The position numbers and the translations under genes were made by a program. The notes beneath the pieces are model-generated. The model was not told the DNA's origin. It made no database searches and saw only the letters and a program-made list of their open reading frames with translations. From assembly GCA_948467395.1 (NCBI GenBank), contig CAOKDX010000001.1, forward strand, positions 397,239 through 461,238: 64,000 nucleotides of DNA, written 5' to 3'. Source of the stretch: an uncultured Clostridia bacterium. GTDB taxonomy: Bacteria; Bacillota; Clostridia; Lachnospirales; Lachnospiraceae. This document shows positions 1 through 64,000 of the stretch, one piece after another; the stretch's first letter is position 1; each line of letters opens with the position of its first letter.

Positions 1-687
1 CCGGTGGTGATCCTTCTGGCGGATCATGAAGATGCGGATATGGATGGCACGATGGGGAAAAACGAAAACAAACCCCTTCGGGACCTTGCACACGGACTGG
101 CGGAGAGGGGAATTGCGTCCCTGCGGTACAATCGCAGAGGGCATCAATACAGTGGGTCAGTAACGGCAGAGGACAGCATGTATGAGACGCTTTTTCAGGA
201 TGTGTGGTATGCGGTGGATCAGATGTATAATGAGCGGAGAGTAGACAGAAAAAGGATTTTTATTCTTGGCATGGGGAGAGCGGCGGATTTTATGCCGGGC
301 ATCGTAAAGAAAAAGCCGAGACGCCTGACCGGCGCCGTTATGATGGCGGCGAAACCGATGGCGGCCGCAGAGAAATTTTATTCCCGGGAGGAAAAAAATA
401 TTACCAGCGATGCCGCTTATTTTATGGATGAAAATTCTACCTTTCCTCTGCTTATGCTGCAGGGGGAAGAGGATTTTCAGACACGGGTGAATGACTTTGA
501 ACAGTGGAAGGAGATCTGGAAGGGGCGCTCCCATGTGAAATACCATTCCTATCGGGGACTGAACCATTATTTTATGACGGCCTCCGGGAAGGAGGATAAG
601 GGGGAATATGAAAAAGAGGGCAGAGTGAGCCAGACTGTTATAAGGGATATTGCCGAATGGTGCAGTGCGACGGCAGAGGGAAAATGA
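1..687 (+). CDS. alpha/beta hydrolase-like protein, 5' truncated by window edge
   Basis: The frame is open from the first base to a TGA at 685-687, so only the C-terminal 228 residues are visible. Apparent GTG starts at 4 and 7 have no ribosome binding site and are probably internal codons. The order of elements fits a serine-hydrolase fold: a strand plus RYNRRG near the left end, an elbow-like ILGMGRAA, an acid in LLMLQGEEDF, and a late histidine in RGLNHYF. At the nucleophile elbow, where the family has G-x-S-x-G, the serine position is glycine (L-G-M-G-R-A). The protein may therefore be inactive or use another chemistry. Substrate cannot be inferred. The family call is by fold pattern only. 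Confidence 0.6.
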   Translation, partial: PVVILLADHEDADMDGTMGKNENKPLRDLAHGLAERGIASLRYNRRGHQYSGSVTAEDSMYETLFQDVWYAVDQMYNERRVDRKRIFILGMGRAADFMPGIVKKKPRRLTGAVMMAAKPMAAAEKFYSREEKNITSDAAYFMDENSTFPLLMLQGEEDFQTRVNDFEQWKEIWKGRSHVKYHSYRGLNHYFMTASGKEDKGEYEKEGRVSQTVIRDIAEWCSATAEGK

Positions 688-760
688 TTACTCCTCTAAT
701 TGTGAAATGGATCATTCCCATCAGGAAACAACGAGGCTTGCTGACAAGCGAAATTAAGAA

Positions 761-789
761 TGCCCACCCTGCTGCAACCAGGATGGGCA
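761..789 (-). terminator. hairpin downstream of the P-type ATPase gene
   Basis: TGCCCACCCTG and CAGGATGGGCA form an 11-bp stem with one mismatch around a 7-nt loop. On the minus strand the stem is followed by a moderately T-rich stretch (ATTCTTAATTT). It lies just past the stop codon of the minus-strand ATPase gene, where a terminator is expected. The T tract is poor, so the call is tentative. Confidence 0.4.
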
Positions 790-815
790 CTTCTCCTGTG
801 GGACAAACGTTACTG

Positions 816-3344
816 TCAGCATTTTCCGGTGCGTTTTTCCAACTCCACAAGGGGAATGGGCAGGAGGGAGAGAACGGTTACCATGCCCCACTGCATACCG
901 TTCAGTGCGGTTGTGTGGAAGATCCCCTGCAGGGCGGGCACCGTGATAACGCTGCACTGCAGGATGATACACAGAAGGACGGAGAAAAACAGTTTCTTAT
1001 TTCCGAAGATGCCAGTCTGTGTCAGGGAACGGCTGCTGCGCATATTGAAAGAATGCACAAGCTGGGACAGGGACAGCACGGCAAAACACATCGTTGAATT
1101 TCCCGCCATATAGGCTACCAGTGCCAGGGAGCCGATAAACATTCCTTCCAATATCATGCGGAATACCCTGTCGGGGGAAAACATCCCCTTTCCTGCCGGC
1201 ACCGGCGGACGGCGCATGATATCCACATCCGGCGGCTCCACGCCCAGGCAGAGGGCGGGGAAGGAATCCGTCACCAGATTGATAAAGAGGAGCTGTACCG
1301 GAAGGAGGGGGACGTCCAGACCGAAAAGGATGGCGGCAAAGATCGTCATGATCTCGCCAATGTTGCAGGAAAGAAGGAAATGGATCGCCTTCTTAATATT
1401 TTCAAAGATTCCCCGTCCCTCCCGGATGGCGGAGACAATGGTGGAGAAATTATCGTCCATCAGGATCATGTCAGAGGCATTTTTCGCCACATCCGTTCCG
1501 TTCTGTCCCATGGCACAGCCAATGTCCGCCGCCTTCAGGGCGGGGGCGTCATTCACCCCGTCTCCGGTCATGGCCACGATATTTCCCTTCTGCTGATACT
1601 GCTTTACCAGCCGTACCTTGTGGGCAGGGGAGACTCTGGCAAAGATGCGGTACCGGGGCAGGCAGGAGGCCAGCTCGCTGTCGGACAGAAGATCCAGCTC
1701 CCGGCCGGTGAGGACCTCCTTTTCACTGCGGCAGATTCCCAGCTCCTTTCCGATGGCAGCGGCCGTGATCCTGTGGTCTCCCGTGATCATTACCGGCTGA
1801 ATGCCGGCATCCTGGCAGCTCCGGACTGCGGCGAAGGCCTCTTTCCGGGGCGGATCCATAAACCCGGCAAATCCGGCGAAGATCAGCTCCTTTTCCAGGG
1901 CGGCGCTTTTGTGCGCGGTTTCCGACAGGCGGTAGCCCACTGCCAGTACCCGGAGTGCATCGGCGGCAAATTCTTCGGCCCTGGCAAGAAATTCTGCCCG
2001 GATATCACGGGTCATCTGACGGCACTGTCCGTTATCATAATACTGGGTGGCATTGGCCAGGAGAATCTCCGGCGCCCCTTTTGTCACGGACAAAAATCCC
2101 TTTGCCGTATTGTGCAGGGTTGTCATCTGCTTGCGGCGTGAATCGAAGGGAAGCTCGAAGATGCGGGGAGCAATGGTGTTTTCTGAGTTGTAGTCAACGC
2201 CCTGGGAGGCGGCGAAGGATACCAGAGCCTCCTCCATGGGACCTGTCTTGTCGTTGCACAGGACAAAGAGCCGGGCCAGGAAAGTGGAGTCTCCGTGGCA
2301 GAAGTATTTTCTTACCGTCATGCGGTTTTCCGTAAGAGTACCCGTCTTGTCGGAACAGATGACAGAGGCGCTGCCCAGTGTTTCCACGGCGGGGAGATGA
2401 CGGATGATGGCTTTCTGCTTTGCCATGCGCTCTACGCCGAGAGAGAGCATGATGGTGACCAGGGCGGGAAGGCTTTCCGGGATGGCGGCGACGCCCAGGC
2501 TCACCGAGGTCATAAACATCTCGAAGATCGGGTGGCTGTTCCGGATGCCGAGAAAAAATACAACGATGCAGATGGCAAGGGCCAGGATACCGAGAAACCG
2601 GCCGGTCTTATTCAGGCGGCGGGTAAGAGGGGTCTCCGGGGCCTCTTCGCGGGAAAGCATCCCGGCGATCTGGCCGATCTGGGTTTCCATTCCAGTGGCG
2701 GTGACATAACAGGTGCCGCGTCCGGTGGTTACCATTGTGCCGGAATATACGCAGTTGTGCCTGTCTCCCAGAGACAGGCCGGGGGCCGTCAGCGCCTCCG
2801 GTGACTTGTTTACCATACCCGTCTCCCCGGTGAGGGCCGATTCCTCGGTGGAAAGGCTGTGGCAGGAGAGCAGCCTTCCGTCAGCGGGCACAAGGCAGCC
2901 GGTCTCCAGCAGAACGATATCGCCGGGGACGAGTTCCCGGGATGGGATCGTCTGTTTTTCCCCGTTTCTCAGGACGAGTGCCTCCGGTGTCTGGAGGGAG
3001 CGGAGTGCCTCCAGGGAGTGCTCCGCCTTTTGTTCCTGATATACGCCGATAATGGCATTGATCAGCACGATGGCCAGTATAATACAGGGATCGGTAATGT
3101 CGGCGTCTCCCCTGATATAGGAGGCCACAAAGGAGATCAGGGCGGCAGCCAGCAGGGTGAGGATCATGAAATCCTTAAACTGTGCGGCGAACCTTGCCAG
3201 AAATCCGGGACCCTTCTCCTGAAGAAGCTCGTTAAAGCCGTACTGCTGCCGCTGTTTCTTTACCTCCTTGTCAGTCAGTCCCTTCTCTGGCTGGCATTTT
3301 GTCTTTCGAATCAGCTCCGTGACGCTGAGGGAATACCATTCCAT
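816..3344 (-). CDS. P-type cation-transporting ATPase, Ca2+ (type II) class
   Basis: An 842-residue membrane pump that would couple ATP hydrolysis to cation export, most likely Ca2+. Visible landmarks are an N-terminal cation-ATPase domain, the actuator motif LTGET near residue 171, the M4 motif PESLP at 289-293 (type II ATPases have PEGLP or PESLP), the phosphorylation motif DKTGTLT with Asp332, KGAPE and DPPR in the nucleotide domain, and the hinge TGDGVNDAP. Hydrophobic segments sit at about 56-105, 248-300 and in the C-terminal quarter. Length fits bacterial SERCA-like pumps. The start ATG at 3344 has a GGAAAGGAGAG ribosome site. The gene is divergent from the YtaF-like gene. Ion specificity is inferred from family resemblance; Mn2+ is possible. 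Confidence 0.9.
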
Positions 3345-3473
3345 ATGTACTCTCCTTTCCGGAAATAGTAGTCAGAGTGTTTCATCTGCTATGAAAAAAA
3401 TGTCGATAAATTTCCCCAAACTGATTTTATCTGCATAGGATAAAGGTAAGAAATAGAGGAAAATCTTTATGCT

Positions 3474-4007
3474 ATGGGATTGATATTGTTACTGGCGTTA
3501 TCTGTCAGTCTGGATGTATTGGGAATCGGTGTGGCCTATGCGGTTTCCGGAATCCGGATTCCATGGAATACCCGTCTTGTCATTTCTGTGATCAATATGA
3601 TTCTGACATTAGGCTTCATTCTGCTGGGACAGAATCTGGGGATGATGATACCCGGAGTCTGGTTTCAGATGGCAGGAGGAGGTATTCTTCTCCTGCTGGG
3701 AGCCCGGACTCTCTGGAACGCCCTGGGAGAAAACAAGACGGCGGACTATGACAGGGATGATTCCCACACACTGGATCCCTACGAGGGGATTATGCTGGGA
3801 CTGACGCTGGCGCTGGATGGGGCCTGCGCCGGTCTTGGCATCTGCGATATGGGAGCTGCCGCCTGGCTGTTTCCCGTGCTGACAGGAAGTGCCAGCCTTG
3901 CCTTCCTGTCAATGGGGACCAGGATCTCCTGCAATCTGAGACGGCTCAACGGCGTGGCGGGAGCGGTGCTGGTCATTCTTGGTGTGGTTCGTTTTTTCTA
4001 CGGATAG
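3474..4007 (+). CDS. YtaF/MntP-like integral membrane protein
   Basis: A 177-residue, almost entirely hydrophobic protein with about six membrane segments arranged as two halves. The first segment carries the acidic signature SLDVLGIGVAY and the second half has the matching LALDGACAGLG. This paired Asp-containing helix is the hallmark of the MntP/YtaF family, whose members export Mn2+ (MntP) or are sporulation-associated membrane proteins (YtaF). The spacing and the GIRIP loop after helix 1 look closer to YtaF. The start ATG has an AGAGGA site. The 3' end overlaps the convergent DedA gene by 35 bp. It could equally be a cation exporter; no regulator is adjacent. Confidence 0.75.
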   Translation: MGLILLLALSVSLDVLGIGVAYAVSGIRIPWNTRLVISVINMILTLGFILLGQNLGMMIPGVWFQMAGGGILLLLGARTLWNALGENKTADYDRDDSHTLDPYEGIMLGLTLALDGACAGLGICDMGAAAWLFPVLTGSASLAFLSMGTRISCNLRRLNGVAGAVLVILGVVRFFYG

Positions 4008-4584
4008 ACGTAAGCCTTCGAAGGAGGAACACCAGCAGGAGAAAGGAGCCGAAGATAAGGATCCATTTTTTGTAGCGGTCGAAATAACCGAAGAACAGGG
4101 AACGGTACTGGTAACAGTAGTATCCCAGTCCGGTGAGGACCGCATTCCACAGCAGGATACCCAGGGCAGAACAGAAAAGGTAGCTGCCAAAGGGCTGTTT
4201 CATGGCTCCGGCCACAAAACCGATGTAGGTCCGGCAAAGAGGAATGATACGGCTCAGAAAGACAGCGCTTTTCCCGTGGTCGCCAAAGGTGCGGTAAGAG
4301 GCAAGGATGGGACGTTCCAGGGATGGGAAACGTCTCATCGTTCTCTCCAGCAGGGGGGAACCGCCCGCTCTTCCGATACCGTAGGTCAGGGCGGTGCCTC
4401 CCAGTCCGGCGGCGCTGCTGATCAGTATGAGAATGGGATAGGGCATGCCGCAGCCGGCCCCAACCAGCCCCGCCAGAGGAAGTATGATTTCGCTGGAGAC
4501 AGGGAAACAGGCGTACTCCAGAAAGATCAGGAGGAACATGGCGGGCAGCCCGTAGTCTGCTAATATGGATTCGATAAAGGACAT
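3973..4584 (-). CDS. DedA-family membrane protein
   Basis: A 203-residue membrane protein of the DedA/SNARE-associated family. Members act in membrane homeostasis and lipid (undecaprenyl phosphate or phospholipid) translocation. Visible features are an N-terminal re-entrant segment with FLEYACFPVSSE (the conserved E...P..SE), the glycine-rich GLGGTALTYGIGRAGG block, and the basic signature FLSRIIPLCRTYIGFVAG that matches F.R..P..R of the family. About four or five membrane segments follow, with a short basic tail. The start ATG at 4584 has a GAGAGGG site. It is convergent with the YtaF-like gene. Confidence 0.85.
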   Translation of the reverse strand: MSFIESILADYGLPAMFLLIFLEYACFPVSSEIILPLAGLVGAGCGMPYPILILISSAAGLGGTALTYGIGRAGGSPLLERTMRRFPSLERPILASYRTFGDHGKSAVFLSRIIPLCRTYIGFVAGAMKQPFGSYLFCSALGILLWNAVLTGLGYYCYQYRSLFFGYFDRYKKWILIFGSFLLLVFLLRRLTSIRRKNEPHQE

Positions 4585-4647
4585 GGGATGATTACCCTCT
4601 CAAAAGAAACCTTGCTATAATCTATGTCAGGCAGTAAGGAAGTATTC

Positions 4648-4676
4648 TTGACAAAGGTTTTCACAGTTGGTATTAT
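4648..4676 (+). promoter_or_regulatory. sigma-A-type promoter for the L,D-transpeptidase/leuS run
   Basis: TTGACA at 4648-4653 and TATTAT at 4671-4676 are separated by exactly 17 bp, close to the vegetative consensus. Transcription would start near 4683, about 40 nt before the L,D-transpeptidase start. This is the only strong promoter seen ahead of leuS and the transferase genes. Confidence 0.75.
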
Positions 4677-4721
4677 GAAATAGTATGCAAATTTTAGCAA
4701 TTGGACAAAGGATGATTTTTT

Positions 4722-5942
4722 ATGACGAGATGGCGGAATATGTTCTTCGCTGTATTGCTTCTGATCCTCCTGTGCGGGATGGGGGCTTCCACGGAGGCGG
4801 AGGCCAAAGGAAAGGCATCGAAGCAATATAGGATACGCATCAATAAGCAGCAGAATGTCGTAACGGTGTACAAACATGTGAGAGGGAAAAAATACAGGCC
4901 GCACCGGGCGTTTGTCTGCTCTGCCGGGACGGCGACTCCCACAGGAACCTTTCGCCTGCGGGAAAAAATCAGATGGCATGAGCTTATGGGCCCTACCTAT
5001 GGCCAGTACTGCAGCCGGATAACGGGAAGTATCTTATTTCATTCCGTCTGGTATTATAAGCCAGATAAGAGGACTCAGTCCTATATCCAGTACAACCGGC
5101 TGGGCACAACCGCCTCCCATGGCTGTGTCCGGCTCACTGTCTGGGACGCCAAATGGATCTACGAGAACTGTCCCACCGGTACAAAGGTCGTGATTTACAA
5201 TTCTGCCGATCCGGGGCCTCTTGGCAAGCCGCGGGCGGTGAAGGTCAGCGGATACAGCGGCTGGGATCCCACCGATCCGGATCCGGCAAATCCCTATTGG
5301 AAAAAGCAGCCGGAGCTGACCGGGGTCAGGAAGAAAACGGTGCGCTATGGCAGGAAGGCGGAGCTGATGAAAGGGGTCCGGGCAAAGGACAGCTTTGGGA
5401 AAAATGTCTCTTCCAGGATAAAAGTGAGTATATGGCATAAAGCACTGGCAAAAGATAAGTATAAGAAGGTAAAGAAGATCAATACGCGGGTTCCCGGGAG
5501 TTACCGCCTGACTTACCGCATTACGGATATACTGCGGCACACGGCAGAGAGATCCGTTGTATGGAAGGTGGTGCCGAAGAAGAAGGTGGCGTCCCTGAAG
5601 CTCAGCAGGAAGTCCATGACCCTGTATGTGGGAGGAACCGCCGCGGAGGCAGCGGGACGTCTGAAGGTGAGTCAGATCCTTCCCAGGAAGGCGTCTTATA
5701 AGAAAGTCCGTTATACCTCTTCCAATAAGAAAATAGCCGCCGTATCCGGCAGTGGCGTAGTGAGGGCGAAGAGAAGGGGAAGTGCGGTAATCCGGGTTTC
5801 GGCCCTGGATGGCTCCGGCAGGAAGGCTGTGTGCCGGGTGATTGTAAAGAAAATATCAGAGAAACCGTCAAAGGACATGCCGGGGAAGGATCCGGCAGCA
5901 GTCAGCGGTTCCGCTGTAAAGATAATAAAGCAACCGCAGTAA
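4722..5942 (+). CDS. secreted L,D-transpeptidase (YkuD) with C-terminal Ig-like domain
   Basis: A 406-residue exported protein. Residues 5-28 form a signal peptide (hydrophobic run ending near ASTEAEA). Residues 35-160 are a YkuD catalytic domain with the active-site signature SHGCVRL: His133, Cys135 and Arg137. Such enzymes make 3-3 cross-links in peptidoglycan or attach proteins to it. A lysine-rich middle region follows. Residues about 290-380 resemble a Big_2 immunoglobulin-like domain ([14 protein letters not shown], then [16 protein letters not shown]), which is common in cell-surface proteins. leuS starts 31 bp downstream, so the two may share the promoter at 4648. Surface location is inferred from the signal peptide and Ig domain. 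Confidence 0.88.
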
Positions 5943-5973
5943 AAGCTGCGTGAATGGAGGAAAAGAGGGTACT

Positions 5974-8382
5974 ATGAGTCAGAGATATAATCCCAAAGAG
6001 ATTGAGAAAAAATGGCAGAACATATGGGAGGAGGAGAAAGCCTTCCAGGTGAGCAGTGATTACAGCAAGCCCAAGTATTATGCACTGGTGGAATTTCCCT
6101 ATCCATCCGGACAGGGACTTCATGTGGGACATCCCCGCCCCTACACGGCGCTGGATATTGTGGCGAGGAAGAGGAGGATGCAGGGATACAACGTCCTGTA
6201 TCCTATGGGCTGGGATGCTTTTGGCCTGCCCACAGAGAACTATGCCATCCAGAATAAAATACATCCGAAGGAAGTGACGAAGAACAATGTGGCCCGGTTT
6301 AAGAAACAGCTCCAGGCACTGGGTTACTCCTTCGACTGGGAAAGGGAAGTAAATACAACTGACCCGGCTTACTATAAATGGACCCAGTGGATCTTTCTGA
6401 AGCTCTTCAAGGCAGGACTTGCCTACAAGACGGAGATGCCCATTAACTGGTGCACCTCCTGTAAGTGCGGCCTGGCCAATGAAGAGGTGGTCAATGGTGT
6501 GTGTGAGCGGTGCGGGAGCCCCGTGGTGCGTAAGGTCAAGAGCCAGTGGATGCTGAAGATCACCAAATATGCCGATAAGCTCATCGACGATCTGGATGGA
6601 CTGGATTATATCGAGCGGGTCAAGACATCCCAGAAGAACTGGATCGGCCGTTCTTACGGAGCCGAGGTGGATTTTACACTGAAGGGAAAGGAAGAGAAGC
6701 TGAGGGTTTTCACCACCAGGCCGGATACCCTTTTTGGCGCCACCTATATGGTGGTATCACCGGAGCATCCCTATCTTGACCGGTTCCAGGATGAGATAGG
6801 GAACTGGGACGCCGTTGTGGCATACCGTGAGAAGGCGGCGCGCAAATCAGATTTTGAGAGAACGGAGCTGGCAAAGGATAAGACGGGCGTTCCCATCGAA
6901 GGGCTGAGCGCCATCAATCCGGTGAATGGCCAGGAGATCCCGGTCTGGGTTTCCGACTATGTACTGATGAGCTATGGCACCGGCGCCATAATGGCAGTAC
7001 CGGCCCATGACACCCGGGACTGGGAGTTTGCGAAGGAATTTGATCTGCCCATTGTTGAGGTCATCGCGGGCGGCGATGTGCAGAAGGAGGCATTTACCGA
7101 TGTTGCCACGGGAACCCTTGTAAATTCCGGTTTCCTTACAGGGAAAACGGTGGAAGAGGCGAAGAAGGCCATGATCGACTGGCTGGTAGAGAAAGGCGTC
7201 GGCACGGCGAAGAAGAATTTCAAGCTCCGTGACTGGGTTTTTTCCAGACAGCGCTACTGGGGGGAGCCGATTCCTGTCATTCACTGTGAGAAATGCGGAT
7301 TTGTTCCGGTTCCGGAGGATCAGCTTCCGCTGGAGCTGCCGGAGGTAGATAACTATATGCCTACGGATAACGGGGAGTCCCCCATTGCCAATATGCGTGA
7401 CTGGGTGGAGACTACCTGTCCGTGCTGCGGCGGAAAGGCAGAGAGGGAGACGGATACGATGCCCCAGTGGGCGGGATCTTCCTGGTATTTCCTGCGCTAC
7501 ATCGATCCGGATAATAAGGAGGCGCTGGCTTCGAAGGAGGCGCTGGATTACTGGCTTCCGGTGGACTGGTACAACGGCGGCATGGAGCATACGACACTCC
7601 ATCTTCTGTATTCCCGGTTCTGGCACAAATTCCTGTATGACCAGGGCGTAGTGCCGACGAAGGAGCCGTATCAGAAGAGGACCTCCCATGGCATGATCCT
7701 GGGCGAAAACGGTGAGAAGATGAGCAAGTCCCGCGGCAATGTAGTGAATCCGGACGATATCGTGAAGGATTACGGCGCCGACACGCTCCGCACATATGAG
7801 ATGTTTATCGGGGCCTTTGATGCGGCAGCTGCCTGGTCCGAGGACGGCGTTAAGGGATGCCGTAGATTTTTGGACCGTGTCTGGAAGCTGAAGGATATGA
7901 TTTCAGAGGAAGAGGGATACTCCGCCGATCTTGAGACGAAGATACACCAGACCATTAAGAAGGTCAGCAGCGACTTTGAGACGTTAAAATATAATACAGC
8001 CATCGCAGCCATGATGGCACTGATCAATGAATTTTACAAGAAGGGAACACTGACAAAGGCGGATTTCCGCACTCTGCTTGTACTGCTGAATCCGGTGGCG
8101 CCTCATATTACGGAGGAGCTCTGGGAGGAAATGGAATTTGGCGGCAGGATTTACCAGACGGCATGGCCGGAGCACGACGAGGCAAAGACGGTAGAGAAAG
8201 TGCAGGAGATCGGCGTGCAGATCAATGGAAAGGTGCGCGCGACAGCAGCGCTGGCGGTGGATGCTTCCAGGGAAGAGGCGCTGGCGGCAGGGAAGGAAGC
8301 TGTGGCAGATAAGATTGCAGGCAGAGAGATCGTAAAGGAGATCTATGTGCCGGGACGCATCATTAACATTGTTGTCAAATAA
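5974..8382 (+). CDS. leuS: leucyl-tRNA synthetase
   Basis: An 802-residue class I aminoacyl-tRNA synthetase that charges tRNA-Leu. The HIGH motif reads HVGH within [13 protein letters not shown], and the KMSKS loop is present as [10 protein letters not shown]. The editing (CP1) domain includes [15 protein letters not shown] and [11 protein letters not shown] four-cysteine zinc-type cluster (CTSCKCG and CERCGSP) lies near residue 155-175. Length matches Firmicutes LeuRS. The start at 5974 is preferred over in-frame upstream GTG 5950 because GGAGG and GAGGG precede it and homologues begin close to [12 protein letters not shown]. No T-box leader is visible upstream, which is unusual for a Firmicute leuS. 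Expression presumably relies on the upstream promoter. Confidence 0.97.
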
Positions 8383-8400
8383 GAGATGGAGGGAACCATA

Positions 8401-10647
8401 GTGAAAGTAAGTGTCATTATTTCTTATCACAATGAAAAGATATTTATCAATGAATGTCTGGACAGTCTGGAAGAGCAGATCAATAAGGACTTTGAGGCAA
8501 TAGTGGTGTGCGATCACAGCAGCGTGGAGGCCATGGATGAGCTGCGGGCACATCCGGTCTCTTTTCCCATGACAATTCTGGAGCTCACAGATGGCAGCGG
8601 CGTGGCGGCGGCGCGGAATGCCGGCATCCGTGCCAGCCAGGGGGAATATATTCTGTTTCTGGACTGCGACGACTATCTGGAGAAGACGGCGCTGGATTTT
8701 ATGATCCGGCGTTCTGAGGGACAGGACATTGTCTACGGGCGCAAGCGCGGCACATGGTACAGCCGCAAGGCGTATTATGAAAATCTTCAGAAGCAGGAAG
8801 AAATAAATGACGCCGAGGCAGAGGAGGACGAGGAGGAGGATCCGCAGACAGACCGGAGTATGCCGGAGGTCAGGGAGAGCGATTCTGAATGGATCAAGGT
8901 ATTCTGCCATATCGTCCGGACCGGCAGTATGATCACGGGACTGTCTGTACTGGGAATTCTTTTCCGTCGGGAATATATTGTAGGGAACGGCATCCTCTTT
9001 GGGGAGGACTATACCTATTATGGGGATCTGCCATTTATCGTACAGGCCATGTGCGGGACCGAAAAGGTATTTGAGGTGCGCAAGATTCTGTATCACAAGA
9101 GGTATCACAACGATCCCATCAATATGCCTGCCCTGAGTCAGGTTACCGATGAAAAAACCCGGCTCATGGAGATCATGCGGGCCTATCTTGTCATTAAGGA
9201 ACAGGTAAAAGGACACGACGACAGGGCGGAGATCGCAGTGGACGGCAAGTTTATCCGGTATTATGTAAAGAAGATTGCACGTTTTTATGTGACAGCCGGC
9301 GCAAAGGACACTCAGGAGGTTTACGCGGAGGCGGCCAAATGCCTTCCCCTGATCCGCAAAGAGGCCAAGAAGAGGGCGATGTTCTATTCCAGGCGTCTGA
9401 TGAAGCGTTCCATGAAGCGGGATGCACGGGCGGTGGCGAAGATGGTACGGAGACATAGTGCCCTCCAGACATTCCGGAGAGTGGTGACGAAGAAGTCCGA
9501 GTGCAAGAAATATCTGTACCGCAAGATTTTTACAAAAATGAAGCTCAAAGAAGATCTTGTAATCATTGAGTCGTTTTTTGGAAGGAATTATTCGGACAAC
9601 CCCAAGTACATTTTTGAATATCTGAACAAGGCCTGTCCGGGCAGATACAAATATGTCTGGATCCTGAACAAGAAAGAGGACCTCCCCTATCCGGCCACAC
9701 GGATCAAGCGTTTCTCCATCCGTTATTTCTATTACATGGGCAGGGCAAAATATTTTGTCTTTAACGTAAGACAGCCCAAATACATTATCAAACGGGAGGG
9801 CACGGTATTTCTTGAGACCTGGCACGGCACCCCGCTCAAACGGCTTGCCTTTGATATGGAGGACAACGCCTCGGCGTCGCCCTTCTACCGGAGATACAAA
9901 AGGGATATTTATGCCCAGACCCGTCTTTGGGATTATATGATCGCACCAAATCAGTTCTCCCTTGACGTATTCCGCAGCTGCTTTATGTTTGACGGGGAGA
10001 TGCTCAGCACGGGATACCCACGGAACGATATCCTGCATCTGGAAGAGAAGAGTAAGGCTGCCCTGACTGCCGAGATCAAGCAGGAGCTTGGCATACCCGA
10101 CGGGAAAAAGGTAATCCTCTATGCGCCCACATTCCGGGACGACGAGTACTATGACCACGCCCAGTACAAATTTGCCCTGCAGCTGGATCTTGATCTGCTG
10201 CGGAAGGAACTGGGGGAGGAATATGTCGTACTGCTCCGCACCCATTATTTCATTGTGGACAGCCTGGATCTCACGGCTTACCAGGGCTTTGCCTTCAATG
10301 GCAGCACCTACAACGATATCGCCAGACTGTATCTGATCTCGGATATACTGATCACAGACTACTCTTCGGTATTTTTCGACTATGCAAACCTGCGCAGGCC
10401 CATGCTGTTCTTTACCTATGACCTGGAGAAATACCGGGATATCCTTCATGGCTTCTATATTGATGTGGAAGAGGAACTGCCGGGACCGATGCTCTTTACT
10501 ACAGAGGAAATTGTGGACTCTATCAAGAAGCTGCCAGAGGTGGTGGATAAATATAAAGAAAAATATGATGTGTTTTATGAGAAATACTGCGGCTGGGAGG
10601 ATGGGAATGCCAGCAAAAAGGTTGTGGAAGCGGTATTTGGCAAATAA
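8401..10647 (+). CDS. bifunctional GT2 glycosyltransferase / CDP-glycerol glycerophosphotransferase-like protein (first of three)
   Basis: About 748 residues in two enzymatic halves. The first about 250 residues are a GT-A family 2 transferase (KVSVIISYHNE start, LDCDDYLEKTAL with the metal-binding DxD-type motif). A Glu/Asp-rich insert lies near residue 135 and a basic linker near 300-370. The C-terminal half resembles TagF/TarL-type polyol-phosphate polymerases: LETWHGTPLKRL, YAPTFRDDEY, LLRTHYF and ILITDYSSVFFDYA. The protein would add a sugar and polymerise or cap a glycerol- or ribitol-phosphate-type surface polymer on the cytoplasmic face. GTG 8401 is chosen because GGAGGG sits 7 nt upstream; ATG 8386 is an alternative. 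Exact substrate is unknown. Confidence 0.82.
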   Translation: MKVSVIISYHNEKIFINECLDSLEEQINKDFEAIVVCDHSSVEAMDELRAHPVSFPMTILELTDGSGVAAARNAGIRASQGEYILFLDCDDYLEKTALDFMIRRSEGQDIVYGRKRGTWYSRKAYYENLQKQEEINDAEAEEDEEEDPQTDRSMPEVRESDSEWIKVFCHIVRTGSMITGLSVLGILFRREYIVGNGILFGEDYTYYGDLPFIVQAMCGTEKVFEVRKILYHKRYHNDPINMPALSQVTDEKTRLMEIMRAYLVIKEQVKGHDDRAEIAVDGKFIRYYVKKIARFYVTAGAKDTQEVYAEAAKCLPLIRKEAKKRAMFYSRRLMKRSMKRDARAVAKMVRRHSALQTFRRVVTKKSECKKYLYRKIFTKMKLKEDLVIIESFFGRNYSDNPKYIFEYLNKACPGRYKYVWILNKKEDLPYPATRIKRFSIRYFYYMGRAKYFVFNVRQPKYIIKREGTVFLETWHGTPLKRLAFDMEDNASASPFYRRYKRDIYAQTRLWDYMIAPNQFSLDVFRSCFMFDGEMLSTGYPRNDILHLEEKSKAALTAEIKQELGIPDGKKVILYAPTFRDDEYYDHAQYKFALQLDLDLLRKELGEEYVVLLRTHYFIVDSLDLTAYQGFAFNGSTYNDIARLYLISDILITDYSSVFFDYANLRRPMLFFTYDLEKYRDILHGFYIDVEEELPGPMLFTTEEIVDSIKKLPEVVDKYKEKYDVFYEKYCGWEDGNASKKVVEAVFGK

Positions 10648-10656
10648 GGGAATGGT

Positions 10657-12831
10657 ATGGAAGAGAACGGTTCATGTAAGGTTAGCGTCATAATTCCTTA
10701 TGTAAATGAGAAAATTTATATAGACGACTGTCTGGACAGTCTGGAGGACCAGACCTGCCGGGATTTCGAGGCGGTGGTGGTCTGCGACCACAGCAGTCCG
10801 GAGTCGGCGGCCAGGCTCAGGGACAGAAGGGTGTCCTTTCCCCTTACGATTCTGGAACTGGCAGGCAGCCGGACTGGCGCGGCGGCGGCGCGAAACGATG
10901 GAGTGCGCCGGAGCCGGGGGGAATATATCCTGTTTCTTGACTGTGACGATTATCTGGAGAAGACGGCACTGGCTGAGCTGCTGCAATGCGCGGCGGGGGA
11001 TGCCGCTCTTATTCAGTGCGGGCTCAGGGAGACCTGGTATGGCAGGGCGGTATATTATGGCAATGGTGTGGAACTGGACGCCAGAAATAATGAGCCGGTA
11101 TCGGTACAGAGGGAAGGTCTGGAGCTGTCTGTCCTGGGCCGGATGATCCGCAGGGATTATCTGGAGGGACTGGACTGCACCTTTGATGAGTCATACCGTT
11201 ATTATACCGATCTGCCCTTTGTGGCAGAGCTCCTTGCCGGTCAGGGAAAGTCCGTCTCCACGGAGAAAATCCTATACCTGAAACGCAGGCGCAACGATCC
11301 GGTGCAGCTGCCGTCCCTCAGCCAGATTCCGGATGAGACCGGCCGGATCAGGGAAATGCTGCGGGCATACCGCCAGATGAAAGAACTTCTTCGGGGTGAG
11401 GAAGGGAAACGGCTGGATCATGGATTTATCTGCTATTTTGCCCGGCACATCGCGCCCTGGTTTGTCACGGCGGAGGGGACGGAGGCGGAGGAGGTGTACG
11501 GCCAGTTTTCCGAATGCCGGCTGCTCCTCTCTGAAGAAGCAGTGGAGCGCGCATCCTCCCATGACAGAAAATTGATCCGGTATGCATCCCGCCATGGAGC
11601 GGTGCAGATCGCCAGAAGGCTCCGGCGGGCGGAAACGCGGCACACGCTGGCAAAGGTGATCCGCAGCCGGGCCGCCGCCAAGAAATATCTGTACCATAAA
11701 GTATTTCTGGGAATGAAGCTGAGGAAGGACACAATTGTATTTGAGAGCTTTCTGGGGCGCAGCTACTCGGACAGTCCCCGGGCTCTTTTTGAGTATCTGA
11801 GCCGGCATTTTCCCGGCAGATATAAGTGCGTCTGGATCCTGAACCGAAAGAGGGAGCTGCCGTTTCCGGCGAAGTGCATCCCCCGATACAGTTTCCGGTA
11901 TTTTTATTATGTGGCACGGGCGAAATATTTTATCTTTAACAACAGGCAGTCCAGGGATTTCGTCAAAAGGGACGGCATGGTCTTTCTGGAGACCTGGCAC
12001 GGGACGCCGCTGAAGAAGCTGGCGCTGGATCTGGGTGAGGTGATGGCTTCGGCGCCGCTGACCAAGCGGGATGTATACCGCCACGCCTGCGAATGGGACT
12101 ATCTCATTGCACCCAATCCGTTTTCTGCAGATATTTTCCGCCGCTGCTTTCTCTACCAGGGCGTGCTTCTAAAGACCGGATACCCGCGAAATGATATGCT
12201 GCATCTCGAAGAGGGCCGGCGCGGGAGGAGAGTGGAGGCGGTGAGACGGGTGCTGGGGATCCCGGAGGACAAAAAAGTGATATTGTATGCCCCTACCTGG
12301 CGGGACGATGAATATTATGCCCCGGCGAAGCACAGCTTCTGCCATCAGATGGATTTCCGGAAAATGCGGGACGGGCTCGCTTCCGAATACGTGATTCTGC
12401 TCCGCACCCACTACTATGTGGCGGAGAAGCTGGAGCTTTCGGAATACAGCGGTTTTGTGTACGATGTCAGCGCCTATGATGAGATTGCGGAATTGTATCT
12501 TCTATCCGATCTTTTGATCACAGATTATTCTTCCGTATTTTTTGATTACGCGAACCTGCGGCGTCCCATATTGTTTTTCACATACGATCTGGACAAATAC
12601 CGCGATATCCTGCGGGGCTTTTATATGGATATGGAAGAGGAGCTGCCGGGACCCATGCTGTTTACAACAGAGGAGATCATTGATGCTGTGGAAAATGTGG
12701 ATCAGCTTCAGGCGGAGTATCAAGAGAGATATCAATTATTTTATGAGAAATACTGCGGCTGGGAGGATGGAAGGGCCAGTCAGAGAGTGGTGGATGCGGT
12801 ATTTGGCAGGGAACAGGAGAGGGCGAAATGA
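10657..12831 (+). CDS. bifunctional GT2 / TagF-like transferase (second of three)
   Basis: A 724-residue paralogue of the preceding gene with the same architecture. The GT2 domain has KVSVIIPYVNEKI and LDCDDYLEKTAL. The C-terminal CDP-glycerol glycerophosphotransferase-like domain has LETWHGTPLKKLALD, YAPTWRDDEYY, LLRTHYYV and LLITDYSSVFFDYA. It lacks the long acidic insert of the first copy. It starts 9 bp after the previous stop and overlaps the next gene by 4 bp, so the set is translationally coupled. The GT2 half is more divergent from the first copy than the C-terminal half, suggesting that acceptor or sugar specificity has changed while polymer chemistry is kept. Confidence 0.82.
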   Translation: MEENGSCKVSVIIPYVNEKIYIDDCLDSLEDQTCRDFEAVVVCDHSSPESAARLRDRRVSFPLTILELAGSRTGAAAARNDGVRRSRGEYILFLDCDDYLEKTALAELLQCAAGDAALIQCGLRETWYGRAVYYGNGVELDARNNEPVSVQREGLELSVLGRMIRRDYLEGLDCTFDESYRYYTDLPFVAELLAGQGKSVSTEKILYLKRRRNDPVQLPSLSQIPDETGRIREMLRAYRQMKELLRGEEGKRLDHGFICYFARHIAPWFVTAEGTEAEEVYGQFSECRLLLSEEAVERASSHDRKLIRYASRHGAVQIARRLRRAETRHTLAKVIRSRAAAKKYLYHKVFLGMKLRKDTIVFESFLGRSYSDSPRALFEYLSRHFPGRYKCVWILNRKRELPFPAKCIPRYSFRYFYYVARAKYFIFNNRQSRDFVKRDGMVFLETWHGTPLKKLALDLGEVMASAPLTKRDVYRHACEWDYLIAPNPFSADIFRRCFLYQGVLLKTGYPRNDMLHLEEGRRGRRVEAVRRVLGIPEDKKVILYAPTWRDDEYYAPAKHSFCHQMDFRKMRDGLASEYVILLRTHYYVAEKLELSEYSGFVYDVSAYDEIAELYLLSDLLITDYSSVFFDYANLRRPILFFTYDLDKYRDILRGFYMDMEEELPGPMLFTTEEIIDAVENVDQLQAEYQERYQLFYEKYCGWEDGRASQRVVDAVFGREQERAK

Positions 12832-15032
12832 GAGACGGCAGAGAGGTGAGTATTGTGATCCCCTACCGGAAGGGATCACGGTATCTGGAGGATTGCATCC
12901 GGAGTATTGACCGGCAGGGAGTGTCCTGTGAGATCCTGCTTGCCTGTGACCGGGATCATGATGAAATTCCCCGTCCGGTACAGGAAAACCCCCATGTCGT
13001 CATTCTGAAAGCAGAGGATGCTCCGGGGGGACCGGCAGGAGGAGACAGATCCGGACAGCATTGCCCCCTGGGGCCTGCTTTCTGCCGGAATGCGGCTCTG
13101 GACAGCGCCAGTTGTGATTACGTGTATTTTATTGACAGTGACGACTATCTTCTGGATCATGCCCTGGCTCCTCTGCTTAAGCAGGCGCAGGAAGGGGGGG
13201 CGGCCGTCGTCACCGGAAACCAGTACAGCAGCTGGTTTAGCTCCTATCATTTTGACCCGGACCAGGCGGTGCGGGAGACGGAGATCTCAGAGGACGGGAT
13301 TCTGCAGGGGGAGCTGCTGCGGAAAAGATTTAAGAACCGGCTGACGGCACAGCACTTTCTGATCCGGCGCTCCCTTCTGGAGGAAAACCGGATCCGGTTC
13401 GATGCCGGAAGGCTTCACTACAGCGATATGGAATTTATCGTGCGGGTCCTGCTGTGTGCCGGCGCGGATTCCCGGGCGGTGCGGGACAGCTATTATGTCA
13501 GCCGGAACCACAATGACCGGATCCATCTGCCATCCCTGAGCCAGACGGAGGACCAGAACTGCGGGGACGTCTATCTGGACGCCTGCCGGGCAGCCGAAGA
13601 ATGTCTTCAGGGGAGGGACCGGGAGCTGCAGAAGGTATTGGATCACTGCCTTGTCCGGTTTGTATTATCCCATTATCCGGGCCTTCTGTCTCCGTCGGCG
13701 CTGGCCTCTCTCTCTCTGCGCTTTCGGTGTATGGCGGACTGGAAAGGATTGCTGGAGGGACTGCCGTTCTGGCAGAAGAAAACGCTGGGAGCGATACGCT
13801 CCGGGCATGACAGGATGGCCCGTCTCTGCTACAAATGTTATGTGGTGGGGAAGAAGAAGAAAGGCATATTGGGAAACCGGATCCAGTGGTACCGGGTTCT
13901 GGAGCATGTTCTGTTCCGCCGGTTACCTCTGCGCAGGGACTGGATCATTCTGGAGAGCTTCTTTGGAAGGAGCTATTCCGACAGCCCCAGGTATTTGTAT
14001 GAGTACCTTCAGAGGACATATGGCAGCCAGTATCGTTACATCTGGGTGTTAAACGGCCATTCGGAAGAACTGGACAAAAGTGGAAAGCATACGGTCTGCC
14101 GCCTGGAATCACTGCGGTATGTGTACTATATGTCCCGCTGTGGCTACCGGATCTTCAATGTGCGCCAGCCATCCTGGAACAAAAAGCGGCCAGGAGTGGT
14201 CTTTCTGGAGACCTGGCATGGGACGCCGCTGAAGAAGCTGGGCTTTGATATGGAGGACGTGTTTTCTGCCGATCCGGAATTTAAGACTGTATTTTATAAA
14301 CAGGCAAAAGAATGGGATTATCTTGTGTCGGCCAATGCCTTCTCCACGGAGGTGTTTGCCCGCGCCTTTGGCTATGACAGGGAACGGATCTTGGAATACG
14401 GATACCCGAGGAACGATATATTATATCGTGAGGACAAAGAGTCCATTGCCGCCGGGGTGAAGAGGGAGCTTGGCATTCCGGAGGGGAAACGGGTGATTCT
14501 GTACGCACCCACCTGGCGGGATGACCAGGTAATATCTACGGGACAGTATGGGTTTGAACTGGCTCTGGATCTGGGAAGGCTGAGGGAGGAATTTGGAAAG
14601 GATACGGTAGTACTGCTCCGGACCCATTATTATGTTGCCCGGCAGATCAACCTGGAGGCTTACCAGGGCTTTGTCTACAACGGCAGCAGCTATGAGGATG
14701 TGTCCCGTCTCTATCTGGCGTCAGACGTCCTGATCACGGACTATTCCTCCGTATTTTTTGATTATGCCAATCTAAGGCGTCCCATTCTGTTTTTCGCCTA
14801 CGACTACAAGTCCTATGCAGACGAGCTGCGGGGGCTGTACATCGACATGGAAGACGAGCTGCCGGGCCCTGTCCTTGCCACCAATGAAGAGGTGGTGGAG
14901 ACGCTGCAGCATCTGGAAGAGATAGCAGAAAAATACCGGTGCAGGTACGAGAGGTTTTATAATCGTTTCTGCAGTGTGGATGACGGAACTGCTTCTGGAC
15001 GGATCATAGAAAAGGTGTTTAGAAAGAGGTGA
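12828..15032 (+). CDS. bifunctional GT2 / TagF-like transferase (third of three)
   Basis: A 734-residue member of the same fused family. The GT2 part starts EVSIVIPYRKGSRYLEDC and carries IDSDDYLLDHAL as the DxD-type motif. The polymerase part has LETWHGTPLKKLGFD, YAPTWRDDQV, LLRTHYYVA and VLITDYSSVFFDYA. The ATGA overlap at 12828 couples it to the upstream gene. The GT2 half is the most divergent of the three. It probably acts on the same surface polymer as its neighbours; which step each catalyses cannot be told from sequence. Confidence 0.82.
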   Translation: MRDGREVSIVIPYRKGSRYLEDCIRSIDRQGVSCEILLACDRDHDEIPRPVQENPHVVILKAEDAPGGPAGGDRSGQHCPLGPAFCRNAALDSASCDYVYFIDSDDYLLDHALAPLLKQAQEGGAAVVTGNQYSSWFSSYHFDPDQAVRETEISEDGILQGELLRKRFKNRLTAQHFLIRRSLLEENRIRFDAGRLHYSDMEFIVRVLLCAGADSRAVRDSYYVSRNHNDRIHLPSLSQTEDQNCGDVYLDACRAAEECLQGRDRELQKVLDHCLVRFVLSHYPGLLSPSALASLSLRFRCMADWKGLLEGLPFWQKKTLGAIRSGHDRMARLCYKCYVVGKKKKGILGNRIQWYRVLEHVLFRRLPLRRDWIILESFFGRSYSDSPRYLYEYLQRTYGSQYRYIWVLNGHSEELDKSGKHTVCRLESLRYVYYMSRCGYRIFNVRQPSWNKKRPGVVFLETWHGTPLKKLGFDMEDVFSADPEFKTVFYKQAKEWDYLVSANAFSTEVFARAFGYDRERILEYGYPRNDILYREDKESIAAGVKRELGIPEGKRVILYAPTWRDDQVISTGQYGFELALDLGRLREEFGKDTVVLLRTHYYVARQINLEAYQGFVYNGSSYEDVSRLYLASDVLITDYSSVFFDYANLRRPILFFAYDYKSYADELRGLYIDMEDELPGPVLATNEEVVETLQHLEEIAEKYRCRYERFYNRFCSVDDGTASGRIIEKVFRKR

Positions 15033-15037
15033 TACCC

Positions 15038-16249
15038 ATGGGAAAACGGCTCTATAAGACAGCAAAGAGTGCGGTCGTCGTATTCTACCGCGTTATGTGC
15101 TTTCTTTTTCCCGTGAAGAAGAACCGGGTGGTCTTTGACAGCAGTCTGGGGAAAAGCTACGCCGGCAACCCGCGGCATATTTACGAGTGTCTGGTGGCCA
15201 ACGGCTTCGATATGAAATGGGACTGTATCTGGTTTTATGAAAAGGAGAAATACAGCATCCCGGGTATGAGCCGCCAGGTGCGGTATGGAAGGCTGCGGTA
15301 TCTGTACTATATGGCCACGGCCAAAATATGGGTTTTTGACAGCCGCCAGCCGGAATTTCTGATCCGGCGGAAGGGAACCTTTTATATCCAGACCTGGCAT
15401 GGCACGCCGCTGAAAAAGCTGGCGCTGGATATGGAGGATGTATTTATGGTGGGAGAGAGCGACATCGACACCTATAAGGAGCTCTTTGCCAAAAACGTGC
15501 ATACCTGGGACTATCTGATCTCCCAGAACCCATTTTCCAGCAGTACCTTCCGCCGGGCGTTTGACTTTAGAAAGGAGATGCTGGAAATCGGATATCCGAG
15601 AAACGATATCCTGTTCCGTGAAAATACGCCGGACGGTATACGGCGTTACCGGAAGGAGCTGGGGCTGCCCCGGAATAAAAAGGTGATCCTGTATGCACCT
15701 ACCTTCCGCGATGATGAGTATTCGGAGGACGACAGGTATAAATTCCAGCCCCAGATTTCTTTTGATAAGATGCGGGAAGAGCTGGGGGATGAGTATGTGG
15801 TCATCGTAAAATACCACTATCTCATTATGGATTCGGTGGATTGGTCGCCCTATGAGGGCTTTATCTATCACTTTGACCAGAGTCACGATATCGCCGAACT
15901 ATTCCTTGTCTCCGATATGCTGATCACGGACTACTCCTCTGTTATGTTTGATTACAGCATACTGAACCGCCCCATGTTCTTTTTTGCCTATGATTTTTAT
16001 AAGTATAAAAATGAGCTCCGGGGTTTCTATTTCAGCTACCGGGGGGAGATGCCGGGACCTATCTCAGCCACAACAGAAGAACTTATCGAGGACATTAAGA
16101 ACTACGATCCAAAGGAATATGAGGAAAAATATCTTCATTTCCATGAAAAATATAATTCAATCGACGACGGCATGGCTTCGGGAAGGGTACTGGAGCTCAT
16201 CAATTCCCTGATCCCCAGCAGGCTGCCGGATCTGTATTATGGAGAATAA
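15038..16249 (+). CDS. CDP-glycerol glycerophosphotransferase family protein, single domain
   Basis: 403 residues, matching only the C-terminal half of the three preceding fusions. Motifs are IQTWHGTPLKKLALD, YAPTFRDDEYSEDD, IVKYHYLIMD and MLITDYSSVMFDYS. The N-terminus is a short basic, hydrophobic stretch (AVVVFYRVMCFLFPVKK) that could associate with the membrane, as in TagB/TagF proteins. ATG 15038 is chosen over GTG 15029 because AGAGGTG lies 6 nt upstream. Family members transfer glycerol- or ribitol-phosphate from CDP-polyols. It may prime or extend the polymer handled by the fused paralogues. Confidence 0.85.
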   Translation: MGKRLYKTAKSAVVVFYRVMCFLFPVKKNRVVFDSSLGKSYAGNPRHIYECLVANGFDMKWDCIWFYEKEKYSIPGMSRQVRYGRLRYLYYMATAKIWVFDSRQPEFLIRRKGTFYIQTWHGTPLKKLALDMEDVFMVGESDIDTYKELFAKNVHTWDYLISQNPFSSSTFRRAFDFRKEMLEIGYPRNDILFRENTPDGIRRYRKELGLPRNKKVILYAPTFRDDEYSEDDRYKFQPQISFDKMREELGDEYVVIVKYHYLIMDSVDWSPYEGFIYHFDQSHDIAELFLVSDMLITDYSSVMFDYSILNRPMFFFAYDFYKYKNELRGFYFSYRGEMPGPISATTEELIEDIKNYDPKEYEEKYLHFHEKYNSIDDGMASGRVLELINSLIPSRLPDLYYGE

Positions 16250-16251
16250 TA

Positions 16252-16275
16252 ATGGCTGGCTGAGAACGCAGCCAT
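16252..16275 (+). promoter_or_regulatory. leader hairpin before luxS
   Basis: ATGGCTG and CAGCCAT form a perfect 7-bp stem around a 10-nt loop, between the TagF-like stop codon and the luxS ribosome site. No T tract follows, so it is not a standard terminator. It may be an mRNA processing or stability element. Confidence 0.35.
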
Positions 16276-16297
16276 CTAAAAAATGGAGGGAAAAATT

Positions 16298-16774
16298 ATG
16301 GAGACTATTGCAAGCTTTACCGTGGACCACATGAGACTACTGCCCGGCGTCTATGTCAGCCGCCGGGACTGTACCGGACAGGATATCGTCACAACCTTTG
16401 ATATCCGCATGACGAGACCCAATTTTGAGCCGGTGATGAATACGGCGGAGATACATACGCTGGAACATCTGGGAGCTACCTTTCTCAGAAATCATGAAAG
16501 CTGGGGAAGTAAGGTGATCTATTTCGGCCCCATGGGCTGCCGGACCGGGTTTTACCTGATCCTGGCTGGAGATTATACGGCGGAGGAGATCGTGCCGCTT
16601 CTGAGGGAGATGTATGAATTTATGTCCAGGTATGAGGGAGACGTGCCCGGGGCTTCTGCGAGGGAATGCGGAAACTACCTGGATCTGAATCTGCCCATGG
16701 CCAAATATGTCGCTGGGAAATATCTGGACGAGGTTTTGACGGGGCTCACACCGGATCGTCTAAAGTACTCATAA
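16298..16774 (+). CDS. luxS: S-ribosylhomocysteine lyase
   Basis: A 158-residue enzyme of the activated methyl cycle. It cleaves S-ribosylhomocysteine to homocysteine and DPD, the precursor of autoinducer-2. The metal site is intact: His53 and His57 in HTLEH and Cys124 in ECGNY. The catalytic Cys81 lies in GPMGCRTGFYL, and the substrate-facing DIRMTRPN segment is present. Length is standard. ATG 16298 is chosen because GGAGGG lies 7 nt upstream; ATG 16283 would overlap that site. It follows the transferase cluster by 48 bp with a hairpin between, and may be co-transcribed. Confidence 0.97.
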   Translation: METIASFTVDHMRLLPGVYVSRRDCTGQDIVTTFDIRMTRPNFEPVMNTAEIHTLEHLGATFLRNHESWGSKVIYFGPMGCRTGFYLILAGDYTAEEIVPLLREMYEFMSRYEGDVPGASARECGNYLDLNLPMAKYVAGKYLDEVLTGLTPDRLKYS

Positions 16775-16791
16775 TAAGCGGAATCATTCAT

Positions 16792-16820
16792 TTTTTGGGC
16801 TTTTCCTGCATAGGTATAAT
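16792..16820 (+). promoter_or_regulatory. probable promoter for the Met-rich protein gene
   Basis: A perfect TATAAT lies at 16815-16820, but the matching -35 region (TTTTTG at 17-bp spacing) is weak. The luxS stop is just upstream and the next gene starts about 37 nt downstream, which is the right place for a promoter. Confidence 0.4.
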
Positions 16821-16856
16821 AGAAACCAACAAGAAACAGCTTGTTCGAAGGCAGGG

Positions 16857-17324
16857 ATGACGATGATGGAATGGGACAGCCGTATGCGGGATAATCACAC
16901 TGTTCAGGTATTGAAAACGGTTATCCCGTTTTTTGATGTGGCAGTGGGTGAGCGGATTGACCTGGAGGGGTTATTGACTGCTGTCCGTCCCTTTGCCCGT
17001 GGCAGAGAGAGACATATGCTGGATGTGGTCCTGCAGTTTTTTCAGATGCAGCGCATGATGGAAATGATGCAGCTGGTCCAGAGCATGCAGCAGATGCAGC
17101 AGTTTGCCGGGGATGCCTCAGGCGATGGACAGAATGGGTCAGATTCCCCGCCGGCTATGTTTGAGATGTTGAGATCCATGATCCCGCCGGAACAGCAGGG
17201 AATGGTAGATATGATGTCTGCCATGATGGCAATGTCAGATTCCCCGGAACTGGATGAAGATGTCAGCCCGGAGCCGCCGGAGGATAAGCAGAAAGAAGGA
17301 GATCATGAGCCAGTCGATCTTTGA
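16857..17324 (+). CDS. Met/Gln-rich hypothetical protein
   Basis: Up to 155 residues; no family recognised. The N-terminal 50 residues look globular (VLKTVIPFFDVAVG, then LEGLLTAVRPFARGRERHML). Residues about 60-85 are a Met- and Gln-rich helix (FQMQRMMEMMQLVQSMQQMQQ) that could form a coiled coil. A second Met-rich helix (GMVDMMSAMMAMS) precedes an acidic, Pro-rich tail. There is no signal peptide or membrane segment. ATGs at 16863 and 16866 are better spaced from the AAGGCAGGG site than 16857. The 3' end overlaps the next small gene by 20 bp, so the two products are likely made together. Confidence 0.65.
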   Translation: MTMMEWDSRMRDNHTVQVLKTVIPFFDVAVGERIDLEGLLTAVRPFARGRERHMLDVVLQFFQMQRMMEMMQLVQSMQQMQQFAGDASGDGQNGSDSPPAMFEMLRSMIPPEQQGMVDMMSAMMAMSDSPELDEDVSPEPPEDKQKEGDHEPVDL

Positions 17325-17586
17325 GCAGTATGATATTTTCAAGACGATGCACCCAGTGAAGATTCAGGTCATGAAGGAACTGGCTGAAGAAATGCAGGGA
17401 AAGGATATGAAGGATGCCGCGCCGCTTCTTATGGCGGCCACCAGCAGACTAAAGAATCATAACCTGTCCTTCAGCCCGCAGGAAAGCGCCGTTTTACTGG
17501 AAATCCTTACAAAGGATATGAATCCGCAGGAAAGGGCCAAGGTAGAGATGATGAAGAATGTCATTCGAAAGCAGAGAAAAAGATAG
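17305..17586 (+). CDS. small hypothetical protein coupled to the Met-rich protein
   Basis: 93 residues, basic and predicted helical, without membrane segments; no family recognised. It reads as three helices (IQVMKELAEEMQ, APLLMAATSRLKN, SAVLLEILTKDMN) followed by a basic tail ending RKQRKR. ATG 17305 has AGAAGGA 5 nt upstream and lies inside the end of the preceding gene, indicating coupled translation. A strong bidirectional terminator follows. The pair could form a complex, but this is inference from overlap only. Confidence 0.65.
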   Translation: MSQSIFEQYDIFKTMHPVKIQVMKELAEEMQGKDMKDAAPLLMAATSRLKNHNLSFSPQESAVLLEILTKDMNPQERAKVEMMKNVIRKQRKR

Positions 17587-17635
17587 GCAGAGGAAACGGA
17601 TGGCAGATATCAGCTTCTGGTTCTAAAAAAGAATT

Positions 17636-17684
17636 CCGCCAGGATCATGGTGCCGGACACCCTGATGCTCTGGCGGGATTTTTT
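17636..17684. terminator. bidirectional intrinsic terminator
   Basis: CCGCCAG and CTGGCGG close a long imperfect hairpin with an inner GGTG/CACC helix. TTTTTT follows on the plus strand, and the minus strand has TTCTTTTTT after the stem. It separates the convergent small hypothetical gene and the SprA-like gene. Confidence 0.8.
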
Positions 17685-17730
17685 AAACTGTCATTTTACT
17701 TGTTCGGAACATTCGTGATTTCATTGGGAT

Positions 17731-18288
17731 TTATGCGCTCAGATCCAGATTTGCCCCAGCGGCCATCAAATAATCCAGATCCGCCTGTTTCTTCGCATAG
17801 GGGTTCATATTCTGACCGCCCTCACTCCGTGTCGTGCGCATGGTAGTGCTTGTTTCTCCACCGGACACATATACCCTGCCGCATTCCGGACAGACAGAGG
17901 TCTTCAACGTCACAGAAACGGACAGCAGTTCTTTGTTTTCCTTATTTCCCTCGGCGACGGCGTTGGCCACATGTTCACGCTCGTGCCCCATCACCGCTGC
18001 CGCTGAATTCCCTGGATCGATATGTCCCGGCGTCTTAAAGGAAACATCGTTTTCATTGGAGCCGTCTACATATTTACGGTTCTTACAGGTCTGGCATTCA
18101 CTCTGCCTGACACGTCCGGATCGTTCGGCGTCCTTTGCACCGTCTACTGCTGCCTGTGCTGTTCCGTCGGATTCCCGGCTGACGCCTCTGGCGGCGCGCA
18201 CCCCTGTGATGGCAGTTGGGTTATATGCGGGATATATACCACTGATACCGGAATATCCGGATATGGCGGATACCGCTCCGATTCCCAT
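17731..18288 (-). CDS. SprA-related putative metalloprotease
   Basis: 185 residues. The core has a CxxC-type motif at Cys65 and Cys68 (CQTCKNRKYVDGS), then SFKTPGHI and an HExxH zinc-protease signature HEREH at 102-106, followed by a second CPEC pair at 133-136. This order resembles the SprA-related family of putative metallopeptidases. The N-terminus is Gly/Ser/Ala-rich and probably disordered. There is no signal peptide. The start at 18288 is preferred over an upstream in-frame codon because GGAGGAG sits 6 nt away. It is divergent from the WYL regulator. Proteolytic activity is inferred from the motif. Confidence 0.7.
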   Translation of the reverse strand: MGIGAVSAISGYSGISGIYPAYNPTAITGVRAARGVSRESDGTAQAAVDGAKDAERSGRVRQSECQTCKNRKYVDGSNENDVSFKTPGHIDPGNSAAAVMGHEREHVANAVAEGNKENKELLSVSVTLKTSVCPECGRVYVSGGETSTTMRTTRSEGGQNMNPYAKKQADLDYLMAAGANLDLSA

Positions 18289-18347
18289 ATCAACTCCTCC
18301 TCTCACGATTTCTGATCGAATCCTGGCCCGCATTATCCTGCCGGCCG

Positions 18348-18366
18348 CTTATAGTGTTAGTATAAG
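18348..18366. promoter_or_regulatory. inverted repeat, candidate operator between divergent genes
   Basis: CTTATA and TATAAG are perfect inverted arms around a 7-nt centre. The site lies between the SprA-like gene and the WYL regulator, so it could be an autoregulatory operator. Alternatively it is simply paired -10 elements. Confidence 0.35.
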
Positions 18367-18426
18367 ACCTGGCGGGAAAAAAATCAAGGGGGCGGATATA
18401 TTTTTCTTTCAGGCATGTTTTTTATA

Positions 18427-18435
18427 TGCTATACT
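18427..18435 (+). promoter_or_regulatory. extended -10 promoter for the WYL regulator
   Basis: TGCTATACT is an extended -10 (TGn plus TATACT) about 34 nt before the WYL start codon. The -35 region (TTTCAG at 17-bp spacing) is weak, as is usual for extended -10 promoters. Confidence 0.5.
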
Positions 18436-18468
18436 GTTAGAAGAAATAATGCGAAGAAGAGGATTACG

Positions 18469-19461
18469 ATGGGGATAAGAGGAAATCAGAGGCTGAGAAT
18501 TTTACATGTTCTGGAGATCCTGCTAAGAAAGACAGACGATGAGCACGGCCTGACCATGAAGGAACTAAGGGATGCGCTGAAGTTTCATGACATCGATGCG
18601 GAGAGAAAAACGATCTATGCGGACATAGAAGCATTACAAAGTTTTGGAATTGATATTATTGGTGTACGGCAGGACAATACCTATTATTATCATGTAGGCG
18701 GCAGGGAATTTGAACTGGCCGAATTGAAGCTGCTGGTGGATTCGGTGCAGGCCGCAAAATTTATTACAGAAAAGAAATCCCGGCTGCTGATAAAAAAGCT
18801 GGAGGGACTGGCCAGTGATTATGAAGGGCAGCAGTTACAGAGGCAGGTTTATGTGGCGGGAAGGATCAAGACCAGTAATGAAGCCATCTATTACAATGTA
18901 GACAGGATCCATGAGGCCATCGGAAGAAACGTGAAGATCCGATTTCATTATTTTCAGTGGAATGTAAAAAAGGAACAGGAGCTGCGGCATAGTGGAAAGT
19001 GGTATTGCATCAGCCCCTGGGCGCTGTCGTGGGACGATGAGAATTATTATCTTGTAGGCTATGACAAGGAGGCGGAAGAAATCCGCCATTACCGGGTAGA
19101 TAAGATGCTTGACCTGGAAGTGGCCAGGGAAAAACGCGAGGGCGGTAAATATTTTAGGAAATTCGATATCGCGGGATACGCAAGGAAAATTTTTGGTATG
19201 TTTGACGGGGAAGAGGAATTGGTTACACTGCGGCTGCAAAATAGGCTGGCCGGAGTAGTGATCGACCGGTTTGGAAGGGAAACTACATTCTTTCCGGTGG
19301 ATAGGGATTCTTTCGAGGTGAAGGTAAAAGTGGCTGTCAGCAGGCAGTTTCTGGGCTGGCTCATTGCCCTGGGGGACTGGGTGGAGGTGGTAAGCCCGGA
19401 AAGCGTCGTCGGGAAGATCAGGGAGATCGGGAAGGAGCTCCGGCAAAAATATGGCGAATGA
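18469..19461 (+). CDS. WYL-domain transcriptional regulator next to the CRISPR locus
   Basis: 330 residues. The first about 80 form a winged-helix DNA-binding domain (RLRILHVLEILLRKT, then RKTIYADIEALQSFGIDI, the typical DeoR-like recognition region). Residues about 140-225 form the WYL ligand-sensing domain, with WYCISPWALSWDDENYYLVGYD and IRHYRVDKM matching the P-W-Y-L...R..R pattern. A C-terminal WCX-like extension has GWLIALGDWVEVVSPE. ATG 18469 has a GAAGAGGA site. WYL proteins often sense nucleic-acid or nucleotide ligands and are frequently found with defence genes. This one lies upstream of tracrRNA and cas9, so control of the CRISPR locus is plausible but not shown. Confidence 0.85.
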   Translation: MGIRGNQRLRILHVLEILLRKTDDEHGLTMKELRDALKFHDIDAERKTIYADIEALQSFGIDIIGVRQDNTYYYHVGGREFELAELKLLVDSVQAAKFITEKKSRLLIKKLEGLASDYEGQQLQRQVYVAGRIKTSNEAIYYNVDRIHEAIGRNVKIRFHYFQWNVKKEQELRHSGKWYCISPWALSWDDENYYLVGYDKEAEEIRHYRVDKMLDLEVAREKREGGKYFRKFDIAGYARKIFGMFDGEEELVTLRLQNRLAGVVIDRFGRETTFFPVDRDSFEVKVKVAVSRQFLGWLIALGDWVEVVSPESVVGKIREIGKELRQKYGE

Positions 19462-19551
19462 ACGAAGGTTCGATGCAGAAGTACATACTTTTGGACAGGG
19501 TGAGGCGTAAGATGGCATCAGTATTTAACAGGATGGTCTTTCCTATAAAAT

Positions 19552-19646
19552 AAAAAAAGACTTAAAAAGTCTTTTTAAATCCTGCACCATGCAGGGTCAT
19601 AGGACGATACCGGATAAACCTTATTTGCACTCGTCTTGTTAATTCC
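19552..19646 (-). ncRNA. tracrRNA of the type II-A CRISPR system
   Basis: The RNA is read on the minus strand. Near its 5' end AATTAACAAGAC is the exact complement of repeat bases 9-20, and CAAAT pairs with the repeat's first five bases (GTTTG), leaving the usual bulge between the two helices. The nexus follows as AAATAAGGTTTATCCG, very close to the AAATAAGGCTAGTCCG of the Streptococcus pyogenes tracrRNA. Then come a CCTGCATGGTGCAGG hairpin and a terminator stem AAAGACTTTTTAAGTCTTT ending in T7. The promoter directly upstream fits a start near 19645. Predicted length is about 95 nt. Confidence 0.9.
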
Positions 19647-19651
19647 CTCTT

Positions 19652-19681
19652 ATCATAACACTAAATGGATTGGAATGTCAA
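19652..19681 (-). promoter_or_regulatory. tracrRNA promoter
   Basis: On the minus strand a TTGACA (19681-19676) and TATGAT (19657-19652) are separated by 18 bp. The implied start, around 19645, falls at the beginning of the anti-repeat. It points away from cas9, so tracrRNA and cas operon are divergent. Confidence 0.75.
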
Positions 19682-19730
19682 CATAAAAATAAAAACAAAA
19701 TGCTGCCAGGGCAGCGGAACGGAGGAAGAA

Positions 19731-22700
19731 ATGCGAAAATACTATTTGGGACTGGACATGGGGACGTCGTCGGTGGGATGGGCCGTGACAGATGAAAATT
19801 ACCGCCTGCTCCGGGCAAAGGGAAAGGATCTCTGGGGGATCAGGGAATTTGAAGAGGCGCAGACGGCGGTGGAGCGGCGCACTCACCGCATCAGCAGAAG
19901 GAGGCGCCAGCGTTCCCTTGTCCGCATCGGATTATTGAAAGAATATTTTCATGATGAGATTGCCGGAAAGGATCCGCTGTTCTTTCAGAGACTGGATAAC
20001 AGCAAGTACCATCTGGAGGATAAGGATGAACAGGTGAGGACCAGGAATGGGATCTTTCATGATCCCGATTATAAGGATGCGGATTATTATAAACAGTTTC
20101 CTACTATCTTTCATCTGAGAAAAGAACTGCTGAACAATCCTGCTCCCCATGACGTCAGACTGGTTTATCTGGCGCTGCTGAATATGTTTAAACACCGGGG
20201 GCACTTTCTAAACGCCAGCCTGTCCGGGGAGGGCAGCGCAAGAAAGATGGGAGAAGTATACAAACTGTTCCGTGACGCTGCGGCAGACGGGGCGGAGGTG
20301 AGTTTTCCGGAAGATATATCCGAGGATAAATTGGCGGAAATACTAGGCAGCAGAGATTTTTCCAGATCAAGGAAGGCGGAAGAACTTGCGGGGCTTTTCG
20401 GCGTGGAGAGGAAGGACAAGCAGAAGACAGCGTTTATCAAAGCCATCTGTGGTCTTAAGGTGAAGGCAGAATTGCTTTTTAATGATCTGGTACTCGAAGA
20501 GGATAAGAAAGTAGATATCTGTTTCTCAGACTTTGCATATGATGAGAAGCTGCCAGAGCTAATGGATGATCTTGGTGAGAACTTTTACAATATTGTAGAA
20601 CTTATGAAGGAGATGTATGATATCGGCCTGCTGGCAGGCATTATGAAGGGGCATACTTATCTTTCAGAGTCAAGGGTGCAGGAATTTGAAAAGCATAAAG
20701 AGGACCTCACCATCCTGAAAGCAGTCATGAAAAAATATAAGTCAAAGGAGGACTATGATTCCCTGTTTCGGTCAGAGGACAAGGGCTCGTATTCTGCCTA
20801 TGTGAATTCCTTCAACTCTGGCAGAAAAGTGCGGCGCAATATGAAAGACCGGAAACAGGAGGATTTTTATAAGACCCTAAAGAAGTATCTGAAGGATATG
20901 CCGGAGGATGATCCGGATGTGACATATATTCAGGGTGAAGTAGACAAGGAAACATTTCTTCCCAAACAATTGACGGCGTCCAATGGTGTCATACCCAATC
21001 AGGTCCATGCCAGAGAGATGAAAAAGATTCTGGAAAACGCCGAGGCATATCTGCCGTTTTTAAAGGAAAGGGATGAGTCCGGCTTAACTGTCTCGGAGCG
21101 GATCCAGCAGCTGTTTTCTTTTCAGATCCCTTATTATGTAGGCCCAACAGGCGAGAACAGCAAGACGGGCTGGATTGTCAGGAAAGAGCCGGGACAGATC
21201 CTGCCATGGAATATAGAGGATAAAGTGGATATGAAAAAGACCTCCGAGGAATTTGTATCCAGGCTGGTGCGGAAATGCTCCTATATCAACGATGAACGAG
21301 TACTTCCGAAAGCGTCCCTCCTCTATGAAAGCTTCTGTGTGTTAAACGAGATCAATAACATACGCATTCATGGTGAGAGGATCGAAGTTCCTCTGAAACA
21401 GGCTATTTATAATGAGTTATTTAAAAGTGGAAAAAGAGTGACAAGAAAGAAGCTCGTGAATTTCTTATGCAGCCAGGGCGTGATAGAGGATGAGACTCAG
21501 ATAAGCGGTATCGATATCACCATCAATAATTCTCTGTCCACTTACGGCAAATTCAGGGCAGTATTTGGGGAGCAGATCAATGAAGATGGCTGCCAGAAAA
21601 TGGTGGAAGATATCGTGTTCTGGTGTACAGTCTATGGCGATTCGAAGAAGTTTCTCCGGGAACAGATGGCAGAAAAGTACAGCGATAAGCTGAGTGATGC
21701 CCAGATCAAGAGAATACTAGGATTTAAATTCAACGACTGGGGAAAGCTCTCAAAGGAATTTTTGGAGCTTTCCGGATGCGATAAGACGACAGGAGAAGTT
21801 CGTTCCCTGATCCGTTCCTTGTGGGAGACGAATAACAACCTGATGGAACTCCTCAATGCCCCGGAATACACGTATAAAGAGGAACTGGCCAATCGGCAGG
21901 ATACTGCGTTGAAAACGTTGTCGGAGATGGAGGCGGAGGATCTGGACGACTACTATTTTTCTGCCCCGGTGAAAAGAATGGTCTGGCAGACGCTGCAGAT
22001 CATCCGGGAGCTGGAAAAAGTTCTTGGCGCGCCGCCGGAACGTGTATTTCTGGAGATGACCAGAAGCCCGCAGGAAAAGAAAGTGAGGACAATATCCCGC
22101 CGCCAGAAGTTCCTCGATCTCTATAAAAATATTAAAAGGGAACAGAGGGACTGGAAGGGCGAGATTGAGAAGGCGGATGAGGACGGCAGGCTCAGGAGTA
22201 AAAAGATGTATCTCTATTTTACCCAGAAAGGCCGCTGTATGTACACCGGTGAAGCCATTGAAATCGATCAGCTGTTCAATGATAATTTATACGATATCGA
22301 TCATATTTATCCAAGGCATTTTGTAAAGGACGATAATATCGACAACAATCTTGTCCTGGTAAAAAAAGCAGTCAATGCGCACAAGAGCGATACCTACCCG
22401 CTGGAGGATACGATTTATACAAGGCAGAAAAATGAGTGGAAGGAGCTGCGCCGCCTGAACCTGATCACAGAAGAGAAATACAAACGGCTCACTGGCAGGA
22501 ATCCCTTTACGGAAGAACAGAAGGCGGGATTTATCGCCAGACAGCTGGTGGAGACAAGCCAGGGAACCAAGGGAGTGGCAGACATAATAAAGCAGGTTCT
22601 GCCTGAGTCAAAAATAGTCTACTCCAAGGCCTCCAATGTTTCAGAATTCAGGCATCGCCGCAAAATTTACAAGAGCCGGAGCATAAATGAATTTCATCAT

Positions 22701-23786
22701 GCCCAGGACGCCTACCTGAATATTGTGGTGGGAAATGTATACGATACGAAATTTACCCAGAACCCGCTTAACTTTATAAGAAAGGAGTACACAAGGGATG
22801 CTGAAAAATATAACTACAACCTGAGCAGGATGTTTGACTGGGATGTGATCCGTGGAGACCGGATCGCATGGATCGCACAGAAGAAGGATGGACCTGCTGG
22901 CACCATTGCCACCGTAAAAGAGATGATCAGCCGGAATACACCACTGATGACCCGGCTGAGCTTTGAGGGGCATGGCGGAATCGCAAACGAGACTTTATAT
23001 GGGGCAAAAAAGGCAGAATCATCCCCGGATAATTACATACCATTTAAGGCATCGGATGTGAAGCTGCAGGATATAAAAAAATATGGCGGCTTTAGCAGTG
23101 CCGCAACTGCTTACTTCTTTCTTGTGGAGTATGAAGTAAAAGGGAAGAAGGTAAGGTCTTTGGAGACGGTGCCCATTTATATGAAACAGAAAATGGAAAC
23201 TGATCCGGATGCACTGCTGCGATATTGCTCTGAGGTTCTTGAACTGGAGAATCCGGACATTCGCCTGAAAAAGATTAAGCTGCAGTCACTAATAAAAAGA
23301 GATGGTTTTTTTGTACACATATCCGGAAAAACAGGAAAACAGGTTAGCTTACGAAATGCAGTAAATCTATGTCTGAGCCAGGAATGGACCGGATATGTGA
23401 AAAAACTGGATAAGTATGCAGAATTTTCTCAAGCTGACAGAGAACTGACCAAGGAGAAAAACGAAAGCTTGTATCAGGAACTGTTGGAAAAACATCAGAA
23501 AGGAATTTATGCCCGGCGCCCTAATCCTATGGGGGAAAAGCTGAAAAATGCCTGGAGCAAGTTTATAGAACTGGAATTAGAGGAACAGTGTGAAGTACTG
23601 GCACAAATTATTCAATTGTCATCAATAGGAGCTGCTGTATCTGCGGACTTAACACTTGTTGGAGAAGCATCTAAAAGTGGTACGATGAAAATTTCAAAGA
23701 CTATAAGTGGTGTAAACGAATTTATATTAATCAACCAATCGGTAACTGGACTTTTCGAAAGCCGCATCGATCTACTGACGGTATGA
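19731..23786 (+). CDS. cas9: CRISPR-associated endonuclease Cas9, type II-A
   Basis: 1351 residues, the RNA-guided DNA nuclease of the locus. RuvC-I is YYLGLDMGTSSVGWAV with Asp9. The Arg-rich bridge helix follows (RRTHRISRRRRQRS, about 58-72). RuvC-II has Glu775 in VFLEMTR. The HNH domain has YDIDHIYP with the catalytic His858 and downstream NNLVLVKK. RuvC-III is HHAQDAYLNIVVGN with His989 and Asp993. The C-terminal about 300 residues are the PAM-interacting region; PAM cannot be predicted here. Start ATG 19731 has GGAGG 5 nt upstream; an upstream in-frame ATG at 19665 lacks a site and adds residues not expected before RuvC-I. All nuclease residues are intact. Confidence 0.97.
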   Translation: MRKYYLGLDMGTSSVGWAVTDENYRLLRAKGKDLWGIREFEEAQTAVERRTHRISRRRRQRSLVRIGLLKEYFHDEIAGKDPLFFQRLDNSKYHLEDKDEQVRTRNGIFHDPDYKDADYYKQFPTIFHLRKELLNNPAPHDVRLVYLALLNMFKHRGHFLNASLSGEGSARKMGEVYKLFRDAAADGAEVSFPEDISEDKLAEILGSRDFSRSRKAEELAGLFGVERKDKQKTAFIKAICGLKVKAELLFNDLVLEEDKKVDICFSDFAYDEKLPELMDDLGENFYNIVELMKEMYDIGLLAGIMKGHTYLSESRVQEFEKHKEDLTILKAVMKKYKSKEDYDSLFRSEDKGSYSAYVNSFNSGRKVRRNMKDRKQEDFYKTLKKYLKDMPEDDPDVTYIQGEVDKETFLPKQLTASNGVIPNQVHAREMKKILENAEAYLPFLKERDESGLTVSERIQQLFSFQIPYYVGPTGENSKTGWIVRKEPGQILPWNIEDKVDMKKTSEEFVSRLVRKCSYINDERVLPKASLLYESFCVLNEINNIRIHGERIEVPLKQAIYNELFKSGKRVTRKKLVNFLCSQGVIEDETQISGIDITINNSLSTYGKFRAVFGEQINEDGCQKMVEDIVFWCTVYGDSKKFLREQMAEKYSDKLSDAQIKRILGFKFNDWGKLSKEFLELSGCDKTTGEVRSLIRSLWETNNNLMELLNAPEYTYKEELANRQDTALKTLSEMEAEDLDDYYFSAPVKRMVWQTLQIIRELEKVLGAPPERVFLEMTRSPQEKKVRTISRRQKFLDLYKNIKREQRDWKGEIEKADEDGRLRSKKMYLYFTQKGRCMYTGEAIEIDQLFNDNLYDIDHIYPRHFVKDDNIDNNLVLVKKAVNAHKSDTYPLEDTIYTRQKNEWKELRRLNLITEEKYKRLTGRNPFTEEQKAGFIARQLVETSQGTKGVADIIKQVLPESKIVYSKASNVSEFRHRRKIYKSRSINEFHHAQDAYLNIVVGNVYDTKFTQNPLNFIRKEYTRDAEKYNYNLSRMFDWDVIRGDRIAWIAQKKDGPAGTIATVKEMISRNTPLMTRLSFEGHGGIANETLYGAKKAESSPDNYIPFKASDVKLQDIKKYGGFSSAATAYFFLVEYEVKGKKVRSLETVPIYMKQKMETDPDALLRYCSEVLELENPDIRLKKIKLQSLIKRDGFFVHISGKTGKQVSLRNAVNLCLSQEWTGYVKKLDKYAEFSQADRELTKEKNESLYQELLEKHQKGIYARRPNPMGEKLKNAWSKFIELELEEQCEVLAQIIQLSSIGAAVSADLTLVGEASKSGTMKISKTISGVNEFILINQSVTGLFESRIDLLTV

Positions 23787-24655
23787 GTTGGAGGACGGTA
23801 GTAGTTTCCAGTAGTGCGAAGTTAGATTATCAGCTGGGCTTTCTGGTAATACGGAAACAGGATGTTGTTAAGATACACATTAGCGAGATATCGGTAGTGC
23901 TGATCGAGACAACGGCTGTTTCCCTGACTGCCGCACTGCTGAGTGAACTGATTAAAAAGAAAGTGAAAGTGATCTTCTGTGATGAGAAAAGAAACCCCTC
24001 CTCGGAATTAACACCGTATTATGGCTGTCATGATACCAGTATGAAGATACGCAGGCAGATGGAATGGACGGCAGACACCAAGGCAGCAGTATGGACAGAA
24101 ATTGTCAGTGATAAAATACGCAAACAGGCAGAACATCTAGCGGAATATGACAGGGATGCGGCAGATATGTTATTTCAGTATATTACGGAAATTCATTTTG
24201 GCGATGAGACGAACAGGGAAGGTCATGCGGCAAAAGTGTATTTTAATGCACTGTTCGGGATGGATTTTTCCAGAAGTGCAGAGAATAGCACAAATGCGGC
24301 ATTGAACTATGGGTATGGAATTATCTTATCTGCTTTTAACAGAGAGATTGTGGCAAATGGATATATCACACAGATTGGCCTGTTCCATGATAATATGTTT
24401 AATCAATTCAATCTTGGCTCGGATCTGATGGAGCCGTTTCGCCCGCTTGTGGATCAGGTGGTAAAGGAAATGAATCCAGTGAAATTTGAACATGAGGAAA
24501 AGGTGAGGATGCTGCAGGTTCTGCAGAAGGAAGTGACAATATCAGGAAGAAAGGAATTTGTCAACAATGCGATCAAAATATATTGTCGGAGCATATTTGA
24601 TGCCCTGAATGATAATGACACTTCGTTGATAAAGTTTTATAGAAATGAGCTATAG
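23783..24655 (+). CDS. cas1: CRISPR-associated integrase Cas1
   Basis: 290 residues, the catalytic subunit of the Cas1-Cas2 spacer integrase. The metal-binding triad is visible as Glu146 (NREGHAAK), His202 (LFHDN) and Glu217 (DLMEPFRP). The N-terminal beta domain and C-terminal helical domain have normal length for type II Cas1. Its ATG overlaps the cas9 stop (ATGA), so translation is coupled. The cas1 end overlaps the start of cas2. Confidence 0.95.
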
Positions 24656-24965
24656 ATTTATGAGAGTCATAGTATTTTTTGATCTGCCGGTCACTACAGA
24701 AAAAAACAAGAGAGACTATCGGATTTTTCGCAAGTTTTTAGTTAAGTCGGGCTTTCTGATGATGCAGGAGTCTGTTTACTGCAAGCTGGCGCAGAATAGT
24801 ACGGTTGCGGATGGCCTGGTGGAAACAGTTAGAAAAAACAAACCTTCGGAGGGGCTGGTGCAGGTTCTTCGAGTGACAGAGAAACAGTATTCAAAGATGG
24901 AATTTATCGTAGGCCAGAACAACACATGTGTTCTGGACACAGATGAAAGGCTGGTTATTTTATGA
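24645..24965 (+). CDS. cas2: CRISPR-associated protein Cas2
   Basis: 106 residues with the ferredoxin-like Cas2 fold signature. [11 protein letters not shown] carries the conserved Asp (FFDLPV), and MMQESVYCK is the usual second strand. It forms the core dimer of the Cas1-Cas2 integrase. The start at 24645 overlaps cas1 by 11 bp; ATG 24660, which begins MRVIVFFD, is an equally likely start. The stop overlaps the csn2 ATG. Confidence 0.94.
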
Positions 24966-25633
24966 AACTGATCCATACAGAATTCAATCTGGAAATGGAA
25001 TTAATGGAAAATCAGATTTCCGTATTGTCCATCGAGAACAAAAAAATATATACGGAAGTATTAAAGGATCTGTGGTATCAGACACAGGGGCAGGAGGGGC
25101 GGTTTATTCTTTCGGAAAAAGATAAGCAGTTAAAGATATCAAAAGAGATGGAATGTATTTTTAACCCATTTTCTTTGAATTGCAATGACAGAAAGATCTT
25201 AAACAAATTGTATCAGGAAATGAAAGAGCAGGCAGATTCTTATTGTCAGCAGGAAACTATAATGCTGAATACAGAGATCAATCGTTTTCTGGATGAATTG
25301 TTAATGCGGATGCCATATGCTTTGGATCATAATGCTGATTTTGATGTTTGTGGTTTATTAAAGCTCTATGCAGTGGAGGTTCAAAGCCAGGGAGAGACTC
25401 TTCTGCAGCGAATCACAGAGTATCTGTGTGCGATGTCGAAGATTGGCGGCATCGATAACTATATCTTTGTAGGCTTAAAACAATATTTGACCGAGGAAGA
25501 ATTGGAGAATTTGTATGAGTTCGTGTTATATGAAAAAATAAACCTAATACTTGTCGAGGCCGTCCATTCACCCGCAATTTCTGGTGAAAAGGGCTGGATT
25601 ATTGATAGGGATCTGTGTATAATAGATTTATAA
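24962..25633 (+). CDS. csn2: CRISPR-associated protein Csn2
   Basis: 223 residues, last gene of the cas operon. Csn2 forms a ring-shaped tetramer that slides on DNA ends and is needed for spacer acquisition in type II-A systems. The call rests on position, on length, and on the family-like pattern: an N-terminal beta-rich part ([27 protein letters not shown]), a helical middle, and a C-terminal segment [13 protein letters not shown] followed by [11 protein letters not shown]. Its presence makes the locus subtype II-A. ATG overlaps the cas2 stop. The 3' end may contain the array promoter (TATAAT at 25618-25623). Confidence 0.92.
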
Positions 25634-25686
25634 AAATTAACTGCACTTTCGTAAAGTGAATGGCTCGGAGAAGATCTTAATTTGAG
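25634..25686 (+). promoter_or_regulatory. CRISPR leader with anchoring sequence
   Basis: The AT-rich leader lies between the csn2 stop and the first repeat. It ends in AATTTGAG right at the repeat junction. ATTTGAG is the leader-anchoring sequence known to direct new-spacer integration in streptococcal type II-A arrays. A perfect CACTTT-CGT-AAAGTG hairpin sits at 25644-25658. A TATAAT at 25618-25623, inside csn2, could drive the array. Confidence 0.75.
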
Positions 25687-26816
25687 GTTTGAGAGTCTTG
25701 TTAATTTAGAAGGGTGTAAAACTTCTTTCCGGCGTCCTTGTAGTATTCTTTGGTTTGAGAGTCTTGTTAATTTAGAAGGGTGTAAAACAAAGGGGGATGA
25801 TGTTGAACAGATCACCGAGTTTGAGAGTCTTGTTAATTTAGAAGGGTGTAAAACACCGCAAGACGGTTATCTGCAACTATCCTGGTTTGAGAGTCTTGTT
25901 AATTTAGAAGGGTGTAAAACCTTTATCTTGTTGAATGCATTGTTTGATCCGTTTGAGAGTCTTGTTAATTTAGAAGGGTGTAAAACAGTTCTCCCCTTCC
26001 GCCTTCGCTACAATTTGTTTGAGAGTCTTGTTAATTTAGAAGGGTGTAAAACTCTACTTGTCCTTCCCTCTTCATCCACCAAGTTTGAGAGTCTTGTTAA
26101 TTTAGAAGGGTGTAAAACTCTGGAGACGGCTCTTTTCCCTTTGCCTGGTTTGAGAGTCTTGTTAATTTAGAAGGGTGTAAAACTGACGAAATTGTTTTAT
26201 ATAACCAGCTGATGTTTGAGAGTCTTGTTAATTTAGAAGGGTGTAAAACCGAAGGAGGTGATACCGTGGCAAGCTCCAAGTTTGAGAGTCTTGTTAATTT
26301 AGAAGGGTGTAAAACCAGCCTTTTGTCCCCCAGATACACGATCCGGTTTGAGAGTCTTGTTAATTTAGAAGGGTGTAAAACAAGTGGTTGCGGGCTATAA
26401 TAGTAGTAGTCGTTTGAGAGTCTTGTTAATTTAGAAGGGTGTAAAACCACGGCATTCCACTTGTTAAAAGATTTAGGGTTTGAGAGTCTTGTTAATTTAG
26501 AAGGGTGTAAAACGCTTAACTCTTTCTTCTGACACGCCGCAGGTTTGAGAGTCTTGTTAATTTAGAAGGGTGTAAAACCCGGTGATTTATCTTGTGACAG
26601 ACATTCGTGTTTGAGAGTCTTGTTAATTTAGAAGGGTGTAAAACTTGAGGTCTTATTACCGTCGCCTCACACCAGTTTGAGAGTCTTGTTAATTTAGAAG
26701 GGTGTAAAACATTCATGCTGGCTGTCTGACATTTCGCATTGTTTGAGAGTCTTGTTAATTTAGAAGAGTGTAAAACCCCCAAATCCAAAAGAAGAAAAAC
26801 GCATGTTGTTTGAGAG
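25687..26816 (+). CRISPR. type II-A CRISPR array, 17 full repeats plus a terminal stub
   Basis: The 36-nt repeat begins GTTTGAGAGTC and ends GGGTGTAAAAC. Full repeats start at 25687, 25753, 25819, 25885, 25951, 26017, 26083, 26148, 26214, 26280, 26346, 26412, 26478, 26543, 26609, 26675 and 26741. Spacers are 30 nt, except two of 29 nt (after the repeats at 26083 and 26478). The first 16 repeats are identical by eye. The last, at 26741, has one G-to-A change (AGAGTG for AGGGTG), the usual decay at the leader-distal end. A final 31-nt spacer-like stretch is followed by only GTTTGAGAG at 26808-26816. Transcription is rightward, as shown by pairing with the tracrRNA. Confidence 0.98.
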
Positions 26817-26999
26817 GACATGGCCCGAGATTCGTTGACTTAAGTTATATATTTGAAAATATAGATGATTTTAGGACAGCAGATCGTTGGACATATTATT
26901 ATACGTTGACCTATAGGAGATTAAATCAAAAAAGAGATATCGTTTATATTTTGCAAAATGCTGCTTTCATAAAAGATTAACTATGGAGGATTAGATAAA
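26817..26999 (+). other. AT-rich segment after the array with an orphan C-terminal-like reading frame
   Basis: No complete gene is visible. One plus-strand frame stays open from the end of the array to a TAA at about 26980. It reads like a protein tail (IFENIDDFRTADRWTYYY, then LNQKRDIVYILQNAAF) but has no start codon with a ribosome site. It may be the remnant of a gene cut off by the array. The last 15 bases hold the GGAGGA site of the HicB-like gene. Confidence 0.3.
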
Positions 27000-27284
27000 A
27001 TGAAAAGAGTAGAGCACTATTTTTACCCAGCAGTGTTTACTTATGATGCCGGTCAGGAGATTGCTGTTGATTTTCCAGATCTCAGGTGCGCAACTAGTGG
27101 TGTAAATGATGAGGATGCTCTGTTGTCAGCCCGTGAGATTCTCCGATGTGTTTTAAAGGGATTAAAGGAAGATGGCGAAGAAATTCCCACACCAACTTCA
27201 CTGGTAGACATTCAGGTGGAATCTAATGAGTGTGCCGTGCTTGTTGATGTTTATATGTCGTCTAGCTTAACGGCGCTAAATTGA
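27000..27284 (+). CDS. HicB-like antitoxin-family protein (orphan)
   Basis: 94 residues with the HicB partial RNase H-like fold: YPAVFTYDAGQEIAVDFPDLRC, then a TSG..DEDALLSAREIL helix and the conserved DGEEIPTPT turn. HicB antitoxins neutralise HicA mRNA interferases. No HicA-like gene (short, with GSHH motif) is found on either side, and the protein lacks an obvious C-terminal DNA-binding domain. It may be a solitary HicB-like protein with another role. GGAGGA lies 9 nt before the ATG. It is the first gene after the CRISPR array and is followed 36 bp later by adenosine deaminase. Confidence 0.75.
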   Translation: MKRVEHYFYPAVFTYDAGQEIAVDFPDLRCATSGVNDEDALLSAREILRCVLKGLKEDGEEIPTPTSLVDIQVESNECAVLVDVYMSSSLTALN

Positions 27285-27320
27285 ACCTGCTGTTGAGCTA
27301 AGAATAGTGAGGTGCATGGT

Positions 27321-28316
27321 ATGATCGATCTGCATTTACATCTTGACGGATCTCTGGCACCGGAAGATGTTCTTACCTATGCCAGGGTGTCCGGGGTTCC
27401 CCTGCCCACGGATAAGGTGGAAGAACTCCGGGAGCTTTTGACGGTACAGCCAGAATGCCGAAACCTTGGGGAATATCTGGAAAAATTTGATCTTCCTCTC
27501 CGGGTGCTGCAGACAGAGGAAACACTGGAAATGTCTGTCTGCGGACTGGTGAAGCGGCTGGCGGCGCAGGGGCTTTGTTATGCGGAAATAAGGTTTGCCC
27601 CACAGCTTCACACGGAGAGAGGGCTTACCCAGAGAGAGGTTGTCCAGGCGGCAGTAAATGGTCTGGAGAAGGGTATGAAGGAGAGCGGGATGCCCTCCAA
27701 TCTGATTCTGTGCTGTATGCGGGGGAGCAGCAACGATGCAGCCAACAGGGAGACGGTGCGTGTGGCAGGCGAATTTCTGGGAAAAGGCGTATGTGCCATA
27801 GATCTAGCCGGAAATGAGGCGGCATTTCCCACCGGTGATTTTGAAGATCTTTTTCTGGAAGTGAGGCGGCGGGAGATCCCCTTTATTATTCACGCCGGTG
27901 AGGCGGCAGGGGCGGAAAGCATAAGAAGTGCCGTGAAATTTGGCGCGGTGCGGATCGGACATGGAATACACGCCATGGAAGATCCGGCCCTGATGGAGGA
28001 ACTGGCAGAGAAAAAAATCGTTCTGGAATTGTGTTTCTCCAGCAATCTCCAGACAAGGGCGGCGGATGTCCCGGAAGCCTACCCTCTCGTCCTATTTCAT
28101 GAGAGGGGACTGTGTATAACGGTAAATACGGATAACATGACAGTATCCGATACGACACTCAGGGAAGAGTACCGGCGACTGCAGAAATATTTTTCCCTGA
28201 GCAGAACAATAATGGAGAAACTGGCGCTCCATGCGGCAGAGGGGGCACTGATCCCGGAGCGGCAGAAAGAGATACTGAAAAAGAAGGTGGCAGAGGGCTT
28301 TGCCGGATGGCTGTAG
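27321..28316 (+). CDS. adenosine deaminase family protein
   Basis: 331 residues, an amidohydrolase that would convert adenosine (or a related purine) to inosine plus ammonia. Zinc ligands are His5 and His7 in DLHLHLDGS, the His of FIIHAGEA, and the late Asp in VNTDNMTVSDT. The substrate motif GHGIHAMED is intact. The NTDN form differs from the SLNTDDP of classical Add, so an alternative substrate such as another aminopurine or aminodeoxyfutalosine-type compound is possible. ATG 27321 is chosen because GTGAGGTG lies 6 nt upstream. Confidence 0.88.
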   Translation: MIDLHLHLDGSLAPEDVLTYARVSGVPLPTDKVEELRELLTVQPECRNLGEYLEKFDLPLRVLQTEETLEMSVCGLVKRLAAQGLCYAEIRFAPQLHTERGLTQREVVQAAVNGLEKGMKESGMPSNLILCCMRGSSNDAANRETVRVAGEFLGKGVCAIDLAGNEAAFPTGDFEDLFLEVRRREIPFIIHAGEAAGAESIRSAVKFGAVRIGHGIHAMEDPALMEELAEKKIVLELCFSSNLQTRAADVPEAYPLVLFHERGLCITVNTDNMTVSDTTLREEYRRLQKYFSLSRTIMEKLALHAAEGALIPERQKEILKKKVAEGFAGWL

Positions 28317-28330
28317 GAGACTTTTCTTCC

Positions 28331-28360
28331 TTGCATTTGTCATATGGTTGATGTTATAAT
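28331..28360 (+). promoter_or_regulatory. promoter for the chemotaxis receptor
   Basis: TTGCAT at 28331-28336 and a perfect TATAAT at 28355-28360 are spaced 18 bp, about 35 nt before the start codon. The elements fit a housekeeping promoter rather than a flagellar sigma factor. Confidence 0.65.
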
Positions 28361-28394
28361 AATTTTATTGATAATTTAGAGAAGGAGAGTCCAA

Positions 28395-30269
28395 ATGAAG
28401 AAAATATTTACCAAACGGCTGTTTATCTATATGCTGACAGCATTTATTCTGACGATTATAGGGGTATTTGTACTGCAGACTGTGATCATCCAGAGAAATA
28501 ATGTTTCTGCCAGTCAGGTGAAGCTGCAGGATGTCAGGGAAAAGCTGACTGCCAACAAAGAGAATGTGCAGACACTCACAGAGAATCTCAGTGCGGATAA
28601 TCTGGCCAAGACAAGAGCTTTTGCGGATCTTCTTGCGGAGAATACTGCCATTGCAAAGGATAAAAAGAAACTCAATGAGTTGAAGGAGCGGCTGCAGGTA
28701 AATGAGTTACATATTATAGACGAGGAAGGGATCATTACGAGCAGTACGATAGATTCCTATGTCGGATTCGATATGAAGAGTGGCGAACAGTCCAACGCCT
28801 TTATGGTGATCGTGGACGACCCTTCCATTGAGATTGCCCAGGAACCCCAGGTAAATGTGGCAGAAGGGGTTGTGATGCAGTACATTGGCGTGGCGAGAAC
28901 GGATGCAAAGGGACTGGTGCAGGTGGGCGTGCGGCCTGAGGTTCTGGAAAAGACGCTTGCCAGTACTGAGATTGATGTTGTACTGAAGGGGATCGATTTT
29001 GGTGAGAACGGATATATATATGCCATTGATTCCAAAGAGGGAAAGATTCTGGCGCATCCGGACAGCGGTCTTATCGGTAAGCCTGCTGCCGATACAGGAT
29101 TCGGAACGGAACTGACAGGCAGCGGCAGAGTGACTGTCAACGGCGTAAAAGGATATTATCAGGCAGAGGAATTTGAGGATCAGATTATCGGAACATTTAT
29201 GCCCGCCAGTGAATACTATGCGGAGCGCACCAATCTGACGGTACTCGTGACTATCAGTATGCTGATTATATTTGGCATTCTGCTGGTTATGATCAATCGG
29301 ATGGTGGACCGGAAAATTGTGAAGGGGATCAATAAAATATCCAATTCCATGAAAGAGATTTCTGACGGAAACTTTAACATTACAGTAAATGAAAACGGAA
29401 ATCCGGAATTTACCCAGCTCTCTGCCAGCATCAATAAAATGGTTCAGAGCATTGATCAGAATATGCAGGAAAATGAGACTCTTCTGAAACATCAGAAGGA
29501 GGATGTGGAAAATAACAGGAGCATGATACAGAATGTCAAAAGTGTCTGCAGGGATCTGGAAAATGTATCCGGTGCAACGCTGGAAAATGCCGATAGCATT
29601 TATAACGGAACCGGGGAACAGGAGAGAGCGGTGGAGGATCTGAGACAGATTATGGATCAGCTCAGGGAGGAACTGAACAACAGTGTAAATGTATCGGCAG
29701 ATGTCATGCGGACAACGGGTGATACGGTGGAGGAGATCATGCAGACCCAGTCACAGATGAATCTGTTAAAGGAATCCATGCAGAAGATCAGCGATATGTC
29801 AATGGAGATCGAAAAGATTATTGAAGAGATCAATTCCATCGCTGAGCAGACCAATCTTCTTTCACTAAATGCATCCATCGAGGCAGCGAGAGCCGGGGAG
29901 ATGGGGAAGGGATTTGCCGTTGTGGCCTCACAGGTAGGCGAACTGGCTGCCAGAAGCGCCCAGGCGGCCAAGGAGACCAACGAACTGATCACTAACTCCA
30001 TTCACGCCGTGGAGCATGGCAAAGAGATTACAGATCAGACAGCAGAGGCATTTGGTGCCGCTGTGGTCAATATAAAGAAGGCCGGCAGCGATATGGGCCA
30101 GATCACAAATATGGTGAGACAGAACGTGGATATTGTGGCGGACGCCGTCAGTCAGATGGGAAGAATTTCCGATGTTGTGGAAAAAAATGTGCAGATTTCA
30201 CAGGATACTAAGCAGGTATCCTCCGATATGGCGGATATCACAGGGAAATTGCTGAAAATTGTGGAATAA
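28395..30269 (+). CDS. methyl-accepting chemotaxis protein
   Basis: 624 residues. Residues about 9-30 are the first membrane helix. Residues about 35-275 form an extracellular sensor of dCache type (ELHIIDEEGIITSS, then NGYIYAIDSKEGKILAHPDSGLIGK, a repeat pattern typical of Cache folds). A second membrane helix at about 278-300 (LVTISMLIIFGILLVMI) leads into HAMP and a long cytoplasmic coiled coil. The signalling tip is present as EQTNLLSLNASIEAARAGE followed by GKGFAVVASQVGELAARS. It would relay ligand binding to CheA/CheW. No other chemotaxis or flagellar genes are in the window. AAGGAGAG precedes the ATG. Confidence 0.95.
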   Translation: MKKIFTKRLFIYMLTAFILTIIGVFVLQTVIIQRNNVSASQVKLQDVREKLTANKENVQTLTENLSADNLAKTRAFADLLAENTAIAKDKKKLNELKERLQVNELHIIDEEGIITSSTIDSYVGFDMKSGEQSNAFMVIVDDPSIEIAQEPQVNVAEGVVMQYIGVARTDAKGLVQVGVRPEVLEKTLASTEIDVVLKGIDFGENGYIYAIDSKEGKILAHPDSGLIGKPAADTGFGTELTGSGRVTVNGVKGYYQAEEFEDQIIGTFMPASEYYAERTNLTVLVTISMLIIFGILLVMINRMVDRKIVKGINKISNSMKEISDGNFNITVNENGNPEFTQLSASINKMVQSIDQNMQENETLLKHQKEDVENNRSMIQNVKSVCRDLENVSGATLENADSIYNGTGEQERAVEDLRQIMDQLREELNNSVNVSADVMRTTGDTVEEIMQTQSQMNLLKESMQKISDMSMEIEKIIEEINSIAEQTNLLSLNASIEAARAGEMGKGFAVVASQVGELAARSAQAAKETNELITNSIHAVEHGKEITDQTAEAFGAAVVNIKKAGSDMGQITNMVRQNVDIVADAVSQMGRISDVVEKNVQISQDTKQVSSDMADITGKLLKIVE

Positions 30270-30395
30270 CGTAGCGGGCGCAGATCCCTGGAGGCAAAAA
30301 GGTGAGACATATTCCGGTATCTGCGGGAGCGGAAGAGTCAGTTGTCCTATCCCGAGTCTGTGAATGAGAGGAGTTTTGAGATCTGCCAGAAGTGA

Positions 30396-30689
30396 TTGAT
30401 CCTGGAAAATAAGGATACCTTCCCGAGACGGATGAAGCATGTGGGGATGTATGCGTTGCTGGTTGAAAATAGTATACAGAAAACAACCTGGAAGCAGTAT
30501 GGATTTATAAAAGCAGATGAGCAGATCAATCTGATTTTTGCCGTGCTGCTTTTTATAATGGAGATATCGCTGCGGGAGGAATTATCGTGAACATCATCCT
30601 CTCCAACAGATCACGTAAAGGGGAGTGAGCCGGATGTAATGGTGGTGTCGCAGATTGAAGTAGTGGAACAGATGGAACTGGTATTTTAG
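30396..30689 (+). pseudogene. decayed small open reading frame
   Basis: The 475-bp gap between the receptor and the esterase holds one frame that looks formerly coding. It reads MKHVGMYALLVENSIQK and DEQINLIFAVLLFIMEISL, then meets an in-frame TGA at about 30588. It continues in the same frame for about 30 codons (VMVVSQIEVVEQMELVF) to a TAG at 30689. A TGA also directly precedes the TTG at 30396, and no ribosome site is seen. No family recognised. Confidence 0.4.
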
Positions 30690-30692
30690 AAA

Positions 30693-30727
30693 GCCCGGCG
30701 GCGGATGTAAAGTGGCCGCCGCCGGGC
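30693..30727 (+). other. very strong GC hairpin just ahead of the esterase ribosome site
   Basis: GCCCGGCGGCGG and CCGCCGCCGGGC form a perfect 12-bp stem around an 11-nt loop. No T tract follows; instead the GAGAGGAG ribosome site of the esterase begins 3 nt later. It may be a terminator remnant, an mRNA-stability element or a translation-control hairpin. Confidence 0.6.
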
Positions 30728-30745
30728 CGGGAGAGGAGAAAAGCT

Positions 30746-31612
30746 ATGGGTAATATCATTACGCTTCCGTCCAATCCTTCCTGGGAAGGCATGGCGGAGG
30801 TATTTCCCGATGTGGTTTTTTCACAGGCGGGAGGGGAAGAATTGAAAATGCAGATTATCGCGCCGTGGTGGAATCGTGAGGGGAAGGAGGTGCCGGCGTA
30901 TCCCCTTGTGGTGTTTGTACAGGGAAGCGCATGGACATTTCCCGGCGTCTGGTATCAGATACCACAGCTGTCGGAACTGGCAAAGAAAGGATATGTGGTG
31001 GCCACCATCACCCACCGCAGCAGCATGGAGGGACATCCTTTTCCGGCATGTCTGCAGGACGTCAAGACGGCGGTTCGTTTTCTGCGGAAGAATGCGCAGG
31101 TCTATGGCATTGATGCGGAGCGCGTCGGCCTATGGGGGACGTCCTCCGGCGCCAATTTGTCGCTGCTGGCGGCCATGACAGAGGGAGAGGAGCGCTATAT
31201 CACGGAAGAATATCGGGAATATTCTGACAGTGTGGACTATGTGGCCGCCTGTTTCCCCACAACAGATCTGGTGGAATATATGCTGGATGATGCAGGAGAG
31301 CAGGAGATCAAGGACATCTTTACCGCTCTGTCCGGGGGGACGGTGGATGAGGAGATGAGCGTCCTGAGGGAAATGAGTCCCTATCACAGAGTGCGGGAGG
31401 ATTTTTCGACAGAATATCCCCCCATTTTGATCGCTCACGGAGATGCCGATGAACTCATTCCTCACAATCAGAGTCTGAAATTATATGAGGCACTGGAGAG
31501 GAAGGGCGCGGATGTCACAATGGTTACCGTGGAGGGGGCGCCTCACGAAGATGCTTTCTGGAGCCAGGAGATGCTGGAATTCATTTATCATTTTATCCAA
31601 AAAAATTCATAA
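30746..31612 (+). CDS. alpha/beta hydrolase, esterase/lipase type
   Basis: 288 residues, no signal peptide. The complete serine-hydrolase triad is visible: nucleophile Ser in LWGTSSGANLSLL, acid in IAHGDADELIP, and His in VEGAPHEDAFW. The oxyanion region reads FVQGSAWTFPG, an unusual version of the HGGxW motif of acetyl-esterase-like hydrolases. The overall pattern is closest to the BD-FAE-type esterases that deacylate plant polysaccharide side chains or small esters. GAGAGGAG precedes the ATG. Confidence 0.85.
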   Translation: MGNIITLPSNPSWEGMAEVFPDVVFSQAGGEELKMQIIAPWWNREGKEVPAYPLVVFVQGSAWTFPGVWYQIPQLSELAKKGYVVATITHRSSMEGHPFPACLQDVKTAVRFLRKNAQVYGIDAERVGLWGTSSGANLSLLAAMTEGEERYITEEYREYSDSVDYVAACFPTTDLVEYMLDDAGEQEIKDIFTALSGGTVDEEMSVLREMSPYHRVREDFSTEYPPILIAHGDADELIPHNQSLKLYEALERKGADVTMVTVEGAPHEDAFWSQEMLEFIYHFIQKNS

Positions 31613-31666
31613 TAGAGCCCGGCTGCCTTCCTGCAGGGCAATTGCCCTGTCTTCCATTCTTTATGC

Positions 31667-31695
31667 TTGAAATCAACTTCAAAATAGTGTATGAT
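31667..31695 (+). promoter_or_regulatory. promoter for asd and perhaps the pyrimidine genes
   Basis: TTGAAA at 31667-31672 and TATGAT at 31690-31695 are spaced 17 bp, about 54 nt before the asd start. A 16-nt perfect palindrome (CAGGGCAATTGCCCTG, 31634-31649) lies just upstream and may end the esterase transcript. Confidence 0.65.
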
Positions 31696-31748
31696 AAGAA
31701 AGACTATGAATGTAGATAAGATAGAATATGCACAAATGGAGGTAGATC

Positions 31749-32834
31749 ATGAGCGATAAATTGAGAGTGGGTATCCTTGGAGGTACCGGTATGGTTGGGC
31801 AGAGGTTTATTTCTTTGCTGGAGGATCATCCGTGGTTTGAGGTTGTGACCATTGCAGCCAGTCCGAGAAGTGCAGGAAAGACATATGAGGAGGCAGTAGG
31901 AGGCCGCTGGAAGATGCAGGCACCGATGCCGGAAGCAGTGAAAAAGATAGTTGTAAAAAATGTAAACGATATCGATGCAGTCAGCTCCGAGGTTGATTTC
32001 GTTTTCAGCGCTGTGGATATGACGAAAGAGGAGATTAAAAAAATAGAAGAAGACTATGCAAAGGCAGAGATCCCTGTTGTGTCCAACAACAGTGCACACA
32101 GATGGACGCCGGATGTTCCCATGATCGTGCCGGAAGTAAATCCGGAACATCTGGAGGTGATCGAGAGCCAGAAGAAACGTCTTGGCACCACAAGGGGATT
32201 TATCTGTGTGAAACCGAACTGTTCGATCCAGAGCTATGCCCCTGCTTTGACCGCGTGGCGCAAATTTAAGCCGACGGTGGTTGTGGCGACGACATATCAG
32301 GCGATTTCCGGCGCCGGCAAGAACTTTCAGGACTGGCCGGAGATGGAACACAACATCATTCCCTTTATCGGCGGGGAAGAGGAGAAGAGCGAACAGGAGC
32401 CCCTGCGCATATGGGGCAGGGTGGAGAACGGCCAGATCGTGAAGGCGGACACTCCGCTGATCACCAGCCAGTGTATCCGTGTTCCCGTTCTGGACGGCCA
32501 CACGGCAGCCGTATTCGTAAATTTTGCCACGAAGCCTTCCAAGGAAGAGCTGATTCAGGCACTGACAGAGTTTAAGGGGGCGCCGCAGGAGCTGGGGCTG
32601 CCCAATGCGCCGAAACAGTTTATCCAGTATCTGGAAGAGGATAACCGCCCACAGGTGGCACTGGACGTCAATTATGAGAACGGCTTTGGGGTCAGTATCG
32701 GAAGACTCAGGGAGGACGCTTATTTTGACTGGAAATTTGTCGGTCTGTCCCATAATACGATACGGGGCGCAGCCGGCGGCGCCGTACTGATGGCGGAGCT
32801 GCTTAAGGCAAAGGGATATATTGCCGCAAAATAG
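31749..32834 (+). CDS. asd: aspartate-semialdehyde dehydrogenase
   Basis: 361 residues. It makes aspartate semialdehyde from aspartyl phosphate with NADPH, the branch point to lysine/diaminopimelate, threonine and methionine. The nucleotide-binding loop is GILGGTGMVGQ and the catalytic Cys158 lies in VKPNCSIQSY. The length and the PNCSIQ motif identify the archaeal/fungal-type enzyme, a form also common in Clostridia. GGAGGT precedes the ATG. It is followed 34 bp later by the Nudix-like gene. Confidence 0.95.
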   Translation: MSDKLRVGILGGTGMVGQRFISLLEDHPWFEVVTIAASPRSAGKTYEEAVGGRWKMQAPMPEAVKKIVVKNVNDIDAVSSEVDFVFSAVDMTKEEIKKIEEDYAKAEIPVVSNNSAHRWTPDVPMIVPEVNPEHLEVIESQKKRLGTTRGFICVKPNCSIQSYAPALTAWRKFKPTVVVATTYQAISGAGKNFQDWPEMEHNIIPFIGGEEEKSEQEPLRIWGRVENGQIVKADTPLITSQCIRVPVLDGHTAAVFVNFATKPSKEELIQALTEFKGAPQELGLPNAPKQFIQYLEEDNRPQVALDVNYENGFGVSIGRLREDAYFDWKFVGLSHNTIRGAAGGAVLMAELLKAKGYIAAK

Positions 32835-32868
32835 CATATTGATATTTCTGAAAGGAGTGCAGGATACC

Positions 32869-33318
32869 ATGGGGAAATTTCGTATTCTAATCAAGGGGAT
32901 CGTAAGACATAACGGAAGATATCTGGCTGTAGAGCGCTGGTATGATGACCGGATCTTTGAACCGTACCAGTGGGAATTTGTAGATGGCGAGATGGAGTTT
33001 GGGGAGACGCCGGATAAGGCGGTAGAGAGGATTGTGGCAGAAAAGGCAGGACTTTCGGTTGTGCCGGATAAGGTTCTCTATACGTGGGGATTCACTGCCG
33101 GTGAAACCTGCACTACAGGGATTGCCTTTCTCTGTGAGGCCGCGTCCGATGAGGTGATCTTATCCGAGGAGCTGCATAATTACCGCTGGATAGTGAGGGA
33201 AGAGATCTCACAGGTTATCACCAACCCGGCGGTAGTGAAAGACATAGAAAATGCAGGCTTGTCGAATTCTTTTAACCTGGATGATTTTGGTCTGGATGAG
33301 TTTGATTTTCATGCGTGA
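32869..33318 (+). CDS. Nudix-fold protein with degenerate Nudix box
   Basis: 149 residues. The Nudix box runs from Gly40 to Leu62 (GEMEFGETPDKAVERIVAEKAG). It keeps Gly40, Glu46, Arg54, Glu58 and Gly61, but the REUxEE core is changed: the Glu after Arg is Ile55 and the last Glu is Lys59. Those Glu residues bind the catalytic metal, so classical pyrophosphohydrolase activity is doubtful; the fold may serve ligand sensing. The C-terminus is acidic (FNLDDFGLDEFDFHA). The gene lies between asd and pyrC, 18 bp before pyrC. ATG 32869 has AAAGGAG upstream. Confidence 0.75.
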   Translation: MGKFRILIKGIVRHNGRYLAVERWYDDRIFEPYQWEFVDGEMEFGETPDKAVERIVAEKAGLSVVPDKVLYTWGFTAGETCTTGIAFLCEAASDEVILSEELHNYRWIVREEISQVITNPAVVKDIENAGLSNSFNLDDFGLDEFDFHA

Positions 33319-33336
33319 GGAAAGGCGGCTGATGGA

Positions 33337-34638
33337 TTGAAATTATGGATTAAGAATGGACATCTTCTGGATCCCGCAAATCACTGTGATGAAATATGTG
33401 ATATTTTTCTGAAAGAGGGAAGGGTTGCCGGTATCGGCAGCCTTTCTTCGGATGAGAAGGAAGATTTTGAGAATGCTGAAATAATCGATGCGGCAGGTAA
33501 ATATGTGATGCCGGGCTTTGTGGATCTGCATGTGCATCTGCGGGAGCCGGGCTTTGAGTACAAGGAAACAATACAGACGGGGACCGCGGCGGCAGCCAAG
33601 GGCGGATTTACAGCGGTCTGCCCTATGCCGAATACAAACCCATCCACAGACTGTCCGGAAATGATAAAGAGGATTCTTGACATTGCCGGGCGGGACAGTA
33701 AGATTCATGTGTACCCGGTGGGCGCCGTGACAAAGGGGCAGATGGGAAAAGAGATCACCGACATCGCCGGGATGGTACAGGCCGGCGCCAAAGCCATCAG
33801 TGAGGACGGGAAATCCGTGATGGATGCACAGCTCTACCGAAGGGCCATGGTAGAGGCGGCGAAGGCAGGGATTCCGGTGCTGGCTCACTGTGAGGACAAA
33901 AACATGGTGGGGAATGGAGCCATGAATGCCGGAGAGAAGGCCGATTCTCTCGGCATCACTGGGATTTCCAATGCGGTGGAGGACGTCATCGTGGCAAGGG
34001 ATATCCTGCTGGCGAAGGAAACCGGGGCAAGACTGCATCTGTGCCACTGCTCCACCAGGGACAGCGTATCCATGATACGGTTTGCGAAGGAGCAGGGCGT
34101 TCTGGTGTCCGGGGAGGTATGTCCCCATCATTTCGCCATGACAGAGGACGAAATCCCGGCGGACGATGCCAACTATAAGATGAATCCGCCGCTGCGCAGC
34201 AGGGAGGATGTGGATATGCTGTGCCGGGGGCTCTCGGAGGGAATTATGGAGGCGATCTCTACGGATCATGCGCCACACGCTGAGGAGGAAAAGAAGAAAT
34301 CCATAGCCGATGCGCCTTTCGGCATCGTGGGTTCCGAGACGGCATATGCTCTTGCGGTGACCTTTCTTGTAAAAAAAGGATATCTGACGCCGATGCAGCT
34401 GGTGGAGCGCATGAGCACCAGCCCGTGCCGGATCCTGGGAGTGCCCGGAGGAGATCTGTCGCCGGGAATGCCAGCGGATATCACCATAGCGGACATGGAT
34501 TCCGTCTATGAGATTGACAAAAATACTTTTGTATCAAAAGGGAAAAATACACCATTTCACGGCACCAGAGTCCAGGGGCGTGTCCATTATACCATCGTGG
34601 GCGGAGAAATCGTGTATCAGTACAGTGGAGGTAAATGA
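33337..34638 (+). CDS. pyrC: dihydroorotase
   Basis: 433 residues, type I dihydroorotase, which closes carbamoyl aspartate to dihydroorotate. Metal-binding signatures are FVDLHVHLREPGFEYKE, LAHCEDKNMV, LHLCHCSTRDS and the catalytic Asp region ISTDHAPHAEEEK. The start is taken as TTG 33337 because no in-frame ATG precedes the conserved IKNGHLLDP and AAAGGCGG lies about 9 nt upstream. The stop overlaps the approach to pyrF (1-bp gap), so the genes are coupled. Confidence 0.95.
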   Translation: MKLWIKNGHLLDPANHCDEICDIFLKEGRVAGIGSLSSDEKEDFENAEIIDAAGKYVMPGFVDLHVHLREPGFEYKETIQTGTAAAAKGGFTAVCPMPNTNPSTDCPEMIKRILDIAGRDSKIHVYPVGAVTKGQMGKEITDIAGMVQAGAKAISEDGKSVMDAQLYRRAMVEAAKAGIPVLAHCEDKNMVGNGAMNAGEKADSLGITGISNAVEDVIVARDILLAKETGARLHLCHCSTRDSVSMIRFAKEQGVLVSGEVCPHHFAMTEDEIPADDANYKMNPPLRSREDVDMLCRGLSEGIMEAISTDHAPHAEEEKKKSIADAPFGIVGSETAYALAVTFLVKKGYLTPMQLVERMSTSPCRILGVPGGDLSPGMPADITIADMDSVYEIDKNTFVSKGKNTPFHGTRVQGRVHYTIVGGEIVYQYSGGK

Positions 34639-34639
34639 G

Positions 34640-35557
34640 ATGATCAATAAGCTGATAGAGAAAATTAAGAAGACGGGAGCGCCTGTCGTAGTAGGGCTGG
34701 ATCCCATGCTGGATTATATCCCGTCCCATATCATGGACGGCGCCGTAAAGGAGCAGGGAGAGACGCTGGAGGCGGCAGGAGAGGCCATCTGGCAATACAA
34801 TAAGGGAATAATTGATGCCGTGTACGACCTGATCCCTGCCGTCAAACCACAGATCGCCATGTATGAGCAGTTCGGGATTCCGGGGCTTGCGGCCTTTAAA
34901 AAAACAGTGGATTATTGTAAGGAAAAGGATCTGGTGGTGATCGGAGACATTAAGCGCGGCGATATCGGGTCGACTTCGGCAGCCTATGCCAATGCCCACA
35001 TCGGAAGTGTAACGGTGGGAAATACAAAGCTGTCCGGTTTTCAGGAGGATTTCGTCACAGTAAATCCCTATCTCGGAAGTGACGGCGTCAAACCGTTTAT
35101 TGATGTCTGCAGAGAGGAGAGGAGAGGAATCTTTGTTCTGGTGAAGACCTCCAATCCGTCCTCTGGAGAATTTCAGGATCAGAAGATTGATGGGAAACCA
35201 TTATATGAGATCGTCGGCGAACAGGTGGCGAAATGGGGAGAGGACTGTATGGGAGATTCCTACAGTTATGTGGGAGCCGTTGTGGGTGCTACCTACCCGG
35301 AGATGGGAAAGGTGCTGCGGGATCTCATGCCGAAGACATATATTCTCGTACCCGGCTATGGTGCACAGGGCGGCACGGCGGAGGATCTGAAGCCGTATTT
35401 CAATAAGGACGGGCTGGGAGCCATCGTCAACTCTTCCCGGGGCATTATATGCGCTTACAAGCAGGAGAAATATGCCGGTTTTGGCCAGGCGAATTATGCG
35501 GACGCTTCCCGGCAGGCAGTGATTGATATGATAGAGGATATTACAGGTATATTCTGA
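34640..35557 (+). CDS. pyrF: orotidine 5'-phosphate decarboxylase
   Basis: 305 residues, the last step to UMP. It belongs to the longer OMP decarboxylase class. The catalytic Lys/Asp network is VVIGDIKRGDIGSTS, and the phosphate-binding region is ILVPGYGAQGG with VNSSRGI. Start ATG 34640 is 2 nt after the pyrC stop, with GGAGGT upstream. A 134-bp multi-hairpin element separates it from pyrK. Confidence 0.95.
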   Translation: MINKLIEKIKKTGAPVVVGLDPMLDYIPSHIMDGAVKEQGETLEAAGEAIWQYNKGIIDAVYDLIPAVKPQIAMYEQFGIPGLAAFKKTVDYCKEKDLVVIGDIKRGDIGSTSAAYANAHIGSVTVGNTKLSGFQEDFVTVNPYLGSDGVKPFIDVCREERRGIFVLVKTSNPSSGEFQDQKIDGKPLYEIVGEQVAKWGEDCMGDSYSYVGAVVGATYPEMGKVLRDLMPKTYILVPGYGAQGGTAEDLKPYFNKDGLGAIVNSSRGIICAYKQEKYAGFGQANYADASRQAVIDMIEDITGIF

Positions 35558-35574
35558 AAGGAAAAAGTGCGAAG

Positions 35575-35708
35575 GAAACTACGGATTCGAAAAAACCTCA
35601 TCACGTAGTTTCTCGCAAGACGCCGCTTGCGGCATCTTGCTCGATTCACACTGGAAGAACGCAAAAGCGGCGTTCTTCATGAAAAAGTTTGTGCCGCCTG
35701 CGGCGGCA
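35575..35708 (+). repeat. element of four consecutive hairpins between pyrF and pyrK
   Basis: Four near-perfect inverted repeats follow each other. GAAACTACG/CGTAGTTTC lies at 35575-35612. GCAAGAcGCCGC/GCGGCaTCTTGC lies at 35615-35640, with one mismatch and a 2-nt loop. GAAGAACGC/GCGTTCTTC lies at 35654-35678. TGCCGCC/GGCGGCA lies at 35692-35708. Together they fill nearly the whole pyrF-pyrK gap. There is no coding capacity or T tract. The compact array of stems resembles a dispersed intergenic repeat (MITE or REP-like) or a structured mRNA element. No second copy was seen in this window. Confidence 0.7.
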
Positions 35709-35728
35709 TGTCGGAAAGAGTGGAAAAT

Positions 35729-36508
35729 ATGACGAAGATACAATGTATGGCGAAGATCAAAGAGAATTCCAGACTGGCGGAGGGGATTTTCTCTATGTGG
35801 CTGGAGGCGCAGGACATTGCCGGACAGGCAGTGCCGGGACAATTTATCTCCCTTTACTGCCGGGATGGGGACAGGCTTCTTCCACGTCCCATCAGCTTGT
35901 GCGAGATAGAACGGGAAGATGGGATGCTCCGCCTGGTATACCGTGTCGTGGGAGCAGGAACGGAGGAATTTTCCAGGATGCACCCCGGTGATCAGATCCG
36001 GGTGCTGGGACCTCTTGGAAATGGCTTTCCCATGAAAGAGGACACAAGCAAAGGGGCAGTCCTGATCGGCGGCGGAATCGGCATACCGCCATTACTACAA
36101 TTGTCGAAAGAACTGGAGGGAGAGGTGACCGTCGTTGTCGGTTACCGGAATTCCGATACCTTTCTTCTGGAAGAGCTGCAAGAGGCGGCAGATCATGTGG
36201 TGGTTGCCACGGAAGATGGCAGTATTGGCACACAGGGGAATGTAATGGACGCCATTCGTGTAAACCACGTACAGGGAGATGTAATCTACTCCTGTGGTCC
36301 AATACCAATGCTCCGGGGGGTAAAGGAATGGGGACTGAAACAGGGGATACCGGCCTGGCTGTCCATGGAAGAGCGCATGGCATGTGGGATTGGCGCCTGC
36401 CTTGGCTGCGTGTGCCAGTCTACAGAAGTAGATGATCATTCCATGGTAAAAAATAAACGAGTTTGTAAAGATGGTCCGGTATTTTTATCAACCGAGGTGG
36501 AGCTGTGA
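35729..36508 (+). CDS. pyrK: dihydroorotate dehydrogenase B, electron-transfer subunit
   Basis: 259 residues. This flavoprotein passes electrons from PyrD to NAD+. It has an FAD-binding ferredoxin-reductase domain (PRPISLCEIE), an NAD-binding GGGIGIPPLLQLS segment, and a C-terminal [2Fe-2S] cluster motif: CGIGACLGCVC plus the later Cys in RVCKDGPVF. ATG 35729 has GAAAGAG upstream. The hairpin element lies directly before it. pyrD follows after 16 bp. Confidence 0.95.
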   Translation: MTKIQCMAKIKENSRLAEGIFSMWLEAQDIAGQAVPGQFISLYCRDGDRLLPRPISLCEIEREDGMLRLVYRVVGAGTEEFSRMHPGDQIRVLGPLGNGFPMKEDTSKGAVLIGGGIGIPPLLQLSKELEGEVTVVVGYRNSDTFLLEELQEAADHVVVATEDGSIGTQGNVMDAIRVNHVQGDVIYSCGPIPMLRGVKEWGLKQGIPAWLSMEERMACGIGACLGCVCQSTEVDDHSMVKNKRVCKDGPVFLSTEVEL

Positions 36509-36524
36509 GGAGGGAGGAAGGCAG

Positions 36525-37436
36525 ATGAGTGACAGATTAGCGGTAAATTTCGCAGGGATCACTTTTGACAATCCGGTGACGACTGCCTCCGGAACATTTG
36601 GTTCCGGGATGGAATACAGTGAGTTTGTCAATCTGGGCAGGCTGGGCGCCGTGACGACGAAAGGGGTGGCAAACGTGCCGTGGCCAGGCAATCCGGTCCC
36701 CCGTATCGCGGAAACCCATGCCGGTATGCTGAACGCCATCGGGCTGCAGAATCCGGGGATGGAGACACTGATCCGGCGGGATCTTCCTTTTCTACACGAG
36801 GAGAATGCCAGAATTATCGTAAATGTCTGCGGTCGGTCGAAAGAGGATTACGAAGAGGTTGTGGAGCGGCTGGCAGAGGAAGAAATTGATATGCTGGAGA
36901 TCAATATCTCCTGTCCGAATGTAAAGGCGGGGGGCATCGCCTTCGGCCAGAAGCCGGAGATGGCGGAGGAGATTACCAGGGCAGTAAAGAGGAAGGCAAA
37001 GCAGCCAGTGATCATGAAGCTGAGTCCCAATGTAACAGATATTACAGAGATGGCAAAGGCAGTGGAGGCAGGAGGTGCCGATGGCGTATCCCTGATCAAT
37101 ACACTGACCGGCATGAAGATTGATGTGAACCGGAAGGCATTTGCCATTGCCAACCAGACAGGCGGCATGTCCGGCCCCTGTGTGAAGCCCATCGCAGTTC
37201 GCATGGTATACCAGGTGGCCAATGCGGTACAGATCCCGGTGCTGGGCATGGGAGGGATCCAGAATACGGAGGATGCCCTTGAATTTCTGATGGCGGGGGC
37301 GACCATGGTAGCAGTGGGGACGGCAAACTTCTACAATCCCAATGTCACATCAGAGATTATCGATGGTCTGGAGGCCTACGCACAGCGGGAAGGGCTGGCC
37401 AATATAAGCGAGATTATTGGCTGTGTAAAGGGATGA
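36525..37436 (+). CDS. pyrD: dihydroorotate dehydrogenase B, catalytic subunit
   Basis: 303 residues, FMN-dependent oxidation of dihydroorotate to orotate. Catalytic Cys130 lies in LEINISCPNVK, the position typical of class 1B enzymes. FMN-binding segments TTASGTFGSG, IMKLSPN and VLGMGGIQN are present. It works as a heterotetramer with PyrK. GGAGGGAGG precedes the ATG. A headless T-box and two further hairpins follow the stop codon. Confidence 0.96.
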   Translation: MSDRLAVNFAGITFDNPVTTASGTFGSGMEYSEFVNLGRLGAVTTKGVANVPWPGNPVPRIAETHAGMLNAIGLQNPGMETLIRRDLPFLHEENARIIVNVCGRSKEDYEEVVERLAEEEIDMLEINISCPNVKAGGIAFGQKPEMAEEITRAVKRKAKQPVIMKLSPNVTDITEMAKAVEAGGADGVSLINTLTGMKIDVNRKAFAIANQTGGMSGPCVKPIAVRMVYQVANAVQIPVLGMGGIQNTEDALEFLMAGATMVAVGTANFYNPNVTSEIIDGLEAYAQREGLANISEIIGCVKG

Positions 37437-37466
37437 CAGCCTGTATCGTGAGACATGGGTGAATTT

Positions 37467-37535
37467 AGGGTGGTAACACGAAGCATATGCTCTCGTCCCT
37501 GAAAAAAGAGATTTTTCAGAGAGGAGGGCTTTTTT
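37467..37535 (+). promoter_or_regulatory. T-box riboswitch remnant (antiterminator/terminator half)
   Basis: AGGGTGGTAACACG at 37467-37480 matches 12 of 14 positions of the T-box core (AGGGTGGTACCGCG). The complementary CGTCCCT follows at 37494-37500, as needed for the antiterminator. A terminator stem CTGAAAAA/TTTTTCAG then leads to GGAGGGC and T6. The pyrD stop is only about 30 nt upstream, so there is no room for Stem I and its specifier codon. No synthetase or amino-acid gene follows. It is best read as a decapitated T-box now serving as a terminator. Confidence 0.7.
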
Positions 37536-37592
37536 ATCTTATAGGAAAGATCGCCTTGTGCGGAGCAAGAATCGGTCTTGCTGATTCTTGGA

Positions 37593-37622
37593 GCGTCGCA
37601 GTTTTCAGTCGACGCTTTTTAT
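37593..37622 (+). terminator. intrinsic terminator upstream of the helicase gene
   Basis: GCGTCG and CGACGC form a perfect 6-bp stem around an 11-nt loop, followed by TTTTT. Another perfect stem, CAAGAATC/GATTCTTG, lies immediately before it (37566-37590). The pyrD-to-helicase gap (37437-37785) thus holds the T-box remnant, these hairpins and short out-of-frame reading frames, but no convincing gene. Confidence 0.65.
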
Positions 37623-37785
37623 TGCATAAGAAATTTATTGTATTGCGTGGAGTAATTTGAAATGGAGTTGGTGTAATGAAAGAAATTACAGATTTACGAT
37701 CATGGGAATGTCTTAGAGTATGCTGAAGAAAGAGCAGATATCTTTGAGGAGTTTGCAAGAATTCTTAAGAAATAGTGAGGAACAA

Positions 37786-40515
37786 ATGAATACAAGATAT
37801 AATATGGTCATTATTAAGGGTGAAATAAAGACATCAGAAATAAAGTCATGTGTGTACAATAGAGATACCAGGAAATGGGATGTGGAATATAAAAATGGGA
37901 AAATATACCCATATGGATATTTGAGTGTGATAAAGTTGGCTGATCCAGTAGTTTTAAATCCTAACATGTATCGTATTAGCAGAGAAGGACGGGAGTTCTT
38001 TGATGTAAAGGCTATATATGTATTTAAAAGTGCGGAGGAATCCTATTGGCATATTTGTTTTGGTAATGGCAGTGATAGAGATTATCGTCAGAGCGATTTG
38101 GATATTAGGGAATCCTGCCTTAGTCAAAGTGAGTCCGCAAATGTATTCGAATATATAAAGCAGATTGCTGGTTTGAGTGATATTAGGAACGAAGAAACGG
38201 GCGAAAAGCTGTTGGCTAAATCCTTTAAAAAGATATCTTTTGTGGGCAAAGATGTAGCATTGGCCAAGTATTTAAATCCGTCCTCACTGCAAGTTAGTAA
38301 AACGGATCTTGAATATACACCGCTTTTCCCTTTTGGATGTAATAGCAGTCAGTATAAGGCTGTCAAAAATGCCATGGAGAATCAGATTAGTGTGATACAG
38401 GGACCTCCCGGAACAGGAAAGACACAAACAATATTAAATATAATTGCTAATATATTGATCCAAGGCAAGACAGTACAGATAGTATCCAACAATAATTCAG
38501 CAACTGAAAATGTGTATGAGAAGTTATCTTCTACTAAATATAATTTGGGCTTCGTTGCGGCAACATTGGGAAGTTTTGAAAACAAGAAGCAATTTGTTGA
38601 GCATCAGGACGCAAATTACCCTGATTTTTCTTCGTGGAAAATAGATCAAAGTAGAAGAGAAATGCAGAAGAGAATAGAAGAGCAATCCGTTTATTTAAAA
38701 ACTGTTTTTGATATGCAGGAGAAACTGGCACATTTAAGACAGGAACTTTCCCAGATGGCTACGGAACAGAAATATTTCGATGAATATGTCAAAGAATCAG
38801 AGATAAATACAGAAAAAATAAAAATCAAGAAAAAACTATCCTCAAAGCAATGGATGGCATTGTGGCAGGAGTGCCAGTTGATTTCGGAAGAGAAAAAAGC
38901 AATAGGATTTCTGTTTAAGGTAAAGTCCTTTTTAAAATATGGAGTGACAGATCGGAAGTTCTATAAGCAAGTTATTACAAAGATAATTACAACCTTTCAA
39001 TTCATGTATTATCGTGCGAAACAGGGGGAGATATCTGCAGAAATAAAAGATATTGAAAAGTATTTAAATAGTGTTAATGAGGATTTGCATGAGGATCTTT
39101 GTAAGCAGTCAATGATATTGTTAAAGGACAGATTGGCAAGAAAATATGAAGGAAATGAATACCGAAAAAAATTTAGCGAAGATAATTTGTGGAAGGAACC
39201 ATATGATGTTTTAACTGAGTACCCGGTTATATTGAGCACAACATTTTCATCAAAAAACAGTCTCAATTCAAATGTCGTCTATGATTACCTGATAATGGAT
39301 GAGGCATCACAGGTAGATATTGCAACTGGTGCGTTGGCTCTTTCCTGTGCAAGGAATGTTGTTATTGTCGGCGACACCAAGCAACTTCCCAATGTTGTTC
39401 CGGGTGATATAAAAACAACAGCAAAGGCTATATTTGACACTTTTAATATCAATGAAGGATATCAGTATACAAAGAGCTTTCTGCAATCTATTTTGGATGT
39501 TATGCCGAATGTAACACAAACATTATTACGGGAGCATTATAGATGCCACCCTAAAATAATAAATTTCTGCAATCAGAAATTTTATCGGGGTGAATTGATT
39601 ATAATGACAACGGATAAGGGGGAAGAAGATGTCCTGTCAGTGGTAAAGACAGCTGTAGGAAATCATGAGCGTGATCATTATAGTCAGCGTCAGATAGATG
39701 TTATTAAAAATGAGATCATACCCCGATATGTTTCCAATCCGGAAGAGACTGGAATTATTTCACCATACAAAAATCAGATAGAGGCATTGAACAGGGAGAT
39801 AACAGAAATTGATGCTGCTACAGTACATAAGTTTCAGGGCAAAGAGAAAGAGAGTATTATTATATCGACTGTGGATGATGAGATATCCGATTTTGCAGAT
39901 GATCCCTATTTAATCAATGTCGCTGTTTCAAGAGCGAAAAAGAAATTGATGTTGGTTGTAACTGGAAATGAACAATCGAAAGAACGTAATATAACAGAGT
40001 TGGTAGATTACATTCAATATAATAATTTTGAGGTGGCAGAAAGTAAAATATATTCCATTTTTGATTATCTTTATAAACAGTATACCGAAGAAAGAATGGC
40101 ATATTTAAAAATTCATAAAAAGGTATCAGAATTTGATTCAGAGAATCTGATGTATTCTTTAATAGATGACATTATCGCTGATAATAAGTATTCAAGTTTA
40201 GATGTTATTTGTCATTTACCATTGAATATGTTGATTAGGAGTTTGGAATTTTTAAGTGAACAGGAATGCCAGTATGTAATGAATCCAGCGACACACTTAG
40301 ATTTCCTGCTATATAACAGAATTGGTAAAAAGCCAGTGTTGGCGATTGAAGTCGATGGATATGAATACCACAAAGAAGGCACAGTGCAGGTCTCAAGAGA
40401 TTTGTTGAAAAATCATATAATGGAGTTGTATGAGATTCCATTACTGAGATTTAAGACGAATGGGAGTGGAGAAAAAGAAAAAATAGTAGAGGTGCTGGAA
40501 AAATTGTTTGGTTAA
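37786..40515 (+). CDS. SF1 (Upf1-like) helicase fused to a DUF2726-like nuclease domain
   Basis: 909 residues, AT-richer than its neighbours. The N-terminal 120 residues are a small domain (EIKSCVYNRDTRKWDVEYKNGKIYPYGY). The SF1 motor follows: Walker A GPPGTGKT with Lys212, Walker B IMDEASQ (Asp505, Glu506), GDTKQLPNVVPG, REHYRCHP and VAVSRAKKKLM. A helical insertion with predicted coiled coil spans about 280-460. The C-terminus (about 830-905) looks like a PD-(D/E)xK domain: Asp839 in HLDFLLYNR and Glu855/Asp857 in LAIEVDG, then RDLLKNHIMELYEIPLLRF. Start 37786 has GTGAGGA upstream. Helicase-nuclease fusions of this kind are known in anti-phage defence; that role is inferred here. Confidence 0.85.
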   Translation: MNTRYNMVIIKGEIKTSEIKSCVYNRDTRKWDVEYKNGKIYPYGYLSVIKLADPVVLNPNMYRISREGREFFDVKAIYVFKSAEESYWHICFGNGSDRDYRQSDLDIRESCLSQSESANVFEYIKQIAGLSDIRNEETGEKLLAKSFKKISFVGKDVALAKYLNPSSLQVSKTDLEYTPLFPFGCNSSQYKAVKNAMENQISVIQGPPGTGKTQTILNIIANILIQGKTVQIVSNNNSATENVYEKLSSTKYNLGFVAATLGSFENKKQFVEHQDANYPDFSSWKIDQSRREMQKRIEEQSVYLKTVFDMQEKLAHLRQELSQMATEQKYFDEYVKESEINTEKIKIKKKLSSKQWMALWQECQLISEEKKAIGFLFKVKSFLKYGVTDRKFYKQVITKIITTFQFMYYRAKQGEISAEIKDIEKYLNSVNEDLHEDLCKQSMILLKDRLARKYEGNEYRKKFSEDNLWKEPYDVLTEYPVILSTTFSSKNSLNSNVVYDYLIMDEASQVDIATGALALSCARNVVIVGDTKQLPNVVPGDIKTTAKAIFDTFNINEGYQYTKSFLQSILDVMPNVTQTLLREHYRCHPKIINFCNQKFYRGELIIMTTDKGEEDVLSVVKTAVGNHERDHYSQRQIDVIKNEIIPRYVSNPEETGIISPYKNQIEALNREITEIDAATVHKFQGKEKESIIISTVDDEISDFADDPYLINVAVSRAKKKLMLVVTGNEQSKERNITELVDYIQYNNFEVAESKIYSIFDYLYKQYTEERMAYLKIHKKVSEFDSENLMYSLIDDIIADNKYSSLDVICHLPLNMLIRSLEFLSEQECQYVMNPATHLDFLLYNRIGKKPVLAIEVDGYEYHKEGTVQVSRDLLKNHIMELYEIPLLRFKTNGSGEKEKIVEVLEKLFG

Positions 40516-40520
40516 TGAGA

Positions 40521-40552
40521 ACAAACAAGCAGAAAATATTCTGCGTGTTTGT
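40521..40552 (+). terminator. hairpin after the helicase gene
   Basis: ACAAACA-GCAGAA pairs with TTCTGC-TGTTTGT, with single unpaired bases between the two helices and a 4-nt loop, 6 nt after the stop codon. The following bases are only modestly T-rich, so it may be a weak terminator or 3'-end stabiliser. Confidence 0.5.
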
Positions 40553-40590
40553 TGTGCCTTATTGGGATTCTGTTATAGGCCATTTGCAAG

Positions 40591-40619
40591 TTGTAAACGT
40601 AAAAGATTGATGGTATACT
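40591..40619 (+). promoter_or_regulatory. promoter for pyrE
   Basis: TTGTAA at 40591-40596 and TATACT at 40614-40619 are spaced 17 bp. pyrE starts about 105 nt downstream. pyrE therefore has its own promoter and is no longer dependent on the upstream pyr genes. Confidence 0.65.
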
Positions 40620-40724
40620 AAATAATAGATGAATGGTATGAAGAATGGATCACATAACCAGAGGAAAATACAAAGAAGATCTCAACTAACAAAGAGAATT
40701 ATAAAACAGGAGGATGCAGCAGAT

Positions 40725-41402
40725 ATGGAGCAGTACAAAGAAGAATTTATTGAGTTTATGGTGGAATCGGATGTACTTAAATTTGGAGAATTTACATTAA
40801 AGAGCGGCCGTAAGTCTCCTTTTTTTATGAATGCAGGGGCATATGTAACGGGAGCTCAGCTGAAACGTCTGGGTGAGTATTATGCAAAAGCAATTCATGA
40901 TAATTATGGAGAGGACTTTGATGTCCTTTTTGGCCCGGCATATAAGGGAATACCCCTCAGTGTGGCAACGGTTATAGCCTTTCATGATTTATATGGAAAA
41001 GAGATTCGGTATTGCTCTAACCGGAAGGAGATCAAGGATCATGGTGATGTGGGGATTCTGCTGGGAAGTAAGATTGCGGATAAGGAGCGCGTTGTGATTA
41101 TCGAGGATGTGACTACTTCTGGCAAATCTATTGAAGAGACATTTCCTATATTAAGGGAGCAGGGGGATGTGGAGATTGTAGGCCTGATGGTATCCCTGAA
41201 CCGGATGGAGAAAGGCAAAGGCGGTGAGAAGGGGGCACTGGAGGAGATCCGGGAGACCTATGGTTTTCCCACAGCTGCCATCGTATCTATGGAGGAAGTG
41301 GTAGAACGGCTGTACAACAGGGAGTGCCATGGCAGGATTGTGATCGATGACAAGCTGAAGGCAGATATAGATGAATATTTTGCAATATACGGGGTGAAAT
41401 AA
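40725..41402 (+). CDS. pyrE: orotate phosphoribosyltransferase
   Basis: 225 residues, which joins orotate and PRPP to give OMP. The PRPP-binding loop is VVIIEDVTTSGKSIEE and the orotate-binding part is FTLKSGRKSPFFMNAG. ATG 40725 is used because an AGGAGG lies 11 nt upstream and MEQYKEEFIEFM is the usual N-terminus; the frame is open further upstream without support. The gene is cut off from pyrCFKD by the helicase insertion but keeps their orientation. Confidence 0.96.
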   Translation: MEQYKEEFIEFMVESDVLKFGEFTLKSGRKSPFFMNAGAYVTGAQLKRLGEYYAKAIHDNYGEDFDVLFGPAYKGIPLSVATVIAFHDLYGKEIRYCSNRKEIKDHGDVGILLGSKIADKERVVIIEDVTTSGKSIEETFPILREQGDVEIVGLMVSLNRMEKGKGGEKGALEEIRETYGFPTAAIVSMEEVVERLYNRECHGRIVIDDKLKADIDEYFAIYGVK

Positions 41403-41413
41403 GCAGCATAACC

Positions 41414-41459
41414 AGCCTGTGTGGAAGAGCGGCCGGCTCTTCTGGCACAGGCTTTTTTT
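41414..41459 (+). terminator. strong intrinsic terminator after pyrE
   Basis: AGCCTGTG/CACAGGCT with an inner GAAGAGC/GCTCTTC helix forms a long stem followed by T6 or more. It ends the pyrimidine region cleanly. Confidence 0.9.
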
Positions 41460-41566
41460 GTGTCAGGGAACAAAAGCGGTTGACAGTGCGCATCCCGCCT
41501 GTATTTTTTTTAATATGGCGCTAAGCGCCCAAAAAACGTGTATTTTCACAAAACCTCCCCATGTCT

Positions 41567-41613
41567 TTTGTAAGAATTTGATAATTTACAAATGGTAGTT
41601 CCGGTGGTATCAT
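41567..41613 (+). promoter_or_regulatory. promoter with overlapping inverted repeat ahead of the Tad-like operon
   Basis: TTTACA at 41585-41590 and TATCAT at 41608-41613 are spaced 17 bp, about 40 nt before the first Tad-like gene. A 7-bp inverted repeat, TTTGTAA (41567-41573) and TTACAAA (41586-41592), covers the -35 element and could be a repressor site. A GGCGC-TAA-GCGCC hairpin lies further upstream at 41517-41529. Confidence 0.55.
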
Positions 41614-41654
41614 GTAGCCATTCCACCCGAATACGAGCAAAAGGGGGTTGAGGT

Positions 41655-42476
41655 TTGAAGGTTGCTTTTTGGAGTAACACACGGGGAAGATCATGTGTCA
41701 CAAGCAATCTGGCTTGTATTAGTGTATTATCCACGTTGTCCTCTTCGGATCAGGAAAGGACTATCGTATTGGAGAATCATCAGAATATTTTAAATCTCGG
41801 CAATGCTTTATTCCGCCGTCAATCAAAACAGGAAATAAGAGAAAACAGAGGTTATCAGGTAGAACATGGACTGAGCAGACTGCTTCGTGCCATGGAAAGG
41901 GGAGAGAGATTATCGGAAGAGGCCGTTTTCCGGTATGCGGAAAATTTTTTGGGTCAGAGACTTTTTTATCTTCCGGCAGGAAACGGTCGAAATCAGGAGA
42001 TGTTTGAATATCGTATGGAGCGGGACTGCATCCGGACAATACGGCTTTTGGAACAATATGGGGATCAGGTGCTTGTGGATACGGCGGCGGCACCTTTGGC
42101 AAGTTCACGTAAAATTCTCCGGCAGGCAGATCTGGTGGTTATCAATTTAAATCAGAACCGCCAGATGCTGGACCACATTTTTCGCAATTATTCAGATTTA
42201 AGGAAAAAAGCATTTTATCTCATAGGAAATTATGATGCGGAATCAGAACTCACCAGAGGGGAAATTATAAAAACCTATAACATTCCTGGAAGTCGTCTTG
42301 GGGTCATTCCACATAATGTCCAGTTTTCGGATGCGGTATCGGATGGACAGTTGATTCCGTTTTTGCTTAGAAATTTTCAATGCGGGGAGGATAACCGAAA
42401 TTACGAATTTATGACGTCTGCCAGAGAGGCAGCTCTTCTCTTTCAGAAAGCAGCGGATCAGAGCAGATGGGAGTGA
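41655..42476 (+). CDS. TadZ/CpaE-like MinD-family protein with lost Walker A
   Basis: 273 residues, resembling the MinD/ParA-fold proteins (TadZ/CpaE) that position Tad pilus machines. The N-terminus MKVAFWSNTRGRSCVTSNLACIS aligns with the deviant Walker A region, but KGGxGKT is replaced by NTRGRSCVT: no GK pair. The later QVLVDTAAA (Walker A') and LVVINLNQNRQML segments keep the fold pattern. It may bind partners without hydrolysing ATP. The start is TTG 41655 with AGGGGG upstream. The first gene of a tightly packed operon of eight genes. Confidence 0.65.
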   Translation: MKVAFWSNTRGRSCVTSNLACISVLSTLSSSDQERTIVLENHQNILNLGNALFRRQSKQEIRENRGYQVEHGLSRLLRAMERGERLSEEAVFRYAENFLGQRLFYLPAGNGRNQEMFEYRMERDCIRTIRLLEQYGDQVLVDTAAAPLASSRKILRQADLVVINLNQNRQMLDHIFRNYSDLRKKAFYLIGNYDAESELTRGEIIKTYNIPGSRLGVIPHNVQFSDAVSDGQLIPFLLRNFQCGEDNRNYEFMTSAREAALLFQKAADQSRWE

Positions 42477-42480
42477 CAGG

Positions 42481-44262
42481 ATGGGGAGAGAAGGTCTGTA
42501 TGGCGCTATTTTTGTAGTCAGCCTGGCATCATTGGTTCTGGCAGGAGGGACAAATATGGCTGAGTCAGCAGAGGAGCATCGGAAAGAGACGGAGGTATTT
42601 TGCTATGAAGAATTGAAAAAGGAACTGGAAGCTCCGGGGAGGGCTGAGATCAGTGTGAAAGCTTCCTTTGATATTGATGAAACAATCTATATCAAAGGGG
42701 AGAAAATATTAAATGGAAACGGGTATACTCTCAGCCGCAGGAAGAGTGGAGGAGTAATATTTGGCGGCACTCTATTTAGTGTCCAGATGGGGCAGGTTTT
42801 GATACAGAACCTTCATCTGCTTGGGGGAGGAGGTTCAGAAGAACTGCAGAAAAGTGTATATGGGAGATTGATTGATATTCGGAATGGTATGGTAATACTT
42901 GAGACTGGGACCGTGTTGGAAAGGAATATCAATGAGAAATTTAACCATGATGGAGGCGGAGCCGTTCTCGTACAGGAGGGAGGAAAACTGACGATGAATG
43001 GAGGACGGATTGCGAGGAATGAAAATGTGTCCGGAGGTGCAGGAGTACATATCGGACAGGGTGGAGAATTTGTTATGAAGGGTGGAACGATTACAGGGAA
43101 TCAGTCATTTGGAATCGGTGCAGTAGAAGGTTTTGACGGGCGCGGCGGCGCCATATACAATCAGGGAAAGACAACCATATCCGGCGGCAGTATCAGCAAT
43201 AACCGGGTAAAGGGATATACCAGCGGCGGCATGAGTTATGGCGGTGTTGGCGGGATGCTCTATAATCAGGGAGAGTGCTGTATTCAGGGCGGAAGTGTAA
43301 CAGGAAACAGCGCTTCTTATGGAGGAGGGGCAGTTTACAGCGATCGGGGGTCAATGCTGCAGATCACGGGTGGAACCATACGCGGCAATGATGCGGATCT
43401 GGGGGCGGGTCTTTTTCTGGCTGGGGGCAGCTGCCGCATAGGCGGAGTTTTTTATCTTTCGGATGCCTATCTTGCAAAAGGTACTGCCATGACAGCAGAA
43501 GCTTCTTTGTCACTGAAAGGATACCGGATCCGCATTTTTCCGGAGAAATATGAAACGGGAATCTGTCTGGTGAAGCTGTCCGGAAGAATAGCGGCAGCTG
43601 AAACGATGTTTTCACTGAGGGAGAAGGGAAGATATGTGCTGGTTACAGAGACGAGGAGCCTTTGTATCGGCAGGAGGAAGAAGAAAATGTCTCGACCTGT
43701 TCCGAAAACAACAGATGGATCACTCCGGAAACCAGGGAAGGGTACGGAGAGGAAAAAGAAAGCGGCCGGCGCCGTATCCGGCGGCAAAAAGAAATTGGTA
43801 TCAGTCAGAACAGCTCCGCGCTATTTCTTTGTATGGGAGGTTAGAGACTATACAGAGGAAAAGTGGCGTCATGAGTTATTGGCAGGATGCAAAATCCGGT
43901 ATGGGGATCAAAAGAAAGAGGAAATTATATTTCGGTGGAAATGGAATGGTCTGCTGCAGAATAAAGCGGGCAGCTATCAGGCAGAGGTGTCGGTGGGAGA
44001 GGGAGACCGGGCAGTAATTCCCGTAACCCTGGTGCAGGAGAGCACAGAAGAACAAAAGGCGGGTTATGTCCGGTTTCAGACTTCCGGCACAGCGAATGAG
44101 ACATCTGTAGAAAGAGGAAAATCTGTACCGGAGGAGGTGTGGTATTTTGGAAAAAGGGATATTGAGAGGCTCCACGGCTTCATGAGACAGAGGGAAGATC
44201 CCTTCTCTTCTGCGGCCAATCAGAAATTTCTGACTCTCTTTGGGAGGTGTCGGATGAGTTAG
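42481..44262 (+). CDS. secreted right-handed beta-helix protein of the Tad-like operon
   Basis: 593 residues. An N-terminal signal sequence (LYGAIFVVSLASLVLAGG) is followed by a Gly-rich parallel beta-helix, about 65-310, with repeated rungs such as GGKLTMNGGRIARNE, GGEFVMKGGTITGNQ and GKTTISGGSISNN. A Lys/Arg-rich linker near 400-440 separates it from a C-terminal domain with a CYS-poor beta pattern (APRYFFVWEVRDYTEEKW). Beta-helices usually bind or cleave polysaccharide, but catalytic residues cannot be identified. It starts 4 bp after the TadZ-like gene and overlaps the approach to tadA. It is probably an envelope-exposed component. Confidence 0.7.
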   Translation: MGREGLYGAIFVVSLASLVLAGGTNMAESAEEHRKETEVFCYEELKKELEAPGRAEISVKASFDIDETIYIKGEKILNGNGYTLSRRKSGGVIFGGTLFSVQMGQVLIQNLHLLGGGGSEELQKSVYGRLIDIRNGMVILETGTVLERNINEKFNHDGGGAVLVQEGGKLTMNGGRIARNENVSGGAGVHIGQGGEFVMKGGTITGNQSFGIGAVEGFDGRGGAIYNQGKTTISGGSISNNRVKGYTSGGMSYGGVGGMLYNQGECCIQGGSVTGNSASYGGGAVYSDRGSMLQITGGTIRGNDADLGAGLFLAGGSCRIGGVFYLSDAYLAKGTAMTAEASLSLKGYRIRIFPEKYETGICLVKLSGRIAAAETMFSLREKGRYVLVTETRSLCIGRRKKKMSRPVPKTTDGSLRKPGKGTERKKKAAGAVSGGKKKLVSVRTAPRYFFVWEVRDYTEEKWRHELLAGCKIRYGDQKKEEIIFRWKWNGLLQNKAGSYQAEVSVGEGDRAVIPVTLVQESTEEQKAGYVRFQTSGTANETSVERGKSVPEEVWYFGKRDIERLHGFMRQREDPFSSAANQKFLTLFGRCRMS

Positions 44263-44279
44263 GAGGAATCGGGGATGGT

Positions 44280-45335
44280 ATGAATGAGTTTCAAAGAAAA
44301 TTTATGTTAAAGCGACAGGATTATGGAATCCTTTATCCGTACATTATAATGGAAAGTGTGACAGATATTAACTGGAATGGTAAGCAGCTTTGGATTGATG
44401 ATCTAAAAAGAGGGCGTTTTATGGCGCCGGAAGTATTGTCAGATACATTTGTAGACCGATTTGTACTACTTTTGTCTAATGTTTCGGGGCTTCCGTTTAA
44501 CCGGATGAATCCCGTGCTGGAGGCGGAGACAGAGGAATTACGAATCAGTGTTGTCCATTCCTGTGTGGCACATGGCGGGATTACTATTTCTCTGCGCAAG
44601 ATACCGGCCGTCAGACGTCTTGACCGGGTGGAAATGCTGCAGAGTGGATATTGCAGTGAGGAAATATGTGATTTTCTTATCCGATGTGTACAGGCGCACT
44701 GTTCTATTGCGATTTGCGGTCTTCCGGGTGCGGGGAAGACAGAGCTGCTGAAATTTCTCACTAAATTTATTCCAGCGGCGGAACGGGTGATAACAATTGA
44801 AGATGTGCTGGAAATCCATTATCAGAGAATTAATCCCAATAAGGATTGTGTTGAGATGAAAGTGGCTGAGAACTTTACTTATACGGAGGCAATCAAGGCA
44901 TGTCTCAGACAGCTGCCCAAATGGATTATCTTATCGGAGACAAGATCGACAGAGGTAAGGTATCTTCTGGAATCCCTCAGCACAGGGGCACATGGGCTCA
45001 CAACGATTCACGCAGATGATGTCCGGAATATTCCGGACCGGATGAAAAATATGGCAGGCGGCACGGAGGATCTAAACCGGATTGAAAATGATACTTACCG
45101 TTTTATTGACATTGGTATTCTTGTAAAAAGCTTTCGTGAGGATGCCGGTGGAATAAGGCGCAGGATTGAGCAGATTGGGGTATTTGACAGGTACGGGAGG
45201 GAGTGGAAGGAAAGCATCAATGAGATTACAATGGTGGTAGAAGACGGCAAGGTAGTCAGCAGAAAACTCCCTGTAAACATAGCGGGCAAATTTGCCGAAG
45301 CAGGGTTTCCTGAGCCGCTGGGAGGTCCAAGGTGA
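44280..45335 (+). CDS. Tad/CpaF-type secretion ATPase
   Basis: 351 residues, the hexameric motor for pilus assembly (TadA/CpaF, type II/IV secretion ATPase family). Walker A is GLPGAGKT at 147-154. ITIEDVLEIH matches the Asp box region. The Walker B region is WIILSETRSTEV, where family members usually have GE.R. A His box follows as STGAHGLTTIHADD. The N-terminal domain is short. Start ATG 44280 has AGGAGG 13 nt upstream; GTG 44247 in the same frame is an alternative. The 3' end overlaps the platform gene by 4 bp. Confidence 0.85.
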   Translation: MNEFQRKFMLKRQDYGILYPYIIMESVTDINWNGKQLWIDDLKRGRFMAPEVLSDTFVDRFVLLLSNVSGLPFNRMNPVLEAETEELRISVVHSCVAHGGITISLRKIPAVRRLDRVEMLQSGYCSEEICDFLIRCVQAHCSIAICGLPGAGKTELLKFLTKFIPAAERVITIEDVLEIHYQRINPNKDCVEMKVAENFTYTEAIKACLRQLPKWIILSETRSTEVRYLLESLSTGAHGLTTIHADDVRNIPDRMKNMAGGTEDLNRIENDTYRFIDIGILVKSFREDAGGIRRRIEQIGVFDRYGREWKESINEITMVVEDGKVVSRKLPVNIAGKFAEAGFPEPLGGPR

Positions 45336-46624
45336 AGAAATATTTTTGGGAAACTGCAATTTTGGGGGTGTTTCTCTTTGCTCTTCGGAGTATGTTTTCC
45401 CTTCGTATCATTCCATTATCCTGTATTGGGGCAGCCGGATTCTTTCTTCTGCCGGTCGTGGACCGGTGTATACGGCGCAATAATGAGACAAGAGTAGAAT
45501 TCTTTCAGGTGACTGCATATATGGAGCAGTTGTTGTGCTCATACAAGAGGCTGGGCACAATTCCACCTGTCATTGCGGACTGCAGCAGGCTGTATCCGAT
45601 TGAGAGCCGGATCGGTTATGCTCTGCAGCAGGTACTGTATATATTGAAGACGGGAGAAGGAGTCCGGAATAATGCCATAACGGAAACGGCACTTAAGAAA
45701 ATAGAGGATCTGTATCCAAGCCGCAGATTGCGGATGATCCATATATTTCTGTGCAGGGCAGAGGAGACAGGGGGAGAGAGGGAAGAGGAACTGGATATTC
45801 TTTTGCAGGATCTGCAGATGTGGAAACGAAGGGTTCTTTTGTTTCAGAAGAAAAAGGAATATGTCCGGAGAGAGAGCATCGTAGCCACGATACTGTCAAT
45901 ACTGCTGTGTTACCTGTCAGTCCGCCTTATACCATGGAATCTGAGAGAGAGGCTGACAGGAACGGATTTGTTTCAATATTCTACTTCTGTAGTTCTAATT
46001 TTGCTGGTTGCGGCAGAAGTAATTCTGATGCACCGACTCACAGGCTCCTGGCTTGATATACAGGAATTGAATGCGGCAGATAGACGCAGGCGGACTAAGT
46101 GTTATCGTAGAGTAAAAAGCGGCGGCAGAGGGATAGCTGGATATTTGGCGGGGAAATTCTGCCAGAAAGAGGTGGAGAAGGAGTTTCCCTTCTGGCTTTT
46201 GTCCCTGACCTTGTATCTGCAGCAGGAGGGAGTTTATCAGGCGATCAAAATGTGCCGGACACAGCAGGGAGAGTTTTTTGACGAAGAGGTTCGGGGGCTG
46301 CTTGATGCCATTTACGAAAATCCTTCCTCCCTTCAGCCCTATCTTGATTTTTTTAAAGAACTCGAACTGCCTGAATTGCAGACAGGAATGAAACTTCTCT
46401 ATGCAGTGGGCAGTAACAGCCGCGCAGATACAGGACGTCAGCTTCGTTTTCTGGTGGAACAGAATAGTATTGTCATGGATCAGAGCGAACGGAATCGTTT
46501 TGACAGTCAGATTGCAGGGATGGCATTTATCAAGCAGATTCCATTGATTATTGCCTGTGCCAAGGTGGTATTCGATTTGCTTCTGCTATTGATGATAACG
46601 ATGGGAAGATATCTGATTATATGA
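45332..46624 (+). CDS. Tad-like inner-membrane platform protein (TadB/TadC type)
   Basis: 430 residues with membrane helices near residues 8-45, about 185-240 and at the C-terminus (about 395-428). The two cytoplasmic stretches are rich in helices typical of type II/IV platform proteins. The position directly after the ATPase supports the assignment, as tadA-tadB-tadC is the standard order. Only one large platform protein is seen instead of separate TadB and TadC. GTG start with GGGAGGT upstream, overlapping the previous stop. Confidence 0.7.
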   Translation: MKKYFWETAILGVFLFALRSMFSLRIIPLSCIGAAGFFLLPVVDRCIRRNNETRVEFFQVTAYMEQLLCSYKRLGTIPPVIADCSRLYPIESRIGYALQQVLYILKTGEGVRNNAITETALKKIEDLYPSRRLRMIHIFLCRAEETGGEREEELDILLQDLQMWKRRVLLFQKKKEYVRRESIVATILSILLCYLSVRLIPWNLRERLTGTDLFQYSTSVVLILLVAAEVILMHRLTGSWLDIQELNAADRRRRTKCYRRVKSGGRGIAGYLAGKFCQKEVEKEFPFWLLSLTLYLQQEGVYQAIKMCRTQQGEFFDEEVRGLLDAIYENPSSLQPYLDFFKELELPELQTGMKLLYAVGSNSRADTGRQLRFLVEQNSIVMDQSERNRFDSQIAGMAFIKQIPLIIACAKVVFDLLLLLMITMGRYLII

Positions 46625-46628
46625 AAAG

Positions 46629-46745
46629 GTGGTGGACGGCCTGGAGGAGCTGATAGGGGAATTTGCCGAAGCACTGACACTGGCATTATTTGGAGGACTT
46701 ATATTAATTGTTTTTGAATGTTTTCGACTGTATATAGGAGGGTGA
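46629..46745 (+). CDS. tiny membrane protein, candidate Flp-like pilin
   Basis: A 38-residue frame from a GTG after the platform gene: a short acidic N-terminus (VDGLEELIGEFAEAL) followed by one membrane helix (TLALFGGLILIVFECF). Size, position and the Glu before the hydrophobic stretch recall Flp pilins, but a G/E prepilin cleavage site is not clear and the ribosome site is poor (AAAAGG too close). It fills an otherwise empty 125-bp gap in a tightly packed operon, which is the main argument for it. Confidence 0.4.
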   Translation: MVDGLEELIGEFAEALTLALFGGLILIVFECFRLYIGG

Positions 46746-46749
46746 TCTA

Positions 46750-47181
46750 ATGCATGAATTTGGCTCATTATATGGGAAAGTTTGTTTTCGCATCCTGTTT
46801 ATATTTTTACTGGCAGCTGCCAGCTTCTTTCTGTTTCGTTGGGCGTGGCATCAGTATGGGATTGCATCAGACGGAGGAGCGGCGGGTCTTATGGGGAATC
46901 AGACATGGGATGGGAGACCGGTGATTCATGCAGAAAGCTGCCGGTTTCCCCAGGGGCAGCGTGTGGAGCTCACCAGTCTGGCGTCGGCCAGGGATGTAAA
47001 CGGAGATAATCTCACAGACAAAATCATTTATCAGAAAGAGGACGGAAGCAGGCTGTCCGGTTGTCTTGATACAGAGAGTCCGGGGATCTATCCGCTGGTA
47101 ATCCGTGTTCTGAGCCCGATAACGGGAGGGGAGAGCAAAAGAAATATAATTGTTCTGGTGGACGGGAGGGTGAGATCATGA
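46750..47181 (+). CDS. membrane-anchored protein of the Tad-like operon
   Basis: 143 residues: one N-terminal membrane helix (CFRILFIFLLAAASFFLFRWAW), then an extracellular domain of about 110 residues that looks like a beta-sandwich (VELTSLASARDVNGDNLTDKIIYQ, ESPGIYPLVIRVLSP). The domain resembles cadherin- or Ig-like folds in surface proteins. No prepilin motif is obvious. GGAGGGTGATC precedes the ATG, and the 3' end overlaps the next gene by 4 bp. Confidence 0.65.
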   Translation: MHEFGSLYGKVCFRILFIFLLAAASFFLFRWAWHQYGIASDGGAAGLMGNQTWDGRPVIHAESCRFPQGQRVELTSLASARDVNGDNLTDKIIYQKEDGSRLSGCLDTESPGIYPLVIRVLSPITGGESKRNIIVLVDGRVRS

Positions 47182-47510
47182 GAGCAGTGGGAATGCTCAG
47201 TCATTTTGTACTTCTGGTATTTCTGACTCTCTTTCTTTGGACCGGCGTTACCTATGTCTCCCAGAATATACAATATAACAGTGCCAGACAATTTCATGGA
47301 AGCGTGGTACATCAGCTGGAGAACAGTTACTTTTCCCCGGCGGTAATAGAACAATGCAAGGTACAGGCGGGAAAGAACGGATACCGTCTGACGATAGAGA
47401 CCTTTGGTACAGAAAGGCACAGGGATGCCAGGGTGATTCTGGATATGGATTTCATTTATCCGGTCATTCAGAGGGTGGGGCGTTATACGATTGAGGGGTA
47501 TGCAAGATAA
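47178..47510 (+). CDS. TadE-like pseudopilin
   Basis: 110 residues: a single N-terminal hydrophobic helix (LSHFVLLVFLTLFLWTGVTYVSQ) leading without a break into a coiled, then beta-rich domain. This is the layout of TadE/TadF pseudopilins. A canonical processing site is not evident. It overlaps the upstream gene by 4 bp and lies 14 bp before the next. Confidence 0.55.
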   Translation: MRAVGMLSHFVLLVFLTLFLWTGVTYVSQNIQYNSARQFHGSVVHQLENSYFSPAVIEQCKVQAGKNGYRLTIETFGTERHRDARVILDMDFIYPVIQRVGRYTIEGYAR

Positions 47511-47524
47511 AAGGGAGGCAGAGA

Positions 47525-47899
47525 GTGAGGACAGTAATGATATCAGTAATCGGAATCAGTTCTATCCTTCTGACTGTTATGATCCATATTACAATAAATG
47601 AGGAATCGCTTCGAAAGGCAGAGCTAGAGGATGCGCTGGCGGTGGCCATGGATCAGACAATGACGGAAGTGATGGAACAGGGCAGCTATGGAATAGGCAG
47701 CCGGAATGAGCTGGTAGCTGCATTTTTGCAGGCTATGATACAAAAGGTAGATAAAAATACAGATTTGACGGTATTGATCCATAAACTGGATAAAAATAAG
47801 GGAACGATGGATATAGAGGCGGTAGGCGAATATTTGCTTCCGAACCGCAAAAAGAAACGAATTTCGATACGCCGGCAGGTGGTTTTTGCCGGCAGGTAA
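47525..47899 (+). CDS. second TadE/pseudopilin-like protein
   Basis: 124 residues with one N-terminal membrane helix (VMISVIGISSILLTVMIHIT) and an amphipathic helix rich in Glu, then a small domain ending in basic residues. The arrangement parallels the preceding gene, suggesting a pair of minor pilins. GTG start with GGGAGG 6 nt upstream. The large adhesin follows after 21 bp. Confidence 0.55.
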   Translation: MRTVMISVIGISSILLTVMIHITINEESLRKAELEDALAVAMDQTMTEVMEQGSYGIGSRNELVAAFLQAMIQKVDKNTDLTVLIHKLDKNKGTMDIEAVGEYLLPNRKKKRISIRRQVVFAGR

Positions 47900-47920
47900 G
47901 AAGGGGAGGTATCAGGGTTC

Positions 47921-50900
47921 ATGAAACGTTATGGAAAGAGAGCAATTTCATTTCTCATTATTATAATATTGGCTGCGGGTATTTTCTCGCCCCTCTGTGC
48001 AGGGAAACGGGCAGAGGCGGCTGTGGCACATGTATCTCTCTCGAATATGGGAAAGGTGGGTACGCTTTCGGTAGGAAATAAGATAAAAAAAGGCAGCTGG
48101 TGGAAACTGTATATCAATGGCAGCGAGATGTTCTGTCTCAATCTGGGACAGACCTGTCATGCCGGCGATGCGTATCAGTCACAAAGCGACTGGTATTCCA
48201 GTGCGGACACTGGAAAGAAGGGACTTGAGGCATGTATTGGATACTGGTTTGACAAGACAAAAAACAGAAATAATAAGGCATATATTATGGCACAGGCTCT
48301 TTTCTGGGCGGTGGAAGAGGGAGAGCGGTCAAAGTCAGCCCTGACAGAGGTGATCCGGACAATGCAGAAGAATACCGGGTATTACAGCGGACAGACGGCA
48401 GAGGAACTGTATCTGCAGATATTTCAGCCAGGAGGCATTGTGAGGATCCACATCAGTCTGTGGACTTATACCGGAGCTGGACAGAAACGTCAGATTCTGA
48501 TGGATGTGACTTCTACATCCGTTCATAAGCCAAGGCCGAAGAATGTGAACAGCAGGGATGTGTACCGGCAGCGGATTACATTGAATAAGACAGACGAGTT
48601 TGGGAAACCTCTCTCTGGTGTAACATTCCGGCTGGCTGCTGAAAACGTAGATGAGCTCTATTATTTTAAGGCAAAGGGGCTGGGGGATGAAGATGCCGGT
48701 GAGGTGGATGAGAATGCGGATAATTTTGAATTGGAGATGAAGACGGATGAGAGAGGGACGATTGCCTACCGGTTTAATTATCATGTACAATCACAGGATT
48801 ATTATTATTTCACGGCAGAGGAACTGGAGCAGATGAGTGCAGAGGATAAGAAGAAGGCTGTCCAGGATCTGGAAGAGGAGGGGTTTCTTTTCGGAAAGAG
48901 TCTGACCTATCAGGAAGCGAAGGAATTATCGGAGAAGGACATCCAGGAACAGATCCGTGAGATAAAAAATCATTACGAGATCCAGGAAATCGATCCAGGG
49001 AATTCCAATCTCTTTGCTGATACTCAGGTCAAAGAGATTGTACTGGGAGGGGAGAACAGCTGGCAGCAGTTCGAGGGAAGGTGGCCGGAAGACCTTACTG
49101 GTTTATATGAAAATTTCCCCCAGGCATATCAGATGAACCTGTCAAACCGGTATAAAAAGGTTCGTGTGGTTGTGCTGAAAAAGGATGGGGTCAGTCAGGA
49201 TGGCAGGGCGCACGGAGATGCCTCACTGGACGGAGCGCAGTTTCAGTTATATGAGGACCGGGCATGTATGAAGACGGCAAAGGTGTTTGACAGGCAGGGA
49301 ACCCAGCAGGTGGCAGGAGCTTATACGGTTGTGAATGGGAAACTGAAGACAGATTATATCCAGTGTGGAAAGACCTATTATCTGAAAGAGATCAGGGCGC
49401 CCCGGGGTTATAAAATAACAGAAGATGTGTTGGAGATACAGGCAGATGGAAGGGAGTACAAGGCGGAGTATACGGAGGATGCAGAGACATATACGGTAGA
49501 AGAAACGCCTATTCAGGGCAGGATTTCATTAAATAAGTACAGCACGGACGGCACCACGGGGCCAATTGTCAGTGAAGAGGGGGCACAGTTTCAGGTATAT
49601 CTAAAGTCAGCGGGAAGCTATGGGCAGGCAGACGAATATGAGCGGGATCTTATTACTACAGATCGTGACGGGTACGCCTGTACGAAAGATCTGTATTATG
49701 GTGTATATAAGGTGCATCAGATCAGCAGCGGCAGTCTGGATACCGAACTTGTCAATGACTTTGAGGTGGTAATTGATCGGGAGCTGATAGGAAAAACCTA
49801 TCACTCGGTTGTGAACAACAAGCCGTTCCGGGCGTTTTTAAGGGTCATAAAAAAAGATGGAAATACACAGAAAGAGGTCTTAAAGGCGGGCACGACTTAT
49901 CAGATCTATCAGGTAGATCCCCAAACGGGGAAAGAATCTCTTGTAAAGCAGAGCTTTAGCAATGGAATTGAGACTCAGGTTGTGGATCGGTTCCGGTCAG
50001 ATGCGACAGGCAGGATTATGACTGTGGATTCCCTTCCTTCAGGAACCTATCGTATCTATGAGACGGAGGCCGCATCGGGACTGCATATTTCACAGAAGTA
50101 TATTGAAGTGGTGATCCATAGCAAAGCGGGAAACTATACTCGGGAGAAAGATTCTGAGGGAAATGAATACACCACTGTCACGATGGATTATGTGAACAAC
50201 GAAACCTGTGGAAGACTGTCTATCCTCAAGAAGGGACAGCAGTTGAAAAGCTTTGAGAATGGTCTGTTTCAATATCAGGATTCCTTGTTAAAGGGGGCTG
50301 TATTTGAAATCTATGCAGCTGAGGATATTGTCACACAGGATAATCAGAAAACGAACTGGTTTGATAAGGACGCCCTGGTGGCAACGGTTACGACTGGCGT
50401 TGGGGCGGAATTTAAATCAGAGTGCGGCGGGATTACCGGGTATGAGAGGGATGAAGATGGGACAGTGACCATAAATCTGCCGCTTGGCAGATACCGGGTA
50501 GTCGAAAAGCAGACGGTATATGGGTATATTCTGCCGGAGAAGAAGAGCTGGGATGTAGAATTTACGTGGAAAAATAAAGAAGATACCTATGTGCTGAATT
50601 CCACAGAGGATACGGATGAACATGGTGTGATGCAGATCAAAAACCGGCGGGCGAGAAGTGCGGTATCGTTGATCAAGGCAGATCGGGAGGACAAAAGTCC
50701 GATCGGCGGTGCTGTCTTTGATCTGTACAGCAGCAATCATATCTATAATGCGGATGGCGACAGGATCGTAGATGCGGGTGCCCTGCTGGGAACGGTGGAG
50801 ACGGACAAGGAAGGGACTGCGGAATTTGATCTGGATCTGCCGCTGATGTCAAAAGAATTTACAGCAGAAGGAGATTCTGGGAAGGGATTCAATTCAGGGG

Positions 50901-51958
50901 ATTATTATATACAGGAGCGGAAGGTTTCGGACAGCTATTATACAAGGGGAGAGAAATACCCGGTACATCTGGAATATAAGGATCAGGAAACGCCGGTGAT
51001 CACTCGGAAGATATCGGTACAGAATACGCAGACCACAGTGGAGATCAGCAAAGTGTCTGCTGCTGGGAGCGGTGAAATTCCCGGATGTCAGCTGCAGATT
51101 ACGGATGGAGACGGCAATGTAATGGTGTCATGGACTTCTGGCGATGCGGCGTCGGTGAGGCTGGACGAAAATAGTCAGGAGAGAGGATATGAAAATCTTC
51201 GGACAAGGATGGATGAAAAGGGAAATCTTGTGATAGGCGGGCTTTTTCATGATCGGGAATATACACTTACGGAGACGAGACCGGCGGATGGTTATGTCAC
51301 AGCCGACCCGGTGTTTTTCCGCCTGACTGGCCAAAAGACGCCGGAAGGGGAGGTAACACAGGCGGAGATTAAATCCGCAGACGGTACGTTTCTTCCAGGT
51401 TCCGGAAATGAAGTCATTATGATAGATGAACAGACGAAAGTAAGATTTTGTAAGCTGGCGGGTGACCGAACCGGATATCTGGAGGGAGCACAGATTATGG
51501 TTCTTGATTCGGAGGGAGGTGAGATTACCTCCTTTGTCACGAAAGAAGATACGGCAGTGGAATTGAATGGAATATTGGCGGCAGGCACAACCTATATTTT
51601 CAGGGAAATAAAAGCGCCGGAAGGGTATAAAAAATCGGCGGATATCCGCTTTACTGTGCAGGATACCCCAGAGATTCAGGGAGTGGAGATGACCGATATG
51701 AGAATGGAGACGGTGAAATTGAGAGAGGTGCCAAAAGGCTCTGCCATGACTGTTATACCGAAGAAAAAGACACCAAAATCCCGAATGCCAGAAGCAAACA
51801 AATCTGCGCCACAGCCAGAGACGGGCTTTCGGGATGGACATGTGCTGGCGTTAGTGGTATTTGCTGCTGCCGCAATTTCTACAGCGGTTATAGGAATGGT
51901 CTGGTATCGGAGAAGGAGATTTCTGTCTGTGCAGAGGGGAAACGGGGATGAATGCTGA
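47921..51958 (+). CDS. giant surface adhesin with thioester domain, CnaB/SpaA repeats and sorting signal
   Basis: 1345 residues. Residues 1-34 are a signal peptide. Residues about 60-190 resemble a thioester domain: Cys72 in MFCLNLG and Gln125 in AQALFWAVEEG (the TQAAIW-type motif) could form the internal Cys-Gln thioester that bonds host ligands covalently. At least six CnaB/SpaA-type domains follow, recognised by GVTFRLAAE, GAQFQLYED, AQFQVYLKS, GAVFEIYAAED, GAVFDLYSS and YTLTETRPADGY/REIKAPEGYK ends. These domains usually carry Lys-Asn isopeptide bonds. The C-terminus has QPETG at 1298-1302, a membrane helix and RRRR, a sortase-type anchor. GGGAGG precedes the ATG. No sortase gene is in the window. 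Confidence 0.88.
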   Translation: MKRYGKRAISFLIIIILAAGIFSPLCAGKRAEAAVAHVSLSNMGKVGTLSVGNKIKKGSWWKLYINGSEMFCLNLGQTCHAGDAYQSQSDWYSSADTGKKGLEACIGYWFDKTKNRNNKAYIMAQALFWAVEEGERSKSALTEVIRTMQKNTGYYSGQTAEELYLQIFQPGGIVRIHISLWTYTGAGQKRQILMDVTSTSVHKPRPKNVNSRDVYRQRITLNKTDEFGKPLSGVTFRLAAENVDELYYFKAKGLGDEDAGEVDENADNFELEMKTDERGTIAYRFNYHVQSQDYYYFTAEELEQMSAEDKKKAVQDLEEEGFLFGKSLTYQEAKELSEKDIQEQIREIKNHYEIQEIDPGNSNLFADTQVKEIVLGGENSWQQFEGRWPEDLTGLYENFPQAYQMNLSNRYKKVRVVVLKKDGVSQDGRAHGDASLDGAQFQLYEDRACMKTAKVFDRQGTQQVAGAYTVVNGKLKTDYIQCGKTYYLKEIRAPRGYKITEDVLEIQADGREYKAEYTEDAETYTVEETPIQGRISLNKYSTDGTTGPIVSEEGAQFQVYLKSAGSYGQADEYERDLITTDRDGYACTKDLYYGVYKVHQISSGSLDTELVNDFEVVIDRELIGKTYHSVVNNKPFRAFLRVIKKDGNTQKEVLKAGTTYQIYQVDPQTGKESLVKQSFSNGIETQVVDRFRSDATGRIMTVDSLPSGTYRIYETEAASGLHISQKYIEVVIHSKAGNYTREKDSEGNEYTTVTMDYVNNETCGRLSILKKGQQLKSFENGLFQYQDSLLKGAVFEIYAAEDIVTQDNQKTNWFDKDALVATVTTGVGAEFKSECGGITGYERDEDGTVTINLPLGRYRVVEKQTVYGYILPEKKSWDVEFTWKNKEDTYVLNSTEDTDEHGVMQIKNRRARSAVSLIKADREDKSPIGGAVFDLYSSNHIYNADGDRIVDAGALLGTVETDKEGTAEFDLDLPLMSKEFTAEGDSGKGFNSGDYYIQERKVSDSYYTRGEKYPVHLEYKDQETPVITRKISVQNTQTTVEISKVSAAGSGEIPGCQLQITDGDGNVMVSWTSGDAASVRLDENSQERGYENLRTRMDEKGNLVIGGLFHDREYTLTETRPADGYVTADPVFFRLTGQKTPEGEVTQAEIKSADGTFLPGSGNEVIMIDEQTKVRFCKLAGDRTGYLEGAQIMVLDSEGGEITSFVTKEDTAVELNGILAAGTTYIFREIKAPEGYKKSADIRFTVQDTPEIQGVEMTDMRMETVKLREVPKGSAMTVIPKKKTPKSRMPEANKSAPQPETGFRDGHVLALVVFAAAAISTAVIGMVWYRRRRFLSVQRGNGDEC

Positions 51959-51962
51959 CCGC

Positions 51963-51988
51963 AAAAAAGGACGGATCATTCTCCGTCC
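51963..51988 (-). terminator. terminator at the end of the CorC-like gene
   Basis: On the minus strand GGACGG and CCGTCC form a 6-bp stem with an 8-nt loop, followed by TTTTTT. The stem includes the stop codon region of the CorC-like gene. It lies in the 17-bp gap to the convergent adhesin gene. Confidence 0.75.
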
Positions 51989-53289
51989 TCTTCCTCACTA
52001 TTTTCTTCGTCACGGGGTTTTAGCACGAGACGCAGTTTATCAATGCGGTTGCCATCAACCTCCAACACAGTATAGACAGCAAAGTCATCCTCTGCAGTTT
52101 CCCCGACTTCGGGGAAGTGCTCCAACAGGTTAATAAGGTGCCCTGCAATGGAATCATAATCATCGGATTCCAGTGAAAGATTGAGTGCTGCTGCCACATC
52201 ATCCAATGGTGTGGAGCCCAGCAGGATATATTCGGTTTCGTTCACTTCCTGGATCTCGTCTTCCTCATCATCATCGTATTCGTCCCGGAGTTCTCCAACG
52301 ATCTCCTCGATCAGGTCTTCAATGGTGATCAGCCCGGCGAGAGCTCCGTATTCATCCAAAACGATAGTCATGGGAATGGAGTCCTTCCGCATTTCCATGA
52401 AAAGCTCGGATACATTTTTGTACTCATAGGTGACATGAGCTTCCCGGATCAGTGAACGGATATCAAGATTTTCCTTATCGCCGTCATAAAAGACAAAATC
52501 TTTCAGGTTGATAATGCCGATGATATTGTCGATCGTCTCCTCATATACCGGAAGACGGGCATATTTATGTTCTGTGAATTCGCTCATGAGTTCGTGATAA
52601 CTGATGTCTGCCTCCACCATGGCGATGTCCATTCGGGGAATCATGACATCCTTAGCCAGGGAGTCGCCAAAATCAACGATATTGGTTATCATCTGGCGTT
52701 CTTCACTCTCGATAACGCCTTCCTCGTGGCTTACGTCCACAAAGGTACGCAATTCATCTTCGGTAATGCCTGCCGGTTTCTGGGATGGATCGATCCGGCA
52801 GATGATCAGGATGAGGTTGGCAACTTTATTTACGATATAAATCACTGGTGTCAGAATTCTTGTGAGGAAAAGTATCGAACTGGAATAAGCCAGAGAAAGC
52901 TTCTCTGCATTTCTTGTTGCCAGGTTTTTTGGTGTGATCTCACCAAAAACTAAGATTAGTACTGTCAGTATTCCGGTGGCGATACCGGCTCCCAGACTGG
53001 TGCTCCCTTTCAGTCCCATGCGTGTGCAGATTTCAAATGCATAAGCCGTTGAGAGGGAGGAGGCTGACAGGTTTACAATATTGTTGCAGATCAATACCGC
53101 ACTGAGCATTTTGTCCGGTACTTCGATCAGCTTTAATACCCGTCGGGCAGCTTTGTTTTTTTCCTCTGCGAGAGAACGCATCCGTATTTTATTCACAGTG
53201 GTCAGCGCTGTTTCGGCAGAGGAGAAGAATGCGGATAAAATAAGTAAAATTACTAAAACTAATATGTTTACCGCGTCACTGGGCTCCAA
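51976..53289 (-). CDS. CNNM/CorC-HlyC family membrane protein with CBS pair
   Basis: 437 residues. A DUF21 (CNNM) membrane domain with about four helices covers residues 1-165 (SAFFSSAETALT is the family signature). Two CBS domains follow at about 200-330 (VMIPRMDIAMVEA, then GALAGLITIEDLIEEIVGEL), and a C-terminal CorC_HlyC domain at about 350-425 (YILLGSTPLDDVAAAL). Such proteins are implicated in Mg2+ or Co2+ efflux, with CBS domains sensing nucleotides. The tail and the linker after the CBS pair are very acidic. Confidence 0.92.
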   Translation of the reverse strand: MEPSDAVNILVLVILLILSAFFSSAETALTTVNKIRMRSLAEEKNKAARRVLKLIEVPDKMLSAVLICNNIVNLSASSLSTAYAFEICTRMGLKGSTSLGAGIATGILTVLILVFGEITPKNLATRNAEKLSLAYSSSILFLTRILTPVIYIVNKVANLILIICRIDPSQKPAGITEDELRTFVDVSHEEGVIESEERQMITNIVDFGDSLAKDVMIPRMDIAMVEADISYHELMSEFTEHKYARLPVYEETIDNIIGIINLKDFVFYDGDKENLDIRSLIREAHVTYEYKNVSELFMEMRKDSIPMTIVLDEYGALAGLITIEDLIEEIVGELRDEYDDDEEDEIQEVNETEYILLGSTPLDDVAAALNLSLESDDYDSIAGHLINLLEHFPEVGETAEDDFAVYTVLEVDGNRIDKLRLVLKPRDEENSEEEDGE

Positions 53290-53327
53290 GAAAAATCATC
53301 TCCTATTCTTTATGATAAATTGCTATC

Positions 53328-53356
53328 ATTCTATAATAATTGGCAGTTATTGTCAA
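53328..53356 (-). promoter_or_regulatory. promoter for the CorC-like gene
   Basis: On the minus strand TTGACA (53356-53351) and TAGAAT (53333-53328) are spaced 17 bp, about 38 nt before the start codon. Confidence 0.65.
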
Positions 53357-53392
53357 GTAGGGGCGGGCTTTGCCATTTCATCCTTACCTGGA

Positions 53393-55003
53393 TCAGCTCA
53401 GGGCCTGACGCTTGCGTGCCATCTCATCGCTGTCAAGGTATTCGTCATAAGTTGTGACCTTGTCAATCATTCCGTTTGGTGTAAATTCGATGATCCGGTT
53501 GGCGATGGTCTGGATGAACTGGTGGTCCTGGGAGGTGAAAAGGACGACGCCAGGGAATTTAATCAATCCATTGTTGACGGAGGTAATGGATTCCATATCA
53601 AGATGGTTGGTTGGTTCATCCAGTAACAATACATTAGAGCCGAGCATCATCATTTTGGAAAGCATGACGCGGACCTTTTCGCCGCCCGATAGGACATTCA
53701 CTTTTTTCAGGCCGTCTTCTCCCTTAAAGAGCATGCGTCCAAGGAATCCGCGGACAAAGGTGGCATCCTTTTCCGGTGAAAATGGCATCAGCCAGTCAAC
53801 AATGGTATCACTGCTGTCGAAATATTTGGTATTATCCTTCGGGAAATAGGAATTGGATGTGGTGATTCCCCATTTGTAATCCCCCTCATCGGGCTCCATT
53901 TCGCCAGAGAGGATCTGGAAGAGAGTGGTGGCGGCAATGCCATAGGATCCTACGAAAGCAATTTTGTCGTCGTGTCCTACTGTGAAGGATACGTGATCCA
54001 ATACCTTTTCGCCATCAATAGTCTTGCACAGATCCGTTACCGTGAGTACCTCGTTACCAATCTCACGGTCCGGCTTAAAATCCACATAGGGATATTTGCG
54101 GCTGGAGGGGCGTAGCGTGTCAAGCTCGATTTTCTCCAGAGCGCGTTTGCGGGAGGTTGCCTGTTTGGATTTGGATGCATTGGCGCTAAAACGCTGGATA
54201 AATTCCTGCAGCTCCTTGATCTTCTCTTCCTTCTTTTTGTTTGCCTCTTTCATCTGCTTGATCATCAGCTGGCTGGATTCATACCAGAAGTCATAGTTGC
54301 CGGCATAAATCTGCATCTTACCATAGTCAAGGTCCACAGTATGGGTACAGACCTTGTTAAGGAAATATCGGTCGTGGGATACGACGATTATGGTATTTTC
54401 AAAGTCGATAAGGAAATCTTCCAGCCAGCGGATGGAGTCCAGATCCAGGTGGTTGGTAGGCTCATCCAGCAGCAGGATATCCGGATTGCCGAAAAGAGCC
54501 CGGGCAAGGAGGACCTTTACCTTGTCGTTATCCGGAAGCTCACTCATAAGTTTGCTGTGTTCACTGGTATCAATACTGAGGGCGTTTAACAGGGAGGCGG
54601 CATCGGATTCGGCCTCCCATCCGTTCATAGCGGCAAAATCGGCCTCTAATTCACTGGCGCGTATACCGTCTTCCTCTGTGAAATCCTCTTTGGCATATAT
54701 GACGTCTTTTTCTTTCATGATGTCATACAGCCGCTGGTTGCCGGCGATAACAGTGTCTAATACAATCTGGTCATCGTATTTGAAGTGATCCTGCTCCAGC
54801 ACAGAGAGACGTTCGCCTGCCCCCATACTGATTTCGCCTGTGGTTGGGTCAAGCTCACCGGACAGGATTTTTAAAAACGTAGATTTGCCGGCACCGTTGG
54901 CACCAATAATGCCATAGCAGTTTCCTTCTGTGAATTTTATATTGACTTCTTCAAAAAGTGCCTTCTTGCCAAATCTGAGAGATATATTTGTTGCCTGAAT
55001 CAT
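53393..55003 (-). CDS. ABC-F family ATPase (YbiT-like)
   Basis: 536 residues with two ABC domains and no membrane segments, the layout of ribosome-associated ABC-F proteins. Domain 1 has an intact P-loop, GANGAGKST, and LLLDEPTNHLD, but a degenerate signature (MSELPDNDKVKVLLARALF). The basic interdomain linker contains a helical stretch rich in Lys/Glu and SANASKSKQATSRKR. Domain 2 has a good LSGGEKVRVMLSK signature and LLLDEPTNHLD, but its P-loop reads GSYGIAATTLF: the catalytic Lys is Ala (codon GCC). Site 2 may bind ATP weakly. The protein could modulate translation or antibiotic response; the ligand is unknown. Confidence 0.9.
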   Translation of the reverse strand: MIQATNISLRFGKKALFEEVNIKFTEGNCYGIIGANGAGKSTFLKILSGELDPTTGEISMGAGERLSVLEQDHFKYDDQIVLDTVIAGNQRLYDIMKEKDVIYAKEDFTEEDGIRASELEADFAAMNGWEAESDAASLLNALSIDTSEHSKLMSELPDNDKVKVLLARALFGNPDILLLDEPTNHLDLDSIRWLEDFLIDFENTIIVVSHDRYFLNKVCTHTVDLDYGKMQIYAGNYDFWYESSQLMIKQMKEANKKKEEKIKELQEFIQRFSANASKSKQATSRKRALEKIELDTLRPSSRKYPYVDFKPDREIGNEVLTVTDLCKTIDGEKVLDHVSFTVGHDDKIAFVGSYGIAATTLFQILSGEMEPDEGDYKWGITTSNSYFPKDNTKYFDSSDTIVDWLMPFSPEKDATFVRGFLGRMLFKGEDGLKKVNVLSGGEKVRVMLSKMMMLGSNVLLLDEPTNHLDMESITSVNNGLIKFPGVVLFTSQDHQFIQTIANRIIEFTPNGMIDKVTTYDEYLDSDEMARKRQALS

Positions 55004-55118
55004 AATCGTTTCCTTTCTTATTTCAAAATATACTAGTCAATATTTTACTAAAAATAACGGATAATGCAAGGGTTTTTTGCGAAAAATCGCTATAATTTCA
55101 TATTTTTGAAAATAATGA

Positions 55119-55147
55119 TTGTGAGATTGTGGAAACTCCGTTATAAT
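55119..55147 (+). promoter_or_regulatory. promoter for the GH13-like gene
   Basis: TTGTGA at 55119-55124 and a perfect TATAAT at 55142-55147 are spaced 17 bp. Transcription would start near 55154, giving a leader of about 98 nt. Confidence 0.65.
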
Positions 55148-55182
55148 AAATGTATATTTTTGTAAAATAATTACCAAATACA

Positions 55183-55208
55183 TAGCTCAAATTGGCACTG
55201 TTGAGCTA
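55183..55208 (+). promoter_or_regulatory. inverted repeat in the leader of the GH13-like gene
   Basis: TAGCTCAA and TTGAGCTA are perfect 8-bp arms around a 10-nt loop, inside the transcribed leader about 45 nt before the start codon. The right arm belongs to a 12-mer, CTGTTGAGCTAA, also found at 27290-27301 before adenosine deaminase. It could be an operator or an RNA hairpin. Confidence 0.45.
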
Positions 55209-55251
55209 AAATGGCGAGACCGTATTAAAAATACAGAAGGGAAGCAGATAG

Positions 55252-57090
55252 ATGCCAATACTAGACAAGATACAGCTTCAGAAAGCAGCCACATTTAAAC
55301 TGGGAGTTTCCAATATAAGTGAGAACCGGGTACAGGCCGCCTTTTGGCGCCGGGGAGTGTCACGTTGTCAGCTGTGTCTGTATAAACATGGAAAGAAACA
55401 AAAGATTACGATGGAACCAATGAGAGAATCCGGTATTCGGGATGTTTTCTCTGTAATTATTGAGGGAGAGCATATTACCGAGAGAATGAACGGACTGGAA
55501 TATGATTTTATTGTAGACGGAGAACATGTGACAGATCCCTATGCAAGGGTGATAGCGGGACGGGATCATTTTGGAAAGCCGCACAGGCATATACATGGAA
55601 AATTTGACTTCTCATCCTTTGACTGGACGGGAGAGCGATGGAGACCCCTGTCAGAGCACGAGATGGTGATGTATCAGTGCCATGTCAGGGGATTTACTAA
55701 GCATGCCAGCTCCGGTGTGGAGGCGCCGGGGACGTTTGCCGGCCTGCAGGAGAAGATACCATATATGAAGGAGCTGGGGGTAAATACGATTCTTCCCCTC
55801 CCCATCTACGATTTTGACGAGTGCATCAGGGACGACGAGGGAAATCCGACTGGTAAAGTGAATTACTGGGGATATACGGGAGATGCGTTCTATTTTGCTC
55901 CTAAGACAGGCTACAGTAGCGGCAGGGCGAGCGCTCCGGAGGAACTTAAGACACTGGTAAAATCCCTTCATCAGAATCATATGAATCTAATACTGGATAT
56001 GCATTTTATAGACAGGACGCCGGAATTTATACTGGAATGTCTCAGATATTATGTTCTGGAGTATCATGTGGATGGTTTCCGGATCAACCAGGAATCCATG
56101 GATACATCCTGGCTCAGACTGGATCCGGTTCTGTCCCACACGAAGCTGCTGGCAGGGAGCTGGGGCCGTCAGCCTGAGAACCGGAACCATCCGGTCTGTT
56201 ATGAGATGAACGACGGCTTTCTTGTGGATGCCAGGCGGTTTCTCAAAAGTGATGAGGGACAGGTGGCAAATATATATAAGCGTTTCCGCGAACAGGGAGA
56301 CGGTGTGGGACTGGTTCACTACATTACCCAGCACAATGGTTTTACCCTGCGGGATCTGATTTCTTATGATGTCAAACACAATGAGGCAAACGGCGAGCGT
56401 GGGAGAGATGGGACAGAGCTTAATTATAGCTGGAATTGCGGCGTTGAGGGACCGAGCCGGCGAAGACAGGTGGTGCAGACACGGAAACAGCAGGAGAGAA
56501 ATGCCTTTGTAATGCTGCTTCTGGGGATGGCGGTGCCAATGCTGCTGGCGGGGGACGAATTTGGCAACTCACAGAAGGGAAATAACAATGCCTATTGTCA
56601 GGATAATGTGACAACATGGCTTGACTGGAGACTGCTGGAGAGAAATCAGAAGACCTATCGTTTTGTAAAAGAGCTGCTGGCCTTTCGCCGGAAACATCCA
56701 TTATACCATCAGGACAAGCCGCTTACTGGTCTGGATACGAAAGGAAGAGGAGCCCCGGATGTATCCTGTCACGGGAAGGAACCGTGGGTCATCGACTTTT
56801 CTTATTACAGCAGAAAACTGGGTATTTTGTTTTATGGGAGCTATTTTGAGGGAAAGAGCCTGTATTTTGCGTTTAATTTTCACTGGGAGGAGCAGGAATT
56901 TTATATTCCTAATGTGGAAAATAACAAGGAGTGGAAAATTCTGGTGGATACTGCGGAGACCGGAGCAAAAATTGTCAGTAATGGTATTTATATGATGCCG
57001 GCCCGTTCCATTACAGTGTTTGAGAGCGTATGTAACCGGTCAGCGGAGGCTGACCGGAAGAAAAAGAAGAGTTCTAAGAAAAGGACTTAG
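55252..57090 (+). CDS. GH13 glycogen-debranching-like protein lacking all catalytic residues
   Basis: 612 residues, resembling isoamylase/GlgX over its full length: an N-terminal CBM48-like beta domain (about 15-105), a TIM barrel (about 135-500) and a C-terminal beta domain. The conserved blocks are recognisable but the active site is gone. Region II reads DGFRINQES, with nucleophile Asp replaced by Asn279. Region III reads KLLAGSWG, with acid/base Glu replaced by Gly302. Region IV reads QHNGFTLRDLISY, with Asp replaced by Asn362. Region I is LDMHFI instead of LDVVYNHT. The frame is intact, so it is probably a glucan-binding or regulatory pseudoenzyme. GAAGGGAAG precedes the ATG; the end overlaps the next, convergent gene by 4 bp. 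Confidence 0.85.
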   Translation: MPILDKIQLQKAATFKLGVSNISENRVQAAFWRRGVSRCQLCLYKHGKKQKITMEPMRESGIRDVFSVIIEGEHITERMNGLEYDFIVDGEHVTDPYARVIAGRDHFGKPHRHIHGKFDFSSFDWTGERWRPLSEHEMVMYQCHVRGFTKHASSGVEAPGTFAGLQEKIPYMKELGVNTILPLPIYDFDECIRDDEGNPTGKVNYWGYTGDAFYFAPKTGYSSGRASAPEELKTLVKSLHQNHMNLILDMHFIDRTPEFILECLRYYVLEYHVDGFRINQESMDTSWLRLDPVLSHTKLLAGSWGRQPENRNHPVCYEMNDGFLVDARRFLKSDEGQVANIYKRFREQGDGVGLVHYITQHNGFTLRDLISYDVKHNEANGERGRDGTELNYSWNCGVEGPSRRRQVVQTRKQQERNAFVMLLLGMAVPMLLAGDEFGNSQKGNNNAYCQDNVTTWLDWRLLERNQKTYRFVKELLAFRRKHPLYHQDKPLTGLDTKGRGAPDVSCHGKEPWVIDFSYYSRKLGILFYGSYFEGKSLYFAFNFHWEEQEFYIPNVENNKEWKILVDTAETGAKIVSNGIYMMPARSITVFESVCNRSAEADRKKKKSSKKRT

Positions 57091-57284
57091 AATCTGTGGT
57101 TTTCCACGATGGGATCAAAGAGATCCAGGGAGCAGTACTTATCCGAGGTGAAGTGTTTGCAGGTGGTGCATGATACCTCAGCATCACCTGATTTGTTCGT
57201 ACAGCTGCAGCGGCAGCAGTCTTTTACGGCGTAAGCACTGCAGTTTTTGGCTACATTTTTATAAGTCTGTTCATCACAACGCAT
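57087..57284 (-). CDS. small cysteine-rich protein
   Basis: 65 residues with nine cysteines in paired spacing (CCRCSC, CTTCKHF, KYCSLD). The spacing suggests metal binding or disulphides; the nearest idea is a DUF1540-like zinc-binding protein, but this is not certain. No signal peptide or membrane helix. GGAGGT precedes the ATG. Its 3' end overlaps the GH13-like gene by 4 bp on the opposite strand. Confidence 0.7.
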   Translation of the reverse strand: MRCDEQTYKNVAKNCSAYAVKDCCRCSCTNKSGDAEVSCTTCKHFTSDKYCSLDLFDPIVENHRF

Positions 57285-57361
57285 GCTATTACCTCCATTT
57301 CTTCAATTGAAATATTCTGTAAACGCTATTAGTATCTTCTTTCAGGAGGGATTTATTCAGA

Positions 57362-57799
57362 ATGATCGTCTTAAAAGTTGAAAACATAAAAGAATTTATG
57401 GCAAAGCTGCTGACGGATGAAATGTTTGATAAGTTTCACGTTTCAGGCTGTGAGGTGACCACATTTGTCACTTTTCAGATTGATGGCAAAAGACATGATG
57501 AATGGTACGATTCGGATGAACGGCCAGCGGACGAATGTGGACAGGTTTTATGGAGACAGCTCAGACCGGTTCTTTTCAGTCTCATCCGCGGGAAGAAAAC
57601 GCCCGAAGTATTTAAGGTGGATTTCTGCCACTATATGGCGGGTGGAGATGTGGGTTCGCTGCGGGTGCAGTATGAAAAAGAAGAATTATTGGTCTTTACC
57701 GGATATATGCAGAAGGAGTTTTCTCTTACAAAGGAGGCGCAGCAGGCATGGGACGAGAAGTGCCGGAATTTTCTGGGGAGGTATGGGGAAGAACAGTGA
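57362..57799 (+). CDS. DUF5721-like conserved protein
   Basis: 145 residues, cytosolic, single alpha/beta domain. The pattern IVLKVENIKEFMAKLL...VTTFVTFQIDGKRHDEWY fits the small DUF5721 group I recall from Clostridia; function is unknown. AGGAGGGATT precedes the ATG. The stop lies 6 bp before the CIRCE element of htpG. Confidence 0.65.
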   Translation: MIVLKVENIKEFMAKLLTDEMFDKFHVSGCEVTTFVTFQIDGKRHDEWYDSDERPADECGQVLWRQLRPVLFSLIRGKKTPEVFKVDFCHYMAGGDVGSLRVQYEKEELLVFTGYMQKEFSLTKEAQQAWDEKCRNFLGRYGEEQ

Positions 57800-57805
57800 C
57801 GGTTG

Positions 57806-57832
57806 TTAGCACTCATTTAAAATGAGTGCTAA
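57806..57832 (+). promoter_or_regulatory. CIRCE operator (HrcA site)
   Basis: A perfect TTAGCACTC-N9-GAGTGCTAA inverted repeat, identical to the CIRCE consensus. It lies 7 bp upstream of the htpG -35 element. HrcA bound here would repress htpG until heat stress. hrcA itself is not in the window. Confidence 0.95.
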
Positions 57833-57839
57833 ATTTTTC

Positions 57840-57868
57840 TTGACATTGGGCCCGCTGCGTATTATTAT
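57840..57868 (+). promoter_or_regulatory. htpG promoter
   Basis: TTGACA at 57840-57845 and TATTAT at 57863-57868 are spaced 17 bp. Transcription would start near 57875, leaving a leader of about 58 nt. Confidence 0.8.
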
Positions 57869-57932
57869 AGTCTCATGACATAAGTGCTGTGTATTTGCAG
57901 GTGCATGGCCGATGAAATGGAGGTTAATAAAG

Positions 57933-59987
57933 ATGACAAATGAGCAGGGCAATTTAGCGATCAATTCTGAAAACATATTTCCGATTATTAAGAAATGGCT
58001 GTACTCCGACCATGATATTTTTATCCGTGAGGTGATCAGCAATGGCTGCGATGCCATAACCAAGCGGAAGAAGCTTTCACTGATCGGTGAGACGGAGCTG
58101 GCTGATGATTACAGGGCAAAAATTGATGTAGAGGTAAATCCGGAGGATAAAACCATTACTTTTACCGACAACGGACTTGGGATGACAGCGGATGAGGTGA
58201 AGGAGTATATCAACCAGATCGCCTTCTCCGGGGCGGCAGATTTTCTTGAGAAATACAAGGATAAGGCCAATGATGAGCAGATCATCGGGCATTTTGGACT
58301 GGGATTCTATTCTGTGTTTATGGTTGCCGATTCGGCAGAGATCCATACCCTTTCTTACAGGGAGGGAGCAGAGGCAGTTCACTGGGAGTCAGACGGCGGC
58401 CTGACTTTTGAAATGGGACCGAGTGAGAAGGATACCGTTGGTACACAGATCATCCTTCACCTCAATGAGGACAGCTATGAGTTTGCCAATGAATACCGTG
58501 TGCGGGAGGTTTTGGAGAAATACTGCTCCTTTATGCCAGTGGAGATTTTCCTCACCAAGGCAAATGCTGAGCCTGAGTATGAGACGATCCCAAGCGAAGA
58601 GGTCACAGAAGAGGACACGGTGATCGAAGAGATCGTAGAGGAGCCGAAGGAAGAAGTAAAAGAGGGAGAAGACGGCGAAGAGGGAGAGAAGAAAGAGCCT
58701 GTGAAGAAGACAAAGATCCTGAAACGCCCGGTGTCTCTCAGCGATATCAATCCGCTCTGGAATAAGCATCCCAATGAGTGTACCGAGGATGAATATAAAG
58801 AATTTTACCGCAAGGTATTTCAGGACTACAGGGAGCCATTGTTCTGGATCCATCTGAACATGGACTATCCCTTTAATCTGAAAGGTATTCTCTATTTCCC
58901 CAAAGTGAATCTGGAGTACGAGAATATCGAAGGCATGATCAAGCTGTACAACAATCAGGTCTTTATTGCAGATAACATCAAGGAAGTGATCCCGGAATTC
59001 CTGCTTCTCTTAAAGGGCGTGATCGACTGTCCGGATCTGCCGCTGAATGTCAGCCGCAGCGCGCTGCAGAATGACGGCTTTGTAAAGAAGATTTCCGACT
59101 ATATTACGAAGAAGGTGGCGGACAAGCTCTCTGGTATGTGCAAGACCGATCGTGAGAACTATGAAAAGTATTGGGATGATATCAGCCCATTTATCAAGTT
59201 CGGCTGTCTCAAGGACGAGAAGTTCAAGGAGAAAATAAAGGAATATATTCTGTTTAAGGATTTGAATGATAAATACAGCACCCTGTCGGAATATCTGGAT
59301 ACGCTGCCGGAACCGGAAGTAGAGGCGGAGGTAGTAGAACCGGGAGAAGAGGATAAGGAGGAGCCGCAGGAGGCGGAGACACCGAAAAAAACGGTCTATT
59401 ATGTGACAGACCTGCAGCAGCAGAGCCAGTATATCAATATGTTCCGGGAACAGGAGATGAATGCCGTTGTTCTGCTTCACAATATTGATCAGCCCTTTGT
59501 CTCTTCTCTTGAGGCAGGCGATGACGCAGTGAAATTCCAGCGCATTGACGCCGACCTGACAGAGGCATTTAAGGAGGAAGGCGACGAGGAACAGCTGAAG
59601 GAAGAGACAGAGACCCTGACGGAAATCTTCAAAAAGGCGACGGGACGGGACAATCTGGAGGTTAAGGTTGAGAAACTGAAAAATGAGAAGGTGTCCTCTA
59701 TGATCACCATGTCTGAGGATGCAAGAAGGATGCAGGATATGATGAAAATGTATGCGGCAAACGGCATGGGCGGCATGGGTATGTCGGATATGGGACAGAC
59801 ACTGGTGCTGAATGCCAATCATGCACTGGTTCAGTATGTCCTGGAGCATAAAGAAGAGGATAATACGGATCTGTTCTGCAAACAGCTGTACGATCTGGCA
59901 CTCATCAGCCATCATCCGCTGGAGGCAGACAAGATGACGGAGTTTATCGAACGCAGCAACGAGATTATGATGCTGCTGGCGAAATAA
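57933..59987 (+). CDS. htpG: Hsp90-family chaperone HtpG
   Basis: 684 residues, an ATP-dependent chaperone. The GHKL ATP site is visible: FIREVISNGCDAI, DNGLGM and GHFGLGFYSVFMVAD. Length exceeds the usual 610-640 because of two acidic inserts: residues about 213-258 (EEVTEEDTVIEEIVEEPKEE and on), between the N and middle domains, and a second near 460-495. The first sits where eukaryotic Hsp90 has its charged linker. ATG 57933 has GGAGG 9 nt upstream; an in-frame upstream start at 57912 overlaps that site. Regulation by HrcA is indicated by the CIRCE element. Confidence 0.96.
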   Translation: MTNEQGNLAINSENIFPIIKKWLYSDHDIFIREVISNGCDAITKRKKLSLIGETELADDYRAKIDVEVNPEDKTITFTDNGLGMTADEVKEYINQIAFSGAADFLEKYKDKANDEQIIGHFGLGFYSVFMVADSAEIHTLSYREGAEAVHWESDGGLTFEMGPSEKDTVGTQIILHLNEDSYEFANEYRVREVLEKYCSFMPVEIFLTKANAEPEYETIPSEEVTEEDTVIEEIVEEPKEEVKEGEDGEEGEKKEPVKKTKILKRPVSLSDINPLWNKHPNECTEDEYKEFYRKVFQDYREPLFWIHLNMDYPFNLKGILYFPKVNLEYENIEGMIKLYNNQVFIADNIKEVIPEFLLLLKGVIDCPDLPLNVSRSALQNDGFVKKISDYITKKVADKLSGMCKTDRENYEKYWDDISPFIKFGCLKDEKFKEKIKEYILFKDLNDKYSTLSEYLDTLPEPEVEAEVVEPGEEDKEEPQEAETPKKTVYYVTDLQQQSQYINMFREQEMNAVVLLHNIDQPFVSSLEAGDDAVKFQRIDADLTEAFKEEGDEEQLKEETETLTEIFKKATGRDNLEVKVEKLKNEKVSSMITMSEDARRMQDMMKMYAANGMGGMGMSDMGQTLVLNANHALVQYVLEHKEEDNTDLFCKQLYDLALISHHPLEADKMTEFIERSNEIMMLLAK

Positions 59988-60023
59988 TCTGCATGAAATC
60001 AGGCAATCTTCGCTATTTATAAG

Positions 60024-60070
60024 AAAATCCCCTGTGTGTATCTGGTAACGGATACTTGCAGGGGATTTTT
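60024..60070. terminator. bidirectional terminator between htpG and carB
   Basis: AATCCCCTG/CAGGGGATT with an inner GTATC/GGATAC helix forms a long stem. T5 follows on the plus strand, and the minus strand ends in TTTTC. It serves the convergent htpG and carB genes. Confidence 0.85.
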
Positions 60071-60091
60071 CTGTGTGAATAAATTAAAGTA

Positions 60092-63000
60092 TTATTTGTC
60101 AGTAATTTCTGAATGGAGCTGCTGCAGGGATTTCAGTTCGCCCTGTTTATGCTCTTTAACATAGTGAATGCCCTCGGCAGTTGCCCTGGCGGCTGCCATG
60201 GTGGTCATGTATGGCACCTTGGCTTTGATGGCTGCCTTGCGGAGATAGCTGTCGTCATGCACGCTGTCTTTGCCTACCGGGGTGTTGATGATCAGCTGAA
60301 TGTCTCCGTTGGTGATCATATCCAGAATATTTGGCCTGCCCTCATACAGTTTTTTCACCTTTTCCGCCCGGATACCGGACTTGATCAAAAGGTCATAGGT
60401 GCTGCCGGTGGCGATGATACGGAATCCGTCGTCCATAAAAATCCGCGCAATGTCTGCCGCCTCAGGCTTATCCTTGGCGTTGACGGATATTAGAACAGTG
60501 CCGGACAGGGGAAGGGGTGACTGGATCGCTTCCTGGGATTTGTAAAATGCTTCGCCATAGGAAGAGGACAGTCCGAGAACCTCCCCGGTGGATCGCATCT
60601 CCGGACCGAGTACAGGATCCACCTCCTGGAACATATTGAAGGGGAACGCCGCCTCCTTTACTCCGTAATTTGGTATGTTTTGTTCTTTCAATCCCGTGAT
60701 GGGGGATTCTTTGCCAGTGAGTTCCGAGGTAATGATCTCCGTTGCCAGTGGAACCATACGGATATTACATACCTTGGATACCAGCGGTACGGTACGGGAT
60801 GCCCGGGGATTGGCCTCCAGTACATACACCTTGCCATTTTCAATGGCATACTGCATGTTCATCAATCCCCGGACATGCATTTCTTCGGCAATTTTCTTTG
60901 TATATTCTTTTATCGTAGCTACATTTTCCTCTGATATATGGACAGAGGGAATGATGCAGGCAGAGTCACCGGAATGTACGCCGGCAAGCTCGATGTGTTC
61001 CATTACTGCCGGTACAAAGGCATTGGTGCCGTCACTGATGGCGTCGGCTTCACATTCCAGGGCATGGTTCAGGAATCGGTCAATGAGAATGGGGCGGTCC
61101 GGTGTCACTCCGACGGCGGCTCTCATATACTCCGTCATGCTCTCATCATCATAGACAACTTCCATGCCGCGGCCGCCCAGTACATAGGACGGGCGCACCA
61201 TAACCGGATAACCGATTCTGCCGGCGATGGAGATCGCCTCTTCAACGGTGGTCGCCATACCAGATTCCGGCATGGGAATCTCCAGCTTGTCCATCATCTC
61301 CCGGAACAGATCCCTGTCCTCAGCCAGATCGATCACGGAGGGAGAGGTGCCCAGTATCTTTACGCCGTTTTTCTCCAGCTCGCTGGCCAGGTTCAACGGT
61401 GTCTGTCCGCCGAACTGGGCAATGACGCCCAGTGGTTTTTCTTTCTTGTAAATGCTCAGCACATCTTCCAGGGTCAGCGGTTCAAAATATAGTTTATCCG
61501 ATGTGTCATAGTCAGTGGACACCGTTTCCGGATTACAGTTTACGATAATGGTTTCAAATCCCAGTTTTTTCAGTGCGATGGCAGCGTGGACACAGCAGTA
61601 ATCAAATTCGATTCCCTGCCCGATGCGGTTTGGCCCGCCGCCCAGGATCATAATCTTTTGTTTGTCGCTGCTGACAGGATTTTTGTCCGGGGCATTGTAG
61701 GTGGAATAGTAGTAGGCGCTGTTTTCCGTGCCGCTAACATGGACTCCCTCCCATGCCTCTTCTACACCAAGAGCAAGACGGCGTTCCCGGATATCCGATT
61801 CGGGAACAGCCAGGATTTCACTCAGATACTTGTCTGAAAATCCATTTTTCTTGGCGGAGATCAGTGCCTCATCAGAAGGCAGCTGCCCTTTGTTCTTCAT
61901 CAGGGCTTCTTCTTCCTCTACCAGCTCCTTCATCTGTTCGATAAAGTAGGTTTTTACTTTGGTGAGTTCAAAGATTTCCTCCACAGCGGCACCCTTGCGG
62001 AGGGCTTCATACATTATAAAATGCCGTTCGCTGGAAGGTGTGATAAGAAGATGAAGAAGTTCTTCCTTTGTCAGGGTGTCAAAGTTCTTGGCATGTCCCA
62101 GACCGTAGCGCCCGGTTTCCAGACTGCGGATCGCTTTCTGGAACGCCTCCTTATATGTCTTGCCGATGCTCATTACCTCACCCACCGCTCTCATCTGTGT
62201 GCCCAGTTTGTCTTCCACACCTTTGAATTTTTCAAAAGCCCAGCGGGCGAATTTGATCACTACATAATCCCCGTCCGGGACGTATTTGTCCAGCGTGCCG
62301 TATTTGCCACAGGGGATATCCTTCAGTGTAAGTCCTGTCGCCAGCATGGCGGAGACCAGGGCGATGGGGAAACCGGTTGCTTTGGAGGCAAGAGCGGAGG
62401 AGCGGGAGGTTCTCGGGTTGATCTCGATCACGATGATGCGGTCGCTTACCGGATCGTGGGCGAACTGGACATTAGTACCACCGATAACCTGTACGGATTC
62501 TACGATTTTATATGCCTGTTCCTGCAGGCGTTTCTGGCATTCTTCCGAGATAGTCAGCATGGGGGCGGAACAGAAGGAATCCCCGGTATGTACGCCGAGC
62601 GGATCGATGTTCTCGATAAAGCATACGGTGATAATGTTGTTCTCGGCATCCCGGACGACTTCCAGTTCCAGCTCCTCCCATCCCAGGATGGATTCTTCTA
62701 CCAGCACCTGTCCCACTAGACTTGCCTGAAGTCCTCTGGCACATACGGTCTTTAATTCTTCTTTATTGTATACGAGGCCGCCGCCGGCGCCCCCCATAGT
62801 ATAGGCGGGGCGGAGTACTACCGGGTAGCCAAGTTTATCTGCTATGGAAAGGGCTTCCTCCACGCTGTATGCCACTTCACTGCGTGCCATTTCAATGCCC
62901 AGCCTGTCCATGGTTTTCTTAAATTCGATCCGATCCTCGCCGCGCTCGATGGCGTCTACCTGGACACCGATCACCTTTACGTTATATTTGTCAAGGATTC

Positions 63001-63316
63001 CTGCCTGATTTAATTCGGCACAGAGATTGAGACCGGACTGACCGCCGAGATTGGGCAGAAGAGCATCGGGCCGTTCTTTTTTGATGATCTGTTCAAGACG
63101 CTTTACATTTAATGGTTCGATATAGGTTACATCTGCTGTTTCCGGATCTGTCATAATGGTAGCCGGATTGGAGTTTACCAGCACGATTTCATAGCCCAGT
63201 TTGCGCAGTGCTTTACAGGCCTGAGTACCGGAATAATCAAATTCGCATGCCTGACCAATAATGATCGGGCCGGATCCGATGATCAGAACCTTGTGGATAT
63301 CAGTTCTTTTTGGCAT
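60092..63316 (-). CDS. carB: carbamoyl-phosphate synthase, large subunit
   Basis: 1074 residues, full length. The protein has two homologous ATP-grasp halves and a C-terminal MGS allosteric domain ([20 protein letters not shown], about 940-1065). The N half begins [21 protein letters not shown] and the second half repeats the pattern with [21 protein letters not shown]. It makes carbamoyl phosphate for pyrimidine and arginine synthesis from glutamine-derived ammonia supplied by CarA. carA is not adjacent: the upstream gene is an unknown protein. GGAGGG precedes the ATG. Confidence 0.97.
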   Translation of the reverse strand: [1074 protein letters not shown]

Positions 63317-63365
63317 TGAAATACCCTCCTTTACATTTTCCTATCCTGTTTACATATTCTTCTCT

Positions 63366-63394
63366 ATTATATAGGAAAGAGGAGAAAGCTACAA
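63366..63394 (-). promoter_or_regulatory. promoter for carB
   Basis: On the minus strand TTGTAG (63394-63389) and TATAAT (63371-63366) are spaced 17 bp, about 50 nt before the carB start. carB therefore appears to be transcribed on its own. Confidence 0.65.
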
Positions 63395-63444
63395 GAGAAA
63401 ATTCTATAAAGTTCCGGATCCGGCTGGAGCTCATACTTTTCCTT

Positions 63445-64000
63445 TTAAAATTTCTGAATGCTTTGTGTAATTTTCCCGTGTCTTGCACAGTCATGGAATA
63501 TACATTCTGCCATTCTCCTTGATAAAGAATCTTGTTTCATCTCTTCACGAAAGCTCCTATAATCTTTTACATTGGGAAGTTCAAGCTTGATGCTGTCAAC
63601 AGAAATATTTTGGTTGCTGGTTACAGGATTCCGCTGCATATTTCTTGTCTGATCTATATTGTTTATAAAGGATCCGATCTCTTTTATTTTATCATCATAT
63701 GCTTTGGACATGCCAATCGACAGTTCATCTGGTGTGTGGTCAGATCTGTTTATGAATGCTGCCAGATTCTTTATCTGGTCGGGAGATAGTTTGACATTTC
63801 CCACAAATGGCTGTTTCGCACTTCCTTTTTCTTCCGTCCGGGATATCCCTTTCATTGTATCCACTGTCTCAGGGAGCATTTCGGTAAATTCCTTTGTCAG
63901 GATGGTTTCATCCGGGTTGACACGGACAGGCACATGGTCGCCGTCTTGATGTTGTATCATAATACTTGACACTTCCACTTCACGGATATATAAATAAAGA
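63445..64000 (-). CDS. unknown protein, 5' end beyond the window
   Basis: The frame is open to the right window edge, so only the C-terminal 184 or so residues are visible; a GTG at 63978 is an in-frame codon without a ribosome site. The visible part is hydrophilic and low in Cys. A Met/Gln/Asn-rich middle leads to a C-terminal block SVDSIKLELPNVKDYRSFREEM. This block resembles the tails of phage tape-measure or similar long proteins, where LPNV.....F is common. No family is assigned. Confidence 0.5.
   Translation of the reverse strand, partial: LYLYIREVEVSSIMIQHQDGDHVPVRVNPDETILTKEFTEMLPETVDTMKGISRTEEKGSAKQPFVGNVKLSPDQIKNLAAFINRSDHTPDELSIGMSKAYDDKIKEIGSFINNIDQTRNMQRNPVTSNQNISVDSIKLELPNVKDYRSFREEMKQDSLSRRMAECIFHDCARHGKITQSIQKF

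Follow-up and report, generated by a model that had tools for sequence, protein, structure and literature searches.

A candidate pseudo-debranching enzyme related to GlgX is conserved across a family of Clostridia

The DNA analyzed here, a stretch of 64,000 nucleotides that we refer to as the window, encodes a 612-aa protein with a GH13_11 debranching-enzyme fold that lacks the catalytic triad, the region I His, and the domain B loop (pseudo-GlgX; 55252..57090, + strand). It is close to certain that this protein and the clade to which it belongs are pseudoenzymes. The account that we favor, and hold with moderate confidence from sequence comparison, is that the clade is a non-catalytic GlgX (GH13_11) paralogue with a single origin at the base of one family (apparently Lachnospiraceae) or close to it, that it has been retained since, and that it binds branched alpha-glucan. 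The same dead version recurs across the family, so the protein is probably useful, handling glycogen without acting as an enzyme, and the gene is probably not a broken one.

Results

An earlier note on this DNA had described the gene as a GH13 debranching-enzyme homologue with all three catalytic residues replaced and with its frame and flanking motifs preserved, and both descriptions held. The open reading frame is intact, and alignment with 61 homologues carrying the D/E/D triad places Asn279 (56086..56088, +) at the nucleophile column, Gly302 (56155..56157, +) at the acid/base column, and Asn362 (56335..56337, +) at the column of the transition-state stabilizer; HVDGFR, KLLA.SW, and QHNGFTLRDL are all present. 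Two further losses had been overlooked. In the region I equivalent (residues 246 to 255, LILDMHFIDR; 55987..56016, +), the canonical DVVFNHT has become DMHFIDR, with loss of the NH, and the domain B loop of canonical enzymes, a median of 45 residues, is missing after residue 255.

The predicted model of the protein (pLDDT 92) has ISA1, GlgX, and TreX as its nearest structures, and 543 to 564 residues align to the GlgX and TreX structures at about 31 to 32% identity. Model and structure alignments together contain the GH13_11 architecture of a CBM48-like N domain, a barrel, and a C-terminal beta-sandwich, the layout given in an excerpt of PMC12510319. Pseudo-GlgX resembles GlgX and archaeal TreX (GH13_11; TIGR02100) in its fold and in a conserved half bearing SWNCGxEG and GNNNAYCQDN, and differs from them in the loss of triad, region I His, and domain B loop and in scoring 305.6 bits against the TIGR02100 equivalog cutoff of 640.9.

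The protein is widespread among relatives. Within the genus, 35 of 36 other genomes have a match (29 of these proteins were read), the exception being a genome (G010) that is 61% complete. Across the family, 173 of 200 genomes, each at least 90% complete, match the window protein. We counted as carriers the 150 genomes in which one listed match starts before residue 240 and ends after residue 280, and so spans the site of the missing loop; 30 of these proteins were read, and all 30 lack the triad. The remaining 50 genomes comprise 27 with no match and 23 with weak or unlisted matches, which we left unclassified. Beyond the family, 24 genomes from the same order gave no match spanning residues 240 to 280, and the 3 of 147 genomes of the class with a full-length profile match all belong to the family of the window. 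Named carriers, drawn from the best 80 of at least 597 matches and so a non-random sample, include Velocimicrobium and Anaerocolumna, which is why the family is apparently Lachnospiraceae.

In total, 77 triad-less proteins were read, including that of the window. This set excludes a second copy of the window gene (L119) and contains two identical proteins (L022 and L031); one protein that is canonical by tree and has a gap at region IV (L061) was counted neither here nor among the 61 canonical enzymes. We looked for D/E/D in orthologues from sister species, which would have pointed to a recent inactivation, and found it in 0/77. Individual residues are kept rarely (D279 in 2/77, E302 in 4/77, D362 in 9/77, and the region I His in 0/77), and the domain B insert columns are empty in 76 to 77 of the 77. 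The exact replacement N/G/N, whose conservation the earlier note had asked about, is not a fixed signature: Asn is found at 279 in 45/77 and at 362 in 58/77, and position 302 is variable.

A quick tree built from 139 proteins puts the 77 triad-less sequences on one side of a branch (SH-aLRT 100) and 62 canonical sequences on the other. Purifying selection, also raised in the earlier note, is evident in close pairs: dN/dS was 0.05 to 0.08 (NG86) or 0.05 to 0.10 (YN00) in the 7 of 13 pairs tried with 0 < dS < 1, the other 6 having dS >1, no estimate, or no differences. Taken together, a single clade without D/E/D in any member read, purifying selection, and family-wide presence strongly support a conserved pseudoenzyme. 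The loss of catalytic residues is all that speaks for a recent inactivating mutation or a decaying pseudogene, and we rejected this explanation as extremely improbable given the genus-wide matches, the long open frames of family-wide orthologues, their grouping in one triad-less clade, and these dN/dS values.

Four members of the clade stand apart at the catalytic columns. Two (L033 and L039) read T/E/D and V/E/D, with the Glu and Asp of the triad kept and the nucleophile gone, as if it had been lost first. Two others (L023 and L028) carry Asp at the nucleophile column but neither of the other catalytic residues, which may reflect a reversal.

Erosion of the protein is lopsided. Of the 134 columns whose conservation in canonical enzymes is 95% or more, 62 are retained (kept in 85% or more of the 77 proteins), 24 are intermediate, and 48 are lost. 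Among the 112 of these columns that the query contains, residues 1 to 239 keep 21/28 and lose 3, residues 240 to 362 keep 6/45 and lose 23, and residues 363 to 612 keep 35/39 and lose none. The half conserved in the clade (residues 363 to 600; 56338..57051, +) contains the C-terminal beta-sandwich and the barrel loops with KHNEANGE, SWNCGVEG, and GNNNAYCQDN in the window protein. Four columns, E335, D495, R521, and Y531, are newly conserved in the clade.

We next compared these columns with reported glucan contacts. For Streptomyces venezuelae GlgX with acarbose, the available part of PMC9530166 gives Trp222, Tyr224, His271, Asp342, Glu378, Trp380, and His449 as contacts of the -1 sugar and Arg212, Glu470, Asn534, and Tyr536 as contacts of other sugars. 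Among equivalents of these contacts other than Arg212, W206 (77/77), Y208 (75/77), E382 (76/77), N446 (77/77), and Y448 (77/77) are kept; W206 and Y208 were placed by the WGY motif and the other three by alignment (chain index = the paper's number + 3). The E382 equivalent is found in only 42/61 canonical enzymes. The other -1 contact equivalents from the same text fare worse: His271 is matched in 0/77, Asp342 in 2/77, Glu378 in 4/77, W304 in 54/77, and H361 in 27/77. Because W206 and Y208 correspond to -1 subsite contacts in that account, some of the retained residues lie inside the chemistry. A Trp that corresponds by spacing to maize ISA1 W578, reported in partial text as part of a secondary glucan site, is present in 72/77. 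By this comparison, the catalytic chemistry is erased while several reported glucan contacts persist, although motifs of the GNNNAYCQDN type and part of the contact retention may reflect structural constraint instead.

The genome of the window contains GlgA, two GlgB, and two GlgP. A search for a second, active debranching enzyme, as the earlier note had suggested, recognized none but left three GH13 proteins of uncertain specificity, one of which might cleave alpha-1,6 bonds. The assembly, 97.7% complete, yielded no canonical GlgX, no match to PF06202 (GDE) or PF03065 (GH57), and no pullulanase over the cutoff among PF00128 matches; at this completeness, a debrancher gene could be missing from it. 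The PF00128 matches, taken to 1e-30 only, were the window gene, the two GlgB over the cutoff, and three GH13 proteins under all listed cutoffs, whose best match was TreS-like once and maltodextrin glucosidase twice.

This lack of a recognized debrancher would suit a protein that has remained an enzyme, either with its catalytic residues moved elsewhere or with another reaction, as would the acidic residues conserved in the clade (D373, 88%; E382, 76/77; D495, 77/77). Against it stands the joint loss of nucleophile, acid/base, stabilizer, region I His, and domain B loop, and we regard it as quite improbable. The same genome bears on whether pseudo-GlgX serves an active GlgX as an obligate non-catalytic subunit, following the plant precedent of ISA2 with ISA1 (excerpt of PMC12510319). 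In four genus members the triad-less protein does occur alongside a canonical GlgX whose motifs are intact. However, no canonical GlgX was detected in the genome of the window, and in 55 of 150 carriers a single match to the query was detected (all first-look candidates were scored in 51 of the 55 and only six in the other 4), which argues against an obligate GlgX partner and makes such a subunit an unlikely reading.

Glycogen genes were also compared across the family. GlgB was missing over the cutoff from 7 of 200 family genomes, namely 5 of the 27 without a match, 1 of the 23 unclassified, and 1 of the 150 carriers (G212). The difference between 5/27 and 1/150 gave an exploratory Fisher p of 0.0003, kinship being ignored, and p was 0.001, again ignoring kinship, with the 23 unclassified genomes taken as non-carriers. 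GlgB is retained in 22 of 27 non-carriers, so branched glucan can be made without the triad-less protein. Co-occurrence with GlgA is uninformative because it is over the cutoff in 198/200, and GlgP (51/56) gave no contrast. In one 1.5-Mb genome of the family (G241), neither the triad-less protein nor GlgB nor GlgP has a match, and GlgA matches only weakly, an apparent loss of glycogen metabolism.

Gene neighbors were also compared. In 11/11 genus loci compared, an ABC-F ATPase gene is found no more than two genes upstream, and no alpha-glucan gene was recognized within two genes of pseudo-GlgX in 35 loci by clustering (all 35), NCBIfam (five window neighbors), and Pfam (30 neighbors), a scan that leaves out 15 unclustered ORFs of <150 aa, cluster representatives c6 and c11, and further cluster members. 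The sole carbohydrate enzyme among the neighbors scanned was a GH36 alpha-galactosidase encoded between the ABC-F and pseudo-GlgX genes of one genus member (L151:6666-8873), and we rejected the assignment of a function from neighbors. Just 3' of pseudo-GlgX, a 65-aa ORF with nine Cys (57087-57284, -) belongs to a cluster found in 8 of 35 loci compared and had no match in NCBIfam and Pfam searches. Elsewhere in the window (44247-51958), a series of ORFs, which we take to be ATPase and pilus-assembly-like, is followed by a 1345-aa ORF, presumably surface-protein-like, with QPETGF, a presumed sortase-like motif, seen by eye near its end.

The absence of a recognized adjoining alpha-glucan gene is one of the observations that fit a conserved pseudoenzyme whose function is unrelated to glucan, its barrel reused as a protein-interaction or small-ligand module. 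The loss of region I His, triad, and domain B loop would fit as well, and the newly conserved E335, D495, R521, and Y531 could form a new interface. Yet the five reported contacts kept in 75 to 77 of 77, three of them in the conserved half, and GlgB over the cutoff in 149/150 carriers argue for glucan, and we consider a non-glucan function possible but doubtful.

Upstream of the gene, the earlier note had seen a good promoter and an operator-like leader. A promoter-like element (TTGTGA-17-TATAAT; 55119..55147, +) is backed by conservation, as TTGnnn-(16-18)-TAT(A/C)AT precedes the gene in 12 of 14 genus members examined; the window scanned alone gave chance-level results (2 found versus a mean of 1.8 in shuffles). 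The 8-bp inverted repeat TAGCTCAA-N10-TTGAGCTA (55183..55208, no strand) is limited to the window species and its closest relative (2/14), so a conserved operator is unsupported and was rejected.

Discussion

We propose that pseudo-GlgX most likely acts in glycogen metabolism by binding branched alpha-glucan non-catalytically, a role suggested by retained residues and gene co-occurrence. The catalytic residues and the adjacent loop are gone, and the second barrel half, the C-terminal domain, and several contact residues are strongly constrained; such a protein would bind branched alpha-glucan (glycogen, or the limit dextrin left by phosphorylase) but would not cleave it. Once bound, it would occupy branch regions or dock GlgB, GlgA, or GlgP on the polymer, and this occupancy or docking would modulate glycogen synthesis or breakdown. 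The glucan-sensing or scaffolding role put forward in the earlier note would, we infer, fit the retained contact residues. The scheme would resemble the proposal for the plant pseudo-isoamylase ISA2, apparently with no need for an active GlgX partner.

As described in an excerpt of PMC12510319, plant and algal ISA2 (GH13_11) is likewise an ancient retained isoamylase paralogue without catalytic residues, and catalytic loss of this type, nucleophile included, runs across our clade, the 2/77 with Asp at the nucleophile column lacking the other two. The differences are several. By phmmer, the window protein scores closer to ISA1, TreX, and GlgX (180 to 247 bits) than to ISA2 (110 to 114), yet the active Pseudomonas isoamylase falls below ISA2, at 106. 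It lacks the extra N-terminal beta-sandwich of ISA2: the best alignments to GlgX and ISA1 chains start at model residue 1 to 9, with one at 17, and thus leave no room for an extra N-terminal domain. The Trp equivalent to W578 is kept here, and ISA2 is reported, in partial text, to lack that site. Moreover, clade members often have no detected active GlgX. An origin independent of ISA2 is likely, judging from pairwise scores and a tree built without ISA2.

GlgD belongs to another protein family and acts at another pathway step than the window protein. As a regulatory subunit of GlgC, it offers a parallel in bacterial glycogen synthesis, a regulatory partner beside a catalytic one (excerpt of PMC10395257). 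The same excerpt reports two glgX homologues in Blautia obeum, one of which may be the same pseudoenzyme, and in the accessible text of PMC11046441 a table on archaea mentions a GH13 isoform that is inactive. No report of a triad-less bacterial GlgX appeared among the titles and abstract openings found in the open-access literature searched.

A broader possibility, which we advance tentatively, is that a major gut family independently evolved an ISA2-like non-catalytic debrancher and kept it in most genera, part of the ancestral cleft serving as a glucan scaffold that would shape or protect glycogen, in many species without a recognizable active debrancher. We read pseudo-GlgX as a pseudo-debranching enzyme of bacteria, comparable to plant ISA2, that probably binds branched alpha-glucan and leaves it uncut. 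The selective reason for keeping a non-catalytic isoamylase in plants is said, in the excerpt of PMC12510319, not to be understood. With a bacterial clade that shows loss of the same type, in many cases with no active partner detected, non-catalytic glucan handling could be tested in bacteria. Where glgX is counted from annotation in this family, the total may also take in a protein that is not expected to debranch.
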